Below the pieces are notes generated by a model. That model did not search any database and had not been told where the DNA came from. It was given only the letters and a program-made list of their open reading frames with translations. This document shows positions 1-55,641 of a stretch of 55,641 nucleotides of DNA, piece by piece (the stretch's first letter is position 1; each line of letters starts with the position of its first letter). Origin of the DNA: Clostridiales bacterium (GTDB lineage: Bacteria; Bacillota; Clostridia; Oscillospirales; Oscillospiraceae); NCBI GenBank assembly GCA_021205695.1, contig JAJPXB010000059.1, positions 1 through 55,641 on the forward strand, given 5' to 3'. A program made the position numbers and the translations under genes.

Positions 1-834
1 CCCCGGATGGGGGGCGGAGAGCAGGGGGTGGTCGGCGGCGATGGGCGGCTCCTGCTCGAATACGTCCACCCCGGCTCCGGCGATCTCCCCGGCTTCCAGA
101 GCGGCGGCCAGGGCTGCGGAGTCCACCACAGGGCCACGGGCGGTATTGATGAGCAGGGCGGTGTTCTTCATCAGCTTCAGCTCCCGCGCCCCGATGAGGC
201 CCACGGTGGCCGGGGTCTGGGGAACATGGAGGGAGACGATGTCGCACTGGGGCAGCAGCTCCTCCAGAGTGTCGCAGTAGGTCACACCCTCTACGGTCTT
301 CTTCGTCCGGCTCCAGGCCAGGACTTTGCATCCGAAGGCGTTAGCGATCTTTGCCACCCGCAGGCCGATGGCTCCGGTGCCCACCACGCCGAAGGTCTTG
401 CCCTCCAGCTCAAAGCCCACCAGGCCCGCCTTGGTGCCGCCCTGACGGCAGGCGGCGTCACAGGGGAGGACGTTCCGGGCCAGGTCGATGGCCAGACCAA
501 AGACCAGATCCGCCACTGCCACAGTGGAGTATCCCGCGCAGTTGCAGACGGCGATGCCGTGGGCGTGGCAATAATCCACATCCACATGGTCGGTGCCGGT
601 GAAGGCCACACAGATCAGCTTCAGGTCGGGGCACTGGCGGATGACGTTCTCCCGATAGGGGAAGTTGGACAGCACCACCACGTCCGCTCCGGCGCTGCGC
701 TGCACCAGGGTCGCCTCGTCCTCTTTGCGGTCGGGATAGGCCACCAGCTCCACATCCGGGCCGAGGGCAGCCCTGGCCTGGGCCAGCAGGTTTTCGTTGG
801 GGATGCCCAACGGCTCTAAAAACACGATTTTCAT
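1..834 (-). CDS. D-isomer-specific 2-hydroxyacid dehydrogenase (phosphoglycerate dehydrogenase-like), 3' end outside window
   Basis: NAD-dependent oxidation/reduction of a 2-hydroxy acid. The frame stays open from the ATG at 834 to the left edge, so 278 residues are visible and the C-terminus is missing. Residues about 1-100 form the split substrate domain. The dinucleotide fold starts near residue 148 with GVVGTGAIG. The catalytic arginine is in NTARGPVVD (R233) and the glutamate in DVFEQEPP (E262). The catalytic histidine would lie just past the edge. An AAAGAGG ribosome site precedes the ATG. An extended -10 (TGGTATAAT, TATAAT at 889-894 on the minus strand) with a weak -35 lies about 55 bases upstream. 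No ACT domain is visible, so SerA, a hydroxypyruvate/glyoxylate reductase or a lactate-type dehydrogenase all remain possible. The family is certain, the substrate is not. Confidence 0.85.
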   Translation of the reverse strand, partial: MKIVFLEPLGIPNENLLAQARAALGPDVELVAYPDRKEDEATLVQRSAGADVVVLSNFPYRENVIRQCPDLKLICVAFTGTDHVDVDYCHAHGIAVCNCAGYSTVAVADLVFGLAIDLARNVLPCDAACRQGGTKAGLVGFELEGKTFGVVGTGAIGLRVAKIANAFGCKVLAWSRTKKTVEGVTYCDTLEELLPQCDIVSLHVPQTPATVGLIGARELKLMKNTALLINTARGPVVDSAALAAALEAGEIAGAGVDVFEQEPPIAADHPLLSAPHPG

Positions 835-1115
835 AAAATTGACCTCTTTTCTCAGGCAGGGCGCTCTGTGCGTCCCGCAGCTGATATGATTATACCAGAA
901 AGGAGACGAAAAGGAAAGAATGCGTTGGGATTTTGGCGCAGTGCCCAGGGGCAGATTTTGGGGCTCCGCCGTCTCCCCTGAGGGGAAGCAGGGGGAAACT
1001 TGCGCAACAGCGCAGCTTTCTCCGTAAAAGGGGAAAAATTTCCCCGAAAACCCGCCTGTTGCATATCCGCCCCGGCCCTTTCGCTGTATGCTGGGAGCGA
1101 AAGGAGGCGACCGTC
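835..1115. other. Intergenic region with hairpins between dehydrogenase and small zinc-ribbon gene
   Basis: No gene is seen here. It holds the extended -10 of the minus-strand dehydrogenase and two hairpins. One (about 992-1022) has the stem TTGCGC/GCGCA and resembles the terminator at 48661-48702. The other is the palindrome GGGGAAAAATTTCCCC at 1030-1045. Neither has a clear U-tract. Confidence 0.4.
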
Positions 1116-1331
1116 ATGGAAGGTGGGATCTGTCCCCGGCTGTCAGATCCCCAGGCGGCTTTGGCTGTGGGGTACTGCGCCGCCTGCGGCGGGGAGATCT
1201 ATCCCGGCGACCGGGTGTACCGGGGAGAGGGGATGCTATGTCACTGGGCGTGTCTGGCAGAGGAGATCATGGAGCCCCCCGGCCCGCTCATAGGAAATAG
1301 TCAAAATTGCTGCACAGCACCGGGCCGATAG
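1116..1331 (+). CDS. Small putative zinc-ribbon protein (71 aa)
   Basis: Function unknown. The start is set by an AAAGGAGG ribosome site at about 1100-1106, so the longer frame upstream is not used. The product has the pattern YCAACGGEIYPGD...CHWACLAEE, that is CxxC followed by CxxxC, as in small treble-clef or ribbon zinc sites. The N-terminal part is low in recognisable features. It runs head-on into the LacI-type gene, and the two reading frames overlap by 44 bases at their 3' ends (1288-1331). Similar short cysteine-pair proteins are common in Clostridia and their phages. No partner is indicated by context. Confidence 0.55.
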   Translation: MEGGICPRLSDPQAALAVGYCAACGGEIYPGDRVYRGEGMLCHWACLAEEIMEPPGPLIGNSQNCCTAPGR

Positions 1332-2322
1332 GGATGCGGAAGCAGGACTCGTCCAGCTTGCCGGTGACCAGGTAGCGGTAGAGCAGCTGGACGGCGTTGT
1401 AGCTCTGGAGGCTGGGATCCTGCCAGATAGCGGCGTCGATGGTGCCGTCCAGGAGATAGGGGCGAAGCTCCTCAAACACGTCGGTACAGATATAACGCAC
1501 CTTTCCCGCCAGCCCTGTCCGTTTCAGGCACTGGCAGACCGGGAGCGCGTTCCGGGTCATGGAGCAGTAGATGCCGGTGACATCGTCCAGACTGACCAGC
1601 ACCTTCTCCAGCTCTCCCCGGAGACTGGAGCGGCTGGAGTTGTTGATCTCCAGCAGAGAGATCTCCGGATCGTGCTGCTGGATATAGGAGTAAAAGCCGG
1701 TGGTGTTTTCCCGAAGGATGCTCAGGCGCTTGTCGCCCCCCACGATGACAATCCGCCGGTGTCTTCCGTCCAGCTTGACCAGCAGCTCCGCCGCCAGCTC
1801 CCCCATCTGCCGGGCGGGGGCGGTGACACAGGCCAGGCGGCCGGAGGACGGGGCGTCGGCGTTGAAGGTGACCACCGGAATTTCCCGCTCCCGGAAACGG
1901 CCCAGGACCCCGTCCAGCCGCTCGTCGTCCAGGCAGTAGGCGGCCACCCCCTGCGTCTTTCCCTCGTCCAGGAGGGTCTGGAGCAGCTTCTCCTCCTGCC
2001 GCCAGTCTGCGCCGCAGGACAACACCCGGACGCTGGCTCCATGGGAGGCCAGCTCCCGGGCAGCCCGCTCCGCCCCCTGGGTCAGCTTGCTGTGAAAGGA
2101 GTTGCTCTGCTCCGGGTTCCCCGGACAGAGCACTGCCAGGCAGAGGTCGCCCCGCTTGAGGGAGGACGCGGAGGGGTTCACCGTATAATGCAGCTCCTCC
2201 ACCACGGCCAGGACCCGTTTTCGGGTCTCCTCTCCCACGCCAGACTTTCCGTAGATACATTTATGTACCGTGACGATGGACACCCCCGCCCGTTCCGCCA
2301 CGTCCCTGAGCGTACAAGCCAT
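1288..2322 (-). CDS. LacI/GalR-family transcriptional regulator, probable uronate-operon regulator
   Basis: Sugar-responsive DNA-binding repressor of 344 residues. Residues 3-50 are the LacI helix-turn-helix and hinge (TLRDVAERAGVSIVTVHK..., then EETRKRVL and LHYTVNPSASSLKRG). The rest is a periplasmic-binding-protein-like effector domain ending in ...FDYFL. The recognition helix reads TVHK where the family usually has TVSR. The start at 2322 (MACTLRDV) is preferred to the ATG at 2337 because GGGAGG lies 8 bases before it. The gene is divergent from uxaC, so control of hexuronate use is the natural guess. A perfect operator-like palindrome sits just upstream of its own -35 box, which suggests autoregulation or catabolite control. 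The effector is not known. Confidence 0.88.
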   Translation of the reverse strand: MACTLRDVAERAGVSIVTVHKCIYGKSGVGEETRKRVLAVVEELHYTVNPSASSLKRGDLCLAVLCPGNPEQSNSFHSKLTQGAERAARELASHGASVRVLSCGADWRQEEKLLQTLLDEGKTQGVAAYCLDDERLDGVLGRFREREIPVVTFNADAPSSGRLACVTAPARQMGELAAELLVKLDGRHRRIVIVGGDKRLSILRENTTGFYSYIQQHDPEISLLEINNSSRSSLRGELEKVLVSLDDVTGIYCSMTRNALPVCQCLKRTGLAGKVRYICTDVFEELRPYLLDGTIDAAIWQDPSLQSYNAVQLLYRYLVTGKLDESCFRIPIGPVLCSNFDYFL

Positions 2323-2406
2323 AGCAACGCCTCCCATGGCGGGCCTGCGCCCGCTTTTTCTTTTCTTTTCCCGGAAAAAGTGTCCGAAACATCGCCTGTT
2401 TTTCTG

Positions 2407-2435
2407 ATTATACCATTATTTCTCTGCCTCTGCAA
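2407..2435 (-). promoter_or_regulatory. Promoter of the LacI-type gene
   Basis: On the minus strand TTGCAG (2435-2430), 17 bases, then TATAAT (2412-2407) with the extended TGG just before it. The transcript would start about 80 bases upstream of the chosen ATG. Confidence 0.7.
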
Positions 2436-2447
2436 GTAAACGTTTAC
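2436..2447. promoter_or_regulatory. LacI-family or cre-type operator
   Basis: GTAAACGTTTAC is a perfect 12-base palindrome with the central CG typical of LacI-family operators. It also matches the core of a CcpA cre box apart from its outermost bases. It abuts the -35 box of the regulator gene, so it could mediate autoregulation, activation or catabolite control. Confidence 0.65.
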
Positions 2448-2621
2448 CTGTTTTTGCCCTTCTTTTTCTCTTTTTTACCTGTTTTGGGGGCTTTGCCATC
2501 GTTCCTCCTCCCTTTTTGTGTTGTTTTTTCGGATGCGTTTCCGCCTTTTTGGTAAATTCGCCAAAAGCGGGCAGGAAAATTTGTCAGATAAGAAGAAAAC
2601 GCAAACACTTTATTTTAACCT

Positions 2622-2650
2622 TTGCACTTTTCCTGAAAATATGGTACTCT
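2622..2650 (+). promoter_or_regulatory. Promoter of the hexuronate operon
   Basis: TTGCAC (2622-2627), 17-base spacer, TACTCT (2645-2650). The resulting leader of about 95 bases contains the hairpin CGGCGGAG-CGT-CTCCGCCG (2672-2690). Confidence 0.6.
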
Positions 2651-2754
2651 TATCTTAGCGTAATCCCCGGTCGGCGGAGCGTCTCCGCCGCCTGTACCAT
2701 TTTGACGCGAAAGGAGCGTAGGGCCTGCCTCGACCGCCCGGCCCGTTACAGACT

Positions 2755-4158
2755 ATGAAACCATTTCTGGACAGGGATTTTCTTCTGGAAACTCCCACGG
2801 CGCAGCATCTCTATCACGACTATGTGGAGGGTCTTCCCCTGGTGGACTACCACTGCCACATCTCTCCCAGGGAGATTTACGAGGATCGCCGCTTTGACAA
2901 TCTGGCGGAGGTCTGGCTGGGAGGCGACCACTACAAGTGGAGAGTCATGCGCTCCAACGGCATCAGCGAGGACTACATCACCGGCGACAAGCCCGCTTTT
3001 GAGCGGTTCCAGAAGTTCGCCGAGTCCCTGGAGCTGTGCATCGGCAACCCCATGTACCACTGGTGCCACCTGGAGCTGAAGAACTACTTCGGCTTTGACA
3101 GCCACCTGAACGGCGACAACGCCAAGGAGGTCTGGGATCTGTGCAACGACAAGCTGCGCAACGACCCCGGCTTCACTGCCCGGGGCCTCATCCGCCAGTC
3201 CAACGTGGCCATGATCGGCACCACCGACGACCCGGTGGACTCTCTGGAGTGGCACCAGAAGATCGCCGCCGATCCCACCTTTGAGACGAAGGTCTGCCCC
3301 TCCTTCCGGCCGGACAAGGCCCTGAACCTGCACAAGGCAGGCTTCGCCGACTACATCGCCCAGCTCTCCGCCGTGGTGGGCCGGGAGCTGGCCACCGCCC
3401 AGGACGTGGCGGACGCTCTGGTGGAGCGGATTGAGTACTTCCACGCCAATGGCTGCCGGGCGGCAGATCACGGGCTGGACTATGTGATGTACCGGCCCTG
3501 CACCCCGGAGGCGGCGGACGCCGCCTACCGCAAGGCGCTGGCAGGCCAGCCCCTGACCGTCGAGGAGATCGAGGGCTATCAGACCACCCTCCTCCTGGCC
3601 TGCGCCCGGGCCTATGCCCGGCTGGGCATCGCCATGCAGCTCCACTACTCCTGCATCCGCAACCCCAACGCCCGGATGTTCGCCCAGTTGGGCCCTGACA
3701 CCGGCTATGACATCATCGCCAACACCAACTGCACCACCGAGCTGGCGGCTCTGCTCAGCGACCTGGACGCCACCGGGGAGTGCCCCAAGACCATTCTCTA
3801 CTCCCTGAACCCCGCCGACAACGCCCAGCTGGACGTGCTCATCGGCGCCTTCCAGGGCACCGAGGTGCCCGGCAAGATCCAGCACGGCTCCGCCTGGTGG
3901 TTCAACGACAACCGGGCGGGCATGGTGGAACAGATGACCTCTCTGGCCAATCTGAGCCTGCTGGGGAACTTCATCGGTATGCTCACCGACTCCCGCTCCT
4001 TCCTGTCCTACACCCGCCATGAGTATTTCCGCCGGGTCATGTGCAACCTGATCGGCGGCTGGGTGGAGAACGGAGAATATCCCGACGATGAGAAGGCGCT
4101 GAAAAGGATCGTCCAGGGCATCAGCTATTACAACGCCGCCCGGTATTTCGACCTCTGA
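2755..4158 (+). CDS. uxaC: Glucuronate (uronate) isomerase
   Basis: Converts D-glucuronate to D-fructuronate (and galacturonate to tagaturonate) in the cytoplasm, the first step of hexuronate use. At 467 residues it has the usual family length. The metal-site motif DYHCHISP is at residues 31-38, the N-terminus KPFLDRDFLLETPTA matches UxaC proteins, and HGSAWWFND near the C-terminus is typical. It is the first gene of a five-gene run with short gaps. The start is fixed by the family N-terminus, but its best ribosome site, AAAGGAG (2710-2716), is about 38 bases upstream. A 5-bp GGGCC/GGCCC stem (2721-2725 with 2740-2744) lies between them and could bring the two closer. An in-frame TAG at 2719 rules out a longer start. 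Confidence 0.96.
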   Translation: MKPFLDRDFLLETPTAQHLYHDYVEGLPLVDYHCHISPREIYEDRRFDNLAEVWLGGDHYKWRVMRSNGISEDYITGDKPAFERFQKFAESLELCIGNPMYHWCHLELKNYFGFDSHLNGDNAKEVWDLCNDKLRNDPGFTARGLIRQSNVAMIGTTDDPVDSLEWHQKIAADPTFETKVCPSFRPDKALNLHKAGFADYIAQLSAVVGRELATAQDVADALVERIEYFHANGCRAADHGLDYVMYRPCTPEAADAAYRKALAGQPLTVEEIEGYQTTLLLACARAYARLGIAMQLHYSCIRNPNARMFAQLGPDTGYDIIANTNCTTELAALLSDLDATGECPKTILYSLNPADNAQLDVLIGAFQGTEVPGKIQHGSAWWFNDNRAGMVEQMTSLANLSLLGNFIGMLTDSRSFLSYTRHEYFRRVMCNLIGGWVENGEYPDDEKALKRIVQGISYYNAARYFDL

Positions 4159-4248
4159 TTGTTGTCCCTCTGGCGCGAGCCAGCTTAATAACCGCCGGCC
4201 GGGCAGGCCGCCCGTCTCCGGCAATCACACAGAAATGGAGTGTTTCAC

Positions 4249-5094
4249 ATGATCGATCTTCCTCTGAACGTTGATTTCTCCGGCAAAGTCGTCGTCGTCA
4301 CCGGCGCCGGCGGCGTCCTCTGCGGCACCATGGCCCGGGCCTTTGCCCAGGCAGGCGCCAAGGTGGCCGCCCTCGACCTGAACGAGGACGCTGTCAAGAA
4401 GCTGGCCGACGAATGTAAGGCCGAGGGCTTTATCTGCGAGGGCTACAAGGCCAACGTGCTGGACGCCGAGGTCCTGGAGAGCGTCCATCAGCAGGTCCTG
4501 GCCGACCTGGGTCCCTGCGATATCCTGATTAACGGCGCAGGCGGCAACAACGCCCGCGCCCAGACCGACAACGAGTATCAGCATGAGGCCAAGGAGGGCC
4601 AGAAGACCTTCTTCGACCTGGATCAGGGCGGCGTGGACTTCGTGTTCAAGCTGAACTTCCAGGGCACCCTCCTCCCCACCCAGGCCTTTGCCAAGGACAT
4701 GGTGGAGCGCAAATCCGGCTGCATCCTGAACATCTCCTCCATGAACGCCTATATCCCGCTGACCAAGATTCCCGCCTACTCCGGCGCCAAGGCTGCCGTC
4801 AGCAACTTTACCCAGTGGCTTGCCACCCACTTCGCCGGCACCGGCATCCGCTGCAACGCCATCGCCCCGGGCTTCCTGGTCTCCAACCAGAACCGCTCCC
4901 TGCTGTTCAACGAGGACGGCACCCCCACCGCCCGCTCCGGCAAGATCCTGGCCGGAACGCCCACCGGTCGCTTCGTGGAGAGCGAGGAGCTGCTGGGCGG
5001 CGTGTTCTTCCTGTGCGATGACAAGGCTGCCAGCGCCATCACCGGCGTGATTCTGCCCATCGACGCCGGCTTCTCCGCCTACAGCGGAGTGTAA
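4249..5094 (+). CDS. uxuB: SDR-family D-fructuronate reductase (D-mannonate oxidoreductase)
   Basis: Reduces fructuronate to mannonate with NAD(P)H, second step of glucuronate use. It is a 281-residue classical short-chain dehydrogenase: TGAGGVLCG at residues 18-26 for the cofactor, ILINGAGGNN mid-protein, serine in NISSMNA and the YSGAK catalytic pair. Its text closely resembles the Bacillus-type SDR enzyme (GPCDILINGAGGNN, PLTKIPAYSGAKAA) rather than the larger enterobacterial UxuB. The ATG at 4249 is chosen over an in-frame GTG at 4240 because GGAG sits 8 bases before it. It follows uxaC after about 90 bases and is 3 bases from the next gene. Confidence 0.88.
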   Translation: MIDLPLNVDFSGKVVVVTGAGGVLCGTMARAFAQAGAKVAALDLNEDAVKKLADECKAEGFICEGYKANVLDAEVLESVHQQVLADLGPCDILINGAGGNNARAQTDNEYQHEAKEGQKTFFDLDQGGVDFVFKLNFQGTLLPTQAFAKDMVERKSGCILNISSMNAYIPLTKIPAYSGAKAAVSNFTQWLATHFAGTGIRCNAIAPGFLVSNQNRSLLFNEDGTPTARSGKILAGTPTGRFVESEELLGGVFFLCDDKAASAITGVILPIDAGFSAYSGV

Positions 5095-5097
5095 GTC

Positions 5098-6399
5098 ATG
5101 GCCCTCCATGTGATGGAGGAGGCCAACCTGTGCCTGGGCTGTAAAAAGCCCAGGTGCCAGGAGGGCTGTCCCATCCATACCAACATTCCGGAGGTCATCC
5201 GTCTGCTGAAAGCGGGCAGGCTGGACGACGCGGGTTGGATGCTCTTTGAGAACAACCCTCTGACCACCGTGTGCAGCCTGGTCTGCAACCATGAGGGCCA
5301 GTGCGAGGGTCACTGCGTCCGGGGCATCAAGGGCGCGCCCGTCCACTTCTCCGTGATTGAAAACTACATCTCCACCACCTACGCCAACAAGATGGTCAAG
5401 GGCCCCGCCCCCTCCAACGGGCGGAAAGCCGCCGTCATCGGGGCCGGTCCCGCGGGCCTGACCATTGCCATCATCCTGGCCCGGTACGGCTACCAGGTGA
5501 CCATCTTCGACAGCCGGGACAAGATCGGCGGCGTGCTGCGGTACGGTATCCCCGACTTCCGTCTGCCCGACTCAGTGCTGGATGATCTGGCCTACCGCCA
5601 CCTGGAACTCAAGGGCATCCAGTTCCGGCCCAACACCTATATCGGCGGGGCCATCACCATCGACGATATGTTCCGGGACGGCTATCAGAGCATCTTCGTG
5701 GGCGCAGGGCTCTGGAAGCCCAACAAGCTCCGCATCCGGGGCGAGAGCCTGGGTACTGTGGCCTACGCCATCAACTACCTGGCCAGCCCCGACGCCTTCC
5801 ATCTGGGGGAGCGGGTCATGATCATTGGCACGGGCAACTCCGCCATGGACTGCGCCCGGACCGCCGTGCGCAAGGGAGCCAGACACGTCACCTGTGTCTC
5901 CCGGACGGATGAGATCACCGCCAGCCAGTACGAGTCCAGTTATGCCAAGCTGGAGGGCGTGGATTTCCTTCTGGACAAATGTACCCTGGAGATCCGGGAC
6001 GACGGCGTGATTCTGGCGGACAGCGCCGTCACCGAGGACGGCAAAATTCAGTCTGTCCCCGGCACGGAAAAGCTCTATCCCTGCGACTTTGTCATCATCG
6101 CCGTCAGTCAGGGAGCGGAGAGCAACCTGGTCACATCTACCAAGGGCATCGACACCAGCCGCACCGGTCTGCTCACCGTAGACGAGGACGGGCACACCAG
6201 CCGCCCCGGGGTCTTTGCCGCAGGGGACGCCGTGAACGGCGCCCGTACCGTGGTAGAGGCCGTCGCCAACGGCAAGCGGGTGGCGGAGGCCATGCACGAA
6301 TATATGCAGTCCCTCCCCCTGCCGGTGACCACCGATTACCCGGACGTCCCGGTAGCCACCTCCGTCCACGCCACCGCCCAGACAGAGCAGCTGCTCTGA
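5098..6399 (+). CDS. GltD-like FAD/NAD(P) oxidoreductase with N-terminal iron-sulfur domain
   Basis: A 433-residue flavoprotein of the glutamate-synthase small-subunit type. Residues about 10-80 carry two cysteine groups (CLGCKKPRCQEGCP and CSLVCNHEGQCEGHC) expected to hold [4Fe-4S] clusters. IGAGPAGL near residue 118 binds FAD, IIGTGNSAMDCA near residue 243 binds NAD(P), and GVFAAGDAVNGARTV near the C-terminus is the second FAD contact. No large GltB-like partner is nearby. It starts 3 bases after the fructuronate reductase stop and is followed by KDPG aldolase, so it is co-transcribed with uronate genes. A role in passing electrons between NAD(P)H and another carrier for the uronate redox step is inference. 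Glutamate synthesis is unlikely without a partner. Confidence 0.8.
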   Translation: MALHVMEEANLCLGCKKPRCQEGCPIHTNIPEVIRLLKAGRLDDAGWMLFENNPLTTVCSLVCNHEGQCEGHCVRGIKGAPVHFSVIENYISTTYANKMVKGPAPSNGRKAAVIGAGPAGLTIAIILARYGYQVTIFDSRDKIGGVLRYGIPDFRLPDSVLDDLAYRHLELKGIQFRPNTYIGGAITIDDMFRDGYQSIFVGAGLWKPNKLRIRGESLGTVAYAINYLASPDAFHLGERVMIIGTGNSAMDCARTAVRKGARHVTCVSRTDEITASQYESSYAKLEGVDFLLDKCTLEIRDDGVILADSAVTEDGKIQSVPGTEKLYPCDFVIIAVSQGAESNLVTSTKGIDTSRTGLLTVDEDGHTSRPGVFAAGDAVNGARTVVEAVANGKRVAEAMHEYMQSLPLPVTTDYPDVPVATSVHATAQTEQLL

Positions 6400-6441
6400 G
6401 GCTTGCCCGCGCAACTATCTCGCAAGAAGGAGTGAAACCAT

Positions 6442-7083
6442 ATGAATGCATTTAACCAGGCCATTTCCGACATCGGCGTCGTGCCTGTCATCAAGCTGAA
6501 CCACCCGGAGCGGGACGCCGCTCCCCTGGCCAAGGCCCTGTGCGAGGGCGGTCTGCCCGTGGCGGAGGTCACCTTCCGTGCCGCCGGGGCAGACAAGGCC
6601 ATCAAGATTATGAAGGAGACCTGCCCTGACATGATCGTGGGCGCAGGCACCGTACTGACCGTGGCCCAGGTGGACGCTGCCGTGGCCGCCGGAGCCCAGT
6701 TCATCGTCTCCCCCGGCTTCAACTACAAGCTGGCGGACAAGTGCCAGGAGCTGAATCTGCCCTACTACCCCGGCTGCACCACGCCCACCGAGTATCAGAT
6801 GGCTCTGGAGTACGGCTATGAGGTGCTCAAGTTCTTCCCCGCCGAGCAGTCCGGCGGCCTGGCCAAAATCAAGGCCATGAGCGCCCCCTTCGCCATGTTC
6901 AAGATCATGCCCACCGGCGGTATCAGCCTGAAGAACCTGGAGGAGTACCTCTCCTGCCCGGTGATTGCAGCCTGCGGCGGCAGCTACATGGTCAAGGCCG
7001 ACGACATCGAGTCCGGCAACTGGGACAAGATCATCGACCTGTGCAAGCAGTCCCGCGCCATCGTGGACAAGGTCCGCGGCTAA
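6442..7083 (+). CDS. eda: 2-keto-3-deoxy-6-phosphogluconate (KHG/KDPG) aldolase
   Basis: Class I aldolase that splits KDPG into pyruvate and glyceraldehyde-3-phosphate, the last step of the uronate branch. At 213 residues the length is normal. Schiff-base lysine K130 is in LKFFPAE, the acid/base glutamate E42 in AEVTFR, and GAGTVLT and PTGGIS are the phosphate and substrate loops. A good AGGAG ribosome site precedes the ATG. It sits 42 bases after the GltD-like gene and 31 bases before the matching kinase, which confirms the pathway assignment. Confidence 0.95.
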   Translation: MNAFNQAISDIGVVPVIKLNHPERDAAPLAKALCEGGLPVAEVTFRAAGADKAIKIMKETCPDMIVGAGTVLTVAQVDAAVAAGAQFIVSPGFNYKLADKCQELNLPYYPGCTTPTEYQMALEYGYEVLKFFPAEQSGGLAKIKAMSAPFAMFKIMPTGGISLKNLEEYLSCPVIAACGGSYMVKADDIESGNWDKIIDLCKQSRAIVDKVRG

Positions 7084-7114
7084 GCCCCCCATTACAGAAA
7101 GGATCTGATCACCC

Positions 7115-8143
7115 ATGGGTAAAGTAATCACCTTCGGCGAGCTGATGGTTCGCCTCCAGCCCTACAACTATGAGCGTTTCGTCCAGGCCAACAACCTGGA
7201 GTTCACCTTCGGCGGCGGCGAGGCCAATGTGGCCGTCTCCCTGGCCAACTATGGCCTGGATGCAGCCTTCGTCACCAAGCTCCCCGCCCACGCCATCGGC
7301 CAGGCGGCTATCAACAGCCTCCGCCGTTACGGCGTGGACACCAGCATGATCGTCCGGGGCGGCGACCGTGTGGGCATCTATTACAACGAGAAGGGCGCCT
7401 CCCAGCGGGGCAGCGTCTGCATCTATGACCGGGCCAACAGCGCCATTCAGCTGGCCCAGCCCGCCGACTTTGACTGGGACAAGATCTTTGAGGGCGCCGA
7501 CTGGTTCCACTTCACCGGCATCACTCCGGCCCTGGGCCCCAATGTGGTGGAGATTTGCAAGGAGGCCTGCAAGGCCGCCAAGGCGCACGGCGTGAAGATC
7601 TCCTGCGATTTGAACTACCGCGGCAAGCTGTGGACCCGCGCCCAGGCCCGGGAGGCCATGACCGACCTGTGCCAGTATGTGGACGTGTGCATCTCCAACG
7701 AGGAGGACGCAAAGGACGTGTTCGGCATCGAGGCCGAGGCCACCGATATCTACGGCGGCACCCTGAACCACGAGGGCTACAAGTCCGTGGCCAAGCAGCT
7801 GGCGGACAAGTTCGGCTTTGAGAAGGTTGCCATCACCCTGCGGGAATCTCACAGCGCCTCCGACAACGGCTGGAGCGCCATGCTCTACAATGTGGCCACC
7901 GATGAGTACTGCTTCAGCAAGAAGTACGAGCTGCGCATCGTCGACCGGGTCGGCGGCGGCGACAGCTTCGGCGGCGGTCTGATCTATGCCCTGCTCACCG
8001 GCAAGGACACCCAGGCTGCCGTGGAGTTCGCCGTGGCGGCCTCCGCGCTCAAGCACACCATCGAGGGCGACTACAACATGGTCTCCGTCTCCGAGGTGGA
8101 GAAGCTGGCCGGCGGCGACGGCTCCGGCCGTATCCAGCGGTAA
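7115..8143 (+). CDS. kdgK: 2-keto-3-deoxygluconate kinase, PfkB family
   Basis: Phosphorylates 2-keto-3-deoxygluconate with ATP to give KDPG. It has 342 residues with the PfkB entry FGGGEANVAVSLANYG near residue 33 and the C-terminal signature DRVGGGDSFGGG, whose aspartate D283 is the catalytic base. An AAAGGATCTGA ribosome site precedes the ATG. It is the last gene of the operon and is followed by two very strong hairpins. The next aldolase-kinase pair order (eda then kdgK) is common in Firmicute uronate operons. Fructokinase or another PfkB sugar kinase is the alternative, but context favours KDG. Confidence 0.9.
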   Translation: MGKVITFGELMVRLQPYNYERFVQANNLEFTFGGGEANVAVSLANYGLDAAFVTKLPAHAIGQAAINSLRRYGVDTSMIVRGGDRVGIYYNEKGASQRGSVCIYDRANSAIQLAQPADFDWDKIFEGADWFHFTGITPALGPNVVEICKEACKAAKAHGVKISCDLNYRGKLWTRAQAREAMTDLCQYVDVCISNEEDAKDVFGIEAEATDIYGGTLNHEGYKSVAKQLADKFGFEKVAITLRESHSASDNGWSAMLYNVATDEYCFSKKYELRIVDRVGGGDSFGGGLIYALLTGKDTQAAVEFAVAASALKHTIEGDYNMVSVSEVEKLAGGDGSGRIQR

Positions 8144-8166
8144 GCGCTTCCCTTTTCAAACAGACT

Positions 8167-8239
8167 GCGCCCCCGCACCGTCTCCGGACCGTGCGGGGGC
8201 GCATCTTGCCGCCCGCCGGAGGCTCCGGCGGGCGGCAAG
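8167..8239 (+). terminator. Tandem GC-rich hairpins at the end of the uronate operon
   Basis: Two perfect stems in a row: 12 bp at 8167-8178/8191-8202, and 16 bp with a 3-base loop at 8205-8220/8224-8239. Neither is followed by a real T-run, so they may act as barriers between the converging kdgK and glgA transcripts or with a protein factor. Confidence 0.6.
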
Positions 8240-8269
8240 CGTTTATATGGCGACTTTGCAGGCGATGTC

Positions 8270-9706
8270 TTACATCAGGATAGTGCGATAGATTTCCATA
8301 TACTCCTCGGCGGACTTGTTCCAGCTGAAGTCGGCCTGCATACCCTGCTTCATCAGGTCTGTCCAGGCGTCCTTGTCGTCATAGACGGCCAGGGCGCGAT
8401 CCACAGCCCCAAGCATATCCTCGGCGTTGATGTTGCCGAAGGTGAAGCCCAGGCCCTCCTTCGTCTCGGGGTCGTAGGCGGGGACGGAGTCCTTCAGGCC
8501 GCCGGTGAGTCGGACGATGGGGACGGTGCCATACCGCAGGGCGATCATCTGGCTCAGGCCGCAGGGCTCTGCGATGGAGGGCATGAGGAACAGGTCAGCT
8601 CCGGCATAGATGGCGGAGGAGAGGGGCGCGGAGTAGGTGATGTTGGAGGAGACGCGGCCGGGATACCGGGCCTGGGCGTTGCGGAAGAACTCCTCAAAGC
8701 CCCACTCGCCGGTGCCCAGGAGGACGAACTGGACATGGTTGTCCATGATCCGGTCGAAGGCGGCGGTGACCAGGTCATAGCCCTTATGCCCCACCAGACG
8801 GGAGATAGAGCCGATGATGGCGGCGTCCGGGTCCTCATCCAGGCCCAGCTGACGCTGGAGGTCGGCCTTGCAGACCGCCTTGCCGGAGAGGTCATCGATG
8901 GAGAAGTTGGCGGCGATCTTGGGGTCCTTCTCAGAATTGAAGGCGTCCATGTCGATGCCGTTGAGGATGCCCCGGATCTTATGCTGGTTCTCCGCGATCA
9001 CGCCCTCCAGCCCGTGGGCATAGAAGGCATATTGCAGCTCGTTGGCATAGGTGGGCGAGACGGTGGTCACAAAATCGGAGGCATAGATAGCGCCCTTCAT
9101 CAGGTTGACGTCGTTATAGAAGGAGAGCATATGCTCGTTGAAGTAGGTGTTGTAGTCCAGGCCAAACACGTCGGTGAGGATGGAGTTACCATAGCGGCCC
9201 TGGTACTCGATATTGTGGATGGTGTAGACCGTCTTGGCCCCGGTGAGCTCGGGGACATACTTCCGGGCCTCCATCAGGTAAATGGGGACCAGCGCGGTCT
9301 GCCAGTCGTTGCAGTGAATGATGTCCGGGGACCAGCCGATCTGGGCGGGCACCTCGATGACGGCCTTGGAGAAGTAGGCAAAGCGCTCGCCGTCGTCGTA
9401 GTGGCCATAGAGGCCGTTGCGCTTGAAGTAAGTCTCGTTATCCACGAAGTAGTAGGTGACGCCGCCCCGATCCAGCTGGAACAGGCCGCAGTAGCAGCTC
9501 CGCCAGCCCAGCTGGAGGTAGAAGTACTTCACAAAGGACATCTGACTGCGCCAGGTGTCGCCGATGCCGGCGTACAGAGGCAGGATGACCCGAACATCGT
9601 TGGTCTTGTCCGCAGCCAGGGCGGGGGGCAGAGATCCCGCCACGTCTGCAAGACCGCCGGTCTTGATGAAGGGGGCGACCTCGGAGGAGGCAAACAGGAT
9701 TTTCAT
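8270..9706 (-). CDS. glgA: Glycogen synthase (ADP-glucose type)
   Basis: Transfers glucose from ADP-glucose to the non-reducing end of alpha-1,4-glucan. It has 478 residues, the standard length. KTGGLADVAGSLPPAL at residues 15-30 is the ADP-glucose site, and PSIAEPCGLSQMIALRYG near the C-terminus is the GT5 EX7E region. The start at 9706 (MKILFASSEVAPF) matches the family and has GGAAAGGA upstream. The longer frame to 9841 would run into a dispersed repeat and is rejected. It is the last gene of the minus-strand glg cluster, separated from glgD by that repeat. Confidence 0.96.
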   Translation of the reverse strand: MKILFASSEVAPFIKTGGLADVAGSLPPALAADKTNDVRVILPLYAGIGDTWRSQMSFVKYFYLQLGWRSCYCGLFQLDRGGVTYYFVDNETYFKRNGLYGHYDDGERFAYFSKAVIEVPAQIGWSPDIIHCNDWQTALVPIYLMEARKYVPELTGAKTVYTIHNIEYQGRYGNSILTDVFGLDYNTYFNEHMLSFYNDVNLMKGAIYASDFVTTVSPTYANELQYAFYAHGLEGVIAENQHKIRGILNGIDMDAFNSEKDPKIAANFSIDDLSGKAVCKADLQRQLGLDEDPDAAIIGSISRLVGHKGYDLVTAAFDRIMDNHVQFVLLGTGEWGFEEFFRNAQARYPGRVSSNITYSAPLSSAIYAGADLFLMPSIAEPCGLSQMIALRYGTVPIVRLTGGLKDSVPAYDPETKEGLGFTFGNINAEDMLGAVDRALAVYDDKDAWTDLMKQGMQADFSWNKSAEEYMEIYRTILM

Positions 9707-9770
9707 AGCGTTCAATCCTTTCCAATCTGAGGCAGAGGCCCGGCAGAGACGCCGGGCCTCGCAGGATGTC

Positions 9771-9932
9771 AGGGCGTCGCCACACAAATCGGCAAGAGCG
9801 GACGGCGAGTTATTTTTCGTCAGGAAAAGATGCGAAAGCACAGACGTACCGGATGTACTTCATCTTTTGCAAACGCATTTCTGGCGGAAAATAGCCGCCA
9901 GACACCGCAGGCGCATTTGTGCGGCGATGCCT
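9771..9932. repeat. 162-bp near-palindromic dispersed repeat, copy A
   Basis: The same element occurs inverted at 47784-47945. The outer ends are inverted repeats (AGGGCGTCGCCACACAAAT against the reverse complement of the right end, 16 of 19 matches). A small dyad GTAC-N6-GTAC lies at the centre, and the two arms are similar along most of their length, so the element can fold into one long imperfect hairpin. It fills the gap between glgD and glgA and ends in the glgD stop codon. Confidence 0.8.
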
Positions 9933-11047
9933 TAGATACGGGTTCCCTTGGAGTAGACGATGGGATAGGTCTCGCAGCCGGAGAGGGTGCGGTTGGGGCC
10001 GATGGCCACAGACTTGTCACAGATGACGCAGTTCAGGCTGGCGCCGTCGCCTATGTCGGTGTCCTTCATCAGGATGCAGTTTTTGACCACTGCGCCCTTG
10101 CCCACCTTGACATTGCGGAACAGGATAGAGTTCTCCACGGCGCCCTCAATGACGCAGCCGTCGGAGACCATGGAGCCTACCACCTTGGAGTCGGGCCCAT
10201 AGTAGGCGGCGGGGTCGGAGCGATCCTTGGAGCGGATGGGGTGATCCGGGTTGAACAGGTCGTCCCGAACCTCCTTCTTCAGCAGATCCATGCTCTTCTC
10301 GAAATAGTCCGCCACAGTGGGGAACCGGGCCACATAGCCCTCGAAGATGTAGGGGACCACCTTCAGGCCCAGCTTGTCCTTGTTTGCCAGAACCTGATGG
10401 GAGAAGGAGTACAGGCCGCGGGCAGCGGAGTAGTCCACCAGCTCGATGAGCTTGGCCTTGCTGATGACATAGATGTTCAGCGCCTCATAGCTGTTGTCCA
10501 CAGGCTTGTTCAGGATCTCGTCGGCGGTGCCGTCCTCCGTCAGGGTGTAGTAGGTGGCATAGCCCGGGCGGTCGGTGTACTTCTTGGAGCAAACGGCGGT
10601 GACATCTGCACCGGTGGCCATGTGCTGGTCAAAGACCTTGCTCAGAGAGATGTTCAGGACGATGTCCGCGTCGGCGATGATGATATACTCCTGCTCGATC
10701 TCTCCCAGGTAGCTGCGGAGACCGGTCAGGGCGTCCATCATGCCCTGGTAGTTGTGCTGCTGGTCGTTGCCCATGGAGAAGGGGGGCAGCAGCCGCAGGC
10801 CGCCGTGACGACGGGCCAGATCCCAGTCCTTGCCGGAGCCAAGATGGTCCAGAAGGGACTGATAGCTCTGCTGGAGGACGACACCGATGTCAGAGATGCC
10901 GTCGTCCACCATATTGGAGAGGATAAAGTCCACCAGGCGATACCGGCCGCCGTAGGGCACGGAGGAGATGGAGCGGATGGAGGAGAGCTCCTTCAGGTTA
11001 TAGCCGGGCTGGTTGGTCATGAGAAGACCATGCACATTGTTTAACAT
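9932..11047 (-). CDS. glgD: Glucose-1-phosphate adenylyltransferase, GlgD (regulatory-type) subunit
   Basis: Partner of GlgC in Firmicute ADP-glucose pyrophosphorylase. It has 371 residues. The N-terminal fold resembles GlgC (PYGGRYRLVDFILSNM) but the nucleotide-binding GGxGxRL motif is absent, as expected for a GlgD subunit that stimulates rather than catalyses. The C-terminus is a left-handed beta-helix with hexapeptide repeats (GCVIEGAVENSILF..., GKGAVVKNCILM). Its ATG overlaps the glgC stop in a TAATG junction, indicating translational coupling and probably equal subunit supply. Confidence 0.94.
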   Translation of the reverse strand: MLNNVHGLLMTNQPGYNLKELSSIRSISSVPYGGRYRLVDFILSNMVDDGISDIGVVLQQSYQSLLDHLGSGKDWDLARRHGGLRLLPPFSMGNDQQHNYQGMMDALTGLRSYLGEIEQEYIIIADADIVLNISLSKVFDQHMATGADVTAVCSKKYTDRPGYATYYTLTEDGTADEILNKPVDNSYEALNIYVISKAKLIELVDYSAARGLYSFSHQVLANKDKLGLKVVPYIFEGYVARFPTVADYFEKSMDLLKKEVRDDLFNPDHPIRSKDRSDPAAYYGPDSKVVGSMVSDGCVIEGAVENSILFRNVKVGKGAVVKNCILMKDTDIGDGASLNCVICDKSVAIGPNRTLSGCETYPIVYSKGTRI

Positions 11048-12237
11048 TATGCAACACCGCCTTTCGATTCTTCAGTATACATGGCTCCGGCAGGCACGGT
11101 CGCCCCCTGATCCACGGTGACGCCGCCGGCGACGACGGCGATCGCGCCCTTGTCCTCGCCCACCACGGCGTTGGCCTCAACGGTGGTGTCCTCGGCCAGG
11201 ATGGTGTACTCCACTTTGGAGCCCGCCCTGACCACGGCGCCGGGCATGAGCACGGAGTAGCGGACCACTGCGCCCTTCTCCACGGTGACGTTTTCGAAAA
11301 TGACGGAGTTGTCCACGACGCCGTCGATCTGGCAGCCGCCGGCCACCAGGGAGTGGGTGATCTCAGCGTCGGGGCCGTCCACATGGGGCGGGCAGACGTT
11401 GGTGCGGGCATAGATGGGCCAGCCCTTGTCGAACACCTGGATGCCGGAGTGGATGTCCAGCAGATCCATGTTGGCGTCCCACAGGGAGGTGATGGTGCCC
11501 ACGTCCTTCCAGTAGCCGCCAAAGCGGTAGGCCACGCAGGTCTCGCCCTTTCCGATCAGGTTGGGGATGATGTTGCCGCCAAAGTCGTTCTTTGAGGTGG
11601 GGTCGTTCTCGTCGGCGATGAGTGCCTCGCGCAGCTTGGACCAGGTGAAGATGTAGATGCCCATGGAGGCCAGATTGCTCTTAGGGTGCTTGGGCTTCTC
11701 CTCGAACTCGTAGATCACGTCGTTCTCGTCCACGTTCATAATGCCGAACCGGGTGGCCTCCTCCATGGTGACCTCCAGGACGGAGATGGTGGCGGCGGCG
11801 TTCTGGGCCTTGTGGAAGTCCAGCATCTTGTCATAGTCCATCTTATAGATATGGTCGCCGGAGAGAATGAGCACATACTCCGGGTTGTACATATCAATAA
11901 AGTCGATGTTCTGATAGATGGCGTTGGCAGTTCCCTTGTACCAGGAGCCCTTCTCCCCTGCGCCCAGGTAGGGGGGCAGCACATGGACGCCGCCCTCGGA
12001 CTTGTCCAGGTCCCAGGGCTGGCCGTTGCCCAGATAGGCATTGAGCTCCATCGGGCGATACTGGGTCAGGACGCCTACGGTGTCGATGCCGGAGTTGACG
12101 CAGTTGGACAGGGGGAAGTCAATAATCCGGTACTTTGCGCCGAAGGGGACGGCGGGCTTTGCCACGGAGCGGGTCAGTGCGTACAGGCGGGATCCCTGTC
12201 CGCCGGCCAGCAGCATGGCGACACATTCCTTCTTCAT
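11047..12237 (-). CDS. glgC: Glucose-1-phosphate adenylyltransferase, catalytic subunit
   Basis: Makes ADP-glucose from ATP and glucose-1-phosphate, the committed step of glycogen synthesis. It has 396 residues. [16 protein letters not shown] at the N-terminus is the nucleotide loop, [18 protein letters not shown] follows, [11 protein letters not shown] holds the metal-site aspartate, and [10 protein letters not shown] is the sugar-phosphate region. The C-terminus is a beta-helix. A GAGGTGA ribosome site lies 7 bases before the ATG. It follows the branching-enzyme gene by 178 bases, with a possible internal promoter there, and is coupled to glgD. Confidence 0.96.
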
Positions 12238-12349
12238 TTACATTCACCTCAATATTGTTGTGATCGGCACAGCCGTCAGACGAGGCTGTGCCAGCCCCGG
12301 GCCTCTGCGTCGAGCTGTCAGGTACAGGCCCGGCAGCCGCATCGGTCCA

Positions 12350-12378
12350 AATTTATATTTGAATGGGAGACCCATCAA
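12350..12378 (-). promoter_or_regulatory. Possible promoter for glgCDA
   Basis: Minus-strand TTGATG (12378-12373), 17 bases, TAAATT (12355-12350). It overlaps a dyad around TGGG-AGA-CCCA (about 12355-12385). Two further stems follow, including a perfect 9-bp GGCACAGCC/GGCTGTGCC stem. The -10 match is only fair. Confidence 0.4.
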
Positions 12379-12415
12379 ATATACGAAATACAGCGGCGCT
12401 CTGTGCGGCGTCCGC

Positions 12416-14284
12416 TCAAGCCCCGGCGAGGACAAGCCCGCTCATGGGGGGCAGCTCCACCTCGATGGAGTATGGGAGCAGATGGCAGGAGATGGAGGCG
12501 CTCGAAATGATCTCGTTCTCTCTCACCGATCCCTCGCCGCCGTGGGCCAGAGCGTCGGTGTGAAACACCACCCGGTAGTCTCCCGCCTTCTCCACACCTA
12601 TGCGATAGTGAGGGCGGCGGACGGCGGAGAAATTCAGTGCAATGAGCAGCTCCTGCTCCGACTTGTCCCGGCGGAGATAGACCAGAACATTGCCGCTCTC
12701 GTCGTCCCGACAGACCCACTGGAATCCCCGGGTGTTGTTATACACCTCCCAGAGAGGAGGGTTTGCCAGGTAGAACTGGTTAGCGTCCCGGAAAAACGCC
12801 TGGTGCTTTCGGTGCTGCTCCTGCTCCAGCAGATGCCAGTCCAGGGAGTACTCGTGCCGCCAGGGCCCCCGCTGCCCAAATTCCGTCCCCATCATCAGCA
12901 GCTTTTTGCCGGGACAGGTGAGCATATAGAGGTAAAACACTCTGGCCCCGGCAAATTTCTCCCGGTCGTTCCCCGGTATCCGCTCGATCAGGGAGCTTTT
13001 GCCGCTGCACACCTCGTCGTGGGACAGGGGCAGGAGGAACTTTCGGGAAAAGGCGTAACCCACGGACAGGGTCAGGTCCTTGTGGTTGTACTGCCGGTAG
13101 ATGGGGTCTAAACGGATATAATGGAGAGCGTCGTGGGCCCAGCCCTGGTTCCACTGGAATGTGTTGTCCCGGACGGCGATCTTCGTCCGCTCGGTGGTGG
13201 CCTCGGCGCTGAGCATGGCGTTGGGGAACTGCCGGTGGATCTCCTCGTTCAGCAGCCGGAGAAACTCCTCCGCCTCCCGGTTTTCCCGTCCTCCCTGCTC
13301 ATTCGGCTCCCAGGGGCGGCCCTCCGCATCCAGATAGAGCATGGATGGCACGGCGCTGAGCCGCAGGCCGTCCAGGTGGTACTCCCGGAGCCAGAACAGA
13401 GCGGAGGAAAGGAGAAACGCTCTCACCTGGGGCTTTCCAAAGTCAAAGACGCTGGTCCCCATCCGGGGCAGGTCGGCCTTTTGGGGGTCTGCATATTCAT
13501 AGCACGGGGTACCGTCAAACAGGGCCAGCCCATGCTCGTCCCGGGGGAAGAAAGCGGGGACCCAGTCCATGAACACCGCCACCCCCGCCTGGTGAAGCTG
13601 GTCCACCAGATACATAAAGTCGTGGGGGGAGCCGAATCGGCTGGTGGGGGCGAAATATCCCGTACACTGGTAGCCCCAGCTGGCATCCAGGGGATGCTCG
13701 GTCAGGGGGAGCAGCTCCACGGCGGTGAAGCCCATCTCCTTCACATACGGGACCATCCAGTTGGCGTACTCCCGATAGGAGAGATAGCTGCCGTCGCCCC
13801 GCCGCCGCCAGGAGCCCAGATGTACCTCATAGATATTCAGCGGATTGCAGCCATACGGGTGGCGGGCGCAATAGCTCTGCCAGGCATCATCTCCCCAGGC
13901 GTACCCTGCGATGGCGTAGAGCTTGGAGGCATTGGAGGGGCGCGTCTCCGCGTGGAAGGCGAAGGGGTCGGCCTTGTCGATCCAGCGGCCGTCCCGGGTC
14001 TGGATGGTGAACTTATAGCTGTCATACCGCTGTGGGCCGGGGATAAAGCACGTCCATATGCCGTCTCCGTCCGCGGTCATGGGGTCAGCCTCCCGGTTCC
14101 ACTGATTAAAGGAGCCGATCACGGAGACGGCATTCGCCTTCGGCGCCCAGACACGAAAAAACCAGCCGGATCTCCCCTCCTGCTGGACAGGATGCGCGCC
14201 CATAAACGCATACGCATGATCTGAGCTGCCGTTCAAAAAACCAGTGACATGGCTGTCTGCCTCGGCGGGAGGGATCGTATACAC
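12416..14284 (-). CDS. glgB: 1,4-alpha-glucan branching enzyme homologue lacking the catalytic nucleophile
   Basis: A GH13 protein of about 622 residues with GlgB architecture: CBM48 (GWFFRVWAPKANAVSVIGSFNQWN), a TIM barrel, and a C-terminal beta domain. Key family motifs are altered. Region I reads DWVPAFFP where GlgB has DWVPGHFP. Region II reads GLRLSAVPSMLY where GlgB has GLRVDAVASMLY, so the nucleophile aspartate is serine (codon 13355-13357). Region III keeps the first glutamate but reads AEATT for AEEST. Region IV keeps SHDE but reads DEVCSGK for DEVVHGK. Branching activity is therefore doubtful. A structural or regulatory role beside GlgC/GlgD/GlgA is inference. A GTG at 14284 has GGAGGA 8 bases upstream. 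ATG at 14299 is the alternative start. Confidence 0.85.
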   Translation of the reverse strand: MYTIPPAEADSHVTGFLNGSSDHAYAFMGAHPVQQEGRSGWFFRVWAPKANAVSVIGSFNQWNREADPMTADGDGIWTCFIPGPQRYDSYKFTIQTRDGRWIDKADPFAFHAETRPSNASKLYAIAGYAWGDDAWQSYCARHPYGCNPLNIYEVHLGSWRRRGDGSYLSYREYANWMVPYVKEMGFTAVELLPLTEHPLDASWGYQCTGYFAPTSRFGSPHDFMYLVDQLHQAGVAVFMDWVPAFFPRDEHGLALFDGTPCYEYADPQKADLPRMGTSVFDFGKPQVRAFLLSSALFWLREYHLDGLRLSAVPSMLYLDAEGRPWEPNEQGGRENREAEEFLRLLNEEIHRQFPNAMLSAEATTERTKIAVRDNTFQWNQGWAHDALHYIRLDPIYRQYNHKDLTLSVGYAFSRKFLLPLSHDEVCSGKSSLIERIPGNDREKFAGARVFYLYMLTCPGKKLLMMGTEFGQRGPWRHEYSLDWHLLEQEQHRKHQAFFRDANQFYLANPPLWEVYNNTRGFQWVCRDDESGNVLVYLRRDKSEQELLIALNFSAVRRPHYRIGVEKAGDYRVVFHTDALAHGGEGSVRENEIISSASISCHLLPYSIEVELPPMSGLVLAGA

Positions 14285-14382
14285 AGTTTTTTCCTCCATC
14301 TGTATGGATTCAGTCAAAAACAGGTATGAATGGGGTAAAACTTGTTATCATTCCCACAGATTCCGGAGAATCAGAAACCTGT

Positions 14383-14399
14383 TTGTATAAATTATACAA
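14383..14399. promoter_or_regulatory. Perfect palindrome over the glgB -10 box
   Basis: TTGTATAA-A-TTATACAA, two 8-base arms around one base, covers the -10 of the glg promoter. This is the layout of a repressor operator. The regulator is unknown. Confidence 0.5.
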
Positions 14400-14419
14400 T
14401 AGAAAGGGTATGTCGTCAA
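14391..14419 (-). promoter_or_regulatory. Promoter of the glycogen cluster
   Basis: Minus-strand TTGACG (14419-14414), 17 bases, TATAAT (14396-14391). The predicted leader is about 100 bases long before the GTG at 14284. Confidence 0.8.
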
Positions 14420-14472
14420 GGGAGAAGTGAAGGGGAAACGAGATTTTTAAATACCCGCCCACAGGCGATACA

Positions 14473-14500
14473 AAAACGCCCCCGCCGGAGAAGCGGGGGC
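14473..14500 (-). terminator. Intrinsic terminator of the Na+/phosphate symporter gene
   Basis: Stem GCCCCCGC/GCGGGGGC (14478-14485 and 14493-14500) followed on the minus strand by GTTTTTG, starting about 15 bases after the stop codon. Confidence 0.8.
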
Positions 14501-14514
14501 AGCTCTGAGCGCCG

Positions 14515-16260
14515 TCACACGGCATATTTGTTGGAGAAATACTCGTAATCCGACAGGTAGTCCGCGTCCCCGGAGTGGTGGACGTTGTGGACATACTGGT
14601 GCGTGTCGTAGCTGTTGTGCTGCATCTCCACCAGACAGGCGGCGATGTTGGAGCAGTGATCGGAGACGCGGCTGAAATTGGAAATCAGGTCAGTGAAGAT
14701 AAAGCCGCTGTCCACGCTGCACTTTCCCGACCGGAGGCGGTCGATGTGGTGGTTTTTCAGCTGGTCAGCCAGGTCGTCCACCACCTCCTCCAGCGGCTCC
14801 ACCCGGCGGGCGGCCTCCGGATTGTTGGTGGAAAAGGCGGCGATACACAGGCCCAGGGCCTCGGATACGGCGGCTCCCATCCGCTTCAGCTCCTCCTTCG
14901 CCCCGTTGGAGATGGCGCCCGGCTTCTGTGTGGAGGCCTGGATGGAGATGAGGATGCTCACGGCGTGGTCGCTGATGCGCTCAAAGTCGCTGATGGTATG
15001 GAGCATAATGGACAGCACCTGACTCTCAGAGGGGGTCAGGCTCAGAGAGGAGAGCTTCACCAGGTAGGTGCCCAGAATATCCTCGTGCTTGTCGATGGTG
15101 CGCTCCAACTGGCGGACGTTCTCCGCCACCTTGTCGTCCCACCGGTCCAGCAGAGTGACCGCCTCGTTGAAGGAGTCCTGGGCCATGAGGGCGGTCTCCA
15201 CCGTCAGCCGCTGGGCCTGGGCCAGGGCCACGGCAGGGGTGGTCATCAGGCGCTCGTCCAGCAGGGGCTTCTCCTCCGTGACCTTGGCATCCCGCACGGA
15301 GAGGCAGACCAGCTTTTCGATCTGTCCGGTGAAGGGCAGCAGGACGACGGCGCAGGCCAGCTTATAGATGGTGTGGAACAGGGCGATGCCCACCGGGCCC
15401 ACCGCCTCGTCCAGAACGGGGATGGAGAAGAGCGCCGTGACGATCTCGTATACGACCATAAACAGGACCGTACTGATGAGGTTAAAGTAGAGGTAGACCA
15501 GAGAGGTGCGCTTGGCCTCCTTGTTGGCGCTGATGGCGGAGAGCAGCACCGGCACCGCCGCGCCGATGTTCATGCCCAGCACCAGGGGGATAGCGGAGCT
15601 GAGGGTAATGCTGCCGGTCATGGAGAGTGCCTGGAGCACGCCCACAGAGGCGGAGGAGCTCTGCATGACGGCGGTGACCAGCGCGCCCACCAGGATACCC
15701 ACAATGGGATTGGAGAACAGGCTGAACAGGCTGGTAAAGGCTGGGACCTCCTTTAGCCCCTCCACGGCGGAGGACATGGTGTCCATGCCCACCATCAGGA
15801 TGGCGAAGCCGATGAGCACAGCGGCCACATTTTTGTGCTTACCCGACTTTTCAAAGTTCATGAAGTAGACGCCCAGAAGCGCCAGAAGGGGCACCCAGGA
15901 GGACGGCTTGAGCAGCTGGATGGCCATGCTCGCCCCGTCGATGCTGGTCAGGGAGACCAGCCAGCCGGTGACAGTGGTGCCCACGTTAGCGCCCATGATG
16001 AGGCCAATCGCCTGCTGCAGCGTCATGACCCCGGAGTTCACGAAGCCGACCACCATTACCGAGGTGGCGGAGGACGACTGGATAATGGCGGTGACCACCG
16101 CTCCCAGGAGGAAGCCCCTGGCCGGGCTGGAGGTGAGCTTTTCCAGAATAGACTGGAGCCGGCCTCCGGCACAGCTCTCCAATCCGTCGCCCATATAGCT
16201 CATGCCAAACAGGAACATGGCAAGTCCACAGGCGAAGTTCAGAACGTCAAACAGATCCAT
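14515..16260 (-). CDS. Na+/phosphate cotransporter family protein with C-terminal PhoU-like domain
   Basis: Membrane symporter of the NptA/YjbB type, expected to move phosphate with sodium. It has 581 residues. The N-terminal half is many membrane spans with the inverted-repeat signature seen twice: AIIQSSSATSVM and AVMQSSSASVGV, plus GANVGTTVT and GMNIGAAVP. From about residue 340 a helical PhoU-like region follows (ERISDHAVSI, SRVSDHCSNIA). The start at 16260 (MDLFDVLNFACG) has GGAGG upstream. The longer frame to 16635 crosses the promoter and is rejected. It is a single-gene unit with its own promoter and terminator. Transport direction cannot be read from sequence. Confidence 0.92.
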   Translation of the reverse strand: MDLFDVLNFACGLAMFLFGMSYMGDGLESCAGGRLQSILEKLTSSPARGFLLGAVVTAIIQSSSATSVMVVGFVNSGVMTLQQAIGLIMGANVGTTVTGWLVSLTSIDGASMAIQLLKPSSWVPLLALLGVYFMNFEKSGKHKNVAAVLIGFAILMVGMDTMSSAVEGLKEVPAFTSLFSLFSNPIVGILVGALVTAVMQSSSASVGVLQALSMTGSITLSSAIPLVLGMNIGAAVPVLLSAISANKEAKRTSLVYLYFNLISTVLFMVVYEIVTALFSIPVLDEAVGPVGIALFHTIYKLACAVVLLPFTGQIEKLVCLSVRDAKVTEEKPLLDERLMTTPAVALAQAQRLTVETALMAQDSFNEAVTLLDRWDDKVAENVRQLERTIDKHEDILGTYLVKLSSLSLTPSESQVLSIMLHTISDFERISDHAVSILISIQASTQKPGAISNGAKEELKRMGAAVSEALGLCIAAFSTNNPEAARRVEPLEEVVDDLADQLKNHHIDRLRSGKCSVDSGFIFTDLISNFSRVSDHCSNIAACLVEMQHNSYDTHQYVHNVHHSGDADYLSDYEYFSNKYAV

Positions 16261-16417
16261 ATTGGTGAATTCCTCCGATCGATCCCGCCCCCGGAGCTGG
16301 CGGCGGTCGGGGCACGGCAAGGCCGTCCGCCCGGATACCAGGTATTCGAAGTCATCCGGCGGGGCCATCCGGTCGCGCCTGACAGGCAGACGCTCCGCAA
16401 CTCCGCCCATTGCGTCT

Positions 16418-16447
16418 ATTATAAACGATTTCACCATGAAATGTAAA
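16418..16447 (-). promoter_or_regulatory. Promoter of the symporter gene with upstream direct repeat
   Basis: Minus-strand TTTACA (16447-16442), 18 bases, TATAAT (16423-16418). The 12-mer ATGAAATGTAAA (plus-strand reading) occurs at 16436-16447, over the -35, and again at 16467-16478, exactly 31 bases away. This spacing suits an activator such as a phosphate-response regulator, but the repeat does not clearly match a known Pho box. Confidence 0.6.
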
Positions 16448-16550
16448 CAGGAAATCAAATCTTTGTATGAAATGTAAAATCGGAGTGAAAAAATCCGAAA
16501 GCTAAGGTGTCCCCGTGGGCTATTTTTCACAGGGACCTGACGGAAAGCGA

Positions 16551-16584
16551 AAAAAATCCCGTCCGGCAAACCGCCGGACGGGAT
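16551..16584 (-). terminator. Intrinsic terminator of the YczE-type gene
   Basis: Perfect 12-bp stem ATCCCGTCCGGC/GCCGGACGGGAT (16556-16567, 16573-16584), 5-base loop, followed on the minus strand by a run of Ts. Confidence 0.9.
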
Positions 16585-16686
16585 CGCCCCGGTTCCTGCG
16601 CCCCGGCGGATTTCACTCTTGAAACGCCGGGGCAAAACGGGTATGATGGGATAGAGTCCTGCGGACGGCTCTGCCTGTTGAGCACG

Positions 16687-17373
16687 TCACGCATGGGCGG
16701 GGACGGGCGTTCCGCCTCTTCTGCGGCCTCCGGTCTGGAAGAGCCGCTCACGGACGGTCTTCCCCACCCAGGCGATCACAGGGCCCAGGGTAAAGGCGCA
16801 GATGACGGATACCGGCCCAAAGCTGGCCCCTGCCAGCACGCCGATGGCCAGGGCGGTCACGTCCCAAAGGGTACGCACCGTCCGGTAGGACATGCTGCTC
16901 TGACGCTTGGCGATAATCGCCGGAATGGCGTCATAAGGAGACGTGCCCAGGTCCATGGCAATATAGACGCCTGCGGCCAGGATGAAGATCGCCAGGGCAG
17001 GGATGCCGATGGCCAGCTTTGTCTCCCAGCTGTCAAAAAAGGTGGCAGGGACGCTCCGGTCGATGAGCCAGCCGAAGAAGTCCGCCGAATAGCCCACAAA
17101 AACCATATTGGAGACGGTGCCAAAGCCCAGCTGCCGCCTGTCTGCGCGGAACACGACAATCAGCAGCAGCAGGTTCAAGATCAGCGACCAGGTGCCAAAG
17201 GAGATGGGCAGATGGGAGGCGATCCCCGAGTTCATGGTAGAGCAGGGGTCTGCGCCCAGGCCCAGCCGGAGGAGCCACGCAGTGGAAAATCCGGCGACAA
17301 TATTGGCAAGCACGACTGTCCGCATACGGGTCAGCAGGTGTGCAGGCTGTACATGAGTAAGTTGGATACACAT
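16687..17373 (-). CDS. YczE/YyaS/YitT-type integral membrane protein
   Basis: Membrane protein of 228 residues with about five or six hydrophobic spans (for example TVVLANIVAGFSTAWLL, SLILNLLLLIVVF, LAIGIPALAIFILAAGVYIA). The motifs GLGADPCSTMNSGIA and DLGTSPYDAIPAIIA are typical of the YczE family, whose function is unknown. The C-terminus is basic (RERLFQTGGRRRGG). GGGAGA precedes the ATG. The gene is monocistronic between its own promoter (17463-17491) and terminator. It shares distant ancestry with the YitT protein at 19966-20853 but is a separate family member. Confidence 0.8.
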   Translation of the reverse strand: MCIQLTHVQPAHLLTRMRTVVLANIVAGFSTAWLLRLGLGADPCSTMNSGIASHLPISFGTWSLILNLLLLIVVFRADRRQLGFGTVSNMVFVGYSADFFGWLIDRSVPATFFDSWETKLAIGIPALAIFILAAGVYIAMDLGTSPYDAIPAIIAKRQSSMSYRTVRTLWDVTALAIGVLAGASFGPVSVICAFTLGPVIAWVGKTVRERLFQTGGRRRGGTPVPAHA

Positions 17374-17462
17374 AGTAAAGATCTCCCTTCAAGTGAAGAT
17401 TGACCCAAAGAGCCGCAGAGAGAGGCTACAGGCAAAAGCGGGGCGGCTCTCTGAGTGCGCAC

Positions 17463-17491
17463 ATCTTACCGCCGGGCGGTTAAAAAGTCAA
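17463..17491 (-). promoter_or_regulatory. Promoter of the YczE-type gene
   Basis: Minus-strand TTGACT (17491-17486), 17 bases, TAAGAT (17468-17463). The leader contains an 8-bp AGAGCCGC/GCGGCTCT stem. Confidence 0.65.
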
Positions 17492-17519
17492 TCGTCCTTT
17501 TTGGACAGAAAAAAGTGGG

Positions 17520-17825
17520 GTGGAACCGATTTTTTACGTCTATATCGTCAAATGTTCCGATGGGACACTTTATACAGGAAGTACCACAAATGTGTCTCGC
17601 CGCGTCCGCACCCACAACGCCGGAAAGGGCGCGAAGTATACCCGCAGCCGTCGTCCCGTGGCCCTGGTCTACCAGGAGGAGACGGAGAGCTGGCCCGCCG
17701 CCCTTCGCCGGGAGGCGGCCATCAAAAGGCTGCCCAGGGCAAAAAAAATCGCCCTCATCCAGAGGGCCGGATCGGAGGAGCCGCCTCCCCCACAGCAGGC
17801 AGAATCGGATACCAGGACGTGCTGA
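17520..17825 (+). CDS. GIY-YIG nuclease-superfamily protein (YhbQ/UPF0213 type)
   Basis: Small single-domain GIY-YIG protein of 101 residues. Motifs: YVYIVKCSDGTLYTGST for the GIY...YIG pair, the arginine in NVSRRVRTHN, and GKGAKYTRSRRPVALVY, then the RREAAIKRL helix. Members of this group are proposed DNA-repair or DNA-processing nucleases. The start is a GTG with only a weak AAGTGGG upstream. No ATG fits, because the family N-terminus begins right here. The stop codon lies inside the first arm of a 16-bp hairpin (17822-17866). It is flanked by unrelated genes. Confidence 0.82.
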   Translation: MEPIFYVYIVKCSDGTLYTGSTTNVSRRVRTHNAGKGAKYTRSRRPVALVYQEETESWPAALRREAAIKRLPRAKKIALIQRAGSEEPPPPQQAESDTRTC

Positions 17826-17866
17826 ACCCCTGTCCGTTCTCTCTTACCTGACGGACAGGGGTTCAG
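17822..17866. terminator. Strong 16-bp hairpin after the GIY-YIG gene
   Basis: CTGAACCCCTGTCCGT (17822-17837) pairs perfectly with 17851-17866 around a 13-base loop. No T-run follows on either strand. It can end the GIY-YIG transcript and also forms the 3' end of the candidate minus-strand RNA. Confidence 0.55.
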
Positions 17867-18079
17867 CGGTGCTGCTTGATATCCAACATCGTTTTCATTT
17901 ACCTCGCTTTCGTCGATTTGTGAGTGCCCTCCGCTCCTTTGGCTGTTGCCCGAAAGCTGCTCTGACCCGTCCGGTGCAGCGCCGGTAAGCGGCTCACGCT
18001 CGGTCGTCCTTTCTCTCCGCGAAAAACGGATTACCGAAGGGCTGACTTCCTGTACATTGGAATCACCCTTTCTTGTTGT
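17822..18079 (-). ncRNA. Candidate structured RNA or small-ORF leader transcript
   Basis: A consensus minus-strand promoter (18086-18114) drives about 260 bases ending at the 16-bp hairpin, with no long gene. Inside are three small frames. An 8-codon frame starting with ATG at 18057 has AAAGGGTGA before it. A 32-codon frame starts with GTG at 17997 (AAAGGA upstream; ends GTHKSTKAR at 17899). An 11-codon frame MKTMLDIKQHR runs 17898-17863. The first two share one reading frame with a stop between them. This could be a structured RNA, a leader left by a mobile element, or a decayed gene. No known riboswitch motif was recognised. Confidence 0.35.
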
Positions 18080-18085
18080 GCTTAT

Positions 18086-18114
18086 ATTGTATCAGCCCCG
18101 CTCCATTTTGTCAA
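18086..18114 (-). promoter_or_regulatory. Consensus promoter pointing away from gdhA
   Basis: Minus-strand TTGACA (18114-18109), 17 bases, TACAAT (18091-18086). This is one of the strongest promoters in the window, yet no long gene follows. Confidence 0.8.
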
Positions 18115-18321
18115 GCTGTTTTTCGAGATATTTTCGAAAAAGTTTTTATCCGAATAGGGTTTGATTTCCTCTGCCCCCTTTTGATGATGGACAGCCTGCA
18201 AAATTCAGCGCAGCAGCGTGTTAAATGATGTGAAACTTGCGAAAGCAGATTGAAAAAAGGGGAAAAATCTTATTTAGCGCCACTTTTTCCGAAAAAGTTT
18301 CGGCAACAGATGAAATTTTGC

Positions 18322-18350
18322 TTGAAACGAATTGCAGATTTGAGCATAAT
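18322..18350 (+). promoter_or_regulatory. Promoter of gdhA
   Basis: TTGAAA (18322-18327), 17 bases, CATAAT (18345-18350). The leader is about 165 bases and carries a CTGCC/GGCAG stem (18407-18423), the shared 23-mer (18422-18444) and an ATGCCC/GGGCAT stem. Confidence 0.55.
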
Positions 18351-18421
18351 AGCATTCGAGCGGCAATGGGGCCGGTGTGTGACGCATTTCTTCCAGGAGA
18401 ATCGTCCTGCCTGACGACGGG

Positions 18422-18444
18422 CAGAGCATGGAGGAGTGTAGGAG
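18422..18444 (+). repeat. 23-base sequence shared with 31207-31229, copy 1
   Basis: Exact 23-mer beginning CAGAGCATGGAGG, preceded in both copies by GTCCTGCC (18404-18411). It lies in the gdhA leader. Confidence 0.6.
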
Positions 18445-18513
18445 TAGTACCCCTATGCCCTCGTGCGATGAAGGGGCATGTGCCAATGTTCCCTATCTCT
18501 TTGGAAGGAATGA

Positions 18514-19869
<1,356 letters not shown>

Positions 19870-19908
19870 GCCAGCTCCTGGCACAATCGCATAGCGCACA
19901 AAGCAACC

Positions 19909-19948
19909 GTCCCGGCGCCGTTTTCGCGGCGTCGGGACTTCGTATTTT
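19909..19948 (+). terminator. Terminator of gdhA
   Basis: 12-bp stem GTCCCGGCGCCG/CGGCGTCGGGAC (19909-19920, 19927-19938) with one G-U pair, then TTCGTATTTTT. Confidence 0.85.
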
Positions 19949-19965
19949 TGGGGGCGCCAGTCAGC

Positions 19966-20853
19966 TCACAGCTCCAGGGCAAAGGGATCCTTGAAGCCCT
20001 CGCCGTAAACGGCGCTGGCGCTGGTGATGATGGTGAAGGCGGCGTTGTCCTCCTCCCGGATAATGCGCCGCACCCGGGCGTAGACGCGCTTATGGGCCAC
20101 GCACATGAGCACCTCCTGGGAGTTGCCGGTATAGGCCCCCGTGGCAGGAAGGAGGGTCACGCCCAGGTCCGCCTCAGACAGGATGCGCCGGGCGATCTGG
20201 CGGCTGTGCTTGCTGACCACCATGAGCAAAACCGCCTCATCCGTCTGATAGAGCACCTGATTCATGACGAAGCCCGAGATCACAACGCCAATCGCGGCGA
20301 TGAGCGCCTTCTCCAGGTTCCGGGTGACCACCGTCACCAGGCAGATCACCACCACGTCCAGAGCTATGGAAATACTGCCGGTCTTGATGTGGGGGAATCT
20401 CGTCCGCAGGATCTTCACGATGATGTCCGTCCCGCCGGTAGTGCCGCCGCAGCGGTAGACCACGCCCATACCAAAGCCGACACAGGCACAGCCCGCAATG
20501 GCCGCCAGCAGAGCGTCCTCTGTGACAAGGGGATAGTCCTGCGCCATCTGCGCCACCCAGTCGATCATCAGAGAGGACAGCACCGTGGCGTATACCGTAT
20601 TGAGCAGGAACGCCCGTCCAAAGACAATCAGGCCCAAAATCAGCAGGGGGATATTCAAAATCAGCAAAATCGTTCCCGTCTCCAGGGGGAGGAGAGTCCC
20701 CAGTACGATGGAGATGCCGGAGAGGCCCCCGGGAGCGATGGTCAGCGGGTCGAGAAACAACGCCACGCCCATGGCGTAGACCAGGCAGCCCGCCGTCATC
20801 CCCGCCAGGCGCAGCAGCAGCTGCTTCCAGTTCAGCCCTTCCAGTTCGTTCAT
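19966..20853 (-). CDS. YitT family membrane protein with C-terminal DUF2179 domain
   Basis: Membrane protein of 295 residues. The first 200 residues hold five to six spans with PLTIAPGGLSGISIVLG and RCGGTTGGTDIIVKILR, both typical of YitT. The last 90 or so (VLLMVVSKHSRQIARRILSEADLGVTLL...) form the soluble DUF2179 domain found in many YitT proteins. The function of the family is not established. AAAGGAG lies 9 bases before the ATG. It converges with gdhA and shares the intervening hairpin. Upstream it is divergent from metY. Confidence 0.9.
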   Translation of the reverse strand: MNELEGLNWKQLLLRLAGMTAGCLVYAMGVALFLDPLTIAPGGLSGISIVLGTLLPLETGTILLILNIPLLILGLIVFGRAFLLNTVYATVLSSLMIDWVAQMAQDYPLVTEDALLAAIAGCACVGFGMGVVYRCGGTTGGTDIIVKILRTRFPHIKTGSISIALDVVVICLVTVVTRNLEKALIAAIGVVISGFVMNQVLYQTDEAVLLMVVSKHSRQIARRILSEADLGVTLLPATGAYTGNSQEVLMCVAHKRVYARVRRIIREEDNAAFTIITSASAVYGEGFKDPFALEL

Positions 20854-20990
20854 GGCGCAAACCGCTCCTTTCTGTGTCTGTGTATACTATTATATTCAAA
20901 AAGTTGTAAAAGTCAACGAAAATATAATAATTTCATCACTTTATCGTGTTAATACGTTATCAGAGTAGAAGCTATGCCGCGCAAAAACAG

Positions 20991-21017
20991 ATTTACCCAT
21001 TGACAAAGTGGGTAAAT
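20991..21017. promoter_or_regulatory. Inverted repeat flanking the metY -35 box
   Basis: ATTTACCCA (20991-20999), 9 bases containing the -35, TGGGTAAAT (21009-21017). The arms are perfect. This is the layout of a repressor site. A sulfur or cysteine regulator is a guess from the gene it controls. Confidence 0.65.
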
Positions 21018-21028
21018 GCTGGTATAGT
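21000..21028 (+). promoter_or_regulatory. Promoter of metY
   Basis: TTGACA (21000-21005), 17 bases, TATAGT (21023-21028). The leader is about 75 bases, too short for a SAM riboswitch or T-box, and none is seen. Confidence 0.85.
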
Positions 21029-21109
21029 CATAATAGCTGATTCTCCCGGCGGGGCAGGTCTCGTCGGCCCGATCCGTTCACATCGCTATTTTGAAAAGAG
21101 GTCGTTCCC

Positions 21110-22399
21110 ATGAGCAGCCAAAAGTACAAGTTTGAGACCCTTCAGCTCCATGTGGGCCAGGAGCAGCCCGATCCCGCCTCCGACGCCCGGGCAGTTCCCA
21201 TCTATGCCACCACCTCCTATGTGTTCCACAACAGCCAGCACGCCGCCGACCGGTTCAGTCTGGCGGAGGGCGGCAATATCTACGGCCGCCTGACCAACTC
21301 CACCCAGGCCGTCTTTGAGGAGCGCATTGCCGCCCTGGAGGGAGGCGTGGCCGCTCTGGCTGTGGCCTCCGGCGCCGCAGCCATCACCTACACCATCCAG
21401 GCGCTGGCCAAAGAGGGAGAGCACATCGTCGCCCAAAAGACCATCTACGGCGGCACCTCCAACCTGCTGGGGCATACTCTCCCCATGTACGGTGTCGACA
21501 CCACCTTCGTGGACGTCCATAATCTGGCGGAGGTGGAGAGCGCCATCCGGGAGAACACCAAGGCAGTCTACATTGAGACACTGGGCAACCCCAACTCCGA
21601 TATCCCTGACATCGATGCGATTGCCGAGATCGCCCACAGGCACGGCCTGCCCCTGGTCATCGACAACACCTTCGGCACCCCCTATCTCATCCGGCCCATC
21701 GAGCACGGGGCAGATATCGTGGTGCACTCCGCCACCAAGTTTATCGGCGGCCACGGCACCACTCTGGGGGGCGTCATCGTGGACGGCGGCACCTTCGACT
21801 GGGCGGGGAGCAGCCGGTATCCCTGGCTCTCCGAGCCGAATCTCAGCTATCACGGGGTACGGTTCACCGAAGCCGCTGGTCCCGCCGCCTTTGTCACCTA
21901 TATCCGGGCTATCCTGCTCCGGGACACCGGCGCATCCATCTCCCCCTTCGCCGCCTTCCTGCTGCTCCAGGGCACCGAAACGCTGTCTCTCCGGCTGGAG
22001 CGCCATGCGGAAAATACGAAAAAGGTGGTGGAATACCTGGTGAACCATCCCCAGGTGGAGCGGGTCAACCATCCCTCTCTGCCGGATCACCCGGATCACG
22101 CCCTGTATGAGAAATACTTCCCCAACGGCGGGGCGTCTATCTTCACCTTTGAGATCAAGGGCGGGCAGGCGGAGGCCTTCCAGTTCATTGACCACTTGAA
22201 AATTTTCTCCCTGCTGGCCAACGTGGCGGACGTGAAGAGCCTGGTCATCCACCCGGCCACCACCACCCACGCCCAGCTCTCCGACGAGGAGCTGGCGGAT
22301 CAGGGCATCCGCCGCAACACCATCCGCCTCTCCATCGGCACCGAGCACATCGACGATATCATCGCCGATCTGGATCAGGCGTTCGCCGCGGTGAAGTGA
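21110..22399 (+). CDS. metY: O-acetylhomoserine aminocarboxypropyltransferase (O-acetylhomoserine sulfhydrylase)
   Basis: PLP enzyme that makes homocysteine from O-acetylhomoserine and sulfide (or methionine from methanethiol). It has 429 residues, the length of MetY rather than of the shorter MetB/MetC. Seen motifs: [21 protein letters not shown] near the N-terminus, [36 protein letters not shown] and [11 protein letters not shown] with the PLP lysine. AAAGAGG precedes the ATG. It is monocistronic with a strong promoter, an inverted repeat around the -35 and a terminator at 22427-22470, so its control looks dedicated. Confidence 0.94.
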
Positions 22400-22426
22400 C
22401 TGTTTTCCCCCGCTTAGACAGTGCAA

Positions 22427-22470
22427 ACCCGCCGCCCCGGTCTTTTTGGCCGGAGCGGCGGGTCTTTGTT
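22427..22470. terminator. Terminator between metY and clpB
   Basis: Stem at 22427-22440/22450-22463 (14 bp with one mismatch), then CTTTGTTTT on the plus strand. On the minus strand only a short T-run follows, so it serves metY first and may also stop clpB. Confidence 0.8.
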
Positions 22471-22506
22471 TTGGCTCTGTCACAGGTGCTATCCTGCGCA
22501 TTTTCT

Positions 22507-25101
<2,595 letters not shown>

Positions 25102-25133
25102 GAATGAAGCCTCCTTCATGTTGTCGGTAAAAG

Positions 25134-25159
25134 GCCCTCCGATGGGGACACCGGAGGGC
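25134..25159 (-). terminator. Hairpin between hsp20 and clpB (partial terminator)
   Basis: GCCCTCCG/CGGAGGGC (25134-25141, 25152-25159) followed on the minus strand by CTTTTACC. A leaky terminator would give more hsp20 than clpB mRNA. Confidence 0.5.
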
Positions 25160-25168
25160 GGGGAAAAA

Positions 25169-25594
25169 TCACTGGATGTTGATCTGACGGGCCGCAGGCA
25201 CCACCGGGGTGTCCTTGGGGAGGGTCAGCTTCAGCACGCCGTTTTCATAGCTGGCGCTGATGGCGTCCTCCCGGATGCCGGAGACGGAGAAGCTGCGCTG
25301 ATAGCTGCCGTAGTGGCGCTCCCGGCACAGATAGCCGCCCTTCCCGTTCTTCTTCTCCACGGTCTCCTCATGCTGGGCAGTGATGGTCAGCACCCCTCCG
25401 TCCAGGCTCAGGTGGATGTCCTCCTTGTTGAACCCGGGCAGCTCTGCAGACAGGGTGAACTTATCGCCCTCATCCCGGATGTCGGTGGGGAAGGAGGAGA
25501 TATTCGTTCCGGTGTCCTTCCAGAAATCCCGCTCCATCCGATCAAAGAGACTGTCGCTGCGACGTCCAAACGGTACCATAGTATACATAGCCAT
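25169..25594 (-). CDS. Small heat-shock protein, Hsp20/alpha-crystallin family
   Basis: Holdase chaperone that binds unfolding proteins. It has 141 residues. A short N-terminal arm (VPFGRRSDSLFDRMERDFW) precedes the alpha-crystallin domain (about residues 35-125) with ELPGFNKEDIHLSLDGGVLTI and the closing ENGVLKLTLPK, then the C-terminal anchor motif INI in the last residues. AAAGGA lies 7 bases before the first ATG. It is first in a heat-shock unit with clpB, and a CIRCE box lies 125 bases upstream, so HrcA should repress it. Confidence 0.95.
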   Translation of the reverse strand: MAMYTMVPFGRRSDSLFDRMERDFWKDTGTNISSFPTDIRDEGDKFTLSAELPGFNKEDIHLSLDGGVLTITAQHEETVEKKNGKGGYLCRERHYGSYQRSFSVSGIREDAISASYENGVLKLTLPKDTPVVPAARQINIQ

Positions 25595-25718
25595 AATGAA
25601 ATCCTTTCCTGACCCGGCGGCTCCGTTCCTTTCGGAGCCCGGTCATCTTTTTGTTTGATTGTATAATACGCCCGGGATGTGAAAAATTTATGAACCGTCC
25701 GTGTCTAAAACGTAAATT

Positions 25719-25745
25719 CTGGCACTCTATATATTTGAGTGCTAA
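25719..25745. promoter_or_regulatory. CIRCE element (HrcA operator)
   Basis: CTGGCACTC, 9 bases, GAGTGCTAA. This matches the CIRCE consensus TTAGCACTC-N9-GAGTGCTAA except for two bases of the first arm. It lies upstream of hsp20-clpB and probably overlaps their promoter. Confidence 0.93.
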
Positions 25746-25874
25746 AATTAAACAGGGCAATTCAAGGTTTTTAAACTTAAAATCCTTTATTGGCTTGCAC
25801 ATTAGACAATCAAGTGCAAAAATTTGCGTCCCGTAGCACTGCGTTCAGTTTACGCCGTTTTGCCGTCTCTATGC

Positions 25875-25912
25875 AAAAATCCGCCGCAGCGGAACAGTTC
25901 GCTGCGGCGGAT
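25875..25912 (-). terminator. Terminator of the NfeD-SPFH pair
   Basis: Perfect 13-bp stem ATCCGCCGCAGCG/CGCTGCGGCGGAT (25879-25891, 25900-25912) followed on the minus strand by TTTTT. Confidence 0.92.
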
Positions 25913-25935
25913 GGGCGATATTGGTACGGTTTGGC

Positions 25936-26841
25936 TTACTCCGTTTTGGGTTCCTCGGTGTCCACAACGGCCTTCAGGCCCTCAGCCAGCCCGGCCAGGG
26001 ACTGGATCTCGGAGGGGATGATAATCTTGGTGGCCTTGCCGTCCGCGGCGGCAGTGAATGCCTCCAGCGCCCGGATCTTGATGACGCCGTCGGAGGGGTT
26101 TGCCTCGTTCAGAAGGCGGATGGCCTGGGCAGTGGCCTCCTGTACCTTGAGGACGGCCTGGGCCTGAGCCTCAGCCTCCAGCAGCTTGGCCTCCTTGCTG
26201 GCCTCTGCCTTGAGGATGACGGACTGGCGCTCGCCTTCAGCCACCAGGATCTGACTCTGCTTCTTGCCCTCGGCCTGGAGGATCTGCTCCCGGCGCTCCC
26301 GCTCGGCCTTCATCTGGCGCTCCATGGCGTCCTGGATCTCCTTGGGCGGGAGGATGTTTTTCAGCTCCACCCGGTTGACCTTGATGCCCCAGGGGTCGGT
26401 GGCCTCGTCCAGGATGGACCGCATCTGAGAGTTGATGATATCGCGGCTGGTCAGGGACTGATCCAGCTCCAAATCGCCGATGATATTACGCAGGGTGGTG
26501 GCGGTCAGGTTCTCAATGGCGGCCATGGGATGCTCCACCCCGTAGGTGTACAGCTTGGGGTCGGTGATCTGGAAGAACAGGACGGTGTCGATCTGGATGG
26601 TGACGTTGTCCTTGGTAATCACCGGCTGAGGGGGAAAGTCTGCGATCTGCTCCTTCAGGGAGACAGCCTTGGCCACCCGCTCGATAAAGGGCACCTTGAA
26701 ATGGATGCCCACGCCCCACACGGCGGAGAAGGCCCCCAACCGCTCCACCACATAGGCCTGGGACTGGCGGACGATGACGATGTTTTTGATCAGAACCAGT
26801 AAGACCAGAATGATCAGCACGATCAATGCGACGATTTCCAT
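25936..26841 (-). CDS. SPFH/band-7 membrane protein (QmcA/HflK-like)
   Basis: Stomatin/prohibitin-like protein anchored by one N-terminal span (residues about 3-22, VALIVLIILVLLVLIKNIVIV). The SPFH domain follows (RQSQAYVVERLGAFSAVWGVG...), then a long alanine/glutamate-rich helix (about 200-260, KAEASKEAKLLEAEAQAQA) that drives oligomer formation. It has 301 residues. Such proteins form membrane microdomains and often modulate proteases. The start at 26841 has AAAGGAGA upstream. The longer frame to 27324 is an artefact through nfeD. It is paired with an upstream NfeD gene (38-base gap), a classic partner arrangement. Confidence 0.93.
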   Translation of the reverse strand: MEIVALIVLIILVLLVLIKNIVIVRQSQAYVVERLGAFSAVWGVGIHFKVPFIERVAKAVSLKEQIADFPPQPVITKDNVTIQIDTVLFFQITDPKLYTYGVEHPMAAIENLTATTLRNIIGDLELDQSLTSRDIINSQMRSILDEATDPWGIKVNRVELKNILPPKEIQDAMERQMKAERERREQILQAEGKKQSQILVAEGERQSVILKAEASKEAKLLEAEAQAQAVLKVQEATAQAIRLLNEANPSDGVIKIRALEAFTAAADGKATKIIIPSEIQSLAGLAEGLKAVVDTEEPKTE

Positions 26842-26879
26842 GGAACAGTCTCCTTTCTTCCTTTGCGCCTGCGTATCCG

Positions 26880-27341
26880 TTACTCTTGCGTACCTGCGGA
26901 CTCCACCGGGACAGGGTGTACATACACCCGCACCCCTTCGATGTGATCCACCGCGACCACCGTTCCGGCGGGGATGTTCTCCCCTGTCTCGGACAGGGCA
27001 GACCACTCCAAGCCGCCGATTTTGACCCGACCACGGTTCTCCAGGTTGCAGATGTCCTCCCGGACCACCGCTTCCCGGCCGATGATGCTGTCGATGTTGG
27101 TAGCCGCCTTGCCTCCCTTTGGCGTCAGATAACGCTCTGCCAGAGGCTTGAACGCCGCCAGAGACAGAATGGACACTGCCAGAAAGGCCGCCGCCTGCGC
27201 CCACAGATTGGATGTAAACAGGCTGACGACCAGGGCTGCCAGCGCCCCCACCACGAACCAGATGGAGGCAAGGCCTACCGTAATCCCCTCCACAATGGCG
27301 AATACGACTATGGCGATCACCCAAAATACCGCCGGTGTCAT
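26880..27341 (-). CDS. NfeD-like membrane protein
   Basis: Partner of the downstream SPFH protein. It has 153 residues. The N-terminal 65 or so hold two or three hydrophobic spans (VFWVIAIVVFAIVEGITVG, IWFVVGALAALVVSLF, AAAFLAVSILSLAAF). The rest is an OB-fold NfeD domain (GREAVVREDICNLENRGRVKIGG, ENIPAGTVVAVDHIEGVRVYV). This is the short form without the ClpP-like protease domain. A GGGGGCGG stretch precedes the ATG. Promoter at 27378-27406. Confidence 0.92.
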   Translation of the reverse strand: MTPAVFWVIAIVVFAIVEGITVGLASIWFVVGALAALVVSLFTSNLWAQAAAFLAVSILSLAAFKPLAERYLTPKGGKAATNIDSIIGREAVVREDICNLENRGRVKIGGLEWSALSETGENIPAGTVVAVDHIEGVRVYVHPVPVESAGTQE

Positions 27342-27377
27342 GGCCTGCCGCCCCCTTTCTTCATGGTTTGTAAGGTC

Positions 27378-27406
27378 ATCATATCATATCGGCCTGCAAA
27401 AGTAAA
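27378..27406 (-). promoter_or_regulatory. Promoter of the nfeD-SPFH pair
   Basis: Minus-strand TTTACT (27406-27401), 17 bases, TATGAT (27383-27378). Confidence 0.65.
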
Positions 27407-27531
27407 TCATTTTTTGAAAGTCAGAGCAGGAAATTCAGACCTCTGAAGCGAGCCGCTGTGCCAGGCAGGAAGGGATGGCATTTACTTCTCTCATAATCTG
27501 TTTTATAATTATGTAAACATGAGGTGAAAAA

Positions 27532-27585
27532 GTGCAAAAGCTTGCAGAAGTATTAGCGGCATTGACAGATACCAGAAGAAGATAA
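27532..27585 (+). pseudogene. Fragment resembling the N-terminus of an ISAs1-type transposase
   Basis: A GTG with GAGGTG upstream starts 17 codons reading VQKLAEVLAALTDTRRR before a TAA. The LxxLTDTRR pattern resembles the start of ISAs1-family transposases. Nothing after it continues the family, so it is at most a relic, and the match is short. Confidence 0.3.
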
Positions 27586-27607
27586 TGGGGGAAATATTCG
27601 CCGCAAA

Positions 27608-27943
27608 TCAGTCGATCGTATCCTTCGAGGCAAAGTGTGGAATCTCGTTCAGTAAGCTGTAGCCCAGGAACCAGCGGTAGGCCAGGCTGTCCTGAACGCG
27701 CTGATATGTCTGTCGAAGCGACAGGATACCGAGCACGTGCTGGATGCGCATCATCTTTATGGTAACGACTGGGTCTGTTCCAGGTCGGCCATTCGTGTGG
27801 CAGTAACAGGCGTCAAGCCGCTCATACAGTCAGTCGTAATCCATCACCTTCTCGATTTTCCGTAGCAGATGATCTCTGGGTACCAGCGCATCTATGTCAA
27901 CTATACTTACCTCTGTATGGGCATCTTTTCTTCCCTATTTCAT
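27608..27943 (-). pseudogene. Decayed IS1182-family transposase, N-terminal fragment
   Basis: Reads as the first 110 or so residues of an IS1182-type DDE transposase: VDIDALVPRDHLLRKIEKVM, then NGRPGTDPVVTIKMM, LRQTYQRVQDSLAYRWFLGY and LLNEIPHF. It is broken by in-frame stops at codon 3 (TAG) and about codon 28 (TGA, after VMDYD) and ends at a TGA at 27608. A GGAGTGAT ribosome site precedes the ATG at 27943. The catalytic part is absent, so it is inactive. Confidence 0.8.
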
Positions 27944-27950
27944 ATCACTC

Positions 27951-28012
27951 CGCCCCCATTTCCCTTACTATACCGATTATACCGTTATACCGGAAATGAG
28001 GGTGGGTGTACC
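27951..28012. mobile_element. IS1182-type end or MITE-like hairpin, copy 1
   Basis: Directly upstream of the transposase fragment: CCCCCATTTCC pairs with GGAAATGAGGG around a loop holding ATACCG three times. The outer bases GTACACCCACC (minus strand) look like an IS end. A shorter relative lies at 52537-52582. Confidence 0.5.
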
Positions 28013-28030
28013 ATTCTTTGACGGACTGAT

Positions 28031-28062
28031 GGAAAGCCCAGAGGCGAACCTCTGGGCTTTCC
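28031..28062 (-). terminator. Terminator of the beta-galactosidase gene
   Basis: Perfect 14-bp stem GGAAAGCCCAGAGG/CCTCTGGGCTTTCC with a TTCG tetraloop on the minus strand, 14 bases after the stop codon. The T-run is short (CTTTCC). Confidence 0.7.
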
Positions 28063-28075
28063 CTGTAAAATATGC

Positions 28076-31030
<2,955 letters not shown>

Positions 31031-31056
31031 CTATGCTGTCCGCATTGGATAATGCT

Positions 31057-31084
31057 ATTTTATCAAAGTGCAAAAATTTGACAA
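31057..31084 (-). promoter_or_regulatory. Promoter of the beta-galactosidase gene
   Basis: Minus-strand TTGTCA (31084-31079), 16 bases, TAAAAT (31062-31057). Confidence 0.7.
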
Positions 31085-31095
31085 GTGTTTTTGCA
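31069..31095. promoter_or_regulatory. Inverted repeat straddling the lacZ -35
   Basis: TGCAAAAA (31069-31076), 11 bases containing the -35, TTTTTGCA (31088-31095). A perfect 8-base dyad with arms on either side of the -35, as expected for an operator. Confidence 0.55.
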
Positions 31096-31145
31096 TAATT
31101 TGTTGATAATTTGGCATACTTTGCTCTTTCTCTTCTGAAAACGCA

Positions 31146-31178
31146 GAACATCCCGGGCCGCAACGGCTCGGGATGTTC
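31146..31178 (-). terminator. Probable terminator of the amt gene
   Basis: 15-bp stem (31146-31160 with 31164-31178, one G-U pair) and a 3-base loop, followed on the minus strand by TGCGTTTT. It lies about 115 bases after the stop codon. Confidence 0.6.
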
Positions 31179-31206
31179 CGTGTCCTGCCGGGTCGTGCCA
31201 TCCCGA

Positions 31207-31229
31207 CAGAGCATGGAGGAGTGTAGGAG
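31207..31229 (+). repeat. 23-base sequence shared with 18422-18444, copy 2
   Basis: Exact second copy of the 23-mer, again preceded by GTCCTGCC (31182-31189). It lies between the amt stop and its terminator, in the opposite orientation to that gene. Confidence 0.6.
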
Positions 31230-31293
31230 AGTAGGAGAGTATATCTTTCACGGGTGTGCGGCCCGGTGAAAGCGGTTTGGATGACGGCGCCGC

Positions 31294-33048
31294 TTACTGC
31301 ACAGGTTCAGGCAGCTCGTCGTTGGTGAGGGCGGCATAGCCCTCCTCGCCGGTACGGACCCGGATGACGTTTTCCACGTTGTAGACAAAGATCTTGCCAT
31401 CGCCCAGGTTGCCGGTATACAGCGCCAGCTTGGCGGCGGCAATCACCTGGTCTACAGGGACAGTGGAGACGACCACCTCGATCTTCAGCTTGGGATGCAG
31501 GCTCATGGTCAGCGGGACGCCGCGGTAGTATTCCACCTTGCCCTTCTGCGCGCCGCAGCCCATGACCTGGGTCACGGTCATACCGGTCACGCCGATCTGG
31601 GCCATGGCGCTCTTGATCGCCTCGAACCGGTTCTGACGGCAGACGATGACGATCTTGCTGTAGGCCCCATAGGAGGCACCGGAGGTGACGGCCACCGGCT
31701 CGCTCTGCTGGACGCTCTCCACCTGGACGGCGGCGCTCATGGGCACATCGCCGGTGACGATGCTGCCGCTGTCCGTATCCCGGTCGGTGAAGTCGAATCC
31801 GGCATAGGCGGAGGGCAGGCCGTGCTCGGTGCTGTCCAGTCCGGCGATCTCCTCCTCGGGAGTGACCCGCAGACCCACACAGGCCCGGATGATGAGGAAG
31901 GTGACGGTAATGGTCACAGACGTCCAGGCAGCCACCGCGACCAAGCCCAGCAGCTGCGTTCCGAGCAGGCTGAAGCCTCCGCCGTAGAACAGACCCACCA
32001 GGGTATCATTTCCGGGGGCAGAGGTGGTGGAGAACAGGCCCACGGCGATGGTGCCCCACATACCGTTGAGGCAGTGGACCGCCACAGCGCCCACCGGGTC
32101 ATCGATGCGCAGCTTGTAGTCCAGCAGCCACACGCCGAAGCATACCAGCAGTCCGGCCACAATGCCGATAATAGCGGCGCCCAGGCAGTCGGTGGTGTCA
32201 CAGGGGGCAGTGATGGCCACCAGGCCAGCCAGAGAGGCGTTCAGGCACATGGAGACATCGGGCTTCCCGTACTTCAGCCAGGTAAAGATCATGCAGGTGA
32301 CGGTGGCCACGGCGGGGGCGACGGTGGTGGTCAGGAAGATGGAGCCCAGCTGCTCCACAGAGGTGGCGGCGGCTCCGTTGAAGCCATACCAGCCCAGCCA
32401 GAGGATGAAGCAGCCCAGACAGCCCAGAGGCAGGCTGTGGCCGGGGAAGCTGTGCACCTTGATGCCGCCGTCCTTATCCTTCTTGAACTTGCCGATACGG
32501 GGGCCGAGGAGCTTCGCGCCGATGAGAGCGGAGATGCCGCCCACCATGTGGATGGCGCAGGAGCCGGCGAAGTCGTGGAAGCCCAGCTGTGCCAGCCAGC
32601 CGCCGCCCCAGATCCAGTGGGCCTCGATGGGATAGATCAGGCCGGAGATGACGGCGGAATAGATGCAGTAGGAGAGGAACTTGGTGCGCTCCGCCATAGC
32701 GCCGGAGACGATGGTGGCGGTGGTGGCGCAGAAGACCAGATTGAACACGAAGTTCGACCAGTCAAAGCTCTCATATGCGGTAAAGATGTCCAGCCCGGGC
32801 TTGCCGATCAGGCCCAGCATATCCTCGCCCAGCAGCAGGCTGAAGCCGATGAGGATAAACATGACCGTGCCGATGCAGAAGTCCATCAGGTTCTTCATCA
32901 GGATATTGCCTGCGTTCTTGGCGCGGGTGAAGCCGGTCTCCACCATGGCAAAGCCCGCCTGCATCCAGAACACCAGCGCTGCTCCGATCAGGAACCAGAC
33001 GCCGAAGGTCTGCTCTGATATCATGCTCAGGATCGTAGATTCGTCCAT
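31294..33048 (-). CDS. amt: Ammonium transporter fused to a PII signalling domain
   Basis: Amt channel for ammonium with its own PII regulator on the C-terminus. It has 584 residues. Residues about 1-410 hold eleven or so membrane spans with Amt signatures (FWMQAGFAMVETGFTRAKN near the start, HDFAGSCAIHMVGGISALIG, AVHCLNGMWGTIAVG). A linker of about 60 residues follows, then a PII domain from about 470 (YSKIVIVCRQNRFEAIKSAM, T-loop QKGKVEYYRG, EVVVSTVPVDQVIAAA). The T-loop tyrosines are kept. The start at 33048 has GGGAGGG upstream, and the longer frame into the leader is rejected. Fusions of this kind are known in Firmicutes. The leader contains a terminator-like stem. Confidence 0.95.
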   Translation of the reverse strand: MDESTILSMISEQTFGVWFLIGAALVFWMQAGFAMVETGFTRAKNAGNILMKNLMDFCIGTVMFILIGFSLLLGEDMLGLIGKPGLDIFTAYESFDWSNFVFNLVFCATTATIVSGAMAERTKFLSYCIYSAVISGLIYPIEAHWIWGGGWLAQLGFHDFAGSCAIHMVGGISALIGAKLLGPRIGKFKKDKDGGIKVHSFPGHSLPLGCLGCFILWLGWYGFNGAAATSVEQLGSIFLTTTVAPAVATVTCMIFTWLKYGKPDVSMCLNASLAGLVAITAPCDTTDCLGAAIIGIVAGLLVCFGVWLLDYKLRIDDPVGAVAVHCLNGMWGTIAVGLFSTTSAPGNDTLVGLFYGGGFSLLGTQLLGLVAVAAWTSVTITVTFLIIRACVGLRVTPEEEIAGLDSTEHGLPSAYAGFDFTDRDTDSGSIVTGDVPMSAAVQVESVQQSEPVAVTSGASYGAYSKIVIVCRQNRFEAIKSAMAQIGVTGMTVTQVMGCGAQKGKVEYYRGVPLTMSLHPKLKIEVVVSTVPVDQVIAAAKLALYTGNLGDGKIFVYNVENVIRVRTGEEGYAALTNDELPEPVQ

Positions 33049-33062
33049 TGCTTTTCCCTCCC

Positions 33063-33105
33063 AAAAAATGAGGCGTGTTCCCCGTTCTCTCCCGGGAAAC
33101 ACGCC
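33063..33105 (-). terminator. Attenuator-like terminator in the amt leader
   Basis: 12-bp stem (33072-33083 with 33094-33105) followed on the minus strand by TCATTTTTT, ending just before the GGGAGGG ribosome site. A terminator in front of the gene implies regulated read-through. Confidence 0.75.
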
Positions 33106-33159
33106 GTTGTGTTGATCGCTCTCTGTTCTGTTCTCGCTCTTGCTGCAGCTTCCAAAGCG

Positions 33160-33197
33160 AACGGGGCCGGAAATCCTGTCTGATTTCTGGCCCCGTT
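33160..33197 (-). promoter_or_regulatory. Upstream stem-loop in the amt leader
   Basis: A 16-bp stem with one mismatch (33160-33175 with 33182-33197) closes a six-base loop, AGACAG on the minus strand. Hexaloop stems are used by ANTAR antiterminator proteins, but those loops usually have A at position 1 and G at position 4. Here position 4 is C, so that assignment is open. Confidence 0.5.
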
Positions 33198-33212
33198 GCC
33201 CTGATGTCATGC

Positions 33213-33240
33213 AGTTTACCACATTTTTGCAGGAAGTCAA
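33213..33240 (-). promoter_or_regulatory. Promoter of amt
   Basis: Minus-strand TTGACT (33240-33235), 16 bases, TAAACT (33218-33213). It gives a leader of about 160 bases. Confidence 0.75.
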
Positions 33241-33338
33241 TAGTGCAAATTCATTTTTGGCGGATATTATGAATTTATAGCCGTTCATTTTTGGATTTTA
33301 TGCATTTTCCATTTATGATTCCGTCGTTTTCGAAAGTT

Positions 33339-34019
33339 CTACAGGACCACAGGGATGGAATAGGCGATCTCCGCCTCCCCCGGGGCCACCCGGCAGCCCA
33401 GGGCCAGGATACGCACCCCGGCGGCGTGAGCCTCCCGGAGCGCCCCGCCAAAGGCGGGGTGCGTCTCGTCATTGGGGCGCAGGGCCCGAATCCCCTCCAT
33501 CTGCACCACGAAGCAGAGCCAGGGCGTAAAACCCTCGTCCAGCGCCCGGATGAGTCCCCGGATATGCTTGACGCCCCGCTCTGTGGGCGCATCGGGGAAA
33601 TAGGCTACGTCGTCCCGCTCCAGGGTCACCCCCTTTACCTCTATGAGATGGCGCACGTCTCCATCCTCCACCTGAAAATCAAACCGGGAGTCCCCGTGGG
33701 TAAATTCCGGGCGGATGGCCGCCCCGGGTCCGAACAGGCCCGAGCGGGGCAGATACTCCTCCAGGATGTGGTTGGGGGCCTGGGCGTCCATGTTCACCAG
33801 CCGCTCCCCCTTCCACACCGCCACCAGGTCATAGGCCGTCCTGCGCTTGGGGTTGTCCGACCGCACCAGGCACACCCTGGCCCCGGGCACCAGCAGCTCA
33901 CGGCAGCGGCCGGTATTCTTCACATGGGCAGTCTCCTCCCTGCCCTCCAGCAGCACCTGGGCAACAAACCGGTTGGGCCGGGACAGGAAGATGCCCTCTG
34001 TCAGGTTCGGATAGCGCAC
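33339..34019 (-). CDS. sfsA: Sugar fermentation stimulation protein SfsA
   Basis: DNA-binding or nuclease-like protein of the SfsA family, cytoplasmic, with poorly known role. It has 226 residues. Motifs: YPNLTEGIFLSRPNRFVA at the N-terminus, AHVKNTGRCRELLVPG, SRFDFQVEDG and LIEVKGVTL, resembling the restriction-nuclease core of the family. The GTG at 34019 is chosen because family members start at (M)RYPN and GAGAGG lies 8 bases before it. ATG at 34037 is possible but has no ribosome site. It is single, divergent from rpoB. Confidence 0.92.
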   Translation of the reverse strand: MRYPNLTEGIFLSRPNRFVAQVLLEGREETAHVKNTGRCRELLVPGARVCLVRSDNPKRRTAYDLVAVWKGERLVNMDAQAPNHILEEYLPRSGLFGPGAAIRPEFTHGDSRFDFQVEDGDVRHLIEVKGVTLERDDVAYFPDAPTERGVKHIRGLIRALDEGFTPWLCFVVQMEGIRALRPNDETHPAFGGALREAHAAGVRILALGCRVAPGEAEIAYSIPVVL

Positions 34020-34088
34020 GGTCGTCACCTCTCTCATCCAAATAAAAAATCCGAACGGAAAAGCTCCGCTCAGATGGAAAATAACCCC

Positions 34089-34117
34089 TTGACACCGGGG
34101 CCTCTTTGTTATACAAT
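34089..34117 (+). promoter_or_regulatory. Promoter of rpoBC
   Basis: TTGACA (34089-34094), 17 bases, TACAAT (34112-34117), a near-perfect vegetative promoter. The leader is about 175 bases. No L10-type leader fold could be recognised by eye. Confidence 0.88.
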
Positions 34118-34300
34118 TAATTGCTATTATGGATTTATATCCCCTAATCTGCCTTCTCCGCCACTATGTACATGATAGCACAGTTCGCCCCGTCGTGCAA
34201 GGGCTGTTTGGTGGAATTTGGCAACCGTGCCGGGCGTATCGCACCTGCGTCCCGATGAGAGATATTGACTCTAACCAAAGTAACGGGAGTGAGAACATCT

Positions 34301-38011
<3,711 letters not shown>

Positions 38012-38031
38012 TAAGGAGGAGGACGTTATCT

Positions 38032-41937
<3,906 letters not shown>

Positions 41938-41952
41938 TCCCTCCTTCCGTAA

Positions 41953-41996
41953 AAAATCCTGTGGCTCCGGATTATGGAGTCACAGGATTTTATTTT
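41953..41996 (+). terminator. Terminator of rpoBC
   Basis: 16-bp stem (41953-41968 with 41976-41991, one G-U pair), followed by ATTTT. Confidence 0.88.
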
Positions 41997-42012
41997 CTCC
42001 CGTATTACAGGA

Positions 42013-42048
42013 ACAGCCCCCGTTTTTGCCAGGCAAAACGGGGGCTGT
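42013..42048. terminator. Terminator of metG (and backup for rpoC)
   Basis: Perfect 14-bp stem ACAGCCCCCGTTTT/AAAACGGGGGCTGT (42013-42026, 42035-42048). It lies 21 bases after the metG stop, with ATTTT downstream on the plus strand. Confidence 0.7.
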
Positions 42049-42069
42049 CGGATTTTGCTGCTGTTGGGC

Positions 42070-43686
42070 TCAGCTCTCCTTCGTCTCCAGCCGCTGATAC
42101 AGGATGGGACAGTCGCCCAGCACCAGGCCCTCTTTGATGTTGATGGGGCTCCAGGTGGGCGTTTCCGGCAGCTCCAGCATAGTGCGGAGCCTGGCGCAGC
42201 CCCGGGTCAGCACCGGGTTCAGGAGGTTGGACATATTGGCAATGATATACATACAGGTGGCGGTAGTGTTGTTGAAGGCAGTTTTGTCCTCCGCCTTTAC
42301 CTGCGTCCAGGGAGCCTGGGCGTCGTAGTACTTGTTGGCGTCCTGGATATACTGGAGCATCTGCTCGGCGGCGGCCCGCAGCTCCCCCGCCTCCAAATGC
42401 GCGCCGATCTCGTCGTACATCTTTTGCGTCTGGGCCTGGATATCCGGGTCCACCGCTCCGGCGGGTACGGCGCCCTTGAATTTTTTCTTCAGGAAGGAGA
42501 CGTTCCGGTTGACGAAGTTGCCGAAGGCCCCGCAGAGGAACTTGTTGTGGGCGGCGATGAGCTCGTCCTCACTGTAACTGATATCCCGACGCTCCGGGTT
42601 GTTCACCGTAAAGAAGAAGCGGATGCTGTCCGAGTCAAACTGGTCGGCCAGCTCCTGGATGGTCACCAGATTGCCCTTGCTCTTGGACATCTTGTCCTCG
42701 CCCAGCTTGACATACTCGCTGGAGACGATCATCTTGGGGCACTGCCAGCCCTTCTCCATGGCCATAATCAGCGCGGGGAAAATCACCGTGTGGAAGGGGA
42801 TGTTGTCCTTGCCGTGGATATAGTAGGTGATGAGGTCGTCGCCGTCCTTCATGAATGCATCGAAGTCGATGCCCCGCTCCTCGGCCACCTTCATCCCGGC
42901 AGTGAGATAGCCCATCACCGCCTCGAACCAGACATAGATTCGCTTGTCCTCATAGCCCTCGAAGGGGACCTTGATGCCCCACTCCAGGCTCCGGGTGGCG
43001 TCCCGGTCCGGAAGGCCCTGCTCCAGATACTTTTTCGTCTCGTTGACCGCATTGGTGCGCCAGGCGGGGCTGTTTTTCCTGTAGTAGTCCTCCAGCTTGT
43101 TCTGGAACCGGGACAGGGCGAACACCATCTCATGGTTGGGGCGCTGGACAGTGGGGTTGCCGCAGATGATGCAGTGCTTGTCCTTCAGCTCCTCCGGGTC
43201 GAAGGAGGTCAGGCAGTGGTCGCACTGATCGCCCTTGGCGGGCTTGCCGCAGACCGGACAGAGGCCGGTGATCTCCCGGTCTGCCAGGAACTTGCCGCAG
43301 GTCTCGCAGTAGTCCTGCTGCTTCTCCTTCTCATAGAGATAGCCGTTGTTGTACATCTCCACCAGCATCTGGCGGACATGCTCCTCGTGATAGTCCGTGA
43401 AGGTGGCGGTATACAGGTCATAGGAGAAATCCATGGCCTCAAACGCCCTGACAAACTCCTCGTGGTATTTGTGGGCGATGGCGGAAGGCGTAGTCCCCTC
43501 CTTTCTGGCCCGCTGGGTGATGGGGGTGCCGTGGGTGTCGGAGCCGGAGACATAGATCACCTCGTCTCCGTGCTGCCGGAAATACCGGGCCAGAACGTCG
43601 CCGGGGAGAAGGGCCGCAAGATGGCCCACATGGAGGGAGTAGTTGGCATAGGGCCAGGCGCCGCCCAGCAGGATCTTTCTCTTCAT
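42070..43686 (-). CDS. metG: Methionyl-tRNA synthetase
   Basis: Charges tRNA-Met with methionine. It has 538 residues. The class I HIGH motif appears as YSLHVGHLA near residue 16 and KMSKS as DKMSKSKGN. The zinc knuckle region has four CxxC pairs (CETC, CPVC, CDHC, CIIC), that is the two-zinc form. The C-terminal tRNA-binding (EMAP-like) domain found in the Bacillus enzyme is absent, so the protein ends after the anticodon-binding helices. AAAGGAATTGAGG lies upstream of the ATG. Promoter 43736-43764. No T-box is recognised in the short leader. Confidence 0.95.
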   Translation of the reverse strand: MKRKILLGGAWPYANYSLHVGHLAALLPGDVLARYFRQHGDEVIYVSGSDTHGTPITQRARKEGTTPSAIAHKYHEEFVRAFEAMDFSYDLYTATFTDYHEEHVRQMLVEMYNNGYLYEKEKQQDYCETCGKFLADREITGLCPVCGKPAKGDQCDHCLTSFDPEELKDKHCIICGNPTVQRPNHEMVFALSRFQNKLEDYYRKNSPAWRTNAVNETKKYLEQGLPDRDATRSLEWGIKVPFEGYEDKRIYVWFEAVMGYLTAGMKVAEERGIDFDAFMKDGDDLITYYIHGKDNIPFHTVIFPALIMAMEKGWQCPKMIVSSEYVKLGEDKMSKSKGNLVTIQELADQFDSDSIRFFFTVNNPERRDISYSEDELIAAHNKFLCGAFGNFVNRNVSFLKKKFKGAVPAGAVDPDIQAQTQKMYDEIGAHLEAGELRAAAEQMLQYIQDANKYYDAQAPWTQVKAEDKTAFNNTTATCMYIIANMSNLLNPVLTRGCARLRTMLELPETPTWSPINIKEGLVLGDCPILYQRLETKES

Positions 43687-43735
43687 CTATCCTCAATTCC
43701 TTTCGGTGTGGAATGCAAGCTTCCGTGATAAGGTC

Positions 43736-43764
43736 ATTATAGTATTATTTTGCCCGTTTCGCAA
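43736..43764 (-). promoter_or_regulatory. Promoter of metG
   Basis: Minus-strand TTGCGA (43764-43759), 17 bases, TATAAT (43741-43736), about 45 bases from transcript start to ATG. Confidence 0.8.
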
Positions 43765-43803
43765 GGGAGAGACGCAGGCTGCGGGAAAAAACACGCCAAA
43801 ACG

Positions 43804-43829
43804 GCAAAAAGGCCCTGTCGACCACAGGG
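43804..43829 (-). terminator. Terminator of the ROK kinase gene
   Basis: Stem CCCTGT/ACAGGG (43813-43818, 43824-43829) with an outer AAAA/TTTT extension, followed on the minus strand by CCTTTTTG. Confidence 0.75.
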
Positions 43830-43850
43830 TCATTTTGCCAGAGTCCCTTT

Positions 43851-44813
43851 TTACTTCTTCTCCAAAGACATCTGGAGGGCCGCCGCACCGATGATGCCGG
43901 CGTCGTTTCCCAGAGTGGCCCGGACGGCGGGAGGGGGCGGGAACGCATCTGCGGCGAAGGAGTACTTTCGGATGCCCTCGTTCAGGGGGATCATCAGGTA
44001 GTCCCCCTGGTTGCAGATGCCGCCGCCCATGATAACCAGCTCCGGACGGAAGGTATCCACAATGCCCGCAATACCCATGGCCAGGTAGTCGATGTACTGC
44101 GCCACCACCGCCCGGGCGGTGCCGTCCTCCAGCTTGGCGGCGTCAAAGGGGACCTTTCCGTCCACCTTATCGATATCTCCGTCCACCAGGGCCCACATTT
44201 TGGAATCAGGGTTCTTCTCCATGGCCCGGCGGGTCTGGCGGATAAGCGCCGTGGCGGAGGTGTACGCCTCAAAGCAGCCCCGCTTGCCGCAGCCGCACAG
44301 CTCCCCGCCGTAGCAGAAGGTAAAGTGTCCCGGCTCGGTGCCCTGTCCGGTGCAGCCGCAGAAGATCTTGCCGTTGACGATAAAACCGCCGCCGATGCCG
44401 GTGCCCAGGGTGATCATCAGGGCGCTGTTGCAGTTGGCTCCGCTCCCGGCGACCACTTCGCCCAGGGCGGCGCAGTCGGCATCGTTGCCCAGGTAGACGG
44501 GCAGTCCCAGCCGGGAGGACATGATGTCTCTCAGGGCCAGGTCTTTCCAGCCCAGATTCACCGCCTGGATCACGTTGCCCTCCGGCGTCACCGCTCCCGG
44601 CACGCCGATGCCGATGGAGCTGATCTCTGACAGGCTCATCCCCGCCAGCTCCAGCACCGCCCGCACAGAGGCCACCATATCGTCGATCAGATCCTCCGCC
44701 TTTCGATCCGCCCCGGTGGGGACGCTGAGCTTTTTCAGCATATTTTTCTTTTCATCCACGACGCCCACGGCAATGTTGGTCCCACCAATGTCTATTCCGA
44801 TAAAGTAGCGCAT
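43851..44813 (-). CDS. ROK-family sugar kinase, probable glucokinase
   Basis: ATP-dependent hexose kinase, cytoplasmic. It has 320 residues. The ATP loop DIGGTNIAVGVVDE is at residues about 8-21, the catalytic aspartate is in LGNDADCAALGE, and TLGTGIGGGFIVNG follows. The ROK zinc signature is CGCGKRGCFEAYTSA with the upstream EPGHFTF histidine. The start at 44813 (MRYFIGIDIGG) has GGAGGG upstream, and the long frame to 44984 is rejected. Glucose is the most likely substrate because it lacks the N-terminal helix-turn-helix of ROK repressors. N-acetyl sugars or fructose remain possible. A leader of almost 290 bases precedes it. Confidence 0.87.
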   Translation of the reverse strand: MRYFIGIDIGGTNIAVGVVDEKKNMLKKLSVPTGADRKAEDLIDDMVASVRAVLELAGMSLSEISSIGIGVPGAVTPEGNVIQAVNLGWKDLALRDIMSSRLGLPVYLGNDADCAALGEVVAGSGANCNSALMITLGTGIGGGFIVNGKIFCGCTGQGTEPGHFTFCYGGELCGCGKRGCFEAYTSATALIRQTRRAMEKNPDSKMWALVDGDIDKVDGKVPFDAAKLEDGTARAVVAQYIDYLAMGIAGIVDTFRPELVIMGGGICNQGDYLMIPLNEGIRKYSFAADAFPPPPAVRATLGNDAGIIGAAALQMSLEKK

Positions 44814-45104
44814 AGTGCTTTCCCTCCAGGGCATATTTTGTTTTTGAAAAGCAGCCGTTTTGTATCCGGCCGCCCCTCGTCCCTCTGCCGTCCGCACACA
44901 GAGCAAACAGGAAGCGGCGAGCGTTTCCTGTTTCCTGGCATTGCGGCGCGGATGCGTCCCGGGGCTGGCGGATCTGTGTCGCAACGCCTTTGCAATTTTT
45001 TCAACGGCTAGTCTGCGCCCAGGATCGGCAAAATACCCTTGGACTCAGTCATATCCTGGACCGTTGCACGGCCAGCCGCCCGGACTGCGTTTTTGTCTGA
45101 CGGT

Positions 45105-45133
45105 ATTATAACAACAGAATTCAGAATTTGCAA
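45105..45133 (-). promoter_or_regulatory. Promoter of the ROK kinase gene
   Basis: Minus-strand TTGCAA (45133-45128), 17 bases, TATAAT (45110-45105). It lies almost 290 bases before the ATG. Confidence 0.75.
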
Positions 45134-45155
45134 GGTTTCAGCAGCGGTATCGGCC

Positions 45156-45184
45156 TTGAATTTTCGCTCCGGATTCGCTATACT
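45156..45184 (+). promoter_or_regulatory. Promoter of the VanW gene
   Basis: TTGAAT (45156-45161), 17 bases, TATACT (45179-45184), 22 bases from the divergent kinase -35. Confidence 0.75.
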
Positions 45185-45259
45185 GAGTAGGATACCAAAA
45201 GCGATGGCAAAATCTACCGCCTGCCCCGGGGCAGGTCGGTCTGGCCTGGGAGGCATATA

Positions 45260-46879
45260 ATGGCGAACAATACAAAAACTGCGCCTGGTCGGGCGAAAAA
45301 AGCCGAACCAAAAAGGAAAAAACACACTGCGCTCAAGGCGGTGCTGATCCTGATCTTCCTTCTCGTCGCTCTGATTTTCGCCGTCTATCTCTACCTGTGT
45401 ATGCGGGTGGAGCAGGACGCCGTCATTGGGGACGTGACCATCCAGGGGGTAGACATCCAGGGCATGACCCGGGAAGAGGCCACCGCCGCCGTGGACGGGG
45501 CCATAGCGGATGCCTACAGGGGCCAGACAGTGGACATCCTCCTGGCGGGAGAGACCTACAGCGTCACTATCTGGGACGAGGCGCAGAACCTCCTGACCTG
45601 GGATTACAGCGACGCCCTGGACGAGGCCATGGAGCTGGGCCACGGGGACTTTCTCACCCGGGGCTGGGAGTGGCTCCAGGTGCAGATGGGAAACGTGGAG
45701 GAGCAGGTCGTCACCGTCTCCCCCACGCTCACCGACACGGAGACGCTGAAATCCCTCATCCAGGCCACCGGCATTGAGGCGGTAGACACCGCTGTGGAAA
45801 CCACCTATGTCATTGAGGACGATTGCGTGGTCATCACCAAGGGCAGCGCCGGCGTCGTGGCGGATGTGGACACGCTGACCACACAGGTGGCCAGCCTGGT
45901 CAACTCCGGCGACTGGCCGGAGGAGCATACGGTGGACTGCGCCACCCTCTCCAGCGAGATCGCCGAGCTGGATATTCAGGCCATCTACGACCAGATCTAT
46001 GTGGAGCCGGTCAACGCCACCCTGGACCCGGACAACGACTATGCCATCGTCGCCTCCACGGACGGCGTGTCCTTCGACGTGGATGCCGCCGCTCAGGCGC
46101 TGGCATCCGCCGAGGCAGGCAGCCAGGTGACGATCGACCTGGTCTATACCGAGCCGGACATCACCACGGAAAATCTGGAGGAAAATCTGTTTGCCGATGT
46201 GCTGGGGAGCTATACCACCACCGTCACCGGCTCCTCCGGTCGGGTGAGCAACGTGAAGCTCTCCGCTCAGTTCTGCGACGGCACCATTCTGCTGCCGGGG
46301 GACATCTTCAATTACAACGATACGGTGGGCGAGCGCACCACCGCCCGGGGCTTCTCCGCAGCCCCCGCCTACAACAACGGAGAGACGGTCCAGGAGGTGG
46401 GCGGCGGCATCTGCCAGACCTCCTCCACCCTGTACGCCGCCTGTCTCTACGCCAACCTGGAGATCGTCACCCGAACCAATCACACCTACGCCTCCAGCTA
46501 CATCGGTCTGGGCCTGGACGCCACCGTCTCCTGGGGCGGCCCGGAGTTTGAGTTTGCCAACAACACCGACTATCCCATCAAGATCGTCACCAGCTATTCC
46601 GGCGGCAAGCTCACCGTGAGCATCTATGGAACCAAGACGGACGACATCACGGTAAAGATCGTCAGCAAGACCCTGGAGACCATCCCCTATTCCACCACCT
46701 ATACCACCGACAGCAGTCTCTCCTCCGGGGAGAGCAAGGTCATCACCACTCCCTACACCGGCTACAAGGTGCAGACCTATCGGGAGCTGTACGACGGGGA
46801 CGGCAATCTCATCTCCTCCACGGAGGAAGCGTACAGCTACTATAAGGCCCGGAACAAGGTCGTCGCCAGGGGGAATTGA
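45260..46879 (+). CDS. VanW family surface protein with G5-like C-terminus
   Basis: Probably a cell-envelope protein. It has 539 residues. A lysine-rich cytoplasmic start (KRKKH) is followed by one membrane span (about residues 25-47, AVLILIFLLVALIFAVYLYL), so the rest is outside. Two repeats resembling peptidoglycan-binding-4 domains occupy about 60-300 (VTIQGVDIQGMTREEATAAV marks the first). The VanW domain is at about 310-450 (LPGDIFNYNDTVGERT, EVGGGICQTSSTLYAACLYA, NNTDYPIKI). The C-terminus resembles a G5 domain. VanW proteins occur in some vancomycin clusters, but most, as here, are unlinked to resistance genes. GGGAGGC precedes the ATG. Confidence 0.9.
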   Translation: MANNTKTAPGRAKKAEPKRKKHTALKAVLILIFLLVALIFAVYLYLCMRVEQDAVIGDVTIQGVDIQGMTREEATAAVDGAIADAYRGQTVDILLAGETYSVTIWDEAQNLLTWDYSDALDEAMELGHGDFLTRGWEWLQVQMGNVEEQVVTVSPTLTDTETLKSLIQATGIEAVDTAVETTYVIEDDCVVITKGSAGVVADVDTLTTQVASLVNSGDWPEEHTVDCATLSSEIAELDIQAIYDQIYVEPVNATLDPDNDYAIVASTDGVSFDVDAAAQALASAEAGSQVTIDLVYTEPDITTENLEENLFADVLGSYTTTVTGSSGRVSNVKLSAQFCDGTILLPGDIFNYNDTVGERTTARGFSAAPAYNNGETVQEVGGGICQTSSTLYAACLYANLEIVTRTNHTYASSYIGLGLDATVSWGGPEFEFANNTDYPIKIVTSYSGGKLTVSIYGTKTDDITVKIVSKTLETIPYSTTYTTDSSLSSGESKVITTPYTGYKVQTYRELYDGDGNLISSTEEAYSYYKARNKVVARGN

Positions 46880-46902
46880 GCAGCGGCGCACAGTGATTCA
46901 TT

Positions 46903-46941
46903 GCCCAGGGGCGGAGCTTCTCCGTCCCTGGGGCCTGTTTT
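46903..46941 (+). terminator. Terminator of the VanW gene
   Basis: 13-bp stem CCCAGGGGCGGAG/CTCCGTCCCTGGG (46904-46916, 46920-46932) with one G-U pair, then GCCTGTTTTA. The next gene starts 20 bases later. Confidence 0.8.
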
Positions 46942-46961
46942 AGATAAGGAGCGAAATACTG

Positions 46962-47651
46962 ATGTTTCAAGGCTTTTCCGACGAGACCCTCCAGTTTCTC
47001 TGGGGGATCGCGCTGAACAACGAGCGGAGCTGGTTCAACGCCCACAAGGAGGAGTACCTGGCCTATCTCTACCAGCCCATGCAGGCGCTGGGACGGACGG
47101 TATATGACCGGATACTGGAACGGCACCCGGCGCTTTTGGTCAACCTTCACGTCACCCGCATCTACCGGGACGCCCGGCGGCTCCACGGCGGCGGGCCATA
47201 CAAGGATCACCTCTGGCTCTCCCTGGAGCGGCCCCATGACCGGGATGAGGACTGGCACGGGATCCCCTCCCTCTGGTTCGAGGTCTCCCGCCAGGGCTAT
47301 GGCTACGGTCTGGGATACTGGGGAACGCCCACGGACATGGAGGTCTACCGCCGCCGTATCCGCAGGGAGCCGGAGGCGCTGGAAAAGCTGGTTCGGGACT
47401 TCCAGCGCCAGGACACGTTTGTTCTGCAGGGGCAGTCGTACAAGCGGCCCAAGGGCAGCGTCTCCCCCCTGCTGGACGGCTGGTACAACCGGAAGTCCCT
47501 CAGCTTTGTCCGTGAGTGCCCTCCTGACGAGTTGTTCTGTTCGCCGGAGCTGGCAGACGCCGTGGTCGAGGGGTGGGAGCTTCTGCTCCCCCTGTACCAC
47601 TATCTGGACGATCTGCGCATGGAGCCGCCGGTGACAGACCGGATTTTGTAA
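46962..47651 (+). CDS. DUF2461 / TIGR02453 family protein
   Basis: Conserved protein of unknown function, 229 residues, soluble. The family start FSDETLQFLWGIALNNERSWFNAHKEEY is followed by HVTRIYRDARRLHGGGPYKDHLWLSL and the aromatic-rich SLWFEVSRQGYGYGLGYWG, all typical of DUF2461. AAGGAGCG lies 10 bases before the ATG. No neighbour hints at its role. Confidence 0.88.
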   Translation: MFQGFSDETLQFLWGIALNNERSWFNAHKEEYLAYLYQPMQALGRTVYDRILERHPALLVNLHVTRIYRDARRLHGGGPYKDHLWLSLERPHDRDEDWHGIPSLWFEVSRQGYGYGLGYWGTPTDMEVYRRRIRREPEALEKLVRDFQRQDTFVLQGQSYKRPKGSVSPLLDGWYNRKSLSFVRECPPDELFCSPELADAVVEGWELLLPLYHYLDDLRMEPPVTDRIL

Positions 47652-47678
47652 GGCCGCTGTCCGGCTGCAAAAATACGG

Positions 47679-47707
47679 TTGCAAATTTTCTCTGTCTCCT
47701 CTATAAT
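47679..47707 (+). promoter_or_regulatory. Promoter of the ECF S-component gene
   Basis: TTGCAA (47679-47684), 17 bases, TATAAT (47702-47707). The transcript would begin in the stem GGCCGTCGGG-TTCT-CCCGACGGCC (47711-47734). Confidence 0.78.
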
Positions 47708-47783
47708 GATGGCCGTCGGGTTCTCCCGACGGCCAATGCTGTTGTGAGTGCTCCGCTGTACCCGGTGCGGACGGCAGGAGCCT

Positions 47784-47945
47784 AGGCATCACCGCATAAA
47801 TGCGTCTACGGCATCTGGCAGCTATTTTGCGCCAGAAATGCGTTAGCAAAAGCTTAACGTACATCCAGTACGTCTGCGCTTTTGCACCTTTTTCTGACAC
47901 AAAATTTCTCGCCAGCTGCTCTTGCCGATTTATGCGGCGACGCCT
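47784..47945. repeat. 162-bp near-palindromic dispersed repeat, copy B
   Basis: Inverted copy of 9771-9932, same length, roughly four-fifths identical by eye. Ends AGGCATCACCGCATAAAT and ATTTATGCGGCGACGCCT are inverted repeats. The centre is CGTAC-ATCCA-GTACG. It lies in the 5' leader of the ECF S-component gene. Confidence 0.8.
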
Positions 47946-48021
47946 GAAAAACAACAGCGGCGGCACATCATTTTTGCGCTGTATCCGACAGAGGGCGGAA
48001 CGGCAGCAGGAGGTAACAGTT

Positions 48022-48633
48022 ATGAAACGCAGCAACGACAAGGTACGCTATCTGACAGAGGTCGCCCTGCTTATCGCCATTATCCTGGTGATGAAGCTCA
48101 CCGGACTGGCCAGCATCCCGGTGGGGCCCCTGGTAATGACCTTCTCCATGATCCCCATCGCCATCGGCGCCATGATTTCCGGGCCGCTGGCCGGGGCGGT
48201 CCTGGGCCTGATTTACGGCTTCACCAGCTTCTACGACGCAGTCACCGGGGCCTCTCTCATGACCGGAGCCTTTTTCCAGCTCAGCCCCGTCTCCACCTTC
48301 ATCCTGTGCGTGGGCACCCGAACGCTGGTGGGAGCGCTCACCGGCTGGATTTTCCGGGGGCTGAAAAAAATCGACCGGACAGATACGGTCTGCTATTTTG
48401 CCACCGGGCTTCTGTGTCCCCTGCTCAACACTCTGCTGTTTATGGGGTATATCGTCTGGTTCTTCTACACCTCTGACTACGTCCAGACCCTGGTGGGCAC
48501 CCTGGGGGCCTCCGGCCCGCTGATGTTCGTCATCCTGTCCGTGGGCGTCCAGGGCCTGGTGGAGTGGATCACCGGGGCCATCGTGGGCGGCGGCGTCGGC
48601 AAGGCCGTAGCCCACGCTCTGAAGCGGAGCTGA
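48022..48633 (+). CDS. ECF transporter S component (substrate-binding membrane subunit)
   Basis: Vitamin-uptake membrane subunit of 203 residues with about six spans (for example LTEVALLIAIILVMKLTG, LVMTFSMIPIAIGAMISG). GPLAGAVLGLIYGFTSFYDAVTG is typical of S components, and GVQGLVEWITGAIVGGGVG ends the last span. The pattern is nearest to pantothenate-type or unassigned S components. The vitamin cannot be fixed by eye, and no biosynthetic gene adjoins it. The energizing EcfA/EcfT subunits must be encoded elsewhere. The start at 48022 has AGGAGGTAA upstream. The longer frame runs through the repeat and is rejected. Confidence 0.88.
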   Translation: MKRSNDKVRYLTEVALLIAIILVMKLTGLASIPVGPLVMTFSMIPIAIGAMISGPLAGAVLGLIYGFTSFYDAVTGASLMTGAFFQLSPVSTFILCVGTRTLVGALTGWIFRGLKKIDRTDTVCYFATGLLCPLLNTLLFMGYIVWFFYTSDYVQTLVGTLGASGPLMFVILSVGVQGLVEWITGAIVGGGVGKAVAHALKRS

Positions 48634-48660
48634 GCCTTTCCCCTTCTCATTACAGCTTCT

Positions 48661-48702
48661 ATCCTGCAAAGTTGCGCACAAGCGCAGCTTTGCAGGATTT
48701 TT
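48661..48702 (+). terminator. Terminator of the ECF S-component gene
   Basis: 16-bp stem (48661-48676 with 48683-48698, one G-U pair), 6-base loop, then TTTT. It separates the ECF gene from the tail cassette. Confidence 0.92.
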
Positions 48703-48788
48703 ATGTCCTTTTGGCCGTCAAATGATCTTTGTTGCATTTCGGCAAACGGGATTTTACGCTACAATGCAGATGAAAGGAGGGAGGCGAA

Positions 48789-50840
48789 TTGCTTTCAGGA
48801 TTTGCTTACGAGGGGCAGGAGCGAGTCCCTCTCCGGCTGCGGCTGGACAGCGGCACCTGCCTGGAGGAGGAGATCACCCAGCTCACCCTGACCGCCGGGT
48901 GCAGCTCCGGCACTTCCGGGCCCAGCCTGGGGAGTACGGTGGCAACCTATCTGACGGCGTCCCTCGCCGGGGACGGACTTCCGGCGCTGGAGGGGGCGTA
49001 TGTCACCCCGGAGGTGGAGCTGGACGGGGCGTGGCTCAGTCTGGGCCGGTTCCGCTTCGAGACGCCGGAGACGGGAGAGGGCACGGTAAAGATTACGGCG
49101 TCCGACGCCATGATTTGGGCCATGGAGGCGGGGTACTATCCGTCCGACCCGGCCCCTACCACCGCCCTGGAGGTGCTGGCGGACATCTGCGACCAGGCGG
49201 GAGTGGCGCTGGGGGACGTATCTGGGCTGAACGACGCGGCAGTCAGCGGGGTGTCCTCCGGCTACACCTGCCGGGAAATGGCGGGGTATATGGCGGCACT
49301 GCTGGGGCGCAACGCCCTGTTTGACCGGGAGGGCGTGCTCGTCCTTCGGTGGTTCTCCGCCGCAGATGCGGCTGTCGGCCCGGAGGACTATTACAGCGGC
49401 GGCTTCACCCGGAAGGACTATGACTACGTCCTCGCCAGCCTGACGGTGTCCACCGGCTCCGGAGAGGACGACCAGCTCTCCGCCGGGACCGGCGGCAGCG
49501 GCATCTCGCTCACCGACCCCTATATGACCGAGGCGACGCTGGAGACCGTGTGGGCCGGGCTGGAGGGGTTTACCTATCGGCCGGGAGAGGTGACCGTGGC
49601 CGGTGATCTGCGGCTGGAGCCGGGAGATATCATCACCGTCACTGATCTGGCCGGCGATTGCTACACCTTCCCGGTCATGAACGTGGAGCACACCTACGAC
49701 GGGGGCTTCCAGACGAAGCTCTCTGCTTACGGCAGTGCAGAGTCGGACAGCTCGGCCAGCTACAAGGGCCCTGCCACCACCGCCCTGGAGCGGTACACGG
49801 CGGATATGGCCAGCTTCCAAAATCTGTTCGCGGATAAGGCCTATCTCCAGGATCTGCTGGTGCGGGGCGGCATCGTCACGGACACCCTCTCTGGCGTGGA
49901 GATCAACGCCACCAGGTATCTGACCGGCGTGACCATCGTGGGGGATGTGATCCAGGCGGGAACGCTGACGGCGGACAAGCTCATCCTCACCGGGGCGGAC
50001 GGGCTGTTCTACGAGATCAACGCCACGGCCGGCGGGCTGACCGCCGCCGAACTGACGGAGGAGCAGTACCAGACCGCCATCGACGGCTCGGTGCTGGTGG
50101 CAAACTCGGTGACCGCTGACCGGATCAACGTTACCGACCTCTTTGCCCAGGACATCACCGCCACGGGCACCATCACCGGAGCGACCATTAAGGGGGCTAC
50201 CGGGGATTTTTCCGGCAGCATCACCTGTGGAGACGGCACCATCGGCGGTTTCACCGTCGGACAAAATGCCATCTACAGAGGCCTGGCATCAGGCAGTCCG
50301 GAGGAGGACGGCGCAGGCATCTATCTGGGCGACAGACAGATCGTCTCTGCGGTGACCGCCGACACCTACGTCAGATTCAACGCGGGCTATCTGGACGGGT
50401 ATGGCTACGACGAAGATGCGGCGCAAAGGTGGTACTTTGAACAGGCGGCGGGGATCGGGATGCGGTTTTGGAAAGTCGGTGATGCGGGAGGGCTTGACAA
50501 TGGCATTTCGTCCCTTTATGGTCCGGAGGATTGCGACGTTGCCGGCACGCTTACGGTATTTGGCACTATCTGTCACGGGGAAAACCAGGTATCGGTGAAG
50601 TGCGTTCAGCGTGGAAATCTTACCATCACTCCCTCTGCGGCGAACACACCTACCGGCAGCCCGGTGGAATATTCGGGCTTTCAGGGGACGCCCTTCGTGA
50701 CTGCGACCGCAGTCTCCTCCAGTCCCGGCAAAGAGGTGACAGGCGTATCGGTCTATGGAAGCACGTCTGGCGGAACCACTATCTACGTCACCCGCACGAA
50801 TACCACCAACACCGGTGTAAACTGGGTCGCGGTCTACTGA
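48789..50840 (+). CDS. Phage tail-tip / receptor-binding-like protein
   Basis: Large protein of 683 residues resembling siphophage distal-tail proteins. Residues 1 to about 290 form a tail-hub-like part (LRLRLDSGTCLEEEITQLTL, TPEVELDGAWLSLGRFRFET, DICDQAGVALGDVSG). Then comes a helical stretch (about 310-350) and a region of short repeated turns typical of tail fibres (TATGTITGATIKGATGDFSG, TCGDGTIGGFTVGQNAIYRG). The C-terminal 130 or so are Ser/Thr/Gly-rich, probably a beta-structured receptor-binding tip. The start is TTG with the very strong GAAAGGAGGGAGG upstream. No head, portal or tape-measure genes adjoin, so a full prophage is excluded. Confidence 0.72.
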   Translation: MLSGFAYEGQERVPLRLRLDSGTCLEEEITQLTLTAGCSSGTSGPSLGSTVATYLTASLAGDGLPALEGAYVTPEVELDGAWLSLGRFRFETPETGEGTVKITASDAMIWAMEAGYYPSDPAPTTALEVLADICDQAGVALGDVSGLNDAAVSGVSSGYTCREMAGYMAALLGRNALFDREGVLVLRWFSAADAAVGPEDYYSGGFTRKDYDYVLASLTVSTGSGEDDQLSAGTGGSGISLTDPYMTEATLETVWAGLEGFTYRPGEVTVAGDLRLEPGDIITVTDLAGDCYTFPVMNVEHTYDGGFQTKLSAYGSAESDSSASYKGPATTALERYTADMASFQNLFADKAYLQDLLVRGGIVTDTLSGVEINATRYLTGVTIVGDVIQAGTLTADKLILTGADGLFYEINATAGGLTAAELTEEQYQTAIDGSVLVANSVTADRINVTDLFAQDITATGTITGATIKGATGDFSGSITCGDGTIGGFTVGQNAIYRGLASGSPEEDGAGIYLGDRQIVSAVTADTYVRFNAGYLDGYGYDEDAAQRWYFEQAAGIGMRFWKVGDAGGLDNGISSLYGPEDCDVAGTLTVFGTICHGENQVSVKCVQRGNLTITPSAANTPTGSPVEYSGFQGTPFVTATAVSSSPGKEVTGVSVYGSTSGGTTIYVTRTNTTNTGVNWVAVY

Positions 50841-50853
50841 GGAGGAGGTAAGT

Positions 50854-51117
50854 ATGGCATTTTATGACAAGAACGGCGCTGCCCTCTATGTGGGGGACAA
50901 CATCGTGCCGGACGAGGGGCTGGAGCTGACTATCGTCGCCAGCAACTACCTGGAGGAATGGGGCGAGGATGTGCTTTTCGGGCAGCAGGTGGAAAACCCT
51001 GCGGCATTCTCCATTCTGAACCAGGAGAACCTGTCCCTCCAGTGGACAAAGGTGGAGAGCGATGAGATAAGCGATGCAGAGGCTATGAGCATTATCGTGG
51101 GAGGTGAGACGGCATGA
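50854..51117 (+). CDS. Small protein of the tail-like cassette (87 aa), function unknown
   Basis: Acidic 87-residue protein (MAFYDKNGAALYVGDNIVPDEG...), not recognised. GGAGGAGGT lies before the ATG, 13 bases after the tail-tip stop. Its ATGA overlap with the next gene indicates translational coupling. Position between a tail-tip gene and a carbohydrate-binding protein suggests a tail-fibre accessory or chaperone, which is inference only. Confidence 0.6.
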   Translation: MAFYDKNGAALYVGDNIVPDEGLELTIVASNYLEEWGEDVLFGQQVENPAAFSILNQENLSLQWTKVESDEISDAEAMSIIVGGETA

Positions 51118-51515
51118 CACGAGCAGAAGCACAAAAGTACCGGGCAGCCATTGAGACGGCAGTCCAGAGCCTGGATGACGGCACGGCGGTGGAAGTCCCT
51201 ACCCTGTTCCCGGCGTGGGAAGCAGGAACCGCCTATGAAAGCGGGACAAAGGTGCAGTACGGCGGGACGGTCTACACCGTCTTACAGGCCCACACCAGTC
51301 AGGAGGACTGGACACCGGACGCTGCGCCGAGCCTGTTTGCGGAGGTACTGCCCGGACAGGGCGGCTCTGAGGTGGGCGAGTGGGTGCAGCCGGACAGCAC
51401 CAACCCCTACATGAAGGGAGACCGTGTAACGCATAACGGCAAGACCTGGACCTCCGACATTGACAACAATGTGTGGGAGCCCGGCGTCTATGGCTGGACT
51501 GCGGATGAGGAGTAA
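51114..51515 (+). CDS. Phage-type carbohydrate-binding-module protein
   Basis: 133 residues. An N-terminal helical part (TRAEAQKYRAAIETAVQSL) is followed by two aromatic repeats of the ChiC/CBM5-12 kind: one with PAWEAGTAYESGTKVQYGG, TVYTVLQAHTSQEDWTP, the second with TNPYMKGDRVTHNGKTWTSD. Such modules sit on phage tail fibres or endolysins and bind surface sugars. It overlaps the previous gene by 4 bases (ATGA), and GGGAGGTGA is its ribosome site. This gives the cassette a plausible cell-surface binding function. Confidence 0.75.
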   Translation: MTRAEAQKYRAAIETAVQSLDDGTAVEVPTLFPAWEAGTAYESGTKVQYGGTVYTVLQAHTSQEDWTPDAAPSLFAEVLPGQGGSEVGEWVQPDSTNPYMKGDRVTHNGKTWTSDIDNNVWEPGVYGWTADEE

Positions 51516-51518
51516 GAG

Positions 51519-51743
51519 ATGGGCCTGACCAGTAATACCAAAAAATTTCAGGAACAGCTGACCCAGCTGATTAACACCTGCGGATTGCCTCTGGTAATCA
51601 TCCAGTTGTGTATCGAGGTGGCGCACGTCCAGCTCGACCAGGTGATTAGCCGGGAAATGGCGAAGGAGAGCGCTCCGCGCAGGAAAGAGAGGGATGAGAA
51701 TGGAGACACCGACTCCTATTCCGATCAACACCAGAGAACATGA
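51519..51743 (+). CDS. Small protein of the tail-like cassette (74 aa), function unknown
   Basis: Not recognised. It starts MGLTSNTKKFQEQLTQLINTC, has a hydrophobic middle (GLPLVIIQLCIEVAHVQLDQVI) and a hydrophilic charged tail (RRKERDENGDTDSYSDQHQRT). GAGGAG precedes the ATG, and it begins 3 bases after the carbohydrate-binding gene. Its 3' end overlaps the XhlA-like gene by 44 bases in another frame, as is common in phage lysis cassettes. Confidence 0.55.
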   Translation: MGLTSNTKKFQEQLTQLINTCGLPLVIIQLCIEVAHVQLDQVISREMAKESAPRRKERDENGDTDSYSDQHQRT

Positions 51744-52044
51744 GGAGTTTCGGCGGACGATTGAGGCCGAATTTTCCAGGATCGCCGACGAAAACAATCG
51801 GCAGAACAAGAGGCTGAGCGACTTGGAAAACGAAGTGAAGGAGAACCGCGCAATCATCACCAGTATCCACGACATTCAGAGAAGTCTCGAGACAATCTGC
51901 AAAGAGCTGACGGCGCAGGGCGTTCGTCTGAAGACCCTGGAGGACAGGGATGGGCAGAAATGGCGCGGCGCGGTGAAAATCGTATTCACAGCCCTTGTCA
52001 GCGCCCTCGTCGGCTGGTTCTTTGGCCAGCTGGGCCTTATTTAG
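51700..52044 (+). CDS. XhlA-like (hemolysin XhlA family) phage protein
   Basis: 114 residues: a charged coiled coil (HEEFRRTIEAEFSRIADENN..., LSDLENEVKENRAIITSIHD) followed by one C-terminal membrane span (IVFTALVSALVGWFFGQLGLI). This is the build of XhlA proteins that act with holins in Bacillus phage lysis. The ATG at 51700 is chosen because GAGAGG is 6 bases before it. The ATG at 51694 directly abuts that site. It precedes the holin-like gene by about 20 bases. Confidence 0.7.
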   Translation: METPTPIPINTREHEEFRRTIEAEFSRIADENNRQNKRLSDLENEVKENRAIITSIHDIQRSLETICKELTAQGVRLKTLEDRDGQKWRGAVKIVFTALVSALVGWFFGQLGLI

Positions 52045-52063
52045 TGAAAGGGAGGAATTCAAA

Positions 52064-52306
52064 ATGGATGCAATTATCAGCAAACTGACAAGCAGAAAAT
52101 TCTGGGCAGCGGTCGTAGGCGTCATCGTGGGTGTGGCCCTGGCCTTCGGAACGGACAGCGACACGATCACGAACGTGGCCGGCGCAGTCACTTCCCTGGT
52201 CAGTATCGTCACCTACATCATTTCTGAGGCCTGTATCGACGCCGCTGCCGTGAACACGGAAATTACGGAAGAGACGACGGGCGATGGCGAAGCGACTGGC
52301 AAGTAA
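52064..52306 (+). CDS. Holin-like small membrane protein
   Basis: 80 residues. A short amphipathic start (DAIISKLTSRKFWAAVVGVIVG) leads into one or two spans (AAVVGVIVGVALAFG, ITNVAGAVTSLVSIVTYIIS) and a charged tail (TEITEETTGDGEATGK). The text resembles phage holins of Firmicutes (KLTSRKFW). GGGAGG is placed well before the ATG at 52064, so the longer frame from 51995 is rejected. In phages this protein makes holes that release an endolysin, but no endolysin gene lies in the cassette. Confidence 0.72.
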   Translation: MDAIISKLTSRKFWAAVVGVIVGVALAFGTDSDTITNVAGAVTSLVSIVTYIISEACIDAAAVNTEITEETTGDGEATGK

Positions 52307-52442
52307 GATCACCAGGGTTCTTGATTCCAGCCCTATCAATTACCTCAGCGATCTGTTTGTAGTTGTGATGGTGGTGGGATGGGCCATCGTCTTATTTGCA
52401 GAAATTATATTTGCAATCTACGGGACGGTCGTGTTGTTGTGA
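52284..52442 (+). CDS. Tiny membrane protein at the end of the cassette (52 aa)
   Basis: A short frame overlapping the holin-like gene by 23 bases. It begins MAKRLASKITRVLDSSPIN and has one long hydrophobic span (DLFVVVMVVGWAIVLFAEII, then FAIYGTVVLL) to the stop. Basic start, single span and position suggest a second holin or lysis accessory. The ribosome site is weak, so expression is uncertain. Confidence 0.45.
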   Translation: MAKRLASKITRVLDSSPINYLSDLFVVVMVVGWAIVLFAEIIFAIYGTVVLL

Positions 52443-52536
52443 CAGACAGCACCACCTCGCCACTTGTCGCCGGGGGAGCTCCGTTTTTATGAGGACGGCC
52501 GGGCCTGTCCAGGGCGTCTCTCTTTCACTGTCTCAC

Positions 52537-52582
52537 ACAGCCGCCCCATTTCCCCTATAGTACCGGAAACAGGGGCGGCTGT
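52537..52582. mobile_element. IS1182-end-like hairpin (possible MITE or solo end), copy 2
   Basis: ACAGCCGCCCC and GGGGCGGCTGT pair around an inner TTTCC/GGAAA stem containing TATAGTACC. It shares CCGCCCC-ATTTCC-C...TACCGGAAA with the IS-end hairpin at 27951-28012. Confidence 0.45.
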
Positions 52583-52599
52583 ATGGTTCCCTGAACAGA

Positions 52600-52635
52600 T
52601 TCAGCCCTCCCGCCATCGCTGGCGGGAGGGCTGAA
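52600..52635. terminator. 16-bp hairpin between the tail cassette and the GH3 gene
   Basis: TTCAGCCCTCCCGCCA pairs perfectly with 52620-52635 around a TCGC loop. It lies between converging genes, and no clear T-run follows on either strand. Confidence 0.6.
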
Positions 52636-52701
52636 ATGATGTGGAAACGCACAGGGCTATAGGGAAGCAACTATATACATTTCCACAGTGCAGCGGCAGG
52701 C

Positions 52702-55578
52702 TTACTGCTTGCTGAGCTTCCTGCTCTTTCGAATTGCCAGGACCTCCAGGACGACCAGCACGATGGCGACCAGGACATCCACAACAATCAGTATAACCTT
52801 CCAGGTGGACAGGCCGCCGTTCAGATTGTCAGGATCATAGGCCCGGCTGTTCACTACGGTGTAGAGAATGTTGTGGGCCGAGTTCCGCATGGCGAGAACG
52901 CCGGTGGCGCTGGTGGTATCAGACACATGGTTGGTCTCCACATCGTAGTTCTTCAGCATCAGATCGCTGCCGTTGCGGATCGCCTGGTCAGCATTCATGT
53001 AGCCCCAATAGTGGAAGCCGTCCGTGATGACCATACCCTGGAAGCCCCATTCGCCTCTCAGAACAGTCTGGAGGGAGCTGGAGCAGGCGCCAGCCCACTG
53101 GTTTCCGATGTAGTTCCAGGAGGACATGATGGCCTTGCAGCCGCCTTCCTTGACCGCCAGCTCGAAGGGCCGCATGTAAATCTCACGCAGCGCCTGCTCG
53201 GTGGTCCAGGTGCAGAGCATCTCTGCCTGGCAGGTCTGCTGGTCGTTGAGCACGAAGTGCTTGGCATAGGCGTATACGCCATGCGACTGCGCTCCGGTGA
53301 TGGAGGCTGCGGCGATCTTGCCGGCCAGCACGCCGTCCTCAGAGTAGTACTCAAAGTTCCGGCCGTCAAAGGCGGAGCGGTGGCAGTTCATGCCGGGGGC
53401 ATACCAGCCGGAGACGTCCATCTCGTTTGCCATGGTGCCGATGCTGTCGCCATAGGATTCCGCCAGCTCGGTGTTCCAGGTGGAGGCGATGATGACCTCG
53501 GACGGGAAGCCGATGGAGGCCAGGCCGGTGAAGTTGTTGGAGATGTTTGCCGGGCCGTCGCAGTCGTTGGTGGAGACCTTGCCAATGCTGGAGATCTCGA
53601 TGGTGGCGTAGCCGCCGAGGGCGATCAGGTTATCCATCTCGCTCACCGTCAGCTCGTCCAGCAGATCGTCCCACAGGGGATCGTCATAGTCCAGTCCCCG
53701 CAGGTCTGCCAGCTCCACGCCGTTGTTGGCGCCGGTGGTCGGCATGACATCGCTGTCGTCGTTGAAGTCCTCTGCGTTCCAGTTTCCGGTGTTGTAGAAG
53801 GTCGCCTTGATCTCATCGGACATCTGATAGGCGTCCTCAGAGGGGGCGGCGGTGACCTCGTCATAGTTGGCAAAGCCGTCTGCACGGGACAGATAAGTCA
53901 CTTCGCCCTCTGCAAAGCTGAAGGAGGTCACAGCGGCGACCTCGTCAGAGGTACGGGCGTTGTCCTCGTCATAGACGATGGTGTCCTCCAGCGTGAACGT
54001 GCGCTCATCCAGAACGGTGTGGGAGTCGGAACGGATGGAGATGGAATAGTCGCCGTTTTCCAGCACATAGCAGCCGTTGACATAGGAGTCAAAGGAGGCC
54101 ATGTCCTCCTCGTTGAAGGAGATGGTGATCGTGACGCTTTCACTGGGCTCCAGTGTGTCCGTCTTTTCGAAGGTCACCAGGTTCACGGAGGCCTTTTCAA
54201 TGCCGCCGTTGGTATAGGGAGGCGTGTAATAGACCTCCACCACGTCCTTGCCGGCCACAGTGCCGGTGTTGGTGACGGTCACGTCAAAGCTGATCGTCCC
54301 ATCTGCGGCGATCTCGAGGTCGCTCATGGTCTGCTCAAAGGTGGTGTAGCTCAGGCCATGGCCGAAGGGGTACTGTACCGTGGAGCTGTAGTCGATCAGC
54401 CCCTCCTCCGCTGCGGTTTCATAGAACTTGTAGCCCACATAGATGCTCTCCACATAGTCCACGAAGTGAGGGGTCGTAGTGCCATAGGTGAACGTGCCGG
54501 TGGCCTCATAGCCAAACTCGTCGGCATTTTCATAGGCGAACTCGCCGATGTTGTTGAAATAGGGGGTCGCGGTCAGGTCGTAGACGAAGGTATCCGTTGC
54601 CTTGCCGGAGGGGTTGACCGCGCCGGTCACGATCTCGCCCAGGGCGGTAAAGCCGGTCTGACCGGGGCCGGGGCACCAGATCACGCTCTTGATCTGCTCA
54701 TAGTCGTCCACAAAGCCCAGCTCCAGCGTGTTGGCGCTGTTATAGACCAGGATGACGTTGTCAAAGTTGGCGCAGACCAGGTCGATCATGTCCTTCTCCG
54801 TCTGGCTCAGGCTCAGGTAATGGGTCCCGTCCGGGAAGTCCTGGTACTCCGTGGAGTTGTCCTCATAGTGCTCCAGCGAGTCAGCCTCGCGGGTGACTGC
54901 CATATCAGTGGGGAGGTCGGCGAACTCGCCGCCGATCCGGCTGATAACGATCATGGCGGTATCGGAGAACTCCTTGGCGTTTTCGATCAGCTCATCCGTG
55001 TAGGTGTCGGCGGGAGGCTCGGGCAGCGTCCAGTAATGGTCGCCGTAGCCCAGCTCAGGCCGCTCGGCGCAGTAGGCACTGTAGAAGTCGCTGAGTTCGG
55101 TATTCAAATTCAGTCCGGCATTCTCCAGACCCTCCAGCAGAGTGACCTTCTCCATGGCGTCTGACAGGGCGCCGGAGCCGGTGCCGCCGTAGACCGGGTC
55201 AATCGAACCCCAGCCGAACACGTTCAGGTTGGAGCCGCTGCTCAGCGGCAGCAGGTCATCGTCGTTCTGTTCCAGGACGATTCCCTCTTCGGCAAGGTCA
55301 ATGCACAGGGCGCTGGCCTCCTCAACGGACTCGTCGCTGATCGTTCCCTCTCCGGAAACCAGCTCCAGAATGGACGACATGGGGATGACGCAGATTAGGT
55401 TGACGCAGATCAGCAGGGCCAAAACGATGGCCACGCCGGAGGAGCAGCGGATGAGAAATTTCTTTCCCTGGGGCTGCTTCCGGACCGCGATCATGACGAT
55501 GATTGTCACAACGGCCACCACGCCAAACCCGATCAGGTAGGGAGCACAGTTGGCAAGATTTGTCAACACGTCCTCCAT
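52702..55578 (-). CDS. Membrane-anchored GH3 glycosidase with permuted domain order
   Basis: About 958 residues, beta-glucosidase/xylosidase type. Order is unusual: two membrane spans near the N-terminus, the GH3 C-terminal alpha/beta domain (NVFGWGSIDPVYGGTGSG), a fibronectin-like domain (GTVAGKDVVEVYYTPPY), and only then the GH3 catalytic barrel (DCDGPANISNN, YAKHFVLNDQQT, nucleophile aspartate in GMVITDGFHYWG), and a last span near the C-terminus before RKSRKLSK. Canonical GH3 enzymes run barrel, alpha/beta, fibronectin. With spans at both ends the enzyme is fixed to the membrane. ATG at 55578 is chosen. A TTG at 55602 is an alternative, and neither has a good ribosome site. Confidence 0.85.
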   Translation of the reverse strand: MEDVLTNLANCAPYLIGFGVVAVVTIIVMIAVRKQPQGKKFLIRCSSGVAIVLALLICVNLICVIPMSSILELVSGEGTISDESVEEASALCIDLAEEGIVLEQNDDDLLPLSSGSNLNVFGWGSIDPVYGGTGSGALSDAMEKVTLLEGLENAGLNLNTELSDFYSAYCAERPELGYGDHYWTLPEPPADTYTDELIENAKEFSDTAMIVISRIGGEFADLPTDMAVTREADSLEHYEDNSTEYQDFPDGTHYLSLSQTEKDMIDLVCANFDNVILVYNSANTLELGFVDDYEQIKSVIWCPGPGQTGFTALGEIVTGAVNPSGKATDTFVYDLTATPYFNNIGEFAYENADEFGYEATGTFTYGTTTPHFVDYVESIYVGYKFYETAAEEGLIDYSSTVQYPFGHGLSYTTFEQTMSDLEIAADGTISFDVTVTNTGTVAGKDVVEVYYTPPYTNGGIEKASVNLVTFEKTDTLEPSESVTITISFNEEDMASFDSYVNGCYVLENGDYSISIRSDSHTVLDERTFTLEDTIVYDEDNARTSDEVAAVTSFSFAEGEVTYLSRADGFANYDEVTAAPSEDAYQMSDEIKATFYNTGNWNAEDFNDDSDVMPTTGANNGVELADLRGLDYDDPLWDDLLDELTVSEMDNLIALGGYATIEISSIGKVSTNDCDGPANISNNFTGLASIGFPSEVIIASTWNTELAESYGDSIGTMANEMDVSGWYAPGMNCHRSAFDGRNFEYYSEDGVLAGKIAAASITGAQSHGVYAYAKHFVLNDQQTCQAEMLCTWTTEQALREIYMRPFELAVKEGGCKAIMSSWNYIGNQWAGACSSSLQTVLRGEWGFQGMVITDGFHYWGYMNADQAIRNGSDLMLKNYDVETNHVSDTTSATGVLAMRNSAHNILYTVVNSRAYDPDNLNGGLSTWKVILIVVDVLVAIVLVVLEVLAIRKSRKLSKQ

Positions 55579-55641
55579 GTTCAGTGATTGTCCATTTGTC
55601 AATGATGTGAGACTGAGAAAAGGGAAAAAGTTTATTCGTAA

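Follow-up and report, generated by a model that had tools for sequence, protein, structure and literature searches.

Introduction

Pseudo-enzymes are already known in storage-glucan metabolism, and a dead bacterial GlgB would be a variant of this theme with a directly testable function. GlgD, for example, is a non-catalytic subunit related to the catalytic GlgC family. For the branching enzyme GlgB of E. coli, we take D405 to be the nucleophile, E458 the acid/base, and D526 the third acid. Among plant proteins, the isoamylase-like ISA2 is reported to be a non-catalytic subunit in which the same class of positions is substituted and which forms a complex with ISA1 (PMC3787081). The land-plant class III branching enzymes, represented by MKIP1, are described as inactive and conserved, with restoration of the catalytic triad not returning activity (PMC13172542). 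In the chlamydial families Waddliaceae and Criblamydiaceae, the GlgB domain of a GlgA-GlgB fusion has likewise been reported as inactive (PMC11046441). E. coli GlgB itself is described as binding glucan at several places on its surface that lie over 15 Å away from the active site (PMC10254366); given the remoteness of these sites, glucan binding could persist once catalysis is lost. Among the matches listed in our literature search, which left subscription papers largely outside its scope, titles and abstract openings contained no catalytically dead stand-alone bacterial GlgB.

Herein, we describe a degenerate GlgB encoded in the window (i.e., the whole 55,641-nucleotide stretch of DNA analysed) and its relatives across the surrounding GTDB genus and family.

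Results

A GlgB homologue with a substituted active site heads the glycogen genes

The gene stands first among the glycogen genes of a gut bacterium, in the order glgB-glgC-glgD-glgA (Table 1). Its frame is on the minus strand and runs without a break from the GTG at 14284 to the stop at 12416, matching both the interval and the open frame of a first-pass annotation made from the sequence; the plus-strand frame across these positions contains stops. The product matches GH13_9 GlgB over its whole length (CBM48, GH13 barrel, and C domain), and at 757.5 bits it passes the cut-off of 577 for the NCBIfam GlgB equivalog, meaning that automatic annotation would label it an active branching enzyme.

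Table 1. Features of the glg locus, in window coordinates
Feature	Position	Strand	Basis or remark
glgA	8270..9706	-	NCBIfam equivalog; ORF from TTG 9841, likely start ATG 9706
glgD	9932..11047	-	NCBIfam TIGR02092, 311 bits, cut-off 236.6
glgC	11047..12237	-	NCBIfam equivalog
Degenerate glgB (GH13_9-type), 622 aa from GTG	12416..14284	-	ORF list, profile and domain matches, E. coli GlgB alignment
Alpha-amylase C-terminal all-beta domain	12425..12718	-	PF02806
Codon 427 (Ser), E. coli H530 position	13004..13006	-	GlgB alignment
Codon 362 (Ala), E. coli E459 position	13199..13201	-	GlgB alignment
Codon 310 AGC (Ser), E. coli nucleophile D405 position	13355..13357	-	GlgB alignment
Codon 245 TTC (Phe), E. 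coli H340 position	13550..13552	-	GlgB alignment
CBM48 domain	13958..14203	-	Pfam PF02922, 78.4 bits
Shine-Dalgarno-like GGAGG, 8 bases 5' of GTG	14293..14297	-	Read from sequence
Alternative glgB start TTG, giving 633 aa	14317	-	
Near-consensus promoter TTGACG-17-TATAAT	14391..14419	-	Pattern match; conserved before genus operon copies
Terminator-like stem-loop, 3' of preceding gene	14477..14501	-	

Alignment to E. coli K-12 GlgB revealed four active-site changes, H340F, D405S, E459A, and H530S, with D335 (D240 in the window protein), R403 (R308), E458 (E361), H525 (H422), and D526 (D423) retained. The catalytic triad of D405, E458, and D526 is thus incomplete, with Ser for D405 and the other two residues kept, as is the remaining active-site set of D335, H340, R403, E459, and H525, in which Phe stands in place of H340 and Ala in place of E459. 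The first-pass annotation had read the nucleophile Asp as Ser, the region I histidine as Phe, and the second region III glutamate as Ala beside an intact first glutamate; all of these readings were borne out by the alignment of D405 with S310, H340 with F245, E459 with A362, and E458 with E361. It had also reported a lost region IV histidine, for which the Ser in DEVCSGK was correctly read and the label was not, as this Ser replaces H530 and the canonical region IV H525 is kept. With several catalytic residues replaced, the fold is otherwise complete by alignment and in an AlphaFold model (pLDDT 88.7 from a 56-row alignment, against 72.3 for a model from 15 diverse rows). From these substitutions, we strongly infer that the window GlgB is catalytically inactive.

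The promoter pattern TTGACG-17-TATAAT has a single match in the whole 55.6-kb window, and TTGAC(G/A/T)-17-TATAAT lies upstream in 25 of the 26 genus loci whose fetched sequence extends 100 bases or more beyond the gene start, the single miss (G013) being a contig that ends 102 bases upstream. This pattern was absent upstream of the degenerate glgB copies of G032, G059, and G092. Since the same promoter also serves glgC-D-A, its conservation suggests transcription of the locus and not a need for GlgB. In all 29 fetched genus loci glgB precedes glgC, and glgD and glgA come next in every locus whose contig reaches that far.

Adjoining the operon, at 2755-8143 on the plus strand, are uronate isomerase-, short-chain dehydrogenase-, KDPG aldolase-, and sugar kinase-like genes, named from their translations, which together form a putative hexuronate breakdown cluster.

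Loss of catalytic residues is widespread across the genus

Seven positions were scored in each homologue (D335, H340, R403, D405, E458, H525, and D526 in E. coli numbering). GlgB-like genes were found in 31 of the 32 genus genomes searched, the one genome lacking glgB being 76 percent complete and missing glgC as well. The genus probably holds Candidatus Onthomonas avicola, as the GlgB of that species is identical to that of G001 (L011, L037). At least one of the seven positions is lost, in differing ways, in 29 of the 31 genomes with the gene, and the nucleophile is missing in 24 of the 29 whose sequence covers it. All seven positions are intact beside glgC only in G024 and G025. Two genus copies are disrupted, by a stop in G019 and a change of frame in G018.

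Within the window clade (n = 6, window included), the seven positions read DFRSEHD in four genomes, DFRSDHD in one, and DFRGEHD in one, so that H340 is Phe in all six and the nucleophile is Ser in five and Gly in one. Elsewhere in the genus, the reading is DCRGEHD in G004, DHRDEHN in G001 and G031, and DCRDDHF in G002; Cys occupies the nucleophile position in seven genomes and Thr marks a group of ten (G020 being read in region I only), with Asn in G028 (10 percent contamination) and a His-to-Cys change in G027, read in region I only. Among 210 distinct sequences from other genera, each 560 aa or longer, 206 retain all seven positions; this set excludes identical sequences, GH13_8 rows, and shorter ORFs, and holds some species twice through its two collections. 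Of 77 GH13_9 genomes, all but seven with split or partial matches were read.

In a rapidly computed LG+G4 tree with 80 rows, the genus operon copies and G085 fall into one group (SH-aLRT 99), with the Asp-keeping members nested inside it. Assuming that lost residues are not regained, this tree implies approximately five losses within the group and another three elsewhere; the minimum from the tree program is five state changes in all, with G085 and G028 flagged as long branches. As read from these sequences, catalytic loss thus appears to be clade-wide and repeated, having occurred several times in different ways. The gene is confirmed as a clade-wide pseudo-branching enzyme.

The five genomes nearest the window bear directly on what occupies the nucleophile position, carrying Ser in four cases and Gly in one. 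A sequencing error at 13355-13357 is ruled out, as all five also lack the Asp. Conservation among close homologues therefore holds for the absence of Asp (six of six) and not for the serine itself. A substitute residue at this position was likewise rejected, none being conserved (Ser/Gly in the clade and Gly/Cys/Thr/Asn/Asp elsewhere in the genus), and a serine that is not conserved is not a new catalytic residue. We consider it highly improbable that the protein is still an enzyme, with residual activity or another residue in use, e.g., a weak hydrolase or transferase acting via E361 and D423. The window protein does keep D240, R308, E361, H422, and D423, and counted on the same side is the replacement of E361 by Asp in one window-clade member; however, Ser or Gly at position 310 leaves the nucleophile without a conserved stand-in, the losses extend to H340, E459, and H530, an equivalent single change is reported to have abolished activity in ISA1 (PMC3787081), and triad restoration is reported to have failed to revive the plant homologue MKIP1 (PMC13172542).

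Two further observations concern other genus copies. Members of the Thr group (L027, L032) carry an insertion of approximately 35 residues following about position 262 (window-protein numbering), with barrel segments lost; an insertion in a dead barrel recalls the new insertion of plant MKIP1. G026:C18 and G030:C26 (L022, L195, L196) encode a divergent extra GlgB with all seven positions intact, in addition to a degenerate operon copy and a GH13_8 enzyme; no glg gene was found around either, and the nearest solved relative of L022 is Faecalibacterium duncaniae FdBE2 (21jh).

A second branching enzyme is associated with the loss

Three further GH13 genes occur in the window genome. G000:C14 encodes a 686-aa branching enzyme with intact motifs, sharing 34 percent identity with the window protein across approximately 340 residues, which we assign, presumptively, to the GH13_8 type. 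The first-pass annotation had called for a search for a second, intact glgB; an intact branching enzyme was found, but of this other GH13 branching type. A GH13_8-type enzyme is present in 28 of the 32 genus genomes, that of the window included, and in 25 of the 26 of high quality. All four motifs are spanned by 28 of the 29 genus GH13_8 loci, each of those 28 retaining the catalytic residues, and the fetched surroundings of the eight genus loci inspected contain no glg gene.

Of 300 sampled family genomes, 71 gave a match to the GH13_8 enzyme at 1e-60, comprising six from the genus, 21 with strong matches outside it, and weak cross-matches to GH13_9 genes for the rest. The closest non-genus GH13_8 enzyme, from G184 in another genus, is 81 percent identical to that of the window genome; as identity between parts of the genus is 70 percent, transfer of the GH13_8 gene is suggested. 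G184 (L348, L380) has glgC-D-A without glgB, plus GH13_8, and in its genus-mates (G112, G238, G317) the GH13_9 gene is intact and GH13_8 is lacking, an apparent replacement of GH13_9 by GH13_8 through gene transfer.

Outside the genus, GH13_9 is degenerate in three of 11 genomes with both enzymes (G032, DHRGEHD; G059, DRRCEHN; G085, DRKSQLD) and keeps all seven positions in the other eight, a count that leaves out seven family genomes with GH13_8 and no GH13_9, plus G266, G268, and G322. Without detected GH13_8, loss was seen in one of 136 genomes (G092, DQRGEHD); GH13_8 absence was checked in all 136 with a GH13_8 protein query (66 + 70, with four of four positive controls in the 70). Loss is associated with GH13_8 (Fisher p 0.0012), but these genomes share ancestry. 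Standing against this link are the eight non-genus genomes in which GlgB stays intact beside GH13_8, G031, with D526N and no GH13_8, and G092, with the nucleophile lost and no detected GH13_8.

Nine GH13_8 genomes without a recognised full-length GH13_9 gene have glgC-D-A, and in eight of these glgB is missing from the sequence fetched, indicating that a non-catalytic role of GlgB is not universally needed. In G223 (L384), of another genus and with GH13_8 present, a 470-aa frame 5' of glgC (6034-7443, minus strand) is approximately 26 percent identical to intact GlgB and lacks recognisable catalytic motifs, making it a further GlgB relic, reduced in length.

G031 (L012, L173) is 98 percent complete, and its only detected GlgB-type enzyme carries D526N (SHNEV), with GH13_8 not found. 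A gene may have been missed, the variant may be active, or G031 may make glycogen with no branching enzyme of a known type.

The degenerate gene is under purifying selection

In the window clade, dN/dS for glgB is 0.110-0.142 (four genomes, six pairs), about twice the means in the same genomes for glgC (0.053), glgD (0.063), and glgA (0.075). GH13_8 genes of window-clade genomes gave 0.048-0.106, and intact GH13_9 genes 0.111-0.298 (five pairs). The window GlgB is maintained by purifying selection, at a level within the range of its active relatives. Values in other groups, namely 0.074-0.165 in the Thr group (four genomes), 0.147-0.450 in the Cys group (seven genomes), 0.274 for G001 versus G031, and 0.182 for G024 versus G025 (both with seven intact positions), point to weaker constraint in some lineages. 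These comparisons sampled four of six window-clade, four of 10 Thr-group, and all seven Cys-group genomes, and the stop-to-stop frames of relatives add upstream non-coding codons that tend to inflate dN. In neutral simulations, copies remained open in 0 of 500 runs at 0.2 changes per site and in 1 of 500 at 0.1. A pseudogene in the window genome is ruled out by the unbroken frame, the low dN/dS, and the presence of a promoter and ribosome site.

Of 114 positions at least 97 percent invariant in the 206 intact relatives, the window protein has lost 13. In four of six window-clade, six of 10 Thr-group, and all seven Cys-group genomes, N-terminal/CBM48 invariant positions are kept at 48/48, 72/72, and 77/84, respectively, and positions surrounding the active site at 82, 58, and 38 percent. 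By domain, the window clade gave 0.18 for the N and 0.22 for the C domain versus 0.07-0.09 for the barrel, the most constrained part; CBM48 as the sole selected part is thus unsupported in this clade.

Two explanations dispensing with a present function can be weighed against these values. The first is that glgB is a slowly decaying relic, which lost catalysis first after GH13_8 takeover and is now functionless and en route to deletion. This would account for the eight of nine GH13_8-only genomes without glgB beside glgC, the shrunken G223 frame, the two disrupted genus copies (G019, G018), the barrels of the Thr and Cys groups, which retain just 38-63 percent of their invariant positions, and dN/dS values of up to 0.450 (Cys group) and 0.274 (G001 versus G031). 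We nonetheless judge it unlikely, as window-clade dN/dS falls within the range of intact relatives, no neutral run of 500 stayed open at 0.2 changes per site, and the gene is missed in a single, incomplete genome that also lacks glgC. The second is polarity, whereby the frame stays open only by virtue of being the first operon gene, in which stops would harm translation and transcription of glgC-D-A. The position of glgB directly after a conserved promoter fits, as does the lack of a minus-strand terminator-like site between glgB and glgC. Polarity would not, however, preserve amino acids (dN/dS 0.110-0.142) or CBM48 positions, and glgC-D-A stand without glgB in eight of nine other genomes, making this explanation very doubtful.

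Discussion

The first-pass annotation had proposed a GlgB relative without catalysis that the operon retains, and this is supported by relatives that also lack the nucleophile, by an intact second branching enzyme, and by purifying selection with conserved operon position and promoter. Its suggestion of a scaffold or glycogen-binding regulator may apply to the window GlgB. We somewhat favour a model in which a GH13_8 enzyme took over branching and the window GlgB persists as a subunit that binds glucan or a partner without catalysis. As such, (i) the lineage, by sequence, carries an intact GH13_8-type branching enzyme away from the glg operon, which would (ii) have made catalysis by the operon GH13_9 GlgB dispensable, with residues then lost, as the association and the tree suggest. 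(iii) Full-length GlgB has nevertheless been retained as the leading gene of glgB-glgC-glgD-glgA, which follows a conserved promoter, and purifying selection acts on it much as on intact GlgBs. (iv) It would now serve as a chemistry-free subunit binding alpha-glucan and/or a partner via CBM48 and the dead barrel groove, perhaps tethering or tuning GlgA, GlgC/GlgD, or the GH13_8 enzyme in the way that ISA2 serves ISA1 in starch metabolism.

More tentatively, and with less than even confidence, bacterial GlgB may in general have a second, non-catalytic role, binding the polymer and at least one of GlgA, GlgC, and GlgD, that is normally masked by its chemistry; where horizontally spread GH13_8 took over branching, the site would have been lost repeatedly and binding kept. 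If true, this clade would represent a natural separation of function, with an operon encoding two pseudo-enzyme subunits (pseudo-GlgB and GlgD), and would offer a ready system for finding GlgB roles besides branching.

The window protein resembles GH13_9 GlgB in its order of CBM48, barrel, and C domain, its NCBIfam equivalog match, its glg operon, and its whole-length identity of 40-46 percent with the nearest GlgBs of solved structure (E. coli, Vibrio, Rhodothermus, Cyanothece); it differs in the replacement of D405, H340, E459, and H530 and in the second branching enzyme of its genome. With MKIP1 it shares descent from branching enzymes and a CBM48, MKIP1 having lost two triad aspartates, yet the plant protein is reported to carry a 150-aa insertion, bind MatK, and act in splicing (PMC13172542), whereas the window gene lies in a glg operon. 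Relative to solved and related GlgBs, the window protein has no comparably large insertion (~150 aa) following the CBM. That the window GlgB was similarly neofunctionalised outside glycogen has this precedent in a dead branching enzyme (PMC13172542), but with glgC adjoining in 29 of 29 fetched genus loci and no large insertion in the window clade, we find it quite improbable.

Returning to a binding subunit within glycogen metabolism, the GlgA-GlgB fusion differs in that its GlgB was reportedly inactivated by genomic fusion, with glgC lost (PMC11046441), and not by substitutions in a complete glgB-C-D-A operon. GlgD, encoded in the same operon, offers an analogy as a non-catalytic relative, though of GlgC and not of GlgB. 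A further parallel is ISA2, reported as a GH13-fold alpha-glucan protein with several catalytic residues replaced that works alongside an active relative; it is a plant debranching-enzyme relative with a demonstrated ISA1 complex (PMC3787081), while the window GlgB is known from sequence. As with ISA2, a relative with intact residues, predicted to be active, is present in the same genome (G000:C14, GH13_8), and the window GlgB is maintained by selection. Plants are known to run starch metabolism with non-catalytic relatives, and a bacterial clade with a dead operon GlgB would show the same logic.
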